A stretch of DNA of 34,223 nt from a virus: IMG/VR virus record IMGVR_UViG_3300028800_000229, positions 1-34,223 of that record; one strand, 5' to 3'. Shown one piece after another: positions 1 to 34,223 of the stretch. The notes under the pieces were generated by a model. The model had not been told where the DNA came from and ran no database searches. It worked only from the letters and a program-made list of their open reading frames with translations. Every line of letters begins with the position of its first letter. Position 1 is the first letter of the stretch. The translations under genes and the position numbers were made by a program.

Positions 1-61
1 GGCGGATCACATCCCGCACCCGCAGGAGTTGCTTTTCAACGAGCTGGTCGCGGGTTTTCAT
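1..61 (-). CDS. Small unknown protein, C-terminus cut by window edge
   Basis: An open frame begins at an ATG (complement of 59-61) and runs off the left edge. About 20 residues are visible, starting MKTRDQLVEKQLLRVRDVIR. The leader is A-rich (ATATCAAA-ATG), like other genes here. It lies in the same direction as the cassette-like genes and is separated from the 133-402 gene by a hairpin. The visible part is too short to identify, and it could be a chance frame. Confidence 0.35.
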   Translation of the reverse strand, partial: MKTRDQLVEKQLLRVRDVIR

Positions 62-97
62 TTTGATATACGACTAGCGGTTGGAGAATCACCGTTA

Positions 98-126
98 GGG
101 CGCAGAGCGTGTGCCACTCTGCGCCC
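98..126. terminator. 10-bp perfect hairpin after the 133-402 gene, possible terminator
   Basis: GGGCGCAGAG (98-107) and CTCTGCGCCC (117-126) form a perfect 10-bp stem with a 9-nt loop, 6 nt beyond the stop codon of the minus-strand gene at 133-402. There is no T-tract on either side, so it may instead stabilise the mRNA or be part of a recombination site. It overlaps a GTTAGGGCGCAGA copy (94-106) that recurs inverted at 420-432. Confidence 0.4.
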
Positions 127-132
127 GATGGT

Positions 133-402
133 TTAGCACGCGATTTCGTCGAGGATGTTTGTCATCCGCGCATTGATGCTTTCGGCGAGTCTGGTCGTGC
201 AGCGCAGAAAGTCGGCGTGAGGCGCGAGCGTTGCCTCGACCACATCCTTGTTGTTCCGGCCATCACTGGGCGGCTTGCACGCAGCGCACCGGACTGGTTT
301 CAGGCGTTCGCCCAAGACGGTAGAGAGTTCATCCATCGTCTTGAGTTGCTTGATGAGGTTTTCTTGCTGCTCGCTGATTTGCGAGGTTCGTTTTTCGTCC
401 AT
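133..402 (-). CDS. Unknown 89-aa protein, cassette-like gene 3
   Basis: This is an 89-aa soluble protein of no recognised family. The N-terminal third (about residues 5-35) is charged and heptad-like (SEQQENLIKQLKTMDELS), suggesting a short coiled coil. The middle carries two cysteines in RCAACKPP. The ATG at 402 follows an A-rich leader that begins at the GTTAGGGCGC core of the attC-like element at 426-535, about 24 nt upstream. The stop is followed by the hairpin at 98-126. Its position directly behind a recombination-site-like repeat suggests an exchangeable cassette. Function unknown. Confidence 0.55.
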   Translation of the reverse strand: MDEKRTSQISEQQENLIKQLKTMDELSTVLGERLKPVRCAACKPPSDGRNNKDVVEATLAPHADFLRCTTRLAESINARMTNILDEIAC

Positions 403-425
403 GTTGTTTGTCTTTCGTTTCTGCG

Positions 426-535
426 CCCTAACAACCGCATGAAGCCAATGCGGGTTGGACGCTGCTGTTTATTTCGTTGAGGCTTCAGATTGTTGTGTGT
501 CACCAGTCCCGCATGGCTTATGCGGAGCGTTAGGA
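426..535 (-). repeat. attC-like imperfect inverted repeat B (between 469-1053 and 133-402 genes)
   Basis: The 110-bp element starts with CCCTAAC (426-432) and ends with GTTAGGA (529-535) on the plus strand. Read inward, the two arms align over about 30 nt. Both carry CCTAAC, a 2-3 nt unpaired spacer, CCGCAT, AAGCC, ATGCGGG and TGG. One arm has an extra G and an extra A, like extrahelical bases. The apical part (about 460-500) is unpaired. This is the layout of integron attC sites (R''-L''-loop-L'-R'). On the minus strand, GTTAGGG is followed by a short leader and the ATG of the next gene, and the upstream gene ends inside the element, as is common for cassettes. The outer base of the 7-bp cores departs from the RYYYAAC/GTTRRRY consensus. 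Confidence 0.5.
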
Positions 536-1053
536 CGCTGAGGTTTCGGTAGCTTCAAAGGTCCACAGGGAGCAAAGCGTTCCACCTTCACCGGCGCTGG
601 CAGGCGTTCGGCGTTTTCGATTCTCACGATCACGCCGTCAATTTCGGCGGTGTAGTCGCGGCCACAATTTTCCTCGGAGCAGTAGTGAGGCTTCGTGCGT
701 GACCATTCAGCATCTGGCCAGAGGGCGGCTATCTCGTGCGGCTTCACGGATTTCTTGTCATAGGTGTAGCTGGCGAGCCGAATTTCCGCCACGAACAGGA
801 TGTCCTCGCGTTTCACCGGAGGCAGGCAGTCCACATCCACTTGCCAGCTCAGGCGCGCCAGCGTCAGCAGATGCTTGCGAATAAAAGCATTCAGGCGGTT
901 GATGCGCTCTTGTGTTTCGCGGAGTCTCATCATCTCCCATGCGAGTTGTTTGATGCCGCCGCCGCTGCCGTCAGAGTGCGCGCCGAGGTCGGCCATTGCT
1001 TCGAGGTCGAAGGGTTCCAAATCAGGATTATTTTTTGTGTAGTCAAGTGACAT
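469..1053 (-). CDS. Unknown 194-aa protein, cassette-like gene 2
   Basis: This is a 194-aa soluble protein of unrecognised family. The N-terminus is acidic (DLEPFDLEAMADLGAH) with a short Gly/Ser stretch. A helical segment follows at residues 34-70 (AWEMMRLRETQERINRLNAF), then a mixed region with a CSEENCGRDY motif near 120-130. The C-terminal tail of about 25 residues is Pro/Lys-rich and is encoded inside the attC-like element B. The ATG lies only 6 nt after the GTTAGGA core of attC-like element A, giving the order core, CGCAAT, ATG. That spacing is typical of integron cassette genes and supports this start. No function can be assigned. Confidence 0.65.
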   Translation of the reverse strand: MSLDYTKNNPDLEPFDLEAMADLGAHSDGSGGGIKQLAWEMMRLRETQERINRLNAFIRKHLLTLARLSWQVDVDCLPPVKREDILFVAEIRLASYTYDKKSVKPHEIAALWPDAEWSRTKPHYCSEENCGRDYTAEIDGVIVRIENAERLPAPVKVERFAPCGPLKLPKPQRPNAPHKPCGTGDTQQSEASTK

Positions 1054-1059
1054 ATTGCG

Positions 1060-1148
1060 TCCTAACCAATCAGTGCAGTGGATGGCGGGTGGCCACTGCG
1101 GTTTTATTGTGAGTCAGTGGCCCGCCACCACTGACTTCTACGTTAGGG
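1060..1148 (-). repeat. attC-like imperfect inverted repeat A (between 1070-1288 and 469-1053 genes)
   Basis: The 89-bp element has TCCTAAC (1060-1066) and GTTAGGG (1142-1148) at its ends on the plus strand. The arms pair as CCTAAC, an unpaired spacer (3 nt on one side, about 7 on the other), TCAGTG, GT, GGCGGG and CCACTG. Extra unpaired bases (CA, GA, TGG) all sit on the same arm. An apical loop of about 16 nt is left. On the minus strand the GTTAGGA end is followed after 6 nt by the ATG of the 469-1053 gene. Size, end cores, unpaired spacers and one-sided extra bases match integron attC architecture. I cannot run a covariance search, so this stays a structural resemblance. Confidence 0.55.
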
Positions 1149-1288
1149 TGCTTCGCCCAGCGTGCTTTTGCGGCATCGCTTGCGGCTTGAGATCGTTGTT
1201 TTTTGGACAGTCCGCGCCAGCGAGCTTTTCCGCCGCTGGCGCGTTTGGTGTCCGGCCATGTGTGGCCGCACTTTGGGCATTTATTCAT
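1070..1288 (-). CDS. Small zinc-ribbon-like protein (72 aa)
   Basis: A longer open frame exists upstream, but the ATG at 1288 overlaps the TGA of the preceding 52-aa gene (ATGA), so I place the start there, giving 72 aa. The N-terminus has CPKCGHTW, half of a zinc ribbon. It is followed by a basic segment (GGKARWRGLSKKQRSQAASD, then AAKARW) of the kind found in small phage-associated DNA- or RNA-binding proteins. The last 25 or so residues are encoded within attC-like element A. The translational coupling suggests it works with the 52-aa protein. Function is not known. Confidence 0.6.
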   Translation of the reverse strand: MNKCPKCGHTWPDTKRASGGKARWRGLSKKQRSQAASDAAKARWAKHPNVEVSGGGPLTHNKTAVATRHPLH

Positions 1289-1443
1289 ACCGCGTGTTGG
1301 TCGAAGGCTGCCACCAGTTTCTCCGCGAGCAGAAGCGCGTCCTTTTCGGTCACGCAGTCCACAGTTGTTTGTCCGATTTCCACGGCCCACACGAGGCTGC
1401 CGTCCGATAGTTTGGTGCTGACGATGTTGATTTGATGTTTCAT
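1285..1443 (-). CDS. 52-aa small protein, first gene behind the cassette promoter
   Basis: The frame starts at the ATG at 1443 and encodes 52 aa (begins MKHQINIVSTKLSDGSLVWA). Its TGA overlaps the next start codon (ATGA at 1285-1288), supporting both genes. The first half looks like a beta-hairpin, the second a helix (EKDALLLAEKLVAAF). The start codon lies only about 9 nt from the -10 box of a near-consensus promoter, so the mRNA would have almost no leader. Family unknown. Confidence 0.6.
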   Translation of the reverse strand: MKHQINIVSTKLSDGSLVWAVEIGQTTVDCVTEKDALLLAEKLVAAFDQHAV

Positions 1444-1451
1444 ACGTCGCC

Positions 1452-1480
1452 AATATATGCGTGCTAGTTCGCATTGTCAA
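1452..1480 (-). promoter_or_regulatory. Near-consensus sigma70 promoter facing the cassette-like genes
   Basis: On the minus strand TTGACA (complement of 1475-1480) is followed by a 17-bp spacer and TATATT (complement of 1452-1457). The -35 is perfect and the -10 matches 5 of 6. Transcription would start near 1445, 2-3 nt before the ATG at 1443. The -35 box overlaps the stop codon of the upstream gene, so this promoter sits at the seam between the early operon and the cassette-like genes. Confidence 0.7.
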
Positions 1481-1830
1481 GCCTCTTTTTGGCAGTTATA
1501 CAGATCGGCTGTCCAGCTTGAGTAGTGCTTGCCTGATGCCTCGACAGCGGCGCGGTATTCCTGCTCTTTGTCAGTCGCCAGTTTCTTGGCTTCTTGGTAG
1601 CTCAGTCCCGTTGCCACGACTTCCTCGGAGTGGTCTTTCTTTGACAGGATCACAGAGTATTTCGACCAGCACCCTAACCCAGCGCCGGAGCCAACCACGA
1701 TTGGCGCTGCCAGTTGTCCGCCGCTGCCTTTGCAGCTAGGACATTCTTCGAGTTGTTCCATCATGTGTGTCAGCACTGTGCCTTTTCCATTGCACGTCTG
1801 GCAGCGGGAGTTTTGGTTTGCGGTAGTCAT
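1477..1830 (-). CDS. Small protein with paired DnaJ-type CxxCxGxG zinc motifs (117 aa)
   Basis: I place the start at the ATG at 1830, not at the earlier in-frame start at 1881, which would overlap the upstream gene. Residues 10-17 (CQTCNGKG) and 30-37 (CPSCKGSG) are two CxxCxGxG motifs, as in the DnaJ cysteine-rich domain, and would bind one zinc ion. No J-domain is present. The rest (40-117) has a Gly-rich stretch, then a basic/acidic helical region with a YQEAKKLATDKEQEYRAAVE segment. Such single zinc-knuckle proteins are common in phage early regions. It is the last gene of the leftward early operon. Substrate unknown. Confidence 0.65.
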   Translation of the reverse strand: MTTANQNSRCQTCNGKGTVLTHMMEQLEECPSCKGSGGQLAAPIVVGSGAGLGCWSKYSVILSKKDHSEEVVATGLSYQEAKKLATDKEQEYRAAVEASGKHYSSWTADLYNCQKEA

Positions 1831-1844
1831 AGATTCGTGGTGGC

Positions 1845-2108
1845 TCAGTTCGGGACGTTCCCCTGCAATTCCGCCTGCCATTGGCCCTCGGACAACACGG
1901 TCAGGCGGATGCGCGTCTCGATCTCCGCGATCTCCGCCTGCGGTTCGGCCAGCTTGATGAACGCCTTCACGGCGCAGCGCTGCGCCGCCACCAAGGCGCT
2001 GTTGGTGCTGTTGGCGCTCACGCCCAGCGGCCGGCCGTTGGCGTAGGCGCGCACCTGGTGATTATCGCCGCCGCGATACCTGGCCTGTTTGATAATGATG
2101 GTGTGCAT
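1845..2108 (-). CDS. Unknown early protein (87 aa)
   Basis: An 87-aa protein with a basic N-terminus (MHTIIIKQARYRGG) and an Ala-rich, probably helical middle (residues 35-65). The C-terminal third alternates charged and hydrophobic residues. The ATG at 2108 follows AAGGGACT, the same 5' sequence found before the MuB-like gene, and one of few Shine-Dalgarno-like leaders here. It is part of the leftward early operon, 22 nt after the 2131-2457 gene. No family recognised. Confidence 0.6.
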   Translation of the reverse strand: MHTIIIKQARYRGGDNHQVRAYANGRPLGVSANSTNSALVAAQRCAVKAFIKLAEPQAEIAEIETRIRLTVLSEGQWQAELQGNVPN

Positions 2109-2130
2109 AGTCCCTTAAATACGTCTGCCA

Positions 2131-2457
2131 TCATGCCGCGCTGCCGGCATGCTGCGGCACGGCGATGTTGGGTAGGTTGACCTTGCGGAACTTCTTGAGG
2201 TCGTGGTGCTGCGCCAGGTGAGTGAGCGTAGCCTGGCGCAAGGCCAGTGCGGTGGGCGTTGGAAAATCCATCTCGCAGAGCGCCTCGTTGATCCGGCGCA
2301 CATGGTGTGTCTCCATCTTCGGCACCAGGGTAAATGCCTTGCGGAACAGGCCGTCCCGAAGGTCGCGCTCCCAGTTCGTGGGAAAATCCACGCCGCACAT
2401 GGCCACGATGTCGCGCACCAGGCCGGCATCCTCTTTTAATTCGTCTTTGTCTTTCAT
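2131..2457 (-). CDS. Unknown early protein (108 aa)
   Basis: A 108-aa, mostly helical, soluble protein with an acidic start (MKDKDELKEDAGLV) and a basic C-terminal third. No motif is recognisable. The leader CATCAACAAAACTGAACT-ATG is A-rich like those of other genes here. It lies 19 nt after the 62-aa gene at 2477-2665 and reads in the transposition operon. Accessory proteins of this size after the A and B genes are normal in Mu-like phages, but I cannot match it to a particular one (such as Gam or Kil). Confidence 0.6.
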   Translation of the reverse strand: MKDKDELKEDAGLVRDIVAMCGVDFPTNWERDLRDGLFRKAFTLVPKMETHHVRRINEALCEMDFPTPTALALRQATLTHLAQHHDLKKFRKVNLPNIAVPQHAGSAA

Positions 2458-2476
2458 AGTTCAGTTTTGTTGATGG

Positions 2477-2665
2477 TTATTGTTGAGCAGGTTTTTTTGG
2501 TCTAAGTGCATCAACTGCCTTATTGCACTCATAAATCAGGCGTTTGATTTCTTCATTCTTGGCTTCGATCATGCCGGTCAATCTTCCGATCTCTTGGCAG
2601 TTGTCAGTAAACGATTGGTCTTCTATCCAGACATTGCCGTCCATGTAAATGCGTCTGTAAGCCAT
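2477..2665 (-). CDS. Unknown small early protein (62 aa)
   Basis: A 62-aa protein. The first 20 residues look like a beta-hairpin (RRIYMDGNVWIED). The remainder is a probable coiled-coil helix (LTGMIEAKNEEIKRLIYECN). The ATG is preceded by TTAAGG 4 nt upstream and follows the MuB-like stop codon by only 4 nt, so it is co-transcribed and probably co-translated with it. No assigned function. Confidence 0.6.
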   Translation of the reverse strand: MAYRRIYMDGNVWIEDQSFTDNCQEIGRLTGMIEAKNEEIKRLIYECNKAVDALRPKKPAQQ

Positions 2666-2669
2666 AACC

Positions 2670-3770
2670 TTAATTCCCCGTCGGCAGCGCCATGGCCTTG
2701 CTGTCGCGGAGTTTCTTGGCAGCGAGGAACATCTTTTCGCTCATCACCTGGTTGGTGTCGTGCGCGAAGGCCGTGGCGAATTCGAACGTCTCCACCACGT
2801 GGCGCAGCCGGCCCGCCGGGCGGTCATTGGCCATGCCCAGGATGGTTTCCATGAACTCATCCCCCGGCTTCCTGATGAACTGCTGCACGATGGGCAGCAC
2901 GTCGCTGGCGACGTATTCCTTGGGCAGATAGAACGGCTTGCCGGTGCGGCCGGTAAACTGCTCAAACATGTATTGCGCCTTGGTGATCTCCTGGTCGAAC
3001 CGCTGCGTGGCCACAAACAGCATCGCGCAGCCGCTCAGATCCCGGATGCGCCGGACCATCTCAATGGCGCGCGGGATGCTTTTGCCATCCGGCAGGTGCA
3101 GGTGGAATTCGTCAAATACCACGATGCGGGTGCTGTTGAGGCTCTTTACCACCGCGTCAAACATCTGGAGCGTGGTCACTTCCTTGCGGTTGCCCGTGGC
3201 CTTGGCGTAGAGCTGCTTGAGCAGGCCATTCGGCCCGCCGATGGGCATGCACTCGATGAACACTGAGCGGCCATGGTTATTGTCCTTGCAGACCTGTTGC
3301 AGGCAGACCGTCTTGCCCATGCCGGCCTCGCCCACCAGCATGGAACAGCCCTTGCGCGCCAGCGTGTATTGGAAGATCCATTCCACCTTTTCATAGATGG
3401 AATTTTTGACGAAATACGCCGTGGTAACACGGCCCTGATTCTCCACCAGCTTGCGGTAGCTCTGGATTTTCTTGGAGAAATTCTCAAAACTGCCCGCGTA
3501 GTCGCCGGCCTTGAACACGCGATAGATCGTGTTCCAATCATAGGCCAGACCATCCTCGCATTGCTTCTTGGTCAGGCGCTCCTCGGTGGCGTAGGCGTGG
3601 AACCAGACCAGATTGTCCTGGATATTCAGCGAGAGGTGTTTCCAGCGGGTGAGATCCAGGTCAAAGTCAAAAAACTTTTCCTGGGTGAAGCCGTCGCCCG
3701 CTTCGCTGATGGTGGGGCGTCCGGTTTTGCGTGCGGCCGGCAGGACCGGCGTATCAATGGTTTTAGTCAT
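2670..3770 (-). CDS. MuB-like AAA+ ATPase, target-DNA activator of transposition
   Basis: At 366 aa this is slightly longer than Mu B (about 310). MuB/TniB-type AAA+ ATPases form filaments on target DNA, stimulate the transposase and give target immunity. Residues 147-154 (GEAGMGKT) are a Walker A motif. Residues 216-221 (IVVFDE) are Walker B, and FVATQR at 252-257 fits a sensor-1 strand. An N-terminal extension (1-130) contains a helical segment (SFENFSKKIQSYRKL), probably the DNA-binding or appended domain. The C-terminal 100 residues are helical, including a QQFIRKPGDEF segment. It follows the transposase in the same direction, 28 nt after its stop, which is the Mu A-B order. The leader AAGGGACT-ATG supports the start. 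Identification by motif and context is strong. Confidence 0.9.
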   Translation of the reverse strand: MTKTIDTPVLPAARKTGRPTISEAGDGFTQEKFFDFDLDLTRWKHLSLNIQDNLVWFHAYATEERLTKKQCEDGLAYDWNTIYRVFKAGDYAGSFENFSKKIQSYRKLVENQGRVTTAYFVKNSIYEKVEWIFQYTLARKGCSMLVGEAGMGKTVCLQQVCKDNNHGRSVFIECMPIGGPNGLLKQLYAKATGNRKEVTTLQMFDAVVKSLNSTRIVVFDEFHLHLPDGKSIPRAIEMVRRIRDLSGCAMLFVATQRFDQEITKAQYMFEQFTGRTGKPFYLPKEYVASDVLPIVQQFIRKPGDEFMETILGMANDRPAGRLRHVVETFEFATAFAHDTNQVMSEKMFLAAKKLRDSKAMALPTGN

Positions 3771-3798
3771 AGTCCCTTTTCGGTGGTGAGGTTTTTGG

Positions 3799-6219
3799 TT
3801 AGGTGGTTACTGCGGAAAATTCGTGGTAATTGGGCGTGCCTTTGGCGAGATTGCGCTTGCCCAAGATCGTGGCGTCAATTTTCGCGGTCAGATAAGCGCA
3901 GACGCGGTCAAAGTTTTCCGGTGCATAGATGTCGCCGCCGAGTGCGTTCGCTGTGATACGGCGAGTGATGCCGAAGTTCACGGACCCGTGAAAGTCCTGG
4001 CCAAATGATTTGCCGGCCTTGCGGAACTCGGTCAGGCGCTTGAGCAAATAATCCACATACTGTTTTTCCTCATTACCAACCGGCTTGAGCGAGTAAAAGG
4101 TTTTGCCGCCTTCCACCGTGAGACCCGGTTTAGCCTGGGGAATGAGCGGATGCGACTGCCCGCCCGTCAAAATCTCATTCATTTCCTCGGTGCTCATTTC
4201 CGCCGGCTGGCTAGTGATGGCATCATTGCCCGTGGTCGCTGACAACCCCGCCCGTTGAAACTCTTCTGGCACTTCCACGCTGCTCATCAGCCGGCGCGTG
4301 TTTGCCTTGGTCACTTCTTTTTGCACATGCCGGTTGGCGGCGGCTTCGAGTTGCTCACCCACTTCTTGACCGGGCAACGGACGCGCTGCAAGCGTCTTGA
4401 TGGACCGTTGGAGATACGGTGCGAGGCTGGCGGCGTGCGTGCGGGCGACCTGCGAGGAAAGTTTTTTACGAAGCGTTTCTTTGGCGGTCTGTTCCTCGGT
4501 GGCACCAAATTTCGGAATGGGATTCACATACTCGGCGCGGCAGATGAATTTGTCCTGCTTGCCGCTGCGGATGGAATAGATCAGCGCATCCGCCTCGGGA
4601 TTCGCATCATTCCAGAACACGATGACCTTGCGCCCGCGCCATTGCTCCAGCGCCTCGGGGTTTGACCAGGTGTGATGGATCATGTTGCGGCCCGAGCCGA
4701 CGCCAATCCGCGCGCCGTTGCGCGTAATCTCCAACACCCGGTAGCTCGAACGGTAGAGCCACTTGGCGTGATCCGGCATCACTTCGAATGCCGGCGCATC
4801 CGCCGCCCACTTGTCCGCCGGGGCTTCTCCGCGCAGCACCTTCCCGTCGTTGCGCGTATGGTTCAGCGCATTCATCACCTTCTTGAGGTGCTCGGTGTAT
4901 TGCGACAGGTGCAGGAAGAATTGGCGCGGATGCGCGTGGTTATTTGCCACCAGCGCCTTCTGTTGTTTGACGGTTTCAGGGCAATCCTTCATTTCCATGC
5001 GCCCGCAAAAGCCAGGGACATTATCCGCCGCGTGCTGGAGCACGTTGAACATCTGCTCAATGATTTTTCCACGCGGAGTGCGAGTGTGGATCACCTTCAC
5101 GCCGAGCGAACTCAACCCGCCGAACCGCGTGGCGTCATCGAGATTGGTTTTCTGGCCGATGACCTGTGACGACTGCCAGGTGCCGCCTTCCAGCACGGCC
5201 TGCTTGAACAAGCCATATTCATCCAGCGTGTCGCCGATGAGACCCCAGACATCGTCCTTGTTATACTGGCCTTTCGGACGCATCACGGCGCGGATGTTCA
5301 GCCAGCACTGGCTGCCCACGTCGGCCACGGCGAGGATCTGCGGGCGGATGAGAATGAATCCCTCGTCATTCGGCCATTCCACCCAGACGTAGCAGTTGGC
5401 CGTCATGTCGTCGGCGGTGAAAGTATGTCCCGCCGGCACGTTGTCATACGTGCATTCCGTGAACGCGCCGTCCAGCTTCATTGCCTTGGGGCCGATTTGG
5501 ATGAGCTTGGTGGCCAGTTCCGGGGTGCGGAGCGCATCGCGCACCGATGGCGGGACATAGGATTTGGAGGCATACGCGCCATGCAGCCAGCGCCGGGCGC
5601 TGCCATTAATCGTGGGCGAGCCGGCGAGGTCGCGGAACGCGCTGGCGATGTTGAGCTGCGCCTTCGCATCGCCGCGCCGGGCGTTGCCATGCTCGATGGC
5701 GGCGGCGCGGCCCTGCAAAATCTGTTCATCAGTCAAATCATTCACAAATGGCTTCACGCCCACGCGGCCGCGCTTCTGTTCGCACAGGCCGTCAATGCCG
5801 TGCGCCTCATACTTGGCGTGCCACTGGCGCAGCGTGATCTTGTTGCCGAGCTTAAATAGAGGATGCTCGGTGTTCATGTGCTGGATGACGAGGTCCAGGG
5901 CGCGCTCCTTGCCAAAGGCGATATTGGCGATGAGCAGCTTCACGGCCTTCTCGCGCAGCAAAACATTTTCGCGCTGGGCATCATTGCCAGTGAGATCAGC
6001 AAAGCGGACCGCCGGTGCCACCGGCTGGCCCTGGTCTCGGCGCGGGCTGGCGATGATGATCTGGGCGATATTGGCCGGCACCTGGTATTCGTCGCGGTTG
6101 CCGTCGCGGCGACAGGGCCATTGCTCGCGCTGCGCTGTGCGATGCACCGTCTTCTTGCTGGCACCCGTGGCGCGGGCGATGTCCTTGGCGCAAAAATACT
6201 CGGCAGAGATATTTTCCAT
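3799..6219 (-). CDS. Mu-type DDE transposase (MuA-like), with Glu at the second catalytic position
   Basis: The start at 6219 gives 806 aa. An earlier in-frame ATG at 6243 (814 aa, used for numbering here) would overlap the upstream gene. Residues 10-60 hold a MuA-type N-terminal HTH (FCAKDIARATGASKKTVHRT). Helical end-binding domains follow (about 90-240), then an RNase-H-like core (265-420), a beta-barrel region (480-580) and a helical C-terminus that may contact MuB. By eye the core aligns with MuA: TADDM (Asp279, MuA Asp269) and KIIEQMF (Glu396, MuA Glu392). Where MuA has IDNTRG (Asp336), this protein has LEGGTW, with Glu352. The gene begins 1 nt after the stop of the 72-aa gene and is followed by the MuB-like gene. 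Family assignment is secure; the Asp-to-Glu alignment is an inference. Confidence 0.92.
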   Translation of the reverse strand: MENISAEYFCAKDIARATGASKKTVHRTAQREQWPCRRDGNRDEYQVPANIAQIIIASPRRDQGQPVAPAVRFADLTGNDAQRENVLLREKAVKLLIANIAFGKERALDLVIQHMNTEHPLFKLGNKITLRQWHAKYEAHGIDGLCEQKRGRVGVKPFVNDLTDEQILQGRAAAIEHGNARRGDAKAQLNIASAFRDLAGSPTINGSARRWLHGAYASKSYVPPSVRDALRTPELATKLIQIGPKAMKLDGAFTECTYDNVPAGHTFTADDMTANCYVWVEWPNDEGFILIRPQILAVADVGSQCWLNIRAVMRPKGQYNKDDVWGLIGDTLDEYGLFKQAVLEGGTWQSSQVIGQKTNLDDATRFGGLSSLGVKVIHTRTPRGKIIEQMFNVLQHAADNVPGFCGRMEMKDCPETVKQQKALVANNHAHPRQFFLHLSQYTEHLKKVMNALNHTRNDGKVLRGEAPADKWAADAPAFEVMPDHAKWLYRSSYRVLEITRNGARIGVGSGRNMIHHTWSNPEALEQWRGRKVIVFWNDANPEADALIYSIRSGKQDKFICRAEYVNPIPKFGATEEQTAKETLRKKLSSQVARTHAASLAPYLQRSIKTLAARPLPGQEVGEQLEAAANRHVQKEVTKANTRRLMSSVEVPEEFQRAGLSATTGNDAITSQPAEMSTEEMNEILTGGQSHPLIPQAKPGLTVEGGKTFYSLKPVGNEEKQYVDYLLKRLTEFRKAGKSFGQDFHGSVNFGITRRITANALGGDIYAPENFDRVCAYLTAKIDATILGKRNLAKGTPNYHEFSAVTT

Positions 6220-6220
6220 A

Positions 6221-6439
6221 TTATTTATTGGGTGCAGCGTCACGCTGCTTGCGTCCCTGTTCGATGAATGAATTTAGATCCACCACGCGGCAATGTTTCA
6301 CGGTCAGGCCATGATTCATCACGGCCTGCCAGCCCTGCACTTCCGAGGCAAACACGCTGGCCTCATCCGCTGGCACCATTTTTATGGCCGGCAGCAACAC
6401 CGGCGCACCCGCATAAAGAATGATGAAGCTGTTGTTCAT
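6221..6439 (-). CDS. Unknown 72-aa protein coupled to the hydrolase gene
   Basis: The longer open frame upstream is a shadow of the hydrolase gene. The ATG at 6439 overlaps that gene's TGA (ATGA), giving 72 aa. The N-terminus is hydrophobic (NNSFIILYAGAPVLLPAIKM), not clearly a signal peptide. The C-terminus is polar and basic. The last codons contain a hairpin plus CCCAAT motif that recurs before two other genes. It sits between hydrolase and transposase in the early operon. Function unknown. Confidence 0.55.
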   Translation of the reverse strand: MNNSFIILYAGAPVLLPAIKMVPADEASVFASEVQGWQAVMNHGLTVKHCRVVDLNSFIEQGRKQRDAAPNK

Positions 6440-6849
6440 ATATTTTCCGCGTAAAAGGTGATGGCACCGCTCATGCAGACCGCGTGCAGGCCATAGGCAA
6501 TCAGCTTGGGCGCATCCGCCGGACAACCGAAATAGCGGCAACCTTTTACGATGTCCTTGCGGCCGCTGGCCAGCCAGGCGCGCAAGGCTTTGGCGAGGAC
6601 CTTGGCGGTGGCCTTTTGCACCACGGGATTATTCAAGCCGTAAACACCTTGAAGATTGCCTCTATTTCTAATAGCGCAGGCCACGGCCACCTGCGTGGTG
6701 TAAGACTGGTTGCCGGCCTCGCCGATGATCGCGGCCACGGCCTGCTGGGTGGAAATCTCCGCGCCATGCGCCAAGCCCAGCAGCAGCGCGGCCAGCGAAG
6801 TCGCCACGATCACGCACCGGCGCTGGTTGAGGGAAAGGTTGGATTTCAT
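6436..6849 (-). CDS. Exported SleB-type cell-wall hydrolase (137 aa)
   Basis: The ATG at 6849 overlaps the stop of the DnaA-like gene (ATGA), giving 137 aa; a longer upstream frame is a shadow. Residues 1-30 are a signal peptide or signal anchor: basic start, a VIVATSLAALLLGLA core, then AHGAE. Residues 36-135 resemble the SleB/Hydrolase_2 family of peptidoglycan hydrolases. Visible are AAIIGEAGNQ (Glu44, the expected catalytic acid), AVACAIRNRG (56-64), and near the C-terminus a KGCRYFG segment and ITFYAE. It would act on peptidoglycan after export. Finding it in the early operon, not beside a holin, is odd. It could remodel the wall early or be a late-acting lysin made early. Identified by motif only. 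Confidence 0.65.
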   Translation of the reverse strand: MKSNLSLNQRRCVIVATSLAALLLGLAHGAEISTQQAVAAIIGEAGNQSYTTQVAVACAIRNRGNLQGVYGLNNPVVQKATAKVLAKALRAWLASGRKDIVKGCRYFGCPADAPKLIAYGLHAVCMSGAITFYAENI

Positions 6850-7289
6850 TTCAAATTGGCGTTGAGATGGGCGCGGAGGTTTTCCAGATCGCTTTTGGTG
6901 CGCGGCTCGGTTTCCAGCCGGTTGGCCACCACCTTGCAGGCCGCGCCCACGCAGCCATGATGCCGCTGCAGCAGCTCGCCGATCTCCACCGTGGTGGCCT
7001 CGGTCAGTTCCACGCAGAAATACATCGCCACCTGCCGCGCCCAGGCGAGTGCCGCCGGCTTGCCGGGCTTCCGTAAATGCTGCGTGGTGTAGCCAAACCA
7101 TTCCGCCGTCAGATCAATCACCTCGCCAGCCACTGCCGCGCCGCGCCGCAGCGTGCGCGCCGGCTGGTTCGAATTCTTGGCCGCGCCATTCACCGCCGCG
7201 ATGATGAGTTGGCACATCTTCTCACTTTGCGTGGCCAGCCGCCGGGCTTCCTGCCAGTCAATCGTTGGTGATGGTTTCTTGGCGCTCAT
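6846..7289 (-). CDS. DnaA domain IV-like DNA-binding protein (147 aa)
   Basis: Residues 55-140 match the C-terminal DNA-binding domain of the replication initiator DnaA. AEWFGYTTQHLR (62-73) corresponds to the first helices. WARQVAMYFCVEL (83-95) matches the basic-loop ARQIAMYLAREL signature. VEIGELLQRHHGCVGAACKV (101-120) matches EIG...GGRDHSTVIHACKKI. The AAA+ domain of DnaA is absent. Residues 1-50 are a helical N-terminus with no recognised domain. The HTH signature residues DHS/TTV are changed to HHGCV, so DnaA-box recognition may differ. It overlaps both neighbours (TAATG upstream, ATGA downstream). It could tether host replication factors to phage DNA or regulate early transcription. 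Confidence 0.8.
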   Translation of the reverse strand: MSAKKPSPTIDWQEARRLATQSEKMCQLIIAAVNGAAKNSNQPARTLRRGAAVAGEVIDLTAEWFGYTTQHLRKPGKPAALAWARQVAMYFCVELTEATTVEIGELLQRHHGCVGAACKVVANRLETEPRTKSDLENLRAHLNANLK

Positions 7290-7567
7290 TAGTTTGAGTT
7301 GGTGGCGGGCTGCAAAGCCGCTTGTTCCGAGACGAGGCGGTAAAAGCTTTTGTGCGGGCGCACGGTTAGATCCGTGTGGTTCTCAATCTCCACGCCATGG
7401 TTATGGCGCAGCTCGTCCACGCGCGAATGGATGTTGTAGCTGCCGCTCACGGCCACCAGCGTGGGCATCGCCACCCAACCGCCATGCGCTTGACTGGCGG
7501 CATCTCTGGCCGCTGCCTGCAAGGCAGTCAGGATTTTGTGGCACTGGCTGTTTTCGGTTAGGCGCAT
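7289..7567 (-). CDS. Small winged-helix DNA-binding protein (92 aa)
   Basis: Residues 8-65 have the pattern of a phage winged helix-turn-helix (HTH_39-like): QCHKILTALQ helix, GGWVAMPTLVAVSG turn, YNIHSRVDELRHNHGVEIEN recognition helix and wing. The remaining 25 residues are polar. The ATG at 7567 has the leader CCAATAATAAAACCAAT, preceded by one of three copies of a hairpin-CCCAAT motif. The stop overlaps the next start (TAATG). It probably regulates early phage promoters; its operator is not known. Confidence 0.65.
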   Translation of the reverse strand: MRLTENSQCHKILTALQAAARDAASQAHGGWVAMPTLVAVSGSYNIHSRVDELRHNHGVEIENHTDLTVRPHKSFYRLVSEQAALQPATNSN

Positions 7568-7601
7568 ATTGGTTTTATTATTGGGTCCGGCGTCACGCTG
7601 G

Positions 7602-7829
7602 TTAATTCTCGGAAAATTGAAACACCGGCAGCCGGTGGGTTTGGTTTTCCAGCTCGGCGCTCATCAGCGGCGTGGCCGTATCCAGGCAAATGGAACCAAC
7701 CCAAATCCGCTCCACCACCACGCCCAACTGAATCACTGGCCGCACCACTGATGCGGTCGCGCTCAGGAAGAACGCCCGCTGCGGCGCAATCAATTCGCCG
7801 AGCACTTCGATCTGGGGGTTGAGTTTCAT
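7602..7829 (-). CDS. Unknown 75-aa early protein
   Basis: A 75-aa protein with alternating hydrophobic strands (IQLGVVVERIWVGSICLD), so probably a small beta-rich fold. No recognised family. Its ATG overlaps the stop of the upstream 62-aa gene (ATGA), so it is translationally coupled. Confidence 0.55.
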   Translation of the reverse strand: MKLNPQIEVLGELIAPQRAFFLSATASVVRPVIQLGVVVERIWVGSICLDTATPLMSAELENQTHRLPVFQFSEN

Positions 7830-8014
7830 TGATTTAAATTCAATTTGAAAAATGTCGCAGATTCATTGGAGGCCAACATTCCAACGAATGTTTTATGGTG
7901 TTGAAGCGAAAATCTATTTTCAGGAGTCCATCCTTCCTTGCTGACTTTTGATGCCAGATGTTCTAACTCACGAATTTGTGAATCATGAAATTTAATTTGT
8001 CCCTCAAGAGTCAT
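7826..8014 (-). CDS. Unknown 62-aa early protein
   Basis: A 62-aa protein whose first half is a charged helix (EGQIKFHDSQIRELEHLASK). The ATG overlaps the stop of the 8011-8619 gene (ATGA), and the 3' end overlaps the next start. The AT content here is a little higher than in its neighbours, which hints at separate acquisition. No function assigned. Confidence 0.55.
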   Translation of the reverse strand: MTLEGQIKFHDSQIRELEHLASKVSKEGWTPENRFSLQHHKTFVGMLASNESATFFKLNLNQ

Positions 8015-8619
8015 ATAGAAATTGTGTTCTTGCGCTGGCGCACATTGGTGAGCGCCGCTTCCAGTTCGGTTTCCAGTTCGGTCAGGGCCGTGGCCTCATC
8101 CTTGCCCTCGGGCAGCGTGATGCGGAAATCCGTGGTGAAAACCTTGATATGCGCGGCGAGTTCATCGAACGAAAACTCGATCTGCTTGCCGTCGCCCAAA
8201 ACTTTCCGCGTCTTATATTTTACCTTATCGTATTCGCCGAACTTGCGCATGAGCTGGAGCTGGCGGCAGAGAGCGATGTAACCCTTGGGCGATTGCAGCA
8301 CCATGGCCTTGCCGGCGGCGAGCAGTTCTTCCGCCGTGGCGCTGGCCGACAGCGTGGCGCGCACCGCCTCGATCACTTCCTTGGCAAAATCAATGTAGCG
8401 ATAGATGGTGGTCTTGCTGCATTGCTCCTCATATTTCAGCAGCACGCTTTCAAAATCGCCATGGTCGGCTGCTTCCTGCGCGGCGAGGAAGAAGAAGCCG
8501 GCATTGAGCGCGGATTCCTTGGCCTTGCGGAACGCCGCCACGAACTGCTGGTGCTGCGCGATGCCCTGCTCGATGTATTTGGCCGTGCTGAGATTCTTTT
8601 TTATGGGGAGATTGCTCAT
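8011..8619 (-). CDS. Phage early protein, possibly DUF3102-like (202 aa)
   Basis: Residues 18-85 (QGIAQHQQFVAAFRKAKESA, then AGFFFLAAQEA and a TTIYRYIDFAKEVI helix) resemble DUF3102-type phage proteins. In those, a helical region ends in an HTH-like segment that recognises partners or DNA. The central part contains LLAAGKAMVLQSPKGYIAL. The C-terminal 60 residues are acidic with a probable coiled coil (EATALTELETELEAALTN). The leader is AAAAATAATTAT-ATG, A-rich. It is the second gene of the leftward early operon. The family call is tentative; an HTH-containing regulator is a fair alternative. Confidence 0.5.
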   Translation of the reverse strand: MSNLPIKKNLSTAKYIEQGIAQHQQFVAAFRKAKESALNAGFFFLAAQEAADHGDFESVLLKYEEQCSKTTIYRYIDFAKEVIEAVRATLSASATAEELLAAGKAMVLQSPKGYIALCRQLQLMRKFGEYDKVKYKTRKVLGDGKQIEFSFDELAAHIKVFTTDFRITLPEGKDEATALTELETELEAALTNVRQRKNTISI

Positions 8620-8624
8620 TATAA

Positions 8625-8810
8625 TTATTTTTCAGATTTCAGCCAGGCGTTGTAACGGGCGGTTAGGGATTTGCTTTTCCGCTTGCCGAGCAGAACCAGC
8701 CGTAGATGATTGCGATGCACGCCCAAGTCGTGAGCGGCGGTGCAGATGCCGGGAAACAAAACTTGACGCAATGGTCTTTGCGTGGTTGTTTCATTGGTAG
8801 CGCGTTGCAT
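8625..8810 (-). CDS. Ner/Cro-like small HTH regulator, first gene of the early operon (61 aa)
   Basis: An earlier TTG at 8819 is in frame, but the ATG at 8810 is preferred, giving 61 aa. Residues 22-55 fit a compact helix-turn-helix (ICTAAHDLGVHRNHLRLVLL followed by GKRKSKS). In Mu, Ner lies at the same place: first in the early operon, divergent from the repressor gene, and represses both promoters. The same role is inferred here. Its promoter is the -10/-35 pair at 8820-8847, giving an almost leaderless mRNA. Confidence 0.6.
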   Translation of the reverse strand: MQRATNETTTQRPLRQVLFPGICTAAHDLGVHRNHLRLVLLGKRKSKSLTARYNAWLKSEK

Positions 8811-8819
8811 CTGCCACAA

Positions 8820-8847
8820 ACTATACTTAACTAAACCAACCGTGCAA
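8820..8847 (-). promoter_or_regulatory. Candidate early promoter (leftward)
   Basis: On the minus strand TTGCAC (complement of 8842-8847) lies 16 bp upstream of TATAGT (complement of 8820-8825). The -10 matches 5 of 6 and the -35 matches 4 of 6. Transcription would start near 8813, about 3 nt before the ATG at 8810. The -10 overlaps a plus-strand TATACT (8822-8827), so leftward and rightward RNA polymerase could not bind together. Confidence 0.45.
8822..8827 (+). promoter_or_regulatory. Candidate -10 box of the repressor promoter (rightward)
   Basis: TATACT sits 14 nt before the proposed GTG start at 8842. No good -35 is visible at 16-18 bp, so it would need an activator or be weak. It overlaps the leftward -10 face to face. 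A 7-bp inverted pair ACTAAAC (8830-8836) and GTTTAGT (8865-8871) flanks the GTG and could be an operator. Confidence 0.35.
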
Positions 8848-9207
8848 GAGAAAAGTGAAGAAAAGTTTAGTCACGCAAATCGCCTCAAAAATTTGCGGCT
8901 TGAGCGCCAATGCAACTGGGCTGAAATTGCTAATGATATTGGGCTTTCGGAGGGAATGGTCTATGCCGTCATTGCCGGGAAAAAATTTCTTTCCGATAAA
9001 TCAATTCATCGGTTACAAGTATTGGAAAGTGCAGTTGGGATTAGTCCGCCAGCTTACCCCGAAATTAAGACCGGCGGGATTGAAATAAAGGATGGCCCGA
9101 CGCCGAACGAAAAATTTGTTATAATGATGGAGCGGAAAGCGGAGCGGATGCAGGCCGAGTTGGACGAGTTCCGCCAGATGATCGAAGAGATGAAAGTTAA
9201 ACCCTAA
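8842..9207 (+). CDS. HTH repressor-like protein, divergent from the early operon (121 aa)
   Basis: The open frame extends upstream to 8782, but that would run through the divergent promoter region and no ATG lies between. A GTG at 8842 follows ACTAAACCAACC, like the leaders of other genes, so I start there. Residues 15-62 form an XRE-type HTH (RLKNLRLERQCNWAEIANDI, then GLSEGMVYAVIAGKKFLSD). Residues 90-121 are a charged helix (MMERKAERMQAELDEFRQMI) suited to dimerisation. Position and domain suggest it is the lysogeny repressor, equivalent to Mu c but of different sequence type. Base composition is more AT-rich than its neighbours. Confidence 0.75.
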   Translation: MQEKSEEKFSHANRLKNLRLERQCNWAEIANDIGLSEGMVYAVIAGKKFLSDKSIHRLQVLESAVGISPPAYPEIKTGGIEIKDGPTPNEKFVIMMERKAERMQAELDEFRQMIEEMKVKP

Positions 9208-9271
9208 TCAAAATTAGACAAAAAACGGCGGCGGCAGTCAAAAACAGCAATTCCGTTCAATAAAAGCAGGG

Positions 9272-9300
9272 TTCAAAATTCCCACTGTGGGACTTTTGAA
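9272..9300. promoter_or_regulatory. 29-bp near-perfect palindrome, possible operator or terminator
   Basis: TTCAAAATTCCCAC and GTGGGACTTTTGAA form 14-bp arms with one mismatch around a single central base (9286). It lies between the repressor gene and the first late-direction gene, 20 nt before its ATG. A loop this short suits a DNA-binding dyad better than an RNA hairpin, and no T-tract follows. Confidence 0.5.
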
Positions 9301-9319
9301 AACCTAAATTAGAGAAAAA

Positions 9320-9688
9320 ATGAATAGAAAACAGCCCAGTGCCTGGATGACGTGCGGCGTGGTTTGCCTCATGGTGGGCGTCTTCATGGTGGCTGGATTT
9401 TTCTTTGGCTACGATATTTCCGCACCATCCAACAATGCGATGGTCAGCCTGCAAAATCTTTCCACGCGCGAATGCGGCGTCCTCATCGGCCTGGGCATAA
9501 TTATTTTCGGAATGCTTTCGCTGGTGATCAATGCGCTGAATCTCATCGCGGCTCGCGCCAGGGAAATCCCGGAGAAGATAAGGGAGAATGAAGAAGCCGC
9601 GCTCGCGGCTGCGGCCGAGGCCAAGCGCCGGCAATCAGTATCGCCGTCACGTCTGCAGGAAATCGTTCAAAAAGCCAACAAGCCATGA
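9320..9688 (+). CDS. Two-TM membrane protein, holin candidate (122 aa)
   Basis: Two hydrophobic segments, about 11-30 (TCGVVCLMVGVFMVAGFFFG) and 53-75 (GVLIGLGIIIFGMLSLVINA), are joined by a short polar loop. A charged Ala-rich helical tail of about 45 residues follows. Size and topology fit a class II holin, but holins have no reliable sequence signature. The leader AGAGAAAAA-ATG supports the start. The stop overlaps the next start (ATGA), linking it to the 110-aa anchored protein. Confidence 0.5.
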   Translation: MNRKQPSAWMTCGVVCLMVGVFMVAGFFFGYDISAPSNNAMVSLQNLSTRECGVLIGLGIIIFGMLSLVINALNLIAARAREIPEKIRENEEAALAAAAEAKRRQSVSPSRLQEIVQKANKP

Positions 9689-10017
9689 AGATGAAACTCC
9701 TTTTCCTGACCATTGCAAGTGCCTTGCTGGCGGGAATCCTTTGGGTGCAGATCGCAGATCGGTCCGACCGGATTGCGAAGGAAGCGGCGGCGGCATTGGA
9801 AATTAAACGTGCTACTCAGATGGAACACTATGTTTATTTAAAAACCACTATTGCCTGTGCTGCTAAGGCAGCAGACGATGCGAAAAATTCTCTCGCGGCG
9901 GGAAGGTTGACAGTGGGTGTGTATAATAAAGTCGCGGACATGCTGCAAGCGGACATTTTGAAAAATCAAATTGAACTCGAAACCTATCCTTCCGATTTTC
10001 CGGCCCATTTGAAGTAA
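9685..10017 (+). CDS. Membrane-anchored small protein (110 aa), possible i-spanin
   Basis: Residues 4-22 are one hydrophobic segment (KLLFLTIASALLAGILWVQI) after a basic start. A helical, Ala/Lys-rich exported domain follows (30-110) with one Cys. A type II membrane protein with a periplasmic coiled helix after a holin-like gene is the layout of an inner-membrane spanin, and a lipoprotein gene follows at 10295. This is inferred from layout only. A strong terminator follows its stop. Confidence 0.45.
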   Translation: MKMKLLFLTIASALLAGILWVQIADRSDRIAKEAAAALEIKRATQMEHYVYLKTTIACAAKAADDAKNSLAAGRLTVGVYNKVADMLQADILKNQIELETYPSDFPAHLK

Positions 10018-10039
10018 AATATCCCTTCAAATTCTTTCC

Positions 10040-10065
10040 AACCCGCCTCTCCGTCGGGTTTTTTT
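10040..10065 (+). terminator. Rho-independent terminator after the membrane protein pair
   Basis: AACCCG (10040-10045) and CGGGTT (10055-10060) pair around a 9-nt loop. They run into an unbroken T-tract to 10065, 23 nt after the stop of the 110-aa gene. It separates the repressor/membrane-protein block from the late genes. Confidence 0.75.
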
Positions 10066-10294
10066 ATGTCCCGAACCGAAAAGTTATTGGAGGGATTTTC
10101 ACCGGCAATCTCTAATTATGACAATGGGTTTGGCGAATCAAAGTTAGAGAAACGCAAAAGTTATTAACCAACTCGAACAACTCCGTGTTGGAATTTCTCC
10201 GGGTGTGCGCAGAATCGGGATTGTGAAAACGCAAGTGGGGTGAAACCCGAATAGGGGTAACACCTGGCTTGCAAAACCAAAATCCTGAGTATCT
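10066..10294 (+). ncRNA. Gene-free leader with several possible RNA stems before the lipoprotein gene
   Basis: No convincing gene lies between the terminator and 10295. Pairing segments are TCTCTAA (10109-10115) with TTAGAGA (10144-10150), CCAAC (10168-10172) with GTTGG (10087-offset: 10187-10191), and a compact three-way shape at about 10231-10275 in which GCAAG pairs with CTTGC and encloses GGGT-GAA-ACCC and GGT-AAC-ACC hairpins. It could be a structured 5' leader or hold the late promoter; no known riboswitch class is recognised. Confidence 0.25.
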
Positions 10295-10801
10295 ATGAAA
10301 AACAAATTCCTTCTCGCGGCATCAGCCGCTTTGGCCGTCATGCTAATGACTGGGTGTGCGCATTTCGCTAAAAAATCCACCACGTCGCATGAGCGCGTGG
10401 TGCGGGCCGTGGCGCTGCCGCCGGGATGGACGCTGATCGCCGCCAGCGATTCACTGAACCTGCCGCTGGTGGAAAGCGCCAGTTGGACGGGCTTTCAAAA
10501 CGCCGGAACCAACTTCGCCGCCGGCTTCTTTGCGCCGCGCCCGGCGGTGTTCGATGTCATCAAGGAAAGCTGGACCGATACCAGCAAGGGCGGCGGCACG
10601 TTCCTCTTTACCGATCCGCAGGCGTCGCAGGTGGCGTCCACGGTGGGCAACCAGGCTGCGCTGGCCGGCGCGCATACGTTTAACGTCGGCTCGGTGAGCG
10701 CCACCATCAGCAGCAACGCCGTGGCCGCGATCAATGCCACCGGCAACAGCGTGGGCAACATCATTGGCGCGGCGGCCAAGGCCGCTTCCGGCACACCTTA
10801 A
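10295..10801 (+). CDS. Lipoprotein of unknown function (168 aa)
   Basis: A type II signal peptide is clear: basic start, hydrophobic core and the lipobox MTGC with Cys21. The mature part begins polar. It includes an Ala/Val-rich strand region (RVVRAVALPPGWTLIAASDS), a Gly-rich middle, and a low-complexity Ala/Asn C-terminus (about 115-168) that looks like repeating beta turns. It would sit in the inner or outer membrane. Following a possible i-spanin, it might be the outer partner, though it is long for that. It precedes the lipase gene by 28 bp, a gap holding two AATCGTA repeats. Confidence 0.6.
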   Translation: MKNKFLLAASAALAVMLMTGCAHFAKKSTTSHERVVRAVALPPGWTLIAASDSLNLPLVESASWTGFQNAGTNFAAGFFAPRPAVFDVIKESWTDTSKGGGTFLFTDPQASQVASTVGNQAALAGAHTFNVGSVSATISSNAVAAINATGNSVGNIIGAAAKAASGTP

Positions 10802-10829
10802 AAATCGTAAATCGTAATTCGTTAATCCC

Positions 10830-11576
10830 TTGAATCCTTCGCCCAACATTGACTGGCCGCTGATCCGGCTGCTTGCTGCGCGCTGCGAACTTGCCTATCG
10901 CGAGAGCACCATCAGCGATGCCGCGACCGATGCGCAGGCCAATGTGACGCTGGAAACCATCGGCGGTGCGCCGGCCATCATCGTGGCGTTCCGGGGTAGC
11001 AGTGTGCCCAGGGATTTCTTGCAGGATGCGGAGTTCTGGATGGTGGCACCTAGCGGTGCGGCCACCGGCGGCCTACGAATCCACCATGGATTTCTTGAAG
11101 ACTTTACAGCCATAAGCGCCGCTGTGGTTGGCGCAGTTAAAAATCTGCTGGCGGAAAACCCGGTCGCTAAGGTCTATCTCACCGGCCATTCACTGGGCGG
11201 CGCACTGGCCATTCTCGCCGCGCTGGAGTTCAACCGCCAAAAATTGGCCGTCACGCTGGTGCTCACCTTTGGCCAGCCGCGCGTGGGCAACGCCGCCTTC
11301 CGCGATCTTTACGATGCCTATCTCAAAACCATCACGTTCCGCGTGGTGAATCAGAACGATATTGTGCCGCGCACGCCGGGCGTGCTGCTGAAATATCGGC
11401 ATTGCGGACAGGAAATATTTCTGGAACCCGGCACGGGCTGGGGCGTGAATCCGCCGCTGCTTTACAAGCTGGTCTGCGATGCGCTGGGACTCTGGGGCGC
11501 GTATCGGAACCGGTCGGACGTTTTAATCTCGCAGCATTTCATCGCTGCGTATCAAGGGAGATTGCAGCTTTTATGA
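10830..11576 (+). CDS. Class 3 lipase (alpha/beta hydrolase), TTG start (248 aa)
   Basis: Fungal-type (class 3) lipases hydrolyse ester bonds of lipids. The nucleophile elbow GHSLGGAL is at 119-126 (Ser121). The acid is probably Asp177 in VVNQNDIVPRTP and the base His236 in SQHFIAAY. Upstream signatures are AFRGS (53-57) and IHHGFLEDF (84-92), as in the family. There is no signal peptide, so it would act in the cytoplasm or reach membranes after holin action. The frame has no ATG; TTG at 10830 is the only sensible start. The stop overlaps the next ATG (ATGA). In a lysis-like block it may attack membrane lipids, as mycobacteriophage LysB esterases attack the outer layer. Confidence 0.88.
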   Translation: MNPSPNIDWPLIRLLAARCELAYRESTISDAATDAQANVTLETIGGAPAIIVAFRGSSVPRDFLQDAEFWMVAPSGAATGGLRIHHGFLEDFTAISAAVVGAVKNLLAENPVAKVYLTGHSLGGALAILAALEFNRQKLAVTLVLTFGQPRVGNAAFRDLYDAYLKTITFRVVNQNDIVPRTPGVLLKYRHCGQEIFLEPGTGWGVNPPLLYKLVCDALGLWGAYRNRSDVLISQHFIAAYQGRLQLL

Positions 11577-11926
11577 TCAAGGGAATTCTCGCGCAGACCA
11601 CCATTGACATCCCGCTGGATGCCACCACCAAGAGCCTCGTGGGATTGCTTGGCGTGCTCACCATCGCGCTGATGGTGCTGATGTTCTGGTATTACGCGCG
11701 GAAACTTTTTGGCAAGCACCCGCCACTGCACGAGGAGTTGCAGGCCGTGCGCAAAGAGTTTCACGATGGCGATGAAAAGCTGGACCAGAAGATCGAAGAT
11801 CTGCGGCTGGAAGCGCGCCGGAGCGAAAGCTCCATGCACAAGAAGCTGAACGGCATCGCGCGCAACACCTATCTCATCGCCGGCAAGCTCGGCGTCAAAA
11901 CCATCCCCACCGCCGACGAGGAATAA
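11573..11926 (+). CDS. Single-TM protein with coiled coil (117 aa), like Mu gp25 in position
   Basis: The ATG at 11573 overlaps the lipase stop (ATGA); the open frame upstream is a shadow of the lipase. One TM helix spans about 21-42 (SLVGLLGVLTIALMVLMFWY). A charged coiled coil follows (HEELQAVRKEFHDGDEKLDQ), then a basic tail. Mu-like phages often have such a DUF2730-type membrane/coiled-coil protein before the small terminase genes; equivalence is inferred from place and shape. Confidence 0.6.
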   Translation: MIKGILAQTTIDIPLDATTKSLVGLLGVLTIALMVLMFWYYARKLFGKHPPLHEELQAVRKEFHDGDEKLDQKIEDLRLEARRSESSMHKKLNGIARNTYLIAGKLGVKTIPTADEE

Positions 11927-11929
11927 TTT

Positions 11930-12190
11930 ATGGAACGCAAAAACGACATTCGCAAAGAAATCCTGTTCCAGCTTTACGGGGTGCGCCCGCTCTCGCTGTC
12001 GGCGGCGCGCATTGCCCGCGATTGCCGGAAGGGCGGTTACGATTATACCCCGGATGAAATCAAATCCGAACTGCAATTTTTGGAGGATGAAAAATTGATC
12101 ATCGGCGAGCGCGAACCCGGCACCACCGGCAAGGTGTTTCGTATCCATGCGCTCGGCGTGAGTGTTTACGAGGAAAAATACGCGGCCTGA
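11930..12190 (+). CDS. Winged-helix protein before the terminase genes, Mu gp26-like in position (86 aa)
   Basis: An 86-aa protein with winged-helix pattern. Helices are KEILFQLYGVRPLS and ARIARDCRKGGYDYTPDEI. A helix SELQFLEDEKLIIGER then leads to a wing, and RIHALGVSVYEEKYAA closes the fold. Similar short proteins precede the gp27-like small terminase in many Mu-like phages. It follows the coiled-coil gene by 3 nt and precedes the terminase small subunit by 29 nt. A DNA-binding role in packaging or late regulation is likely but unproven. Confidence 0.65.
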   Translation: MERKNDIRKEILFQLYGVRPLSLSAARIARDCRKGGYDYTPDEIKSELQFLEDEKLIIGEREPGTTGKVFRIHALGVSVYEEKYAA

Positions 12191-12219
12191 CCAGCGTGAT
12201 GCTGGACCCAATCAACACA

Positions 12220-12777
12220 ATGCCACAAGCCAGAACAGGAAAGATTGCCCGCGCCTCTTACGAGGTGCGCAAGCACGTCAATGAGATGCTTCGCGACGGC
12301 AAAACCGCCAAGGCGGTGATCAATTTTCTGAACGGCGCGGGCATCAGCGGCGTGACGGACATGAATGTCAGCAACTGGCGCGACGGCGGCTTTCAGGATT
12401 TTCTCAAGGAACAGACCCGGCTGGAGGAGATGCAGTTCAAGCGCGAGTTTGCCATGGAGATCGTGCGCCAGAATCAAGGCTCGCAGTTGCAGGAGGCCAC
12501 GCTGCACCTCGCGGCCAGCCAGCTTTATGAGGCGTTGACGGATTTCGACATCGGCCGGCTGAAGGAATTGCTGGATGAGAAGCCGGAGAATTACGCGGCC
12601 ATCGTCAACAGCCTGGCCAAGTTGAGCAAGGGCGCGCTGGAAGTGCAGAAATACAAGGACGCCGTCAGCCAGGCGCAGAAAGAAATACAGAAGTTGAAGG
12701 ATCCCAAACAGGAACTCAACGAAGACGACCGGAAGGCGATTGTCGCCAAGGTGGATGAAATTCTCGGACTCAAATGA
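12220..12777 (+). CDS. Terminase small subunit, Mu gp27 / DUF3486-like (185 aa)
   Basis: Earlier in-frame starts exist (GTG 12196, ATG 12199), but the ATG at 12220 follows CCCAATCAACACA, like other leaders here, and gives 185 aa. Residues 5-65 resemble the HTH of Mu gp27: KIARASYEVRKHVNEMLRDG, then KAVINFLNGAGISG and VSNWRDGGFQDF. The rest is a long helical region with coiled-coil potential (QKEIQKLKDPKQELNEDDRK). It would recognise phage DNA and recruit the large subunit. The stop overlaps the terL start (ATGA). Confidence 0.75.
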   Translation: MPQARTGKIARASYEVRKHVNEMLRDGKTAKAVINFLNGAGISGVTDMNVSNWRDGGFQDFLKEQTRLEEMQFKREFAMEIVRQNQGSQLQEATLHLAASQLYEALTDFDIGRLKELLDEKPENYAAIVNSLAKLSKGALEVQKYKDAVSQAQKEIQKLKDPKQELNEDDRKAIVAKVDEILGLK

Positions 12778-14291
12778 TTTTCGCAATTATCATGGCCGCC
12801 ATTTTACCAGCACTGAACGTCGAGGCCAAAGACGCGAAGGTCTCGCGTTATTTTCTCCCGTATCAAATGACGTGGATCAATGATGAGTCGCGGATGCGCT
12901 TCGCCGAGAAGTCGGTGCGCATCGGCTGGACCTATGCAGACGCCTTTAAGAACGTCCGCAAGCGGCTGTTGAACAAGAACCGCGATTATCTCTTCGCCAC
13001 CAAAGACCAGGCCTCGGCGGTGGAATATATGAAGACGTGCAGCGAGTTTGCGGACATCTTCAACTTTGCCAAATCCATCGTTTCACGCGGGGAAGATTCG
13101 CAGACGATTTCCGGCACGCTGCCCAGCGGCGAGAAGTTTACCCAGGAGATCAAGTTCAACTACATGAAGTTCGACAACGGGTCGCGCATCATGGCGTTCA
13201 GCTCCAATCCCTACGCGATGGCGGTGTTCGGCGGCGATGTGGGTCTGGACGAATTTGCGAAGCATCAGAATGCCGAGAAGCTTTGGGAGACGGCGCAAGG
13301 CCGCATTACGTGGGGCTATGACATCGGCATCTGGTCCGCTCACGACGGCACCGACACTTTGTTCTACCAGTTCGCGCAGGAAGCCCGCGCCGGCAAGGGC
13401 GGCTGGAGCTACTACCGGGTGACGATGGAAGATGCCGTGGCCCTTGGCCTGGTGGAGAAAATCAACGCGGTGCGCGGCACCAAGCTGACGCGCGAAGAAT
13501 TTATCGCCGACTGCAAGGTGCGCGCCCGGCTGCCGGAAATCTACGAGCAGGCTTACAACTGCAACCCGACCGGCTCGACTTCCGCGATTGTGCCGTGGGC
13601 GCAGATGGAACTTTGCCAGCAGGATTACAAAATCCCCCGTGTGCATCTGGAGGCGGCGCAGATCACCGAGGCCTTTGGCGACTTCAGGCCCGAACAGCAG
13701 GCCGCGCGTGAGAACCGCATCGCCAATTTTATTGCAGCAAGTTTTGCGGAGCTGATCAAAACGCCGGCGCAATACCGGCTCGGCTTTGACGTGGCGGCGA
13801 GCGGTGAGGGCGACTTGGCGAGTATCTACATTGACCACAAGGAACCGCCGCGCCTGAAACTCGCTGGCCTATTCACCTGCCGCACCAATGACTGGAACTT
13901 TTTGCAGACGGTTCTCTGGACGTTCCATCGCAAGCTGGCCGCTCTCAAGTCGGCCGGCGACGAGACGGGCCTCGGCCGGCAGATCTGCTGGGAGACGGCC
14001 AATTATTTTCCAGGTCAGTTCTCGCCGGTGAACTTCGCCAGCGAGAAGCACGACATGGGTTTTGCGCTGATGAACCAGTTGAGCGTGGCGGAAAAGGTTT
14101 TTCCGCGCAGCGAGCCGGACATCGCGGCGGATTATTTTGCGATGCGCAAAATCTTTTCCGGAAAGACGTGGAAGTTCACCGAGGGCCGCAACCTGCTTAA
14201 CCCGTCGAGCCATTGTGACATTGCCTGGGCGGGCGGTCTTTCCTCCAAGGCTGACGCCGGAGGCGGGGAAGTTTTTGCAATTGTTGTATGA
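12774..14291 (+). CDS. Terminase large subunit, Mu gp28-like (505 aa)
   Basis: The packaging motor ATPase and nuclease. AEKSVRIGWT (44-53) aligns with the non-canonical Walker A of Mu gp28-type terminases. Walker B is VFGGDVGLDE (Asp159, Glu160). The RNase-H-like nuclease begins at RLGFDVAASGEGDLASIY (Asp339) and ends near SSHCDIAWAGGLS (Asp482), matching the usual HxDxxxAxAL ending. Full length for the family. The ATG at 12774 overlaps the small-subunit stop; an ATG at 12792 is a possible alternative. The 3' end overlaps the following 53-aa gene (ATGA). Confidence 0.88.
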   Translation: MIFAIIMAAILPALNVEAKDAKVSRYFLPYQMTWINDESRMRFAEKSVRIGWTYADAFKNVRKRLLNKNRDYLFATKDQASAVEYMKTCSEFADIFNFAKSIVSRGEDSQTISGTLPSGEKFTQEIKFNYMKFDNGSRIMAFSSNPYAMAVFGGDVGLDEFAKHQNAEKLWETAQGRITWGYDIGIWSAHDGTDTLFYQFAQEARAGKGGWSYYRVTMEDAVALGLVEKINAVRGTKLTREEFIADCKVRARLPEIYEQAYNCNPTGSTSAIVPWAQMELCQQDYKIPRVHLEAAQITEAFGDFRPEQQAARENRIANFIAASFAELIKTPAQYRLGFDVAASGEGDLASIYIDHKEPPRLKLAGLFTCRTNDWNFLQTVLWTFHRKLAALKSAGDETGLGRQICWETANYFPGQFSPVNFASEKHDMGFALMNQLSVAEKVFPRSEPDIAADYFAMRKIFSGKTWKFTEGRNLLNPSSHCDIAWAGGLSSKADAGGGEVFAIVV

Positions 14292-14449
14292 CCTCATCCT
14301 ACCCCTTCATTTTTGCCCGCTGGCAGCCCGCAGGGGCGGTTTCCGCCTCTCTCCGTGGCTGGGCGGCCGCCCAATCGCTCCCGCCGGCGATTAGGGCCGT
14401 TAACGCCCCGTTAAAAGTTTCCATCACACCTGAGGTTTTGACCCTATGA
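14288..14449 (+). CDS. 53-aa small protein between terminase and portal genes
   Basis: This short frame begins MTSSYPFIFARWQPAGAVSA. It overlaps both the terminase stop (ATGA at 14288-14291) and the start of the next gene (ATGA at 14446-14449). It fills what would otherwise be a 154-bp gap. Coupling at both ends argues it is real. It has no TM segment and no recognised motif. Confidence 0.55.
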   Translation: MTSSYPFIFARWQPAGAVSASLRGWAAAQSLPPAIRAVNAPLKVSITPEVLTL

Positions 14450-14697
14450 AGCCCGCCAACTTTATTTTAGCCAACTCGACGGTCGGAACGCCGCAGGCCG
14501 GCGAGGATGTCATCGCGGCCCTGCCGATCTTCAATGACGGCGAACGAAGCCTGTCCTGCTGGAAGCTGTCCTGGCGCGAGCGGCTATCCGCCCTGGTGTT
14601 TGGCAGGGCTTGGGTCTGGGTGAAAAGCGGCAAGTCCATGCCGCCGATGTCGGCGGAAATCTGCCGCAACCCGCTGAAGGAGTTGAAACCAAAATGA
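14446..14697 (+). CDS. Small phage protein before the portal (83 aa)
   Basis: An 83-aa protein with a pattern seen in small proteins near many phage portals: WRERLSALVFGRAWVWVKSG followed by SMPPM. The first 30 residues start MKPANFILANSTVGTPQ. Both ends overlap neighbours by ATGA. No function is established that I can name; a head accessory is possible. Confidence 0.6.
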   Translation: MKPANFILANSTVGTPQAGEDVIAALPIFNDGERSLSCWKLSWRERLSALVFGRAWVWVKSGKSMPPMSAEICRNPLKELKPK

Positions 14698-16961
14698 ATT
14701 TATTCGGCGATACAAAATCCATCTCCCCCGACATGGCGGCGTGGCTGCGGGCGGATGACGTGGACGCCAATGATGGCGGCGGCGCGAAGCTCACGTCGCC
14801 GTATTCGCAGTCGTCCTGGGTTTACATCGCCATCAGTTGCCTGGCGGAGAATGTCGCGCAGATCCCGCTGCGCATCTCGCGCATTCCCGAGAGCGCGGCC
14901 AAGAAGCTGGCGCGCGGTGTAGATCCGAGCTTCAAAAAGCGCGTCATGAGCGAGAACATCGTCGAGAGCGGCGACGTGGTGGATCTGTTCAACAATCCGC
15001 ACCCGACGATGGACCGCGCGCTGTTCATGTCCAACATCGTTTCGTGGAAGGCGCTGCGCGGGGAATTTTTTGTAGTGCCGCTGGATGCCGCCGATTCACC
15101 GGTGGACCTGGCCTCGCGCGGCAGCCGGGTGAAACGGCTGCTCACGCTGGAACCGGGCTTGTTCTGGCACATGGTGCAGGGCTATGAACTCATGGCATGG
15201 CGCTACACCGGTTCGCCGCTGCTCACGCCGCTGCCCAGCGAAATGCTTCTGCCCACGGAAGTCGTCCATCACCGCACATTCAACCCGTTCCTCTATTGGC
15301 GCGGGATGTCGCCGTTGATCCTGGCCACGCTAGCGGCGATGAGCGATTACGCCGCCAGCCAGTTCATGAAGGGGCTGATGCTGAACAATGCCGACACCGG
15401 CCTCATCGCCACCACGGATGCAAATCTGACGCAGGAACAGCGCGAACAGTTCACCGCCGCCCTGCGCGATCGCAAGCGCAAGGCCGGCACCGCCGACCGG
15501 CCGCTGTTTCTTTCCAGCGGCGTCAAGATCGAGAAACCGCAGGTCAGTCAGGCGGACATGGAATTTCTGGCCAACCGGAAATATAACCGCGAGGAAATCT
15601 TTGCCGTGTTCAAGGTGCCACCGAGCATGGCAGGCATTGAGACGGCCAGCGGTGGCAAGGCCGGCGGCGCGAGCGGCAGCAGCAGCGGCGGCAGCCAGCA
15701 GCAGGATCGCCGGGTGTTCATCGAGAACACTATCACGAATTTCTGCCGGCAGATTGAGGCGTCGTTCACGCCCATCGTCAAGCGGTTCGATCCTTCGCTG
15801 GAAATCTGGTTCGACGTGGACAGCCTGCCGATCATGCAGGAAGCGCGGCGCGACCGGTTGGATGCCGGCACCAAGGCGTTTGGCATGGGCGTGCCGCTGA
15901 ATGACATCAACACGGCCTACGATCTGGGCTTCCCGGAATACAAGTGGGGCGACACCGGCTATCTGCCGTTCAATTTAACGGGCATTGCGGGCGACGGCCT
16001 CACGGAAAAACCGGAGCCGGGCAACGATCCGAACAATCCGCAGAATCCCGAGGATTCCCCGGCGGATGGTGAGGATGCCAATCAAAACACCATTTCACGC
16101 GCGCAATCATTTTTGCGCAAGCTGCTCGTCGCGCCGAAGACCGTGCCGGTCCACCAGTGTGCGCCGAACCCGGCGTTTGAACAGAGCATCGCGCCGAGCG
16201 TCAAGGCCAAGCAGACGCGAATGAGCCGTTTCTTTTTTGAACAGCGCGGCCGGGTGCTGGCAAAACTATCCAATGAAGCCGCCAAGGCGCTGGTTCAAAA
16301 GACCATTGACGATTTATGGGATAAGAAGACAGAAGACGCTGCGCTGTTGGAACGGCTGAAACCGCAGATCATCGCCGACCTTGAATTTGGCGGCGCGCAA
16401 ATCTTTGAAGAGATCGGTGCCAGCGACTTCAGTTTGCCGCCGGCGGAGGCACTGGCGTATCTGACGGCGCGCAAGAATGCCATCAATGGCATCAACGCCA
16501 CCACGTGGGACGAGCTGAAGGCTTCGCTCGGCGAAGGTTTGAAGAACGGCGAAAGCTACGAGGCCATGGCGGACCGCGTAAAGGCGATTTACAAGGACGC
16601 CAGCATGGGCCGCGCAGAAACGATTGCTTTGACGGAAACCAATGCCGCCGTGAATGCCGGGCGCAACAACGCCATGAAGACGGCGGGCGTGGCGCGCAAG
16701 GGCTGGAAAACTTCCCATCTCGAAAACACCCGCGCCACCCACATCGCCAACGAGGCATTTTCCGATGAGAACAACGGCATCCCGATTGACGATACCTGGC
16801 CGAACGGTTGCGATTATCCCGGCGATCCTGACGGCGAACCGGGCGAGACCATCAACTGCCGTTGCTTCGGCTATGCGCTGCAAGACTCTAAATCAAAAAT
16901 GCCGGCGAAGTTCCTGACGTTCGATGCCTGGCTCAAGGCCAAGACCGGAGGTGCCAGATGA
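14694..16961 (+). CDS. HK97-type portal fused to a MuF head-morphogenesis domain (755 aa)
   Basis: The ATG at 14694 overlaps the previous stop (ATGA); the frame upstream of it is a shadow. Residues 35-420 match HK97-family portals: SWVYIAISCLAENVAQIPL, NPFLYWRGMSPLILATLAAM, and REEIFAVFKVPPSMAGI. A Gly/Ser-rich insert lies at 315-340. A Pro/Asp/Asn-rich linker (435-470) leads to a MuF/SPP1 gp7-type minor head domain (about 500-730). Signatures there are ALTETNAAVNAGRNNAM, GWKTSHLENTRATHIANE and the closing NCRC (721-724). The portal forms the DNA entry ring; MuF domains are minor head proteins often ejected with DNA. Normally these are separate genes. Here they are one reading frame. Confidence 0.88.
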   Translation: MNLFGDTKSISPDMAAWLRADDVDANDGGGAKLTSPYSQSSWVYIAISCLAENVAQIPLRISRIPESAAKKLARGVDPSFKKRVMSENIVESGDVVDLFNNPHPTMDRALFMSNIVSWKALRGEFFVVPLDAADSPVDLASRGSRVKRLLTLEPGLFWHMVQGYELMAWRYTGSPLLTPLPSEMLLPTEVVHHRTFNPFLYWRGMSPLILATLAAMSDYAASQFMKGLMLNNADTGLIATTDANLTQEQREQFTAALRDRKRKAGTADRPLFLSSGVKIEKPQVSQADMEFLANRKYNREEIFAVFKVPPSMAGIETASGGKAGGASGSSSGGSQQQDRRVFIENTITNFCRQIEASFTPIVKRFDPSLEIWFDVDSLPIMQEARRDRLDAGTKAFGMGVPLNDINTAYDLGFPEYKWGDTGYLPFNLTGIAGDGLTEKPEPGNDPNNPQNPEDSPADGEDANQNTISRAQSFLRKLLVAPKTVPVHQCAPNPAFEQSIAPSVKAKQTRMSRFFFEQRGRVLAKLSNEAAKALVQKTIDDLWDKKTEDAALLERLKPQIIADLEFGGAQIFEEIGASDFSLPPAEALAYLTARKNAINGINATTWDELKASLGEGLKNGESYEAMADRVKAIYKDASMGRAETIALTETNAAVNAGRNNAMKTAGVARKGWKTSHLENTRATHIANEAFSDENNGIPIDDTWPNGCDYPGDPDGEPGETINCRCFGYALQDSKSKMPAKFLTFDAWLKAKTGGAR

Positions 16962-17104
16962 AAAAACGCGCCACGTTCGATTTAAGCCGCACGGGAACGC
17001 CAGCGTCTGGACGCAGGGTTCCGTTTGCAGGGCGCTTGCAAAGGCTGTCTGGCGCGTTGCAGAGGGCAAATTTGACCGTTCACCACCTTTTTTTAACCCG
17101 TTGA
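16958..17104 (+). CDS. 48-aa basic small protein, doubtful
   Basis: A short frame starts at an ATG that overlaps the portal stop (ATGA) and ends 4 nt before the protease gene. It encodes a very basic 48-aa peptide (MKKRATFDLSRTGTPASGRR start, RLQRLSGALQR middle). It covers the whole 147-bp gap. Basic composition and coupling could mean a real small DNA-binding peptide, but low-complexity Arg content also fits non-coding GC-rich sequence. Confidence 0.35.
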   Translation: MKKRATFDLSRTGTPASGRRVPFAGRLQRLSGALQRANLTVHHLFLTR

Positions 17105-17108
17105 AATT

Positions 17109-17819
17109 ATGAGCCAATCAAACTTAGAGAAAATCCAAAAAGAATTCGGCAAGCGGGCCGTGACTTTGAACACCGGTGCGCTGGGTCTCATCTGCGGGCT
17201 ACACATGACCGCCCGGGCCGTGGCCGGCGACCAGCCGATTGTCTCCTACATTGCCAGCGACGCCACGGTGGACCGCTACAATGAGTCCATTGACCAGAAG
17301 GCCTGGGGCGATTTCGCCAACTTCAAACTCAATCCGGCCATCACGGACTGCCATAACTATTCCAGCGTGGCGTTCAAGCTTGGTAGTGCCGTCCGCTACG
17401 AGGTCAAGAACGGTAAGCTGGAAAATGACGTGCTCTTTGCCACGGCTAATCCCCTGGGGAAAATCGCCTACGACATGGCGCGCACCGGGCATCTGCCCAC
17501 GCAGTCGGTTGGCTTCATCCCGCTGGAATGGGAAAACGGCGTGGGCAAGGACATGCCCGACCGCACCTACACGAAATGCGATCTGCTGGAAATCGCGCTC
17601 ACGGTGGTGCCGGCCAATCCTAATGCCAGCAATTTGCGCAAGGCTTTTGAGGCCGGCGCGCTGGAGAAATCCGACCTGCGCGAACTCGCGCAATGGCTCA
17701 AACAATTTTGCAGCGACGAGGCAGATCCCCGCACCAAGGCCGGCTCATCCGGTTCGGGAGTCCATGATGAGCAGTTGCTGCAAATGATGCGGACGGCAAA
17801 AACGCTGTTCGCTAGTTAA
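17109..17819 (+). CDS. Prohead protease, HK97 type (peptidase S78) (236 aa)
   Basis: The maturation protease that cleaves the capsid scaffold. ASDATVDRYNESIDQKAW (49-66) is the typical S78 start. The catalytic His is in TDCHNYSS (His82) and Ser in LPTQSVGF (Ser133). YTKCDLLEIALTVVPANPNA is the conserved closing motif. The C-terminal 50 residues are polar and helical and may hold the scaffold interaction. It lies between portal and capsid, the usual HK97 order. Leader GTTGAAATT-ATG. Confidence 0.9.
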   Translation: MSQSNLEKIQKEFGKRAVTLNTGALGLICGLHMTARAVAGDQPIVSYIASDATVDRYNESIDQKAWGDFANFKLNPAITDCHNYSSVAFKLGSAVRYEVKNGKLENDVLFATANPLGKIAYDMARTGHLPTQSVGFIPLEWENGVGKDMPDRTYTKCDLLEIALTVVPANPNASNLRKAFEAGALEKSDLRELAQWLKQFCSDEADPRTKAGSSGSGVHDEQLLQMMRTAKTLFAS

Positions 17820-17880
17820 ATCCAAAATCAAAACAAACCCGTCACGCTCGTAGGCGAGCAACAATAAACCAAACAAAATT

Positions 17881-19308
17881 ATGAAACCTTACAAAAATCT
17901 GATGTCGCTGCTCGTCGTGAGCGTCATGGCATTTGCGCTGCTGCACTTTGCATCGGCGCTGTTCGTCATCGGCTGCTGGCAACTGGCGCAGATCGCCATG
18001 AGCAAACGCCAGGCCACGCGCTTTTTCACCACCGGCCTTTCCGACACCCAGGTGAAGGAGTTTGAAGGCATCCTGAAATCCTTCGAAGGCTACGGTAGCA
18101 TGTTCAAGGAATTGATGGATCTTTCGAAATCCGAGGGCGGGTTTGCCGCCATCAAGAAACTGCCCGATCTGCTCAAGAGCGAGCAGACGCGCAACGACAC
18201 GCTCGCCGCCGACCTTAAGAAGGTGCAAAAGCAGTTGCTGCGCCGCCAGTCGGAATCCGGCGTCCGCTATGTGCGCGGCGTGCCGATGGTCTCCGATGAT
18301 TGCGCGCTGGCCATGGCCGGCATGTTCATCGGCTGCTCGCTCCGCCAGGAGAAGTGGAGCAAGTCGCTCGGCGATCAGGAAACCACAGTCGCCAAGGCTT
18401 GCGAGTATCTCGGCGTCACCAAGGCCGCGCTCACCAGCTCGGACATCCCGCTGCCCACGATCTATATTCCCCAGGTGGTGGAATTGGTCTGGCACTACGG
18501 ACAGTTCCGCGCCTACGCCACGGTGTTCCCGCTCGGCGCCGGCACAGTCAACCTGCCGCAGTTGAAGGCCGGCGAGGATGCATTCGCCAAAATTACCTCC
18601 TCCAACGCCGTGGGCGAAAAGAAGGTGGCCGCGCAGAACGTCACCTTCACCGCCAGCAAGTTCGGCGGCATCGTCCGCATCCCGTCCGAGATCGAGGAAG
18701 ACACGTTCATCCCGCTCGGCCAGTTCATCGCCCGCTACATCGCCCGCCGGTTTGCCGCGCTGGAAGACACATGGGGCTTTATCGGCGCTTCAGCGACCTA
18801 CGGTTCCGACGGCGTCGGCCCGTATCTCACCAACAATTATGCGTCCACGGCCATCACGCAGTTGGCGAGCACCAAGACCAAGCCGTCTGATGCCGCCCTC
18901 GCGGATTTCCGCAGCATCCGGGGCAAGGTCAACGCGGCGGTGTTTGCGAACAAGCCGAAGTATTACATGAACCCGACCATGGACGCGCTCCTGGCGACGT
19001 TCAACACCTCTGCAACGGTGGTGCCTTACGTCCGCAAACCGGACGGCACGGCCACGCTCGACGGGTTTGAGATCGTCTGGGTGGGCGCGCTGCAGGCCTA
19101 TAGCACCAGCGCGGCGGCCAGCGCCTACATCGCCTTCTTCGGCGACTTGTCCTACTGGTATCTCGGCGAACGCGGCATGCCCCGCGTGGAAACCAGCCGC
19201 GAAGTTTACTTCGCCACCGACGAAATCGGCATCCGCGCCATCGAGCGTATCGACATCGAGGCCATGGCCCCGGACGCGATGAGTGCCCTCCAAACCGCCG
19301 CCAGCTAA
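17881..19308 (+). CDS. Major capsid protein, HK97 fold, with odd hydrophobic N-terminus (475 aa)
   Basis: Residues 55-130 are a charged helical delta/scaffold domain. Residues 190-475 match the HK97 fold: VWHYGQFRAYATVFPLGAG, SKFGGIVRIPSEIEEDTFIP, LGQFIARYIARRF and the late FFGDLSYWYLGERGMP. Residues 8-38 are strongly hydrophobic (LMSLLVVSVMAFALLHFASA and on), like a signal peptide or membrane segment, which is unexpected for a capsid protein. An in-frame ATG at 17998 (Met40) would remove it. The leader AACAATAAACCAAACAAAATT-ATG favours the 17881 start, so I keep it. The protease upstream probably removes the N-terminal region. Confidence 0.88.
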   Translation: MKPYKNLMSLLVVSVMAFALLHFASALFVIGCWQLAQIAMSKRQATRFFTTGLSDTQVKEFEGILKSFEGYGSMFKELMDLSKSEGGFAAIKKLPDLLKSEQTRNDTLAADLKKVQKQLLRRQSESGVRYVRGVPMVSDDCALAMAGMFIGCSLRQEKWSKSLGDQETTVAKACEYLGVTKAALTSSDIPLPTIYIPQVVELVWHYGQFRAYATVFPLGAGTVNLPQLKAGEDAFAKITSSNAVGEKKVAAQNVTFTASKFGGIVRIPSEIEEDTFIPLGQFIARYIARRFAALEDTWGFIGASATYGSDGVGPYLTNNYASTAITQLASTKTKPSDAALADFRSIRGKVNAAVFANKPKYYMNPTMDALLATFNTSATVVPYVRKPDGTATLDGFEIVWVGALQAYSTSAAASAYIAFFGDLSYWYLGERGMPRVETSREVYFATDEIGIRAIERIDIEAMAPDAMSALQTAAS

Positions 19309-19387
19309 TCGTTTGAACACCTGGTCTTGCGCAAGCGAGGCCAGCCTTCAGCCGAAAGCTGAGTAAACCATCAACCAAAATAAAAAC

Positions 19388-20011
19388 ATGAAAAAAATTC
19401 TGATCATCGCGGCTGTCGGCACCATTGCCCTGACCAGCTTTGCGCTCACCGCCAGCTATAAAACCCTTTCCGGTTCCGGGAACGCATCCGCCGGCGCAGA
19501 GGTGGATTTCCTCTCTGATCCGTCGCTCCAGTTCCGGCTAGTGAATGTGAACTATTCTTCTGATTCAAACTCCGCCGTGCTCTCCCTCAGCACTGGCGGC
19601 ACGGCGCTGGCCATCACGGCCACCAATGCGGCCTCCACCTCCACCACCAACCAGGTGAACACCACTAACGGGCTGGCTAATTCGGCCACGCTGTTCCTGG
19701 AACACGGCGGGGCGGCTTATATCGCCACGTGCTCCAGCTACGGAAACACCGGCACCAACGGCCTGAACGGCGGAACGGTAACGAATGTGAATTACGTGGT
19801 GCTGGCATCGGGCGGTTTTGGCACGGCCACCACGGTGAGCGATTCTGTCTATGTGATGACCGCGCCGGTCACGCTGCCCATCGGGGCTGCGACCAATTCA
19901 CTGAACGGAGACGCCATCTTTGTGGGCAGTGGCGGACGGCCGGTGCGCGTGGTGCTGACGCCGGCGCTGAACACGAACAGATTGAATGCGGTCACGGGCC
20001 GCTACGAATAA
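19388..20011 (+). CDS. Exported beta-rich protein beside the capsid gene (207 aa)
   Basis: The protein starts with a clear signal peptide (MKKILIIAAVGTIALTSFAL). The mature part is rich in Ser, Thr, Asn, Gly and Ala, with strand-like repeats (SNSAVLSLSTGGTALAITAT). No catalytic motif is visible. Decoration or head-fibre proteins commonly follow the capsid gene, but these lack signal peptides. So it may instead be displayed on the host or exploit a hydrophobic N-terminus for assembly. The leader ACCATCAACCAAAATAAAAAC-ATG nearly repeats that of the tail-tube gene. Confidence 0.55.
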   Translation: MKKILIIAAVGTIALTSFALTASYKTLSGSGNASAGAEVDFLSDPSLQFRLVNVNYSSDSNSAVLSLSTGGTALAITATNAASTSTTNQVNTTNGLANSATLFLEHGGAAYIATCSSYGNTGTNGLNGGTVTNVNYVVLASGGFGTATTVSDSVYVMTAPVTLPIGAATNSLNGDAIFVGSGGRPVRVVLTPALNTNRLNAVTGRYE

Positions 20012-20097
20012 ATCTTATGGCGCGGTTCTAGTCCCTCCGCGTTGTTTGAGGATGGTGGGATGCCGGCGGTCCTCCCCGGCGTCCCGCCAAAACAAAA

Positions 20098-23000
20098 ATG
20101 AAAACGTCAAAAACTGAAAATCTGAAACCGGCCGCGGCCGCGCTGCCAGCGCCAATGAAGGATCGCGCTATCAAAACCCCGGAACAGCGCCGGCCCGCGC
20201 GCACGGAAGATATTTTAGGCAAGCCGTCAGCTCGCCCGCTCACCCGCGCCATCATCGGCTTGATGATCCTGCTGGCTGTCTCCGCGCCGGCCTTGACAAC
20301 TATTTCTATCCACTTGCAGGTGATGACCGGTTCGCCGGTGAACCGCGACATCCATCTCATTCCCGACATACCGACGAATTCCCTGGTCAATGGCAACAAC
20401 CTCGTCGGCTTGTTACCGGTTCCACCGGTGCATCCGACCAACGGCGTGGGCTACGCCACGGTCTTGCCGTGGAGCTATACCTTGACCGTGGATGGCTGGC
20501 CGCGGGCCTATCACATCCAGGTGTTAGACAGCACTAATATTTTAGACGTGAGCAGCCTTATCACCAATTCGGTTTCCGTGGGTGCGCCGAATATTTTTGG
20601 TCTACCTTCCGTAACCGCCAGTAATTCCGCTTCCGTCACGTTCACCGGCAATGGCACACCAACTAATCCGTTGATGGCAACGGCAACGCTTGCGGGCAGC
20701 TTGGGGACGGCGGCGTATGCGGACACGAACCGATTTGATGCGGCGGGAACGGCAGCAAGCACGGCGACGGCGTTGAGTAACAGCATCGCGGCGAGCGGTC
20801 AGGCTTCAAATGCGCTCTATGCGGTCAGAGCGTCCAGCGCGGCGATAGTGGATAATGGAGTCACGAACGCGGTGGCTGATTCAAATGCAGTTGTTTATGT
20901 AGCCAGCGGGACGGTTCACATTGGCGGCTTACCTCCGTCCGGCGGTGGCTCTGGCTGGACGCCAAACAATGTTCAAAGCAATAACATTAATGGAGCGTTG
21001 ACAAACGGACAGACATTTTACATTTCAACGAATCAATACTTAATTAGTGGTTGCCCATCGAATCAATACAACGGCGTCATGACGATTTCAAAAGTAGGCA
21101 CAAGTTATCTCGACTACACAAATCCAAGCGGGAACCATTTGGTTTATAATGATCAGTCGGTTGGAAACACTTGGATTTTAACCCCCACAACAAACTCTGG
21201 TATTTATAATTATTACATTGACACATCTTTTAATTTGTCGAATCCGTTGCAGCCATTTATGGATATAAACTCCCATATTTCTGGTAATTACTGCTCTGCG
21301 ATTTATGTCACAAATACGCCATCTGGTGTTAAATCGCTGGTTATTGATAGGCCAGTTGTGGTTTCTGGTTTTCAGGCCAATGTAATAAATGTTGACTCAA
21401 TAAACGGTGATGATTCTCTAGGTATGGCTGGAAACTACCCATTTAAAACTATCAATGCGGCAGTAACTTCAACCACAAACTCTGCAACGATTTCAATCAA
21501 TCAAGGATTCTATAGTGAAACTGCCGTTATTCGCCCAAATCAGTCTGTTATTGGAAACGGGAGCAATGTTATTGTGCAGTCCATTTTTCTTGCGTCTGGC
21601 GATTACGTAAAAAACATAAAGGTAACGCAGCAAATTCAAGCATACCCAAATCGAAGTGCGGAGAATGTGGTTCTTGATTCAGTTTCTTCATACACCGGCA
21701 ATGTGGACTTATTTGTAACCGATTTCAGAACCAACTGGTTTTTTAAGAATTGCGATTTTAGAACAGATGGATCAACCGGCTCAACTATTTATAATGGGAC
21801 GGTAGTTGGAATTGAAGAACACTGGAATGAAAGCATATCGACCATCGGAGCCGGCACACAAGGTTACGTCTCTGGTTATGGTGGAAGCACCGGCGGCGGA
21901 GTCGGGAATCTTGGAGTGTGCCGAATCTATGGCGGAACGGTTATTTGCACGAATGTATCCGGGAGCTCCGGGTGTATTTTTATTCAGGATACAAACACGT
22001 CTTACGAACTTTATGGCGTAAATCTTCTTCATAATAACCGAGTGGATAATCCTGCAATCTTTACAAACTTTGCTCCGAGAGTTTCAATAACTGGCTATTA
22101 CACCGACAATGGTGTTCCGGTTTCGTTGTCCACAAACATCGCTAAATACTTTGTGGGTGATGGCGGCAAGCTAACCAACGTCATCGCGCTAGACTCTGTT
22201 CACGCCACAAACGCCGACTATGTGAACGGCACGTTGTCGAACAGCATCAGCGGCAGCGCAGCGTCAGCAACGGTGGTTACAACTGCCGCCCTGACGAATA
22301 GCGTTTATGCTACCAATATTTTATCGGGAGGCACTCTGCCAATGGGAATGCTACCATCAAATGTCCTAACCAATGCCGCCGCATTTGATACGAATGGAGC
22401 GGCATTATCAATGAGTAATTCAGTCTTTCAGGCAATTACAAATTGGGATGCGACGCAGGATTCGCAATACCTAGCAGCCACAAACGGAACGGCGGTCAAT
22501 CTCACCATCAGTTCTGGCAATATTCGCGGTGCTACAAATTACAGCGCGACCAATCTTGTCGGCACACTCCCGCTCGCGCAGTTGCCAGCGGTGGTGCTGA
22601 CGAACGGGGCGAATTTAACAAATGTGTTCTCTTATTTCGGATTGAATCCGGCGTTATTGACAGCGGCCTATGAATGTCCAGCTGCTCCGATTGGCGCGAC
22701 TGGCGTGCCGGCGTTGGTTGGTGAATCTGGTTGTGACGTTTTTACTCCATTTAAAGTATATCAAACTCGAACATTCACAAATATATGGTTTGGATTTCAA
22801 AATGGAACGAACACGGTAAAAGTTGCCATTTACAATTCGTCCCCGACCAACGGACTTCCGAGTTCATTGATTACTGGATTATCAACGAATGTTTTATCAA
22901 CGAATGGGTTTTCGTTGGTAACGAATGTTGTTTCATTAACACTTACGCCGGGACTGTATTATTTTGCGCTTTGCCCATCAAATTCCAGCGGTTCATTTAA

Positions 23001-23241
23001 CGGAGTTGGTTCTGACTACTCAAAAATTATTCCATCGCAATATACCATTATTACATCTAGCGCGATTTTGGGAGTAGCGGGCTTTCCCATTGGAGCAACT
23101 GGTGCGGCTAGTAAAGTCTCATTATTTTGCAGTGCTTTTTCGTTCAGCACATTTCCAAATGCAACATTTGACGGGCAGTTCAACGCGCCAGTCAACGCAA
23201 ATACCTATTGGATATATCCGGCGAGTATTTTTGCCCAATGA
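20098..23241 (+). CDS. Large fibre-like beta-helical protein (1047 aa)
   Basis: The largest protein here. Residues 1-50 are basic and polar and 51-66 hydrophobic (AIIGLMILLAVSAPAL). After 70 the sequence becomes Ser/Thr/Asn-rich beta repeats. About 430-620 resembles a pectin-lyase-like beta-helix (DSINGDDSLGMAGNYPFKTI, SATISINQGFYSETAVI). Tail-fibre modules recur later: GDGGKLTNV near 690, and two copies of a TN..GTLP...LP..VLTN unit near 740 and 817. The C-terminal 200 residues form a compact domain (APIGATGVPALVGESGC) that may bind receptors. From about 20980 the DNA becomes clearly more AT-rich than neighbouring genes, suggesting an exchanged tip. Placement between capsid and connector is unusual. 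Probable receptor-binding or head fibre. Confidence 0.65.
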   Translation: MKTSKTENLKPAAAALPAPMKDRAIKTPEQRRPARTEDILGKPSARPLTRAIIGLMILLAVSAPALTTISIHLQVMTGSPVNRDIHLIPDIPTNSLVNGNNLVGLLPVPPVHPTNGVGYATVLPWSYTLTVDGWPRAYHIQVLDSTNILDVSSLITNSVSVGAPNIFGLPSVTASNSASVTFTGNGTPTNPLMATATLAGSLGTAAYADTNRFDAAGTAASTATALSNSIAASGQASNALYAVRASSAAIVDNGVTNAVADSNAVVYVASGTVHIGGLPPSGGGSGWTPNNVQSNNINGALTNGQTFYISTNQYLISGCPSNQYNGVMTISKVGTSYLDYTNPSGNHLVYNDQSVGNTWILTPTTNSGIYNYYIDTSFNLSNPLQPFMDINSHISGNYCSAIYVTNTPSGVKSLVIDRPVVVSGFQANVINVDSINGDDSLGMAGNYPFKTINAAVTSTTNSATISINQGFYSETAVIRPNQSVIGNGSNVIVQSIFLASGDYVKNIKVTQQIQAYPNRSAENVVLDSVSSYTGNVDLFVTDFRTNWFFKNCDFRTDGSTGSTIYNGTVVGIEEHWNESISTIGAGTQGYVSGYGGSTGGGVGNLGVCRIYGGTVICTNVSGSSGCIFIQDTNTSYELYGVNLLHNNRVDNPAIFTNFAPRVSITGYYTDNGVPVSLSTNIAKYFVGDGGKLTNVIALDSVHATNADYVNGTLSNSISGSAASATVVTTAALTNSVYATNILSGGTLPMGMLPSNVLTNAAAFDTNGAALSMSNSVFQAITNWDATQDSQYLAATNGTAVNLTISSGNIRGATNYSATNLVGTLPLAQLPAVVLTNGANLTNVFSYFGLNPALLTAAYECPAAPIGATGVPALVGESGCDVFTPFKVYQTRTFTNIWFGFQNGTNTVKVAIYNSSPTNGLPSSLITGLSTNVLSTNGFSLVTNVVSLTLTPGLYYFALCPSNSSGSFNGVGSDYSKIIPSQYTIITSSAILGVAGFPIGATGAASKVSLFCSAFSFSTFPNATFDGQFNAPVNANTYWIYPASIFAQ

Positions 23242-23363
23242 CCAAAAACATTTTGAACATCGTGTTGATTATGCACAATCTGATAATGGCAAAATTAGCA
23301 GTCGCAGCGGCAAGCGCGACGAATGGCAATTTCATTTTGACCACCCGCGCCTCACTGCGCTGA
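23238..23363 (+). CDS. 41-aa hydrophobic small protein after the fibre gene
   Basis: The ATG overlaps the fibre stop (ATGA) and the frame ends 4 nt before the connector gene. It encodes MTKNILNIVLIMHNLIMAKL and then AVAAASATNGN..., which resembles a short membrane peptide or signal sequence. It fills the 126-bp gap and is AT-rich like the fibre gene's end, so it may have moved in with it. A real but unassigned small gene is plausible. Confidence 0.4.
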   Translation: MTKNILNIVLIMHNLIMAKLAVAAASATNGNFILTTRASLR

Positions 23364-23367
23364 ATTT

Positions 23368-23973
23368 ATGTTAACCGAACTCGCCACCGTCAAGGCCCGG
23401 CTCAAGATCGCGGACAGCGATATTGTGGATGATGTCCTGCTCACCGGCTTCATGGCCCTCGTTTCCGGCCGGATGCAGAACGATTGCAACCGCGTTTTCG
23501 ACCGGGCCGTAAACGCGCAGTTCGAGTTTCGCGGCGATGAGCACGATCTGCTGGTGGACCGTTACCCGCTCGAAAGCGTCTCCCTGTTTGAAACCAAAAA
23601 CAGCGAGGCGGAAGGCTGGGTGGCCGTCGCCGATCCGGTGGACTATCTCATCTCCCCGGGGCGGGCGGTCATCGAGTTGCGGGATCAACTGGCCACGAGC
23701 CGCCAGCTCGGCCGCGTGACCTACACCGGCGGCTATGTGCTGCCGGCGGATCAGGGCGACAAGGGCGAGGTGCCAGCCGGTCAGACGGCGCTGCCGGCGG
23801 AAGTGGAGCAGAGCGTGGTCGAGCAGATCGCGCACCTTTACAAGAACCGGGACCGGCTGGGCATCAGCAGCGTCAGCGGCGACGGCGGCGGCTTGAGCCT
23901 GGACAAAGCCTCATGGGTCTGGCTGCCGGCAGTGGCGGCCGTGGTGGAGAAATATACGAGATTTAGGATGTAG
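23368..23973 (+). CDS. Head-tail connector, gp6-like (201 aa)
   Basis: Matches phage head-tail connector proteins of the HK97 gp6 / PF05135 kind. It has an N-terminal helix pair (LATVKARLKIADSDIVDDVL, MALVSGRMQNDCNRVF), a beta section with DRYPLESVSLFE and VDYLISPGRAVIEL, then GRVTYTGGYVLP. A C-terminal helix follows (VEQSVVEQIAHLYKNRDRLG). It would form the ring under the portal. Standard length. Confidence 0.82.
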   Translation: MLTELATVKARLKIADSDIVDDVLLTGFMALVSGRMQNDCNRVFDRAVNAQFEFRGDEHDLLVDRYPLESVSLFETKNSEAEGWVAVADPVDYLISPGRAVIELRDQLATSRQLGRVTYTGGYVLPADQGDKGEVPAGQTALPAEVEQSVVEQIAHLYKNRDRLGISSVSGDGGGLSLDKASWVWLPAVAAVVEKYTRFRM

Positions 23974-24030
23974 GTAGGGCGGTCAGTCCTCTGACCGCCG
24001 GGCGGCGCGCACAGAGTGACGCGCCCTACC
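23973..24030. repeat. REP-like palindromic repeat with nested hairpins
   Basis: Outer arms are GGTAGGGCG (23973-23981) and CGCCCTACC (24022-24030). Inside are a 9-bp perfect stem GGCGGTCAG / CTGACCGCC (23978-23986, 23991-23999, loop TCCT) and a 6-bp stem GGCGCG / CGCGCC (24004-24009, 24020-24025). The three stems compete at their edges and could form a cruciform or cloverleaf. It fills the gap between connector and tail-completion genes. Nested palindromes of this kind are typical of dispersed REP/MITE-like elements in bacterial chromosomes. Confidence 0.6.
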
Positions 24031-24041
24031 AAAAATAAAAA

Positions 24042-24650
24042 ATGGAAATTCGACTCACAGAAAAAGGCACAGCGGCGGCGATTGAAAAACTCAATGCGCT
24101 GCCGGAAAAGCTGGATGCCGCAATTGCCAAGGGTCTCGCACGCGGCCTGCTCATCGCCGTGGGCGTGGTGCAGAATGATTTTCTATCCGGGCCGCGCCCG
24201 ACGCACATCCAGTCCATCACCGGCCGGCTCCGCATAGGTGTGCAATCCTCGGTGGAAGTGACGCCCAACCGGATCATCGGGCGGATCGGCGACAACGTGC
24301 CTTACGCGGGCTATCACGAATTCGGTTTTCATGGCGTGGTGAACGTCAAGGCGTTCACGCGCGTGGTGGGCCAGCATTTTGCCGGCAAGAACGATGCCGG
24401 CACTTATCTGGACTCGGTGCGCGGCACGCGCCGGCAGGTGGTCAGCGACAAGGGTGAGGTGCTGGGCTTCCGCGAATCGCGCAAGCGCGCGGCGGGTCGC
24501 CAGCGCACCGGCTTTGTGCAGTTTGAAAATGTCCGCGCGCACCAGCGCCGCGTGGATTATTCCGGCAAGCCGTATGTCGCGCCGGCCTTGAAGCAGTCCA
24601 TCCCGGTGATTCTGGAAGAAATCAAAAACGAGGTTGCCGCCCTAAAATGA
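24042..24650 (+). CDS. Tail completion / head closure protein, HK97 gp10-like (202 aa)
   Basis: Resembles HK97 gp10-family minor tail proteins. It has an N-terminal helix pair (AAAIEKLNALPEKLDAAIAK and ARGLLIAVGVVQNDF), GRLRIGVQSSVEV, a RIGDNVPYAGYHEFG turn, and a closing SGKPYVAPALKQSIPVILEE helix. Compared with the family it carries an insert of about 60 residues (110-175, basic). It would sit at the neck or tail terminus. The leader is CCAAAAATAAAA-ATG. Confidence 0.75.
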   Translation: MEIRLTEKGTAAAIEKLNALPEKLDAAIAKGLARGLLIAVGVVQNDFLSGPRPTHIQSITGRLRIGVQSSVEVTPNRIIGRIGDNVPYAGYHEFGFHGVVNVKAFTRVVGQHFAGKNDAGTYLDSVRGTRRQVVSDKGEVLGFRESRKRAAGRQRTGFVQFENVRAHQRRVDYSGKPYVAPALKQSIPVILEEIKNEVAALK

Positions 24651-25117
24651 ACCCGCCGAAATCCATCAAGCAACAGATCATCGCCGCGCTGCTGAAGCTG
24701 GCCGCGCCGCTCCTGAAGAACGAGGCGGGCATCCGCAAGATCGAGCGCAAGCGCACCTTGTTCCTGTTGGAGGATACCAAGCCGGCCATTCACCTGGTCA
24801 TCACGCCGGAGACGGTCATGGGCGAGGACACGCGCGGCTACGACATCGAGTTTCACGCGCTCTACAAGATCATTTGCGACGACGCGCGGGATCCGGCAGA
24901 CCTCGCGGACGGCGTGGCGGCGTTTTTGCAGTCGGCCATCGAAAAGGATCCGCAGCTCAACGGCGGCGACAACAACGGCGCGAGCCTGGCGAGCTGGGTC
25001 AAATATTTTGGCGACACACCTTTTACCCAGGAGGAGCTCAAGCCGGATGGCGGCATTCTGGTGACATTTCTTGTCCGGTATCGCCGGCTCAAGGGAGACC
25101 CAAACACGACCTATTAA
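24647..25117 (+). CDS. Tail terminator-like protein (156 aa)
   Basis: The ATG overlaps the previous stop (ATGA). A basic helix (1-45) precedes an alpha/beta domain with AIHLVITPETVMGED, GYDIEFHALYKIICDDARDP and helix LADGVAAFLQSAIEKDPQLN. It ends in a strand ILVTFLVRYRRLKGDP, the usual ending for tail terminator/completion proteins. Position between gp10-like and tail tube genes is the normal slot for the tail terminator. Assignment by layout plus fold pattern. Confidence 0.6.
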   Translation: MNPPKSIKQQIIAALLKLAAPLLKNEAGIRKIERKRTLFLLEDTKPAIHLVITPETVMGEDTRGYDIEFHALYKIICDDARDPADLADGVAAFLQSAIEKDPQLNGGDNNGASLASWVKYFGDTPFTQEELKPDGGILVTFLVRYRRLKGDPNTTY

Positions 25118-25141
25118 CCATCAACCAACTAAAATAAAATT

Positions 25142-26143
25142 ATGGAAAGAAGCAATATTGGGCTGCTCCTCGCGGGCAGCGAAACCACCTACGCGACCGA
25201 CCCGACTTTGTCGGCGGCGGCCAACATCATCGCCTGCACCCGCAAGGGCGTGGCGTTCGCGCCCAAGTTCACGCGCATCTCGCGCGAGATCCTGGACGGT
25301 TCCTATGGCCAGGTGAGCGGCTATAACACCATGGGCATCGCGGACCTGTCCTTCGACGTGGAACTGCGCGGCAACCGCACGGACGGCAGCGCGGCGGATA
25401 TCTCCGCCGGGGCCATCGGCCATCTCATCGAGATTGATCCCCTGCTGCTAGCCTGCGATCTGGCCGCGACTTATACCCCCGAATCCACCAGCGGCGCGCG
25501 CGATGGAAAAGTCATTTATAATCCCGCCATCCCATCCGACCAGGGCAAGAGCGTTACGTTCTATTGGTATTCCGGTTCCAAGCTGCACAAGATCGTTGGC
25601 GCGAAAGGCACGTTTAAGCTGTCGTTAAACGCCGGAAAAATCCCGGTGTTCAGCTTCAAGTTTCAAGGCCTTTATGTGGCCGTGACGGATGCGTCCATTC
25701 CTGGCAGCCAGACCTGGCTCAACACCAAGCCGCCGGTGTTTCAGAGCAGCACGTCGGTGATTGATGCCTATGCGCCCACGTTCACGAAGCTGGACTTTGA
25801 CCTGGGCAACACCATCACCCAGCGTGACGACGGCACCGCCGCGAACGGCATCAAGGGATTCCTGATCACGGACCGCAAATCATCGCTGACGATTGATCCT
25901 GAATCGGTCACGGAGGCGACGAAACCCCTCTGGGCCAATCTGGCGGCTTCCACGTCCGCCACGGTCAGCGCCACGGTCGGCTCGCAAGCCGGCAACGAGG
26001 CCAAGCTCACCTGCACCGGCGAACCGGTGGATGTCAGCTATTCCGATGACAAGGGCTTGCGCCGCCAGCCCATCAAGTTTGAGATCAATCGTCCGACCAT
26101 CGGCACGACGCCCGGCTCGGAAATCGCGTTGCAATTCAACTGA
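25142..26143 (+). CDS. Major tail tube protein (333 aa)
   Basis: Residue patterns fit siphovirus tail tube proteins. Visible are a start with NIGLLLAGSETTYATDPTLS, then VAFAPKFTRISREIL and LSFDVELRG, a GHLIEIDPLLLAC segment, and a beta sandwich with GKIPVFSFKFQGLYVAV. The C-terminal 70 residues (from about 262) look like an added Ig-like beta domain with a TLTIDPESVTEATKP-type strand pattern. It is followed by the chaperone pair and tape measure, the standard order. The leader ACCATCAACCAACTAAAATAAAATT-ATG resembles that of the 207-aa exported protein. Confidence 0.78.
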   Translation: MERSNIGLLLAGSETTYATDPTLSAAANIIACTRKGVAFAPKFTRISREILDGSYGQVSGYNTMGIADLSFDVELRGNRTDGSAADISAGAIGHLIEIDPLLLACDLAATYTPESTSGARDGKVIYNPAIPSDQGKSVTFYWYSGSKLHKIVGAKGTFKLSLNAGKIPVFSFKFQGLYVAVTDASIPGSQTWLNTKPPVFQSSTSVIDAYAPTFTKLDFDLGNTITQRDDGTAANGIKGFLITDRKSSLTIDPESVTEATKPLWANLAASTSATVSATVGSQAGNEAKLTCTGEPVDVSYSDDKGLRRQPIKFEINRPTIGTTPGSEIALQFN

Positions 26144-26149
26144 AAATCA

Positions 26150-26208
26150 TCCGCTGATTTCGCCGATCGCGCAGATTTGTTTCTGCGAAAATCGGCGGAA
26201 TCGGCGGA
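26150..26208. repeat. REP-like 59-bp imperfect palindrome
   Basis: TCCGCTGATTTCGCCGAT (26150-26167) pairs with ATCGGCGGAATCGGCGGA (26191-26208), 16 of 18 positions. An inner perfect 6-bp stem CGCAGA / TCTGCG (26170-26175, 26182-26187) adds to it. It occupies the gap between tail tube and chaperone genes and differs in sequence from the repeat at 23973-24030. Confidence 0.6.
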
Positions 26209-26225
26209 CAAAAAATAAAAAGAAT

Positions 26226-26627
26226 ATGACTGAAATTAAACCACCGGTGGTGACAGCAGACGACGTGCTCAAGGGCGTGAAGGAAGTGGCCGTGCTGGCC
26301 CGCGATGGGACGTTGAAAAAAGTTGTGGTCAGCGCGATGAACTGGCGCACGGCACTGGGCGCGAGCTTCAAGAGCATTGACGCCGCCATGATTCATCTGC
26401 TGGAAAACTGCATCGCCAGGGAGGCGCAGCCGGTGTTGGACAGCATCATTCCGCTGCACCTGGTCTGGCTCACGAATGTGGCGCATCAGCTCACCAATGG
26501 CATTGATGCGCTTAAAAAAGCCAGCGCACCGCTGGACCTCATAAAAAAAGAAGTGGCGCCCGCGCCGGCAGCGACGCCGGAGAAAGCGCCGGATTCGGCG
26601 ACTTCTTCGCCGTCGAATGTGAGCTGA
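26226..26627 (+). CDS. Tail assembly chaperone, short form (lambda gpG-like) (133 aa)
   Basis: The start is the ATG at 26226 after AAAAAATAAAAAGAAT; the frame upstream is a shadow of the tube gene. It is a mostly helical protein (VLKGVKEVAVLARDGTLKKV, WRTALGASFKSIDAAMIHLL), ending in a Pro/Ala/Ser tail. Position just before the tape measure and the slippery site near its end identify it as the G-type chaperone. These bind tape measure protein during tail assembly. Confidence 0.75.
   Translation: MTEIKPPVVTADDVLKGVKEVAVLARDGTLKKVVVSAMNWRTALGASFKSIDAAMIHLLENCIAREAQPVLDSIIPLHLVWLTNVAHQLTNGIDALKKASAPLDLIKKEVAPAPAATPEKAPDSATSSPSNVS
26543..26549 (+). promoter_or_regulatory. -1 ribosomal frameshift site (A AAA AAA)
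   Basis: In the chaperone frame the codons read ATA AAA AAA GAA, so the heptamer A_AAA_AAA fits the X_XXY_YYZ rule. A perfect CCGGC / GCCGG stem (26565-26569, 26576-26580) begins 15 nt downstream and could stimulate slipping. The -1 frame is open from the TAA just upstream of this site to 26917. An earlier run (CTT AAA AAA) does not fit the rule and lies at or before the TAA. Confidence 0.75.
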
Positions 26628-26917
26628 TTGAATGCGGCTGGGGCGAAGCTCGACTGGCCGTGATGTCTCCAGCGCAGTTGGTTTGGACGCAGCAGCAGCA
26701 CACGGCGCGGGAGATCAAGGCGGAGATCCGCTGGCTGCTTAGCGCCACGGCGGCGGCGAACACCGGGGCGAACGGCGGCGACGCCGCCAAGGACCGGCTG
26801 GAGCTTTTGCAGGATGAGCTGAAGCGACTTTGCAATGAGGTTGCAGACGCCGAACCAAAGAGTAACACGCCGCTAAGTGCGGAAGAGTTTGCGGAGTGGG
26901 TGAATCGTAAATCGTAA
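26549..26917 (+). CDS. Frameshift extension of the tail assembly chaperone (GT-like)
   Basis: Read in the -1 frame from the slip site, this gives a 230-aa fusion with the 108 upstream residues. The extension includes GDFFAVECELIECGWGEARL in the stretch before the first ATG (26660), which looks coding. It continues MSPAQLVWTQQQHTAREIKA. This T-like part would bind the tail tube subunit. Independent initiation at 26660 is possible but would drop the conserved-looking lead-in. Confidence 0.65.
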   Translation, partial: RSGARAGSDAGESAGFGDFFAVECELIECGWGEARLAVMSPAQLVWTQQQHTAREIKAEIRWLLSATAAANTGANGGDAAKDRLELLQDELKRLCNEVADAEPKSNTPLSAEEFAEWVNRKS

Positions 26918-26926
26918 ATCGTAAAT
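26903..26926 (+). repeat. Short tandem repeat AATCGTA before the tape measure gene
   Basis: Three AATCGTA units in tandem plus a partial one, overlapping the stop of the chaperone extension and ending 2 nt before the tape measure ATG. Two units of the same heptamer occur at 10803-10816 before the lipase gene. Confidence 0.6.
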
Positions 26927-26928
26927 TT

Positions 26929-28962
26929 ATGGGCGCTGACAACATCGTAGAATACCAGGTGGCGATCACCAAGAGCGGAACGGGCGCGGCGGACGCTGCG
27001 AACGATCTGACGCATTTGCACGCATCGGCGACGGCGGCAGGATTAGGTATTGCTGCAGCGGCAGAAGTTGGCGTCCAAAGTATGCACCGGATGGCCGGGG
27101 CTAGTTATTATGCGCGCGGCGCTATTGATGCAGTTCGGTTTGCGGCTGCCGATGGTGGAATGCGCGCGGCCTTTTACGCGCTTGATGAAACTCTGCGCGG
27201 ATTGATGTCGTCGGGAATGATCACCGCCTCGGTGTTTAGCGCACTGGCGATACCGTTGGCGGCGGTTGTCGCCGGGACATGGACGAGTGTTGATGCGTGG
27301 AAAGCCTACAAGGCTGCGCAGGAAGCGGCGGCGGACAATCTGGCGTTTCTCCAACAGACGGATTTGCTCTCGGTCCGGCTTTCGGGCGTGGTGGATCATC
27401 TGACAGCCATCGGCCAGATGACTCCGGAAGTGGCTAAGAAAATTCAGGAGATGGTTTCCCAGACCAATCCGCATGCGGCGGATGCCTATAATTTTGTGCC
27501 GGGAATCTTTGGCGGCAATGCCGTGGCCACCGGTAGCCGGCCCGACCAGATGATTCCTGATGCGCAAAAGGTGGCGCTGGCCGGCGAGATGATCCAAGGC
27601 ATGGCGGCGTCCATGAAAATAACCGCCGACGAGGCGGAACGGCTCAACGAACAACTGACGACCGCTTCCAATAAAACTGCCGGCGATGTGGCCGGTAGCA
27701 TCACCACTTATCTTACCGGCTTGGAAAAAAATCAGGCGGCGATGGAAGCGTGGGATAAATTGCAGGGCAAAATAATCGCCGAAGGTTTGACCGGCATTGA
27801 CAAAGAGCGGGCGCAAATCGCCATCGCGGCGGCGGAAATGAACAAGGCGATTGATGCAGCAGCGGCAAAGTCTGGCGGCCGGGTGAGTAATTCGCAAATC
27901 GCCTCAGCTCATCAGTCGGTGGCGGAAAATGCCGATGCCGCCGATGCAGCGGCCGTGGAGGCGAATGGTCTTAAGGAGGTAAATGCCGAGATTCAGCAAG
28001 AAATTCAATTTTACGGCGAGCTGACATCAGCCATCAGTAAGGAAATCCAAGAATCCAAGCAGCGCGCCGCCGCTGAACAGCAGCTTGGAGATTTGCAGGC
28101 GCGATTGACCGAGCAGACCTTGACCGGCACTCAGCGTGAGGACGCGGCCATTGATGCGCGTTATGCCGATGAGCAGGCCAAGATAAGTGAGCTGGCGTTG
28201 AAACTAAACCTCACGGCCGCTCAGCAGCAGACCCTTTCCAATCAGGCGCTGGCCGGCTGGCAGGCGCAGCGCGCGGCGGTGGACACGCTGGCGGGCCGCA
28301 TCAATGCCAGCCTGCAAACCACGCAGGACATAGAGCTGACCATCGCGCATTCTTTTGCCAGTGGCATGACGAGCGCGTTCCAGGCGTTCATCGGCGGCAC
28401 GGAAAGCGCCGACCAGGCGTTTGGAAAATTCGCGGCGCAGATGATGGAGCAGGTGGCCGCGATGATTTTGGAGATGGAAATTTTGAAGGCTATCATGGGC
28501 GCGCTGGGAGGATTGGCTACTGGCAGTAGTGGTGGAGATTTTACCGGTGGCGGATTGTCTGATGTGAGGGCGGATGCGCTGGGCGGTGTGCATTTTGCTG
28601 CGGATGGCATTCAGGCGGTTTCTTCGCCTACTTATTTTCCCCGTTTCAATGTGCTGGCGGGTGAGGCTGGCACGGAGATGTTGACGGTTCTGGCCAAGCC
28701 CACCATGCGCAGCATCGGCGGCATGGATGCGGTGGTGGGCAACGCCGGCTCGCGCCGGCTGGCCATCACCAATGCGAACGATCTGGAGAATCGTGGTGCC
28801 GGCGGCGGCGCGAGTGGTTTGATCCACATCCAGATTGATCACACGCCGGAGACGCAGGCCACCATCATCCAGAACAGCATCAAAGGCGCGACCACTGAAG
28901 TGACCCGGCAGTTGAAACGCAATTCGCCCATGTCTGCGGCGGTCAAACAGCTCACGGCCTGA
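26929..28962 (+). CDS. Tape measure protein (677 aa)
   Basis: Sets tail length. It is Ala-rich and helical with coiled coils (for example GLKEVNAEIQQEIQFYGELT). A hydrophobic stretch lies at about 92-118 (GMITASVFSALAIPLAAVVA). The C-terminal part has the usual tape-measure ending: IAHSFASGMTSAFQAFIGGT, AFGKFAAQMMEQVAAMILEM, then a Gly-rich hinge and VLAGEAGTEMLTVLAKP. At roughly 0.15 nm per residue the tail would be about 100 nm; this is an estimate. It follows the frameshifting chaperones. It is smaller than lambda gpH. Confidence 0.85.
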   Translation: MGADNIVEYQVAITKSGTGAADAANDLTHLHASATAAGLGIAAAAEVGVQSMHRMAGASYYARGAIDAVRFAAADGGMRAAFYALDETLRGLMSSGMITASVFSALAIPLAAVVAGTWTSVDAWKAYKAAQEAAADNLAFLQQTDLLSVRLSGVVDHLTAIGQMTPEVAKKIQEMVSQTNPHAADAYNFVPGIFGGNAVATGSRPDQMIPDAQKVALAGEMIQGMAASMKITADEAERLNEQLTTASNKTAGDVAGSITTYLTGLEKNQAAMEAWDKLQGKIIAEGLTGIDKERAQIAIAAAEMNKAIDAAAAKSGGRVSNSQIASAHQSVAENADAADAAAVEANGLKEVNAEIQQEIQFYGELTSAISKEIQESKQRAAAEQQLGDLQARLTEQTLTGTQREDAAIDARYADEQAKISELALKLNLTAAQQQTLSNQALAGWQAQRAAVDTLAGRINASLQTTQDIELTIAHSFASGMTSAFQAFIGGTESADQAFGKFAAQMMEQVAAMILEMEILKAIMGALGGLATGSSGGDFTGGGLSDVRADALGGVHFAADGIQAVSSPTYFPRFNVLAGEAGTEMLTVLAKPTMRSIGGMDAVVGNAGSRRLAITNANDLENRGAGGGASGLIHIQIDHTPETQATIIQNSIKGATTEVTRQLKRNSPMSAAVKQLTA

Positions 28963-28969
28963 TATATAT

Positions 28970-30076
28970 ATGAGCAATCTTTTTTATCCCGTCGGCTTGA
29001 TTCAGAATCTGGATATCCAGCAGATGGATCGCACTCTGGTGGACGCATTTGAGAATGGCACCACTTCGGCGCGTTCCTATTGGGCGGCAAATAATTTCAA
29101 GCGCATCTTCCAGATCACGCACGCGCCGCTCAAGCCGGCCGAGTTCAAGTATCTGAAATCGTTTTATGCGCAGCGCAGCGGCCAGTTCGATACCTTCTGG
29201 TTCCGGGACAATATCGGCCGCAATGGCAATGCCTCGGTGCGGTTCAGCCAGGCGCTCTATCACGAGCGGCACCAGCAGGTGGTGACGCTGACCAAGCAAT
29301 ATGTGAATCTGGCCGAGGTCGCGCCGATCCGCGCGCTCCCGGAATTTGACGAGGTGACGGCGGCGGCGGGCAGCGCGCCGGTGATATGGTATGACGCGAA
29401 CCGGGAATATTACCTGCAACATTGCGGCGCGGTGATTTTGGATCCACTGGGCCAGACGCTGGATGTGATGGGTAATTACCGGGCGACATGGCAGGCCGGG
29501 ACGATTAATTTTGGCAGCAGCATTTTTGGCCAGTATCAATACTACAATTTCAGCGGCGTGGAATGGGCAAAGACGGCGGCGAATATCACGCAGCTCGCCG
29601 GCACGCAGCCGGCCTGCACGATTTTTTGCATCTTCAAAGCCAGCGTCTCGGCGGCGAACCAGGTGTTGTTTTCCATCGGCAATAATTCAACCGGCGGCGC
29701 GCTGGGCGTGGCGCTGAAATCAAGCAACGCGATAGCGGCGTGGCTGGGCGGCGCGACTTATGGGCCGGATATGTCCTACACCGCTGACACGTTTATGTCG
29801 GCTGCCATAGCTTGGGTAGGTTCTTCGAATGAGCACAGTGTTTATCTCAATGCGGCCTACCAATACAATAGCTCTTCCTATGCGCGTTCGTTGGTGGCTG
29901 GGCCGCTGGTGCTGGGAGCCGCGCCGAATGGCGCTTTGATCGCCAACCCGTCCAACGCTATGGCGAATTGCAATCTGGCGCATGTCCTTGTTTTTGCCGG
30001 AAACCTCACGCTAGCGCAGATCAAGGCTGTCCATAATCTGCTCGGCTATCAATACGGACTCGCCACTGTTTCATGA
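28970..30076 (+). CDS. Distal tail protein (DUF2460-like) with a C-terminal LamG-like lectin domain (368 aa)
   Basis: Residues 40-125 resemble DUF2460-type distal tail proteins (FKYLKSFYAQRSGQFDTFWF, then RDNIGRNG and VRFSQALYHE). Residues 145-368 look like a concanavalin A/LamG jelly roll: VIWYDANREYY start, TIFCIFKASVSAANQVLFSI, HSVYLNAAYQYNSSSYAR and a final LAHVLVFAGNLTLAQIKAV. Such domains bind cell-surface glycans. It probably forms the tail end ring and displays a receptor-binding lobe. The ATG follows TGATATATAT. The stop overlaps the next start (ATGA). Confidence 0.7.
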   Translation: MSNLFYPVGLIQNLDIQQMDRTLVDAFENGTTSARSYWAANNFKRIFQITHAPLKPAEFKYLKSFYAQRSGQFDTFWFRDNIGRNGNASVRFSQALYHERHQQVVTLTKQYVNLAEVAPIRALPEFDEVTAAAGSAPVIWYDANREYYLQHCGAVILDPLGQTLDVMGNYRATWQAGTINFGSSIFGQYQYYNFSGVEWAKTAANITQLAGTQPACTIFCIFKASVSAANQVLFSIGNNSTGGALGVALKSSNAIAAWLGGATYGPDMSYTADTFMSAAIAWVGSSNEHSVYLNAAYQYNSSSYARSLVAGPLVLGAAPNGALIANPSNAMANCNLAHVLVFAGNLTLAQIKAVHNLLGYQYGLATVS

Positions 30077-32004
30077 AGACGCTTTCAACACCCGTTTCCA
30101 CGCAAGCCGCCGCCGTTAATAGCGGATGGGTTGAACTTTACGATTTTTATCTTTCAGCCAGCATCGCCACGCCGTGGGGAACCACCAATATCATCCGGCT
30201 TTGCACCTTGCCGAATGGATTCAGTTTCTTTGCGCCCACTCAATCCCCGGAACCGGCCGGCACGCAAGGCAACGCGCAGACGTATCAATACTGGCCCATC
30301 AAGCGCGAGGTGGTGAAGGGTGACACCAAGTTTCAGGATGACCGGCTGCAAATCACGGCCAGTAATGTGTCCTCGCAATTCGCGTCGCTGCTGGCGCTCG
30401 TCAACTGGTATGACACGCCGGTGGTGATCCGCAAGGTGCCGCTGTTTCAGACCGGGCTGACTTCGGGCGATTGCGTGGTGTTGTTTTCCGGATTGGTGGA
30501 CTCCATCAGCATCACGGCACAGGCTTTGCAGTTCACTTGCAGCAGCAGTCTCGGGGCCTTGAACAGCCTGCTGCCTTCGGAAAACATGCATGCGAGCTGC
30601 CGGTTCCGCTTTGGTGATGACCAATGCACTATCATCAAATATCTGCCGGAGAATTATCTGGCGGGAACTTGTGGCGCGGGCAGCAGCACCACCAACATCA
30701 AGTCTTCGGATCTGACACAGGACTCGGGCAGCAGCTCGGGTTATGGAACCGATTTGGTGGATGCCTTGGCGGATGGTGCCATTACCGCCAGCAGTTCATC
30801 CAACACTATGGTTAATGTCGCCTGCGCGATGTCTTTGTTTAAACTTTCCGCAGTGAATAATTTCACCATCGGCGCGGCGGTCGTTTTTTCAGCGAACACC
30901 ATGCCGTCAGGTTTGACGGCGGGCGTGATTTATTATGTTGTCTTTAAATCCACCAAAGACCCCACGGTGTTCTCTGTCAGCGCGTCAATCGGCGGCGCAC
31001 CCATCAGTGTCGGTTATGGTGCTGTAAATTTTAAAATCTCCAGCGCGAACCTTGATTATATTAACGCTGCCGTCACCATCAATCCGACCTCCAATATCGT
31101 CCAGAAAACTGCCCACGGCCTGGCTAACAATTATCTGGTCACTTTTTCCGCCGCCACCCTGCCGGCCCCGCTGGTTGCGGGATTCGCCTATTACGTTGTG
31201 AATGCGACCGTAAATAATTTTCAACTGGCGCTCACGCCCGGCGGGGCGGCGATTGATCTTACCACCGCCGGCACTACGGTTTTGGTCACCGCATTCTTAC
31301 CCGGGGCCGGTCCCGCCGGGGTGAAGGCATCAAACTTCTATGGCTGGTCTTTTGGTCTGGCTTCTGATTGGGGGACGCAGATCCAAGGTTACTATCAAAT
31401 CCCGGATGCGCAGGCCGGCTTGAAAAATGGCGCGCTGACGCCGTGGATTCAATTTGATTTTGGCAGCGCCGTATCTCCGAAGGTGTGGCAGGTGGCTAGC
31501 TTTGCGGGCGTCCAGCCGGAACAACGGGTGCGGCTGATTGAATTCTTTTCCTCCAGTAACGGTTCAACTTGGAATTTCGAAAGCTATTACGAAGTGCCGC
31601 GCCTCGGCGCGCAGTTGTTTGACGTGCTGATTCCAAACGCCTCATCGGCGCGTTATTGGCGTATCTGTGTCCGGTCGCGCTGGGCGGAACAGCTTTATTA
31701 TCTCATGTTCAGCCGGGTGAGCGCCTATGCCGGCTCGCGCAACTGGTGGCTGAATGGCCAGATTACGTTCGATGGCAATGTCACTCCGGCTTTGGCAAAT
31801 AAAACCGTGGCGGTGCGGTCAAGTTACAGCGGCGAGATTTTTTGCGCTCCATTGCCGGTCGCGCCGGCGAGCGGAGATACTTTTATCATCAAGCGTGGAT
31901 GTGGCCGCGCTTTCAATGACTGTTGTGCCCGTGGAAACACGGAAAATTACGGTGGCTTCAACGATCTTGAACTTCAAAACGTCATCCAAGCCCTGGCCCA
32001 ATGA
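30073..32004 (+). CDS. Tail hub protein (DUF2163/BR0599-like) with inserted discoidin-like domain (643 aa)
   Basis: Residues 1-190 match the DUF2163 type found in tail tips of siphophages and gene transfer agents. Visible are WVELYDFYLSASIATPWGTT, FQDDRLQITASNVS and CRFRFGDDQC. Residues 570-643 match the BR0599 C-terminal domain (GDTFIIKRGCGRAFNDCCAR, then NYGGFNDL). Between them lies a long insert. Its first part (about 220-415) has two related beta units (FKLSAVNNFTIGAAVVFSAN; AHGLANNYLVTFSAATLP), each ending in a YYVV segment. Its second (about 416-540) resembles an F5/8-type discoidin fold (LTPWIQFDFGSAVSPKVW, SSARYWRICVRSRW). Inserts like this suggest glycan binding. Overlaps both neighbours by ATGA. 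Confidence 0.72.
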   Translation: MKTLSTPVSTQAAAVNSGWVELYDFYLSASIATPWGTTNIIRLCTLPNGFSFFAPTQSPEPAGTQGNAQTYQYWPIKREVVKGDTKFQDDRLQITASNVSSQFASLLALVNWYDTPVVIRKVPLFQTGLTSGDCVVLFSGLVDSISITAQALQFTCSSSLGALNSLLPSENMHASCRFRFGDDQCTIIKYLPENYLAGTCGAGSSTTNIKSSDLTQDSGSSSGYGTDLVDALADGAITASSSSNTMVNVACAMSLFKLSAVNNFTIGAAVVFSANTMPSGLTAGVIYYVVFKSTKDPTVFSVSASIGGAPISVGYGAVNFKISSANLDYINAAVTINPTSNIVQKTAHGLANNYLVTFSAATLPAPLVAGFAYYVVNATVNNFQLALTPGGAAIDLTTAGTTVLVTAFLPGAGPAGVKASNFYGWSFGLASDWGTQIQGYYQIPDAQAGLKNGALTPWIQFDFGSAVSPKVWQVASFAGVQPEQRVRLIEFFSSSNGSTWNFESYYEVPRLGAQLFDVLIPNASSARYWRICVRSRWAEQLYYLMFSRVSAYAGSRNWWLNGQITFDGNVTPALANKTVAVRSSYSGEIFCAPLPVAPASGDTFIIKRGCGRAFNDCCARGNTENYGGFNDLELQNVIQALAQ

Positions 32005-34100
32005 AAATAACCGATGAAAAATATGTAGGCGTTCCCTGGAAGGACGGCGGCCGGAACTTTGCCGGCTGCGATTGCGTAGGGCTGACCTGTCTTTGGTTGA
32101 AGAATGAATTTGGATTTAAAGCACCTGTCCCATCCAGCGAACAGCGACCGGCTGATTTAAAAAACCTATTGGCTGGCCATGGGTTTGAGGAAAAGAAACT
32201 GGCGCGCGGCGATGTTGTTTTCTTTGCGCATAAAGATGGGGAAATCCGCCATGTCGCTGTTTGGTTGGGTGGTGGAAAACTGCTGCACACCTTTCGGGGA
32301 GCGCCGTCGCGGATTGAGAACGGTTTTACGCTTTCACGGCGGGTGGGAATGACGCCTGTCGCCTCAGTTAATGTGCGGGAAGCGGAAATCTTGGCACAGG
32401 CTTTGGCGGATAAACAACTCGGTGATCCGACCACCTGGATACTGATTGGAGTTTCGATATTTCTTAGTGTGGCGTCCGCCTTGATTTCGATGTTGCTGCT
32501 TCCGAGCAAGGGGAATAATTATGGCAAATACAGCTTCAACGGCCTGCTGACCCAGAATTCGCCTGAAATACCTTTGCCGGATATTCTAGGCAATGTCACG
32601 GTGGCGGGTAACTCTCCCTACACTCAGTTGGCTGATAAAAACCTCACCATAACCAGCCAGCAGCAGCAGGCTGCAAATAAAGTTGTTGTGCTTGCCAGCG
32701 GACCTATCTGGGATGTGGATTCCAATAATCTTAATATTCTTATAAACGGTTTGACCTATACCGATGCGTCATTTTTTTCTGGCGATCAGACCACGGGCAT
32801 CGCCCTGAATCCGACGCAGGACAAGGCGAACGCCGTGAGTGGAACCATTGGCTCGGATACTTATGTTCCCAGCCTGACCATTTACGATGGTCATCATGAT
32901 CTCATTGTGCCGGTGGATATCCGGGCCAGCTACGACCGAACCTTTCCGGTTTATGGCTATTCTGGCGCCGCTTATATGGTTTTCCGCCTGATCAATTCCT
33001 CGGTTTTCACCAGCTTTAATCTCAATTCCACGGTGCAGGGACGCTTGTGCCGGACTTATGATTCGAGCGGCTTCATCACCGCCACCAGCACGGCTGAGGC
33101 GGTGGGAACCGGGGATGGTTCGACTGTCCGTTTTAAATTGGCAAATTGGGATGTGGCGGCGCTGTCCTCGCTGACGGTGGGTGGCACGGCTTATACGCAG
33201 ATTGCGCCAGGCAACCAGACTGGCAATGTGTTCAATCTGAATGCGACCAAGGGATTCATCGAATTTATCACCGCGCCTGGCAGCGGCGCGGCTGTCGTGG
33301 CTACCTATGCGTATTATGTCCGCGCCTGGACGCAATGCCCGGCAGACCAACTGGTTTATCTGCTTACCGAAAAAGGCCGGGGCAAGGGCTATGACTCCGG
33401 CAAGATCAACTGGGCCTGTGCAGTGGCCTTTCAGACCTATTGCAACGCCTCTGTAACCTGGACAAATTCCGCCGGTGTCGCCACCACTCCGCGCTATACC
33501 ACCAATTACGCGGTGGATTTCCGCAAGCCGATTCAGGAGCACATTAAAGCCCTCTGCGATGCTTCCCATGCCTGTCTCTTCATCAGCGGCGGCAAGTTTG
33601 TGATGAAGGCTATCACGCAGGCGACTAGCATCTTTTCTTTTAACGAGAGTAATATTCTCGAGGATTCGTTTGATGCCAACCTGGTTGAGCGGTCGCAGTT
33701 GCCTAATCGGGTGAAGGTGTTTTTTAACGACCAGAGCACCTACAATTCCCAGACCGAGGTGGACATTGACAATCAGGCTGATCAGGAAGCCCGCGTCGCC
33801 CGGGTTGGAAATGATGGGGTGGTTGAACAAACCTTGCAGTTTACGGCGATAGATAATGATTCGCAGGCAGATCGTATTGGGCAGGTGCTGCTGGCGGAAG
33901 CGTCTAATGTGTTTTGGACGGCTAATTTTAAAACCACTGTGCTGGGTCTGGCCTTGGAACCCGGCGATGTGATTGATTTGACTCATAGTTCCCAGCCGGC
34001 ATGGAATCAGAAGCTCTTTCGAGTGGAGAATTTGCAGTATGGTGATGACGACCGGCTAGAGCTTCAGGTAAGTGAATATTTCGACGGGGCGTATATCTAA
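32001..34100 (+). CDS. Fused NlpC/P60 peptidase - TM segment - J-like tail tip protein (699 aa)
   Basis: Residues 5-118 are an NlpC/P60 domain: WKDGGRNFAGCDCVGLTCLW with catalytic Cys25, GDVVFFAHKDGEIRHVAVWL with His84, and LLHTF with probable third residue His96. Residues 144-168 are a hydrophobic segment (PTTWILIGVSIFLSVASALI). Residues 185-699 resemble the lambda gpJ / phage-tail_3 type hub. They begin SPEIPLPDILGNVTVAG, include AYDVRKPI-like NYAVDFRKPIQEHIKALCDA, and end LALEPGDVIDLTHSSQP. In lambda these roles are split among gpK, gpI and gpJ. Here one polypeptide carries all three. It probably cuts peptidoglycan and anchors the tip during DNA entry. Confidence 0.82.
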   Translation: MKITDEKYVGVPWKDGGRNFAGCDCVGLTCLWLKNEFGFKAPVPSSEQRPADLKNLLAGHGFEEKKLARGDVVFFAHKDGEIRHVAVWLGGGKLLHTFRGAPSRIENGFTLSRRVGMTPVASVNVREAEILAQALADKQLGDPTTWILIGVSIFLSVASALISMLLLPSKGNNYGKYSFNGLLTQNSPEIPLPDILGNVTVAGNSPYTQLADKNLTITSQQQQAANKVVVLASGPIWDVDSNNLNILINGLTYTDASFFSGDQTTGIALNPTQDKANAVSGTIGSDTYVPSLTIYDGHHDLIVPVDIRASYDRTFPVYGYSGAAYMVFRLINSSVFTSFNLNSTVQGRLCRTYDSSGFITATSTAEAVGTGDGSTVRFKLANWDVAALSSLTVGGTAYTQIAPGNQTGNVFNLNATKGFIEFITAPGSGAAVVATYAYYVRAWTQCPADQLVYLLTEKGRGKGYDSGKINWACAVAFQTYCNASVTWTNSAGVATTPRYTTNYAVDFRKPIQEHIKALCDASHACLFISGGKFVMKAITQATSIFSFNESNILEDSFDANLVERSQLPNRVKVFFNDQSTYNSQTEVDIDNQADQEARVARVGNDGVVEQTLQFTAIDNDSQADRIGQVLLAEASNVFWTANFKTTVLGLALEPGDVIDLTHSSQPAWNQKLFRVENLQYGDDDRLELQVSEYFDGAYI

Positions 34101-34152
34101 ATCCGATTCGGTTTTCGGACTGTTCGAATCTCTAAATCTGACTTCTACTAAA

Positions 34153-34195
34153 TCGGGACAATCTTAACTTTAATGTCCCGACTTAACTTTTTTTT
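34153..34195 (+). terminator. Rho-independent terminator ending the late operon
   Basis: TCGGGACA (34153-34160) pairs with TGTCCCGA (34174-34181) around a 13-nt loop. A run of eight T follows at 34188-34195. CTTAACTTT occurs in the loop and again just after the stem. It lies 53 nt after the tail-tip stop codon. Nothing further is seen to the window end. Confidence 0.8.
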
Positions 34196-34223
34196 GAAAA
34201 ATTACACCTGGTAGGAACCAAAC

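Follow-up and report, generated by a model that had tools for sequence, protein, structure and literature searches.

The stretch of DNA analysed here (the window) is the whole of IMG/VR virus record IMGVR_UViG_3300028800_000229, a linear sequence of 34,223 bases, truncated on the left. The phage is Mu-like, with MuA- and MuB-type proteins and head genes present. The transposase (3799-6243, - strand) matches phrog_310 with E 3e-25 and the neighbouring MuB/TniB-like ATPase (2670-3770, - strand) matches phrog_296 with E 4e-26; the + strand encodes the portal, head and terminase. The region of interest lies at the end of the early gene block, in a - strand operon, and the two matches confirm the initial annotation in placing it at the end of the early region of a transposable phage. 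Relatives of the transposase were found in Verrucomicrobia MAGs and in the viral contigs L002-L006 and L018; one of them (L015) is a prophage-like stretch within a 165-kb contig of a Verrucomicrobia MAG. A phage of the same type (L016) is present in a MAG labelled Patescibacteria, which is probably a binning error. A single-sequence MuB scan of the viral contigs gave no matches, nor did an Rfam scan at the gathering cut-off or a tRNA scan.

The first 61 bases (1-61, - strand) hold the start of a phage gene (MKTRDQLVEKQLLRVRDVIR...) truncated by the contig end. Next to it on the same strand is an 89-aa gene (133-402; codon score +14.9 versus -20.8 for the opposite ORF), with a weak match to crAss001_48 (E 0.002) that is below the cut-off. 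Just past this gene, at 97-126, a cassette-end repeat forms a perfect 10-bp GC-rich hairpin (GGGCGCAGAG/CTCTGCGCCC) with no T run. The next gene encodes 194 aa (469-1053, - strand; codon score +20.6) and has no family match; its product was absent from 313 host-order genomes in a search made without a positive control. It is followed, always on the - strand, by a 72-aa zinc-ribbon-like protein (MNKCPKCGHTWP..., 1070-1288), with a Zn_ribbon match below the cut-off and an undecided codon score of -9.7, by a 52-aa gene (1285-1443; codon score +13.6) and by a 117-aa gene (1477-1830; codon score +12.3) with a DnaJ-type CxxCxGxG zinc finger (E 9e-6, below the curated cut-off). The ORFs opposite to these genes all have negative codon scores. 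The near-consensus promoter reported in the initial annotation is present: a sigma-70-like site on the - strand (1480-1452; TTGACA-17-TATATT, 11/12 of the consensus, with 1.6 such sites expected by chance in 4 kb) reads into the small genes. Beyond them lies a native phage gene of 87 aa (1845-2108, - strand), with a homologue of 39% identity in prophage L015.

attC sites and cassette boundaries

Two palindromes, at 426-535 and 1060-1148, have CCTAAC and GTTAGG ends and fold far better than shuffled sequences on both strands (DNA folding, z around -5, none of 200 shuffles equal). They are real, and the ATG positions and the gene ends inside the elements are also as first described. Strong palindromes between small genes could be terminator hairpins, or members of another repeat family such as phage promoter/stem-loop or MITE-like elements. 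However, no intrinsic terminator (a GC stem followed by a T run) was called at either palindrome, the two have no direct-repeat family in common, and both match an attC model and are bounded by matching cassette ends, which makes this explanation extremely improbable.

The attC covariance models were trained on sites from integrons in which the place of intI sets the polarity: host-order chromosomal arrays, a cyanobacterial plasmid, Shewanella and class 1. The first and narrower model, R1, built from loop-trimmed sites, gave the two palindromes only 8 bits. The broader model, R2, was made from the matches of R1 in 21 loci, with the window excluded from training, and gave clear scores of 46.3 bits for attC1 (426-535, + strand; E 2.3e-8, with no match on the - strand) and 54.8 bits for attC2 (1060-1148, + strand; E 3.3e-10), the E-values being rough. 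In the window R2 found three attC sites, all on the + strand, and the next best match had 8.7 bits; the top match outside attC arrays, in 315 kb of phage loci, had 13.4 bits. Regarding polarity, 139 of 143 matches in viral intI loci were on the strand expected from intI. The sites in L150 (11426-12794) and L161 (8107-8230) are on the same strand as intI, contrary to the other 139, and the array of L150 is downstream of intI. R2 is not sensitive to all attC types and did not detect any in two phages from the published CALIN set, Tetrasphaera phage TJE1 and Polaribacter phage P12002L.

The third site, attC3 (1672-1863, + strand; 22.7 bits, E 0.003), has an unusually long terminal loop and a modest score; the R2 match itself covers 1676-1859. 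Its L'' (CGCCGGAGCCAACC) and L' (GGTGGCTCAG) boxes are as in Verrucomicrobia chromosomal attC sites (L073/L084). Our first choice for its end, at 1713 (GTTGTCC), was dropped, as both the model and a canonical L' box point to a crossover after base 1857. Both palindromes recognised in the initial annotation are therefore attC sites, and the array is larger than it proposed, with a third attC and three cassettes between 94 and 1857. In all the window sites the R and L boxes are paired and the extra-helical bases asymmetric, as in integron arrays. With three sites and no nearby intI the locus falls into the CALIN class (at least two attC), provisionally, the contig end being 94 bases from the array.

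The G|TT crossover points are after bases 94, 529, 1142 and 1857, and delimit an array of three cassettes at 95-1857, all with attC polarity +. Cassette Y (95-529) contains the 89-aa gene and attC1, cassette X (530-1142) contains the 194-aa gene and attC2, and cassette Z (1143-1857) contains the three remaining small genes, the promoter-like site and attC3. The 3' end of the 194-aa gene crosses the cassette boundary into attC1, and the 117-aa gene starts within attC3. Matching cassette ends chain through the region: 94-106 with 420-432 (13 bases), 529-538 with 1057-1066 (10 bases) and 1142-1152 with 1668-1678 (11 bases). These paired ends are a trait of integron cassettes, since in a circular cassette the beginning has to be complementary to the inverse core of that same cassette. 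The left insertion boundary (84-96, + strand; GAATCACCG|TT, crossover after 94) is an attI-like or secondary site, with 13 matching bases between the beginning of cassette Y and its inverse core.

At the right end the array interrupts the 3' end of the 87-aa gene. When the flanks are joined at 94|1858, this gene acquires a longer end (..ELQGNGDSPTASRISK*) and its stop codon overlaps the start of the next gene as ATGA. The restored gene end is suggestive only. A search for an empty-site relative lacking the array found none, as did a search for relatives of the 87-aa flanking gene.

The - strand encodes the cassette genes of the window, and + is the top strand of attC, so that the genes run against attC. 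The initial annotation had placed attC on the same strand as the genes, as is ordinary for integrons, and on this point it has to be reversed. For ordinary polarity, with attC on the - strand and the genes forward, speak the ATG at 1053, 10 nt past the core, and the stop codons inside the palindromes. R2, however, scores the + strand alone, and the extra bases sit in the 5' arm of the + strand as in known arrays, an imperfection that sets the top strand as +. Moreover, a - strand reading leaves the last cassette without an attC beyond 94, whereas the + reading has attC3, and the integrase of a related contig (G303, described below) is located where attI belongs under + polarity. Ordinary polarity is in our judgement quite unlikely. 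In integrons the genes usually, though not universally, have the same direction as attC, and for this reason the mismatch was not taken as excluding an integron array. The reversed genes of the window share the direction of the phage operon.

Integrases and cassette exchange in related phages

As stated in the initial annotation, no integrase is present; a search of the 34-kb record found no IntI. The related phage contig L002, with a transposase 82% identical to that of the window, has one at the equivalent place of the operon. This protein (P0004) matches TIGR02249 with 317.5 bits against a cut-off of 265, has IntI4 as its best solved match (1e-59), and aligns with the catalytic residues of tyrosine recombinases and the IntI patch present; R2 found no attC in L002. 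The operon position of the L002 integrase is apparently a cargo spot in this lineage, because L003 has at that position (15861-16685) an ORF that resembles a Dam methyltransferase, assigned by eye from its translation.

A second contig, G303:C225, is a 35-kb phage-like sequence from a host-order Verrucomicrobia MAG, and its IntI is 94% identical to that of L002. Its gene order is MuA-like, MuB-like, Mu Gam, three attC sites and IntI, the attC sites occupying precisely the interval from the Gam stop to the IntI start, with reversed genes and a putative attI. The motif AGAATCA..G|TT at the left boundary of the window, where no IntI is adjacent, is also found in the IntI-side flank of G303 (L063 2770-2781) and in L002. 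DNA homology between L002 and G303 is limited here to the IntI gene and roughly twelve further bases, ending at the GTT core. In L002 (14472-15479) and L063 (1761-2768) intI and the attI half-site form an exact block, about 1,020 bp long and with 87% DNA identity, in phages otherwise dissimilar, as if intI had moved as a unit. In the tree, the integrases of L002 and G303 group on a long branch of their own, outside those of Verrucomicrobia chromosomes, with low backbone support. Given the closely related integrases of L002 and G303, encoded in the same operon, the most likely source of the integrase for the window phage is the phage lineage itself, either past the truncated left end or in relatives; a host IntI is the alternative.

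Reversed polarity is also seen at the two attC sites of contig L018, again a relative by transposase. One of the two shares 94.6% identity with an attC of a host-order chromosome, which suggests exchange between phages and host integrons, and about one third of the host-order genomes carry integrons. The same two observations, together with the lack of IntI in the record, would fit a passive relic: cassettes, or part of the integron of a host chromosome, that were taken over by the phage and do not recombine there. This we hold to be rather unlikely: the genes are reversed, unlike those of control arrays, the phage-lineage IntI of L002 and G303 is on a branch outside the chromosomal ones, and several phages have the same location and layout. 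The record is metagenomic and the array is near the contig end, so that a chimeric assembly of phage and host integron DNA was also considered. It appears very improbable, as phage genes are read on both sides of the array and the same arrangement occurs independently in G303 and L018.

Exchange of cassettes can be followed in other phages. L101 and L102 share 99.9% identity in intI and the downstream DNA and differ in their cassettes, with breakpoints at the AAC core. Compared with L103, L104 has two extra cassettes, one of them beside intI, and the breakpoints are exactly at AA|C (equivalent to G|TT); terminase and tail genes identify L104 as a phage. The L101-L104 comparisons show that integron-type cassette exchange occurs in phages. 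The initial proposal that such recombination varies the cargo genes is supported in other phages, with breakpoints exactly at the crossover, and we infer that it also takes place in the window phage itself.

Taking these results together, we consider it highly probable that 95-1857 is a three-cassette integron array inserted between two early-operon genes of a Mu-like phage of Verrucomicrobiota, with its genes reversed. The integron-type cassettes with attC sites proposed at the outset are borne out by a covariance model built without the window, by the matching ends and by a related contig with IntI and a similar array. Against this reading are the lack of IntI in a record cut at the left, the negative search for an empty-site relative, the low R1 score, the long loop and modest score of attC3, and the 194-aa gene that crosses a cassette boundary. 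In such an array IntI would fold the bottom strand of attC and insert or remove cassettes at G|TT. The reversed genes would need no integron Pc, because transcription from the early operon of the phage, or from the promoter-like site of cassette Z, would read them. Activity of the array, its expression and the source of the integrase are presumed for the window phage on this basis.

Reversed cassettes in viral intI loci

A broad IntI scan of IMG/VR gave at least 364 loci, of which 80 were kept. The orientation of cassettes was assigned by the longest ORF, excluding two near-copies (L099, L101) and one array that looks bacterial (L123). Among 51 viral cassettes 42 were reversed and nine forward, compared with one reversed and 16 forward among 17 controls (Fisher P 2e-8, to be taken as a guide because some relatedness between loci remains). 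By locus, the numbers were 23 reversed and three forward in viruses versus none and seven in controls. Codon scoring of the viral loci gave 59 reversed, 14 forward and 24 undecided. Many of the surveyed intI contigs have terminase, tail or primase genes, and the reversed layout is a recurrent one in phages carrying integron integrases.

The reversed ORFs with family matches include C5 and N4/N6 DNA methyltransferases, PAPS-reductase-like proteins, DHH phosphoesterase, NADAR and Ead/Ea22-like proteins, and these matches back the reversed coding strand in the other phage arrays. For instance, in the temperate phage L008 (8024-9018), which encodes IntI, a reversed cassette carries a NADAR gene; proteins of this family have been linked to ADP-ribose chemistry and possibly to anti-defence. 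PAPS-reductase-like cassette genes recur in L130 (8067-8819), L149 (8098-8898) and L168 (8675-9469), in which the integrases are clearly different. An IntI-like gene annotated as xerD is also present in the early operon of Virus Rctr41k (KX853513; L087 4680-5678), a phage from a methane-oxidising enrichment, in which R2 found no attC.

Comparison with known integrons

Integrons and CALINs in phage genomes, with or without intI, are already known, and recombination of phage attC sites with attI1 through the action of IntI1 was demonstrated in the same work (Qi et al. 2023, PMC9892861). The arrays described there are like the present ones in having attC sites inside phage genomes. In contrast, the window and its relatives are Mu-like phages, with intI in the early operon of the relatives and with reversed genes. 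In a search of its text, Qi et al. (PMC9892861) do not mention Verrucomicrobia, have Mu-like in a reference title only, and treat orientation in passages without reversed cassette genes. Reversed cassettes as a phage form were not found in the searchable literature, most subscription papers and preprints being outside its reach.

The sedentary chromosomal integrons of Verrucomicrobiota are similar in the L-box motifs of attC and, at one L018 site, in sequence, as noted above. They are unlike the phage arrays in that their genes run with attC and their integrase is on a different branch. Class 1 integrons (IntI1, attI1, Pc) have in common the architecture of attC, the G|TT crossover and, in G303, the 5' end of intI facing the array; however, their cassettes are read forward from Pc, while the genes of the phage arrays are read back towards intI. 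With Mu and Mu-like phages the common element is the early block of MuA, MuB and, in G303, Gam. Classical Mu is not known to carry intI or an attC array where its early region ends.

In the usual view integrons are bacterial devices in which attC polarity sets the genes forward behind a promoter, and the choice of attC strand is what secures the orientation of cassettes for expression from Pc (PMC8946536). For the class, we lean slightly towards the idea that phage integrons run backwards, their genes being opposite to attC, in the direction of intI and read by the phage operon, with a pool of cassettes in part distinct from that of bacteria and with swaps of anti-defence and DNA-modification cargo. 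If this is true, the reversed layout would be a simple genomic signature for finding phage integrons, which would be movable stores of methyltransferases, PAPS-reductase-like proteins, NADAR and small genes. A recurrent reversed phage form would change the view of cassette expression and of the exchange between phages and bacteria.

Follow-up and report, generated by a model that had tools for sequence, protein, structure and literature searches.

Comparison of a Mu-like phage with its relatives revealed that a class 3 (fungal-type) lipase and a range of peptidoglycan hydrolases take each other's place at a single locus, the slot upstream of the late gene block. The window analysed, a virus record of 34,223 bases, carries the lipase gene at 10830–11576 on the plus strand. 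Judged from gene content and order, it is an evenly balanced proposition that the lipase and its outer-membrane partner form a lysis module standing where relatives keep a holin–endolysin pair.

The lipase gene encodes 248 amino acids; TTG is the first start codon of its reading frame and an in-frame stop precedes it, so that TTG is left as the first possible start. The product was matched by Pfam Lipase_3 (PF01764; 120.3–121.8 bits, E 7.4e-35, curated cut-off 22) and by PHROG 21992 'esterase/lipase' (E 2.4e-20). Its nucleophile elbow GHSLGGAL (GXSXG) is intact, and the triad S121/D177/H236 is invariant across 29 aligned phage relatives, which were chosen out of 33 strong relatives (at least 240 bits) and are 33–70% identical to the window protein. 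An AlphaFold2 model with these 29 relatives as input attained a mean pLDDT of 89.9, and in structure searches with viral Foldseek and VIA the closest solved structure was Rhizomucor miehei lipase 3tgl (Z 26.0, rmsd 2.5, 224 residues), followed by Aspergillus feruloyl esterase 1uza (Z 25.3), with the plant phospholipase A1 (PLA1) 2yij scoring less well (Z 21.0). Profile, triad and fold thus bear out the original prediction of an intact class 3 lipase started by TTG, its activity being predicted; lipase, phospholipase and ester-of-sugar activities are not distinguished by the modelled fold. The seven Pfam matches at E up to 0.05 were to alpha/beta-hydrolase families only, with neither a cutinase family nor a peptidoglycan-cutting domain among them. 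Four pairs of lipases gave a dN/dS of 0.20–0.27, dS approaching saturation in three of them, and the L045/L046 pair had a dN of 0.094 and dS of 0.46, indicating at the sequence level that the gene is under purifying selection. The whole fold, the GHSLGG elbow and the Ser-Asp-His order are shared with the fungal-type class 3 lipases (3tgl, 1uza and 2yij), whereas the window lipase is leaderless, phage-encoded, placed in a late operon and paired with an outer-membrane protein gene. A sequence scan of the protein revealed no signal-peptide-like or transmembrane (TM) stretch, and hence a cytoplasmic location would be expected.

By gene content and order the window phage is Mu-like, with MuA and MuB genes and the late order gp26-like, terminase small subunit (TerS), terminase large subunit (TerL), portal and Mu F; the Mu-type transposition genes and late operon described earlier were recovered with Pfam and PHROGs. 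They comprise a Mu-type transposase (3799–6243, minus strand, phrog_310), a MuB-like gene (phrog_296), a terminase of the Mu type, tail genes, and a portal to which a Mu F-like domain is fused. On the plus strand, the lipase is followed by a one-TM coiled-coil protein of family C0 (11573–11926), whose ATG shares bases with the stop codon of the lipase (ATGA), and a winged-helix-like protein of family C4 (11930–12190; phrog_436) related to Mu gp26 by hhalign (E 2.3e-5, probability 76). TerS (12196–12777) comes next, matched weakly by phrog_426 (E 0.004) and a conserved neighbour of TerL, and then TerL itself (12774–14291), a Terminase_6N protein 29% identical to Mu gp28 that served as the anchor of the synteny survey. 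The corresponding order in Mu is late activator C, gp22 endolysin, gp23 Rz-like spanin, gp24, gp25 (DUF2730), gp26, TerS and TerL, and the kinship of the 11930–12190 protein with gp26 places the lipase where Mu has its endolysin and spanin. The lipoprotein–lipase pair thus resembles gp22–gp23 in standing upstream of gp26-like, TerS and TerL genes, and differs in that Mu has a peptidoglycan endolysin and a spanin at that place. C0 was considered as a gp25 homologue and rejected, hhalign giving no match and PHROGs only weak single matches.

Upstream of the lipase on the same strand lies the partner gene (10295–10801), which encodes a 168-residue predicted lipoprotein with a lipobox MTGC at residues 18–21 and stops 28 bases before the lipase; it matched 0 Pfam or PHROG families. 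A terminator-like hairpin with a T run (10040–10065, plus strand; fold −7.5 kcal/mol, z −3.14), missed by a consensus scan, stands between the lipoprotein–lipase operon and an upstream pair of plus-strand membrane genes. The first of these (9320–9688) encodes a two-TM protein with a charged C-terminal tail and holin-like topology, a two-TM gene at this place not being conserved in relatives, and the second (9685–10017) a one-TM protein of i-spanin-like topology by inspection only. Elsewhere in the window, the early region carries a zinc-ribbon protein of the DnaJ CXXCXGXG/anti-TRAP type scoring under Pfam cut-offs (1477–1881, minus strand). A 1047-residue protein (20098–23241) with no family in Pfam or PHROGs is encoded between the major head protein and connector genes, and its homologues occur in 6 of 15 lipase-bearing against 0 of 10 hydrolase-bearing records.

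Relatives of the TerL were found at 14 loci in bacterial genomes, 13 of them named as Verrucomicrobia, Verrucomicrobiaceae, Akkermansia, Luteolibacter, Prosthecobacter or Rubritalea, the other only as 'bacterium'. Among the 13, locus L112 of a Verrucomicrobia metagenome bin carries the lipase. The window phage, its host being judged from these TerL relatives, and its lipase-bearing kin therefore probably infect diderm Verrucomicrobiota.

The position of the lipase is strictly kept. After duplicate loci were dropped, 43 loci had a lipase above 150 bits (the lipases of L041 and L042 being identical), and in each of the 33 that score at least 240 bits, as in three below 240 bits, C0, C4 or TerL follows at a distance of no more than 3.5 kb; the remaining seven, at 152–175 bits, have none of the three within that distance. 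The downstream block runs TM/coiled-coil, gp26-like, TerS, TerL. Placement of the lipase in a lysis block, as originally predicted, is thus upheld more strongly by the relatives than by the window alone, and the linkage survey then suggested yielded a late-block position in every strong relative, so that the gene is not stray cargo. Among named phages only 3 records hold a lipase relative (27–39% identity), at least 575 candidate relatives were found in viral contigs, and 11 of 387 genomes of the Verrucomicrobiota phylum gave a match at E up to 1e-30. Of the host-genome lipase loci L191, L194, L195, L196 and L204, C0/C4 adjoins only L191, which is the L112 gene. In some relatives DNA methyltransferases (D12, N6_N4) part the lipase from the TM/coiled-coil gene, at L043:11216-11989 and L112:7854-8810. 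A Verrucomicrobia prophage carries a more distant class 3 lipase (L110:2883-3776) in a different gene order, with TerL 6.2 kb downstream.

Relatives lacking the lipase, which the original prediction had held would count against it if they lysed normally, have often had the slot swapped to a canonical endolysin and do not present a plain loss. A peptidoglycan hydrolase, drawn from many families, occupies the slot in 19 of 65 lipase-lacking loci against 0 of 36 lipase-bearing loci (p 1e-4, loci related), and makes up at least 17 of 118 lipase-lacking slot proteins against 0 of 136 lipase-bearing ones (Fisher p 1.1e-6, uncorrected for kinship). Since the loci are related, these p values overstate the swap; within the closest terminase group alone the hydrolase was found in 11 of 22 lipase-lacking against 0 of 6 lipase-bearing loci (p 0.055). 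The families were Amidase_3 (L015, L018, L102, L140), M15_4/VanY (L016, L133 and cluster mates), M15_3 (L101 and cluster mates), CHAP (L103, L132 and cluster mates), phage lysozyme (L021) and, with a score under the cut-off, DPBB (L011). The tally also holds a phospholipase D-like protein, one GH108 and one Amidase_2, its counts being minima among the first 25 of 43 families. No peptidoglycan hydrolase was present among all 16 Pfam families of the 136 lipase-bearing slot proteins, which include DNA methyltransferases (4 D12, 1 N6_N4) and HTH proteins.

The 65 loci were obtained from 68 lipase-lacking loci (65 plus L007, L020 and L102) by removing the near-copies L022, L165 and L181. The 118 slot proteins are mostly cluster representatives picked among the 206 slot ORFs that 65 loci contain, and include four ORFs from the short loci L007, L020 and L102, while the 136 are 138 ORFs minus one each from L042 and L045. 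Ten of the 19 hydrolase loci match directly over the cut-off (L015, L016, L018, L021, L101, L102, L103, L132, L133, L140), L011 was counted though under it, and eight entered through the tally or cluster membership (L010, L100, L105, L124, L139, L149, L150, L151), the slot protein of L010 itself having no Pfam match. Two permuted papain-like (C92-type) slot proteins with weak Pfam matches, L007:678-1457 (E 0.011) and L156:7540-8196 (E 3e-5, under the cut-off), were left out of the 19; by sequence they are possibly a further endolysin type.

A holin-like family, C5, follows the same division, with members at 15 loci that lack the lipase (L180, a weak match, would be the 16th) and at 0 of 36 lipase-bearing loci. 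By hydropathy, 11 of the 15 have three membrane stretches and the remainder one or two, and a peptidoglycan hydrolase comes after C5 in 12 of the 15 loci, with a short ORF intervening in some. When all families were compared, the lipase occurred in 15 of 15 lipase-bearing and 0 of 10 hydrolase-bearing records, and no other family came near this pattern save reading frames overlapping the lipase. On a terminase tree built by a quick search the lipase label needs three changes. The well-supported nine-row set containing the window comprises four lipase phages, L007 with its weak C92-type peptidase match and four unlabelled rows, and the lipase-bearing L006 and L013 pair with L007 (support 94/85) and L099 (100/100), respectively. 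The tree, with few pairs resolved, fits slot swapping within close relatives. In L099 the barrel gene described below is kept, as in no other lipase-lacking locus by profile, and a small protein replaces the lipase, which speaks against the lysis-module reading. This protein of 137 residues (L099:1795-2208), between the barrel gene and C0, has no Pfam match and may resemble DUF1353.

The gene before the lipase was classified in 32 loci, of which 15 have a lipobox, as in the window, 16 encode an exported beta-rich protein and one (L041) neither. The beta-rich proteins end in F/Y in 15 of 16 cases, that of L026 ending in L. A model of the L049 partner from 9 sequences has eight strands (mean pLDDT 77.8, about 90 in most strands) and matches the OprF, OmpW and OmpA barrels at Z 16.7 to 14; the beta-type partner is accordingly a predicted 8-stranded outer-membrane beta-barrel. 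L045 and L046 have closely related lipases and nearly the same partner signal peptide, followed by a lipoprotein in the former and a barrel in the latter, from which the two kinds look interchangeable. In L007, whose TerL is 80% identical to that of the window, a predicted lipoprotein (L007:110-706) just upstream of the slot enzyme has an HCxxxxxR motif that we take to be tyrosine-phosphatase-like.

Beyond the slot, profile searches for Amidase_3, M15_4, CHAP, phage lysozyme, SLT and Amidase_2 gave no match in any of the 34 lipase-bearing records (15 of at least 30 kb, 19 under 30 kb); in 16 lipase-lacking control records they gave 2, 2, 1, 1, 0 and 1, respectively, the Amidase_2 lying below the cut-off with an internal stop. 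The claim that the window has no standard late endolysin holds for the families searched. Its one peptidoglycan-peptidase domain is an NlpC/P60 domain (32028–32294) at the N-terminus of a tail protein with Phage-tail_3 (32001–34100, plus strand), likely a virion peptidoglycan hydrolase of the tail tip used for entry. NlpC/P60 occurs in 5 of the 34 lipase-bearing records (window, L030, L044, L045, L046; three over the cut-off), about 20–21 kb downstream of the lipase in contig coordinates in all five, against 0 of 16 lipase-lacking ones, so that the tail peptidase might share in, and could in principle also serve, lysis. No conserved holin was found: only 6 of 29 lipase-bearing loci have, in the 3 kb before the lipase, an ORF with at least two TM stretches. 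On this count the window protein at 9320–9688 was rejected as a holin of the core module. The missing conserved holin argues mildly for an enzyme acting on the inner membrane itself.

As a lysis enzyme, the lipase would be expressed late along with the head genes, stay in the cytoplasm and hydrolyse acyl esters of membrane lipids, those of the inner membrane first and of the outer membrane after, while the lipoprotein or beta-barrel partner would weaken or target the outer membrane. The peptidoglycan might be opened by host autolysins set free at membrane collapse, or by an unrecognised hydrolase. Members of Verrucomicrobia subdivision 4 have been demonstrated to contain peptidoglycan (PMC5303756), so virions should stay trapped if the lipase works by itself, with no help from such autolysins or an unseen enzyme. 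An endolysin and a holin are considered necessary for the escape of double-stranded DNA phages (PMC5707550), and the strict form of the proposal, a group of tailed phages of diderm hosts with neither, in which a cytosolic lipase and its outer-membrane partner destroy the membranes and host autolysins the sacculus, is possible but on the doubtful side.

A third step akin to that of mycobacteriophage LysB, in which the lipase opens the outer membrane only, as a spanin substitute, and an unrecognised endolysin cuts the peptidoglycan, is an unlikely but serious alternative. The partner is outer-membrane directed, and LysB, an alpha/beta serine hydrolase with GXSXG encoded in the lysis region of a phage whose host has an outer barrier, is a precedent for a lipolytic last step (PMC6116114). 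LysB is cutinase-like and its gene lies downstream of the endolysin gene lysA and adds to it (PMC6116114), whereas the window lipase is closest in fold to fungal class 3 lipases, its host is diderm and probably of the Verrucomicrobiota, and within the limits of profile sensitivity no lysA-like endolysin was found beside it in the slot or among the six families in 34 records. The parallel with LysB drawn at the outset accordingly stands for the class of chemistry and fails for the arrangement, LysB working alongside an endolysin (PMC6116114). The absence of endolysin candidates from the 136 slot proteins, and of any second family found in all 15 lipase-bearing and none of the 10 hydrolase-bearing records, also disfavours a hidden endolysin. 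Recognised hydrolases in only about 3 of 10 lipase-lacking loci nevertheless mean that many endolysins of the group escape Pfam and that one could hide in the lipase-bearing phages; this modest profile sensitivity keeps the alternative alive.

Prophage outer-membrane beta-barrels and lipoproteins often serve superinfection exclusion, receptor change or lysogenic conversion, and on that general ground the pair might be a late-expressed modifier of the envelope with no part in lysis. Such a role is distinctly unlikely: in other phages of the group endolysins and holin-like genes take the slot, the stop codon of the lipase gene shares bases with the start codon of the late gene after it, and the lipase lacks a signal peptide for export. 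Metabolic cargo, by which the lipase would mobilise host lipids for phage replication or host benefit, is very improbable: class 3 lipases do occur in other viruses and phages, such as cyanophages, and the candidate relatives in viral contigs are numerous, but one fixed place in all 33 strong relatives, a paired outer-membrane gene and the exclusion of endolysins would be unexpected of cargo.

Returning to the lipase and its partner as a lysis module, a comparable published arrangement is the GDSL-like lipase in the lysis cassette of phages of the Gram-negative Pseudomonas syringae pv. actinidiae, proposed to perturb the outer surface (PMC12173070). That enzyme belongs to the GDSL family, has a carbohydrate-binding domain and adjoins a holin and endolysin and does not stand instead of them (PMC12173070). 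Lipolytic lysis proteins are hence already known, and a class 3 lipase at the place of the endolysin appears new, no report of one in a phage lysis cassette or replacing an endolysin having been found in the open-access literature.

Overall, a locus with interchangeable hydrolases and lipase offers a direct test of whether lipid hydrolysis suffices in a diderm host, and the lipase together with its outer-membrane protein is a possible "enzybiotic" lead. For the phages of Verrucomicrobiota, the lipase module presents a concrete lysis candidate.
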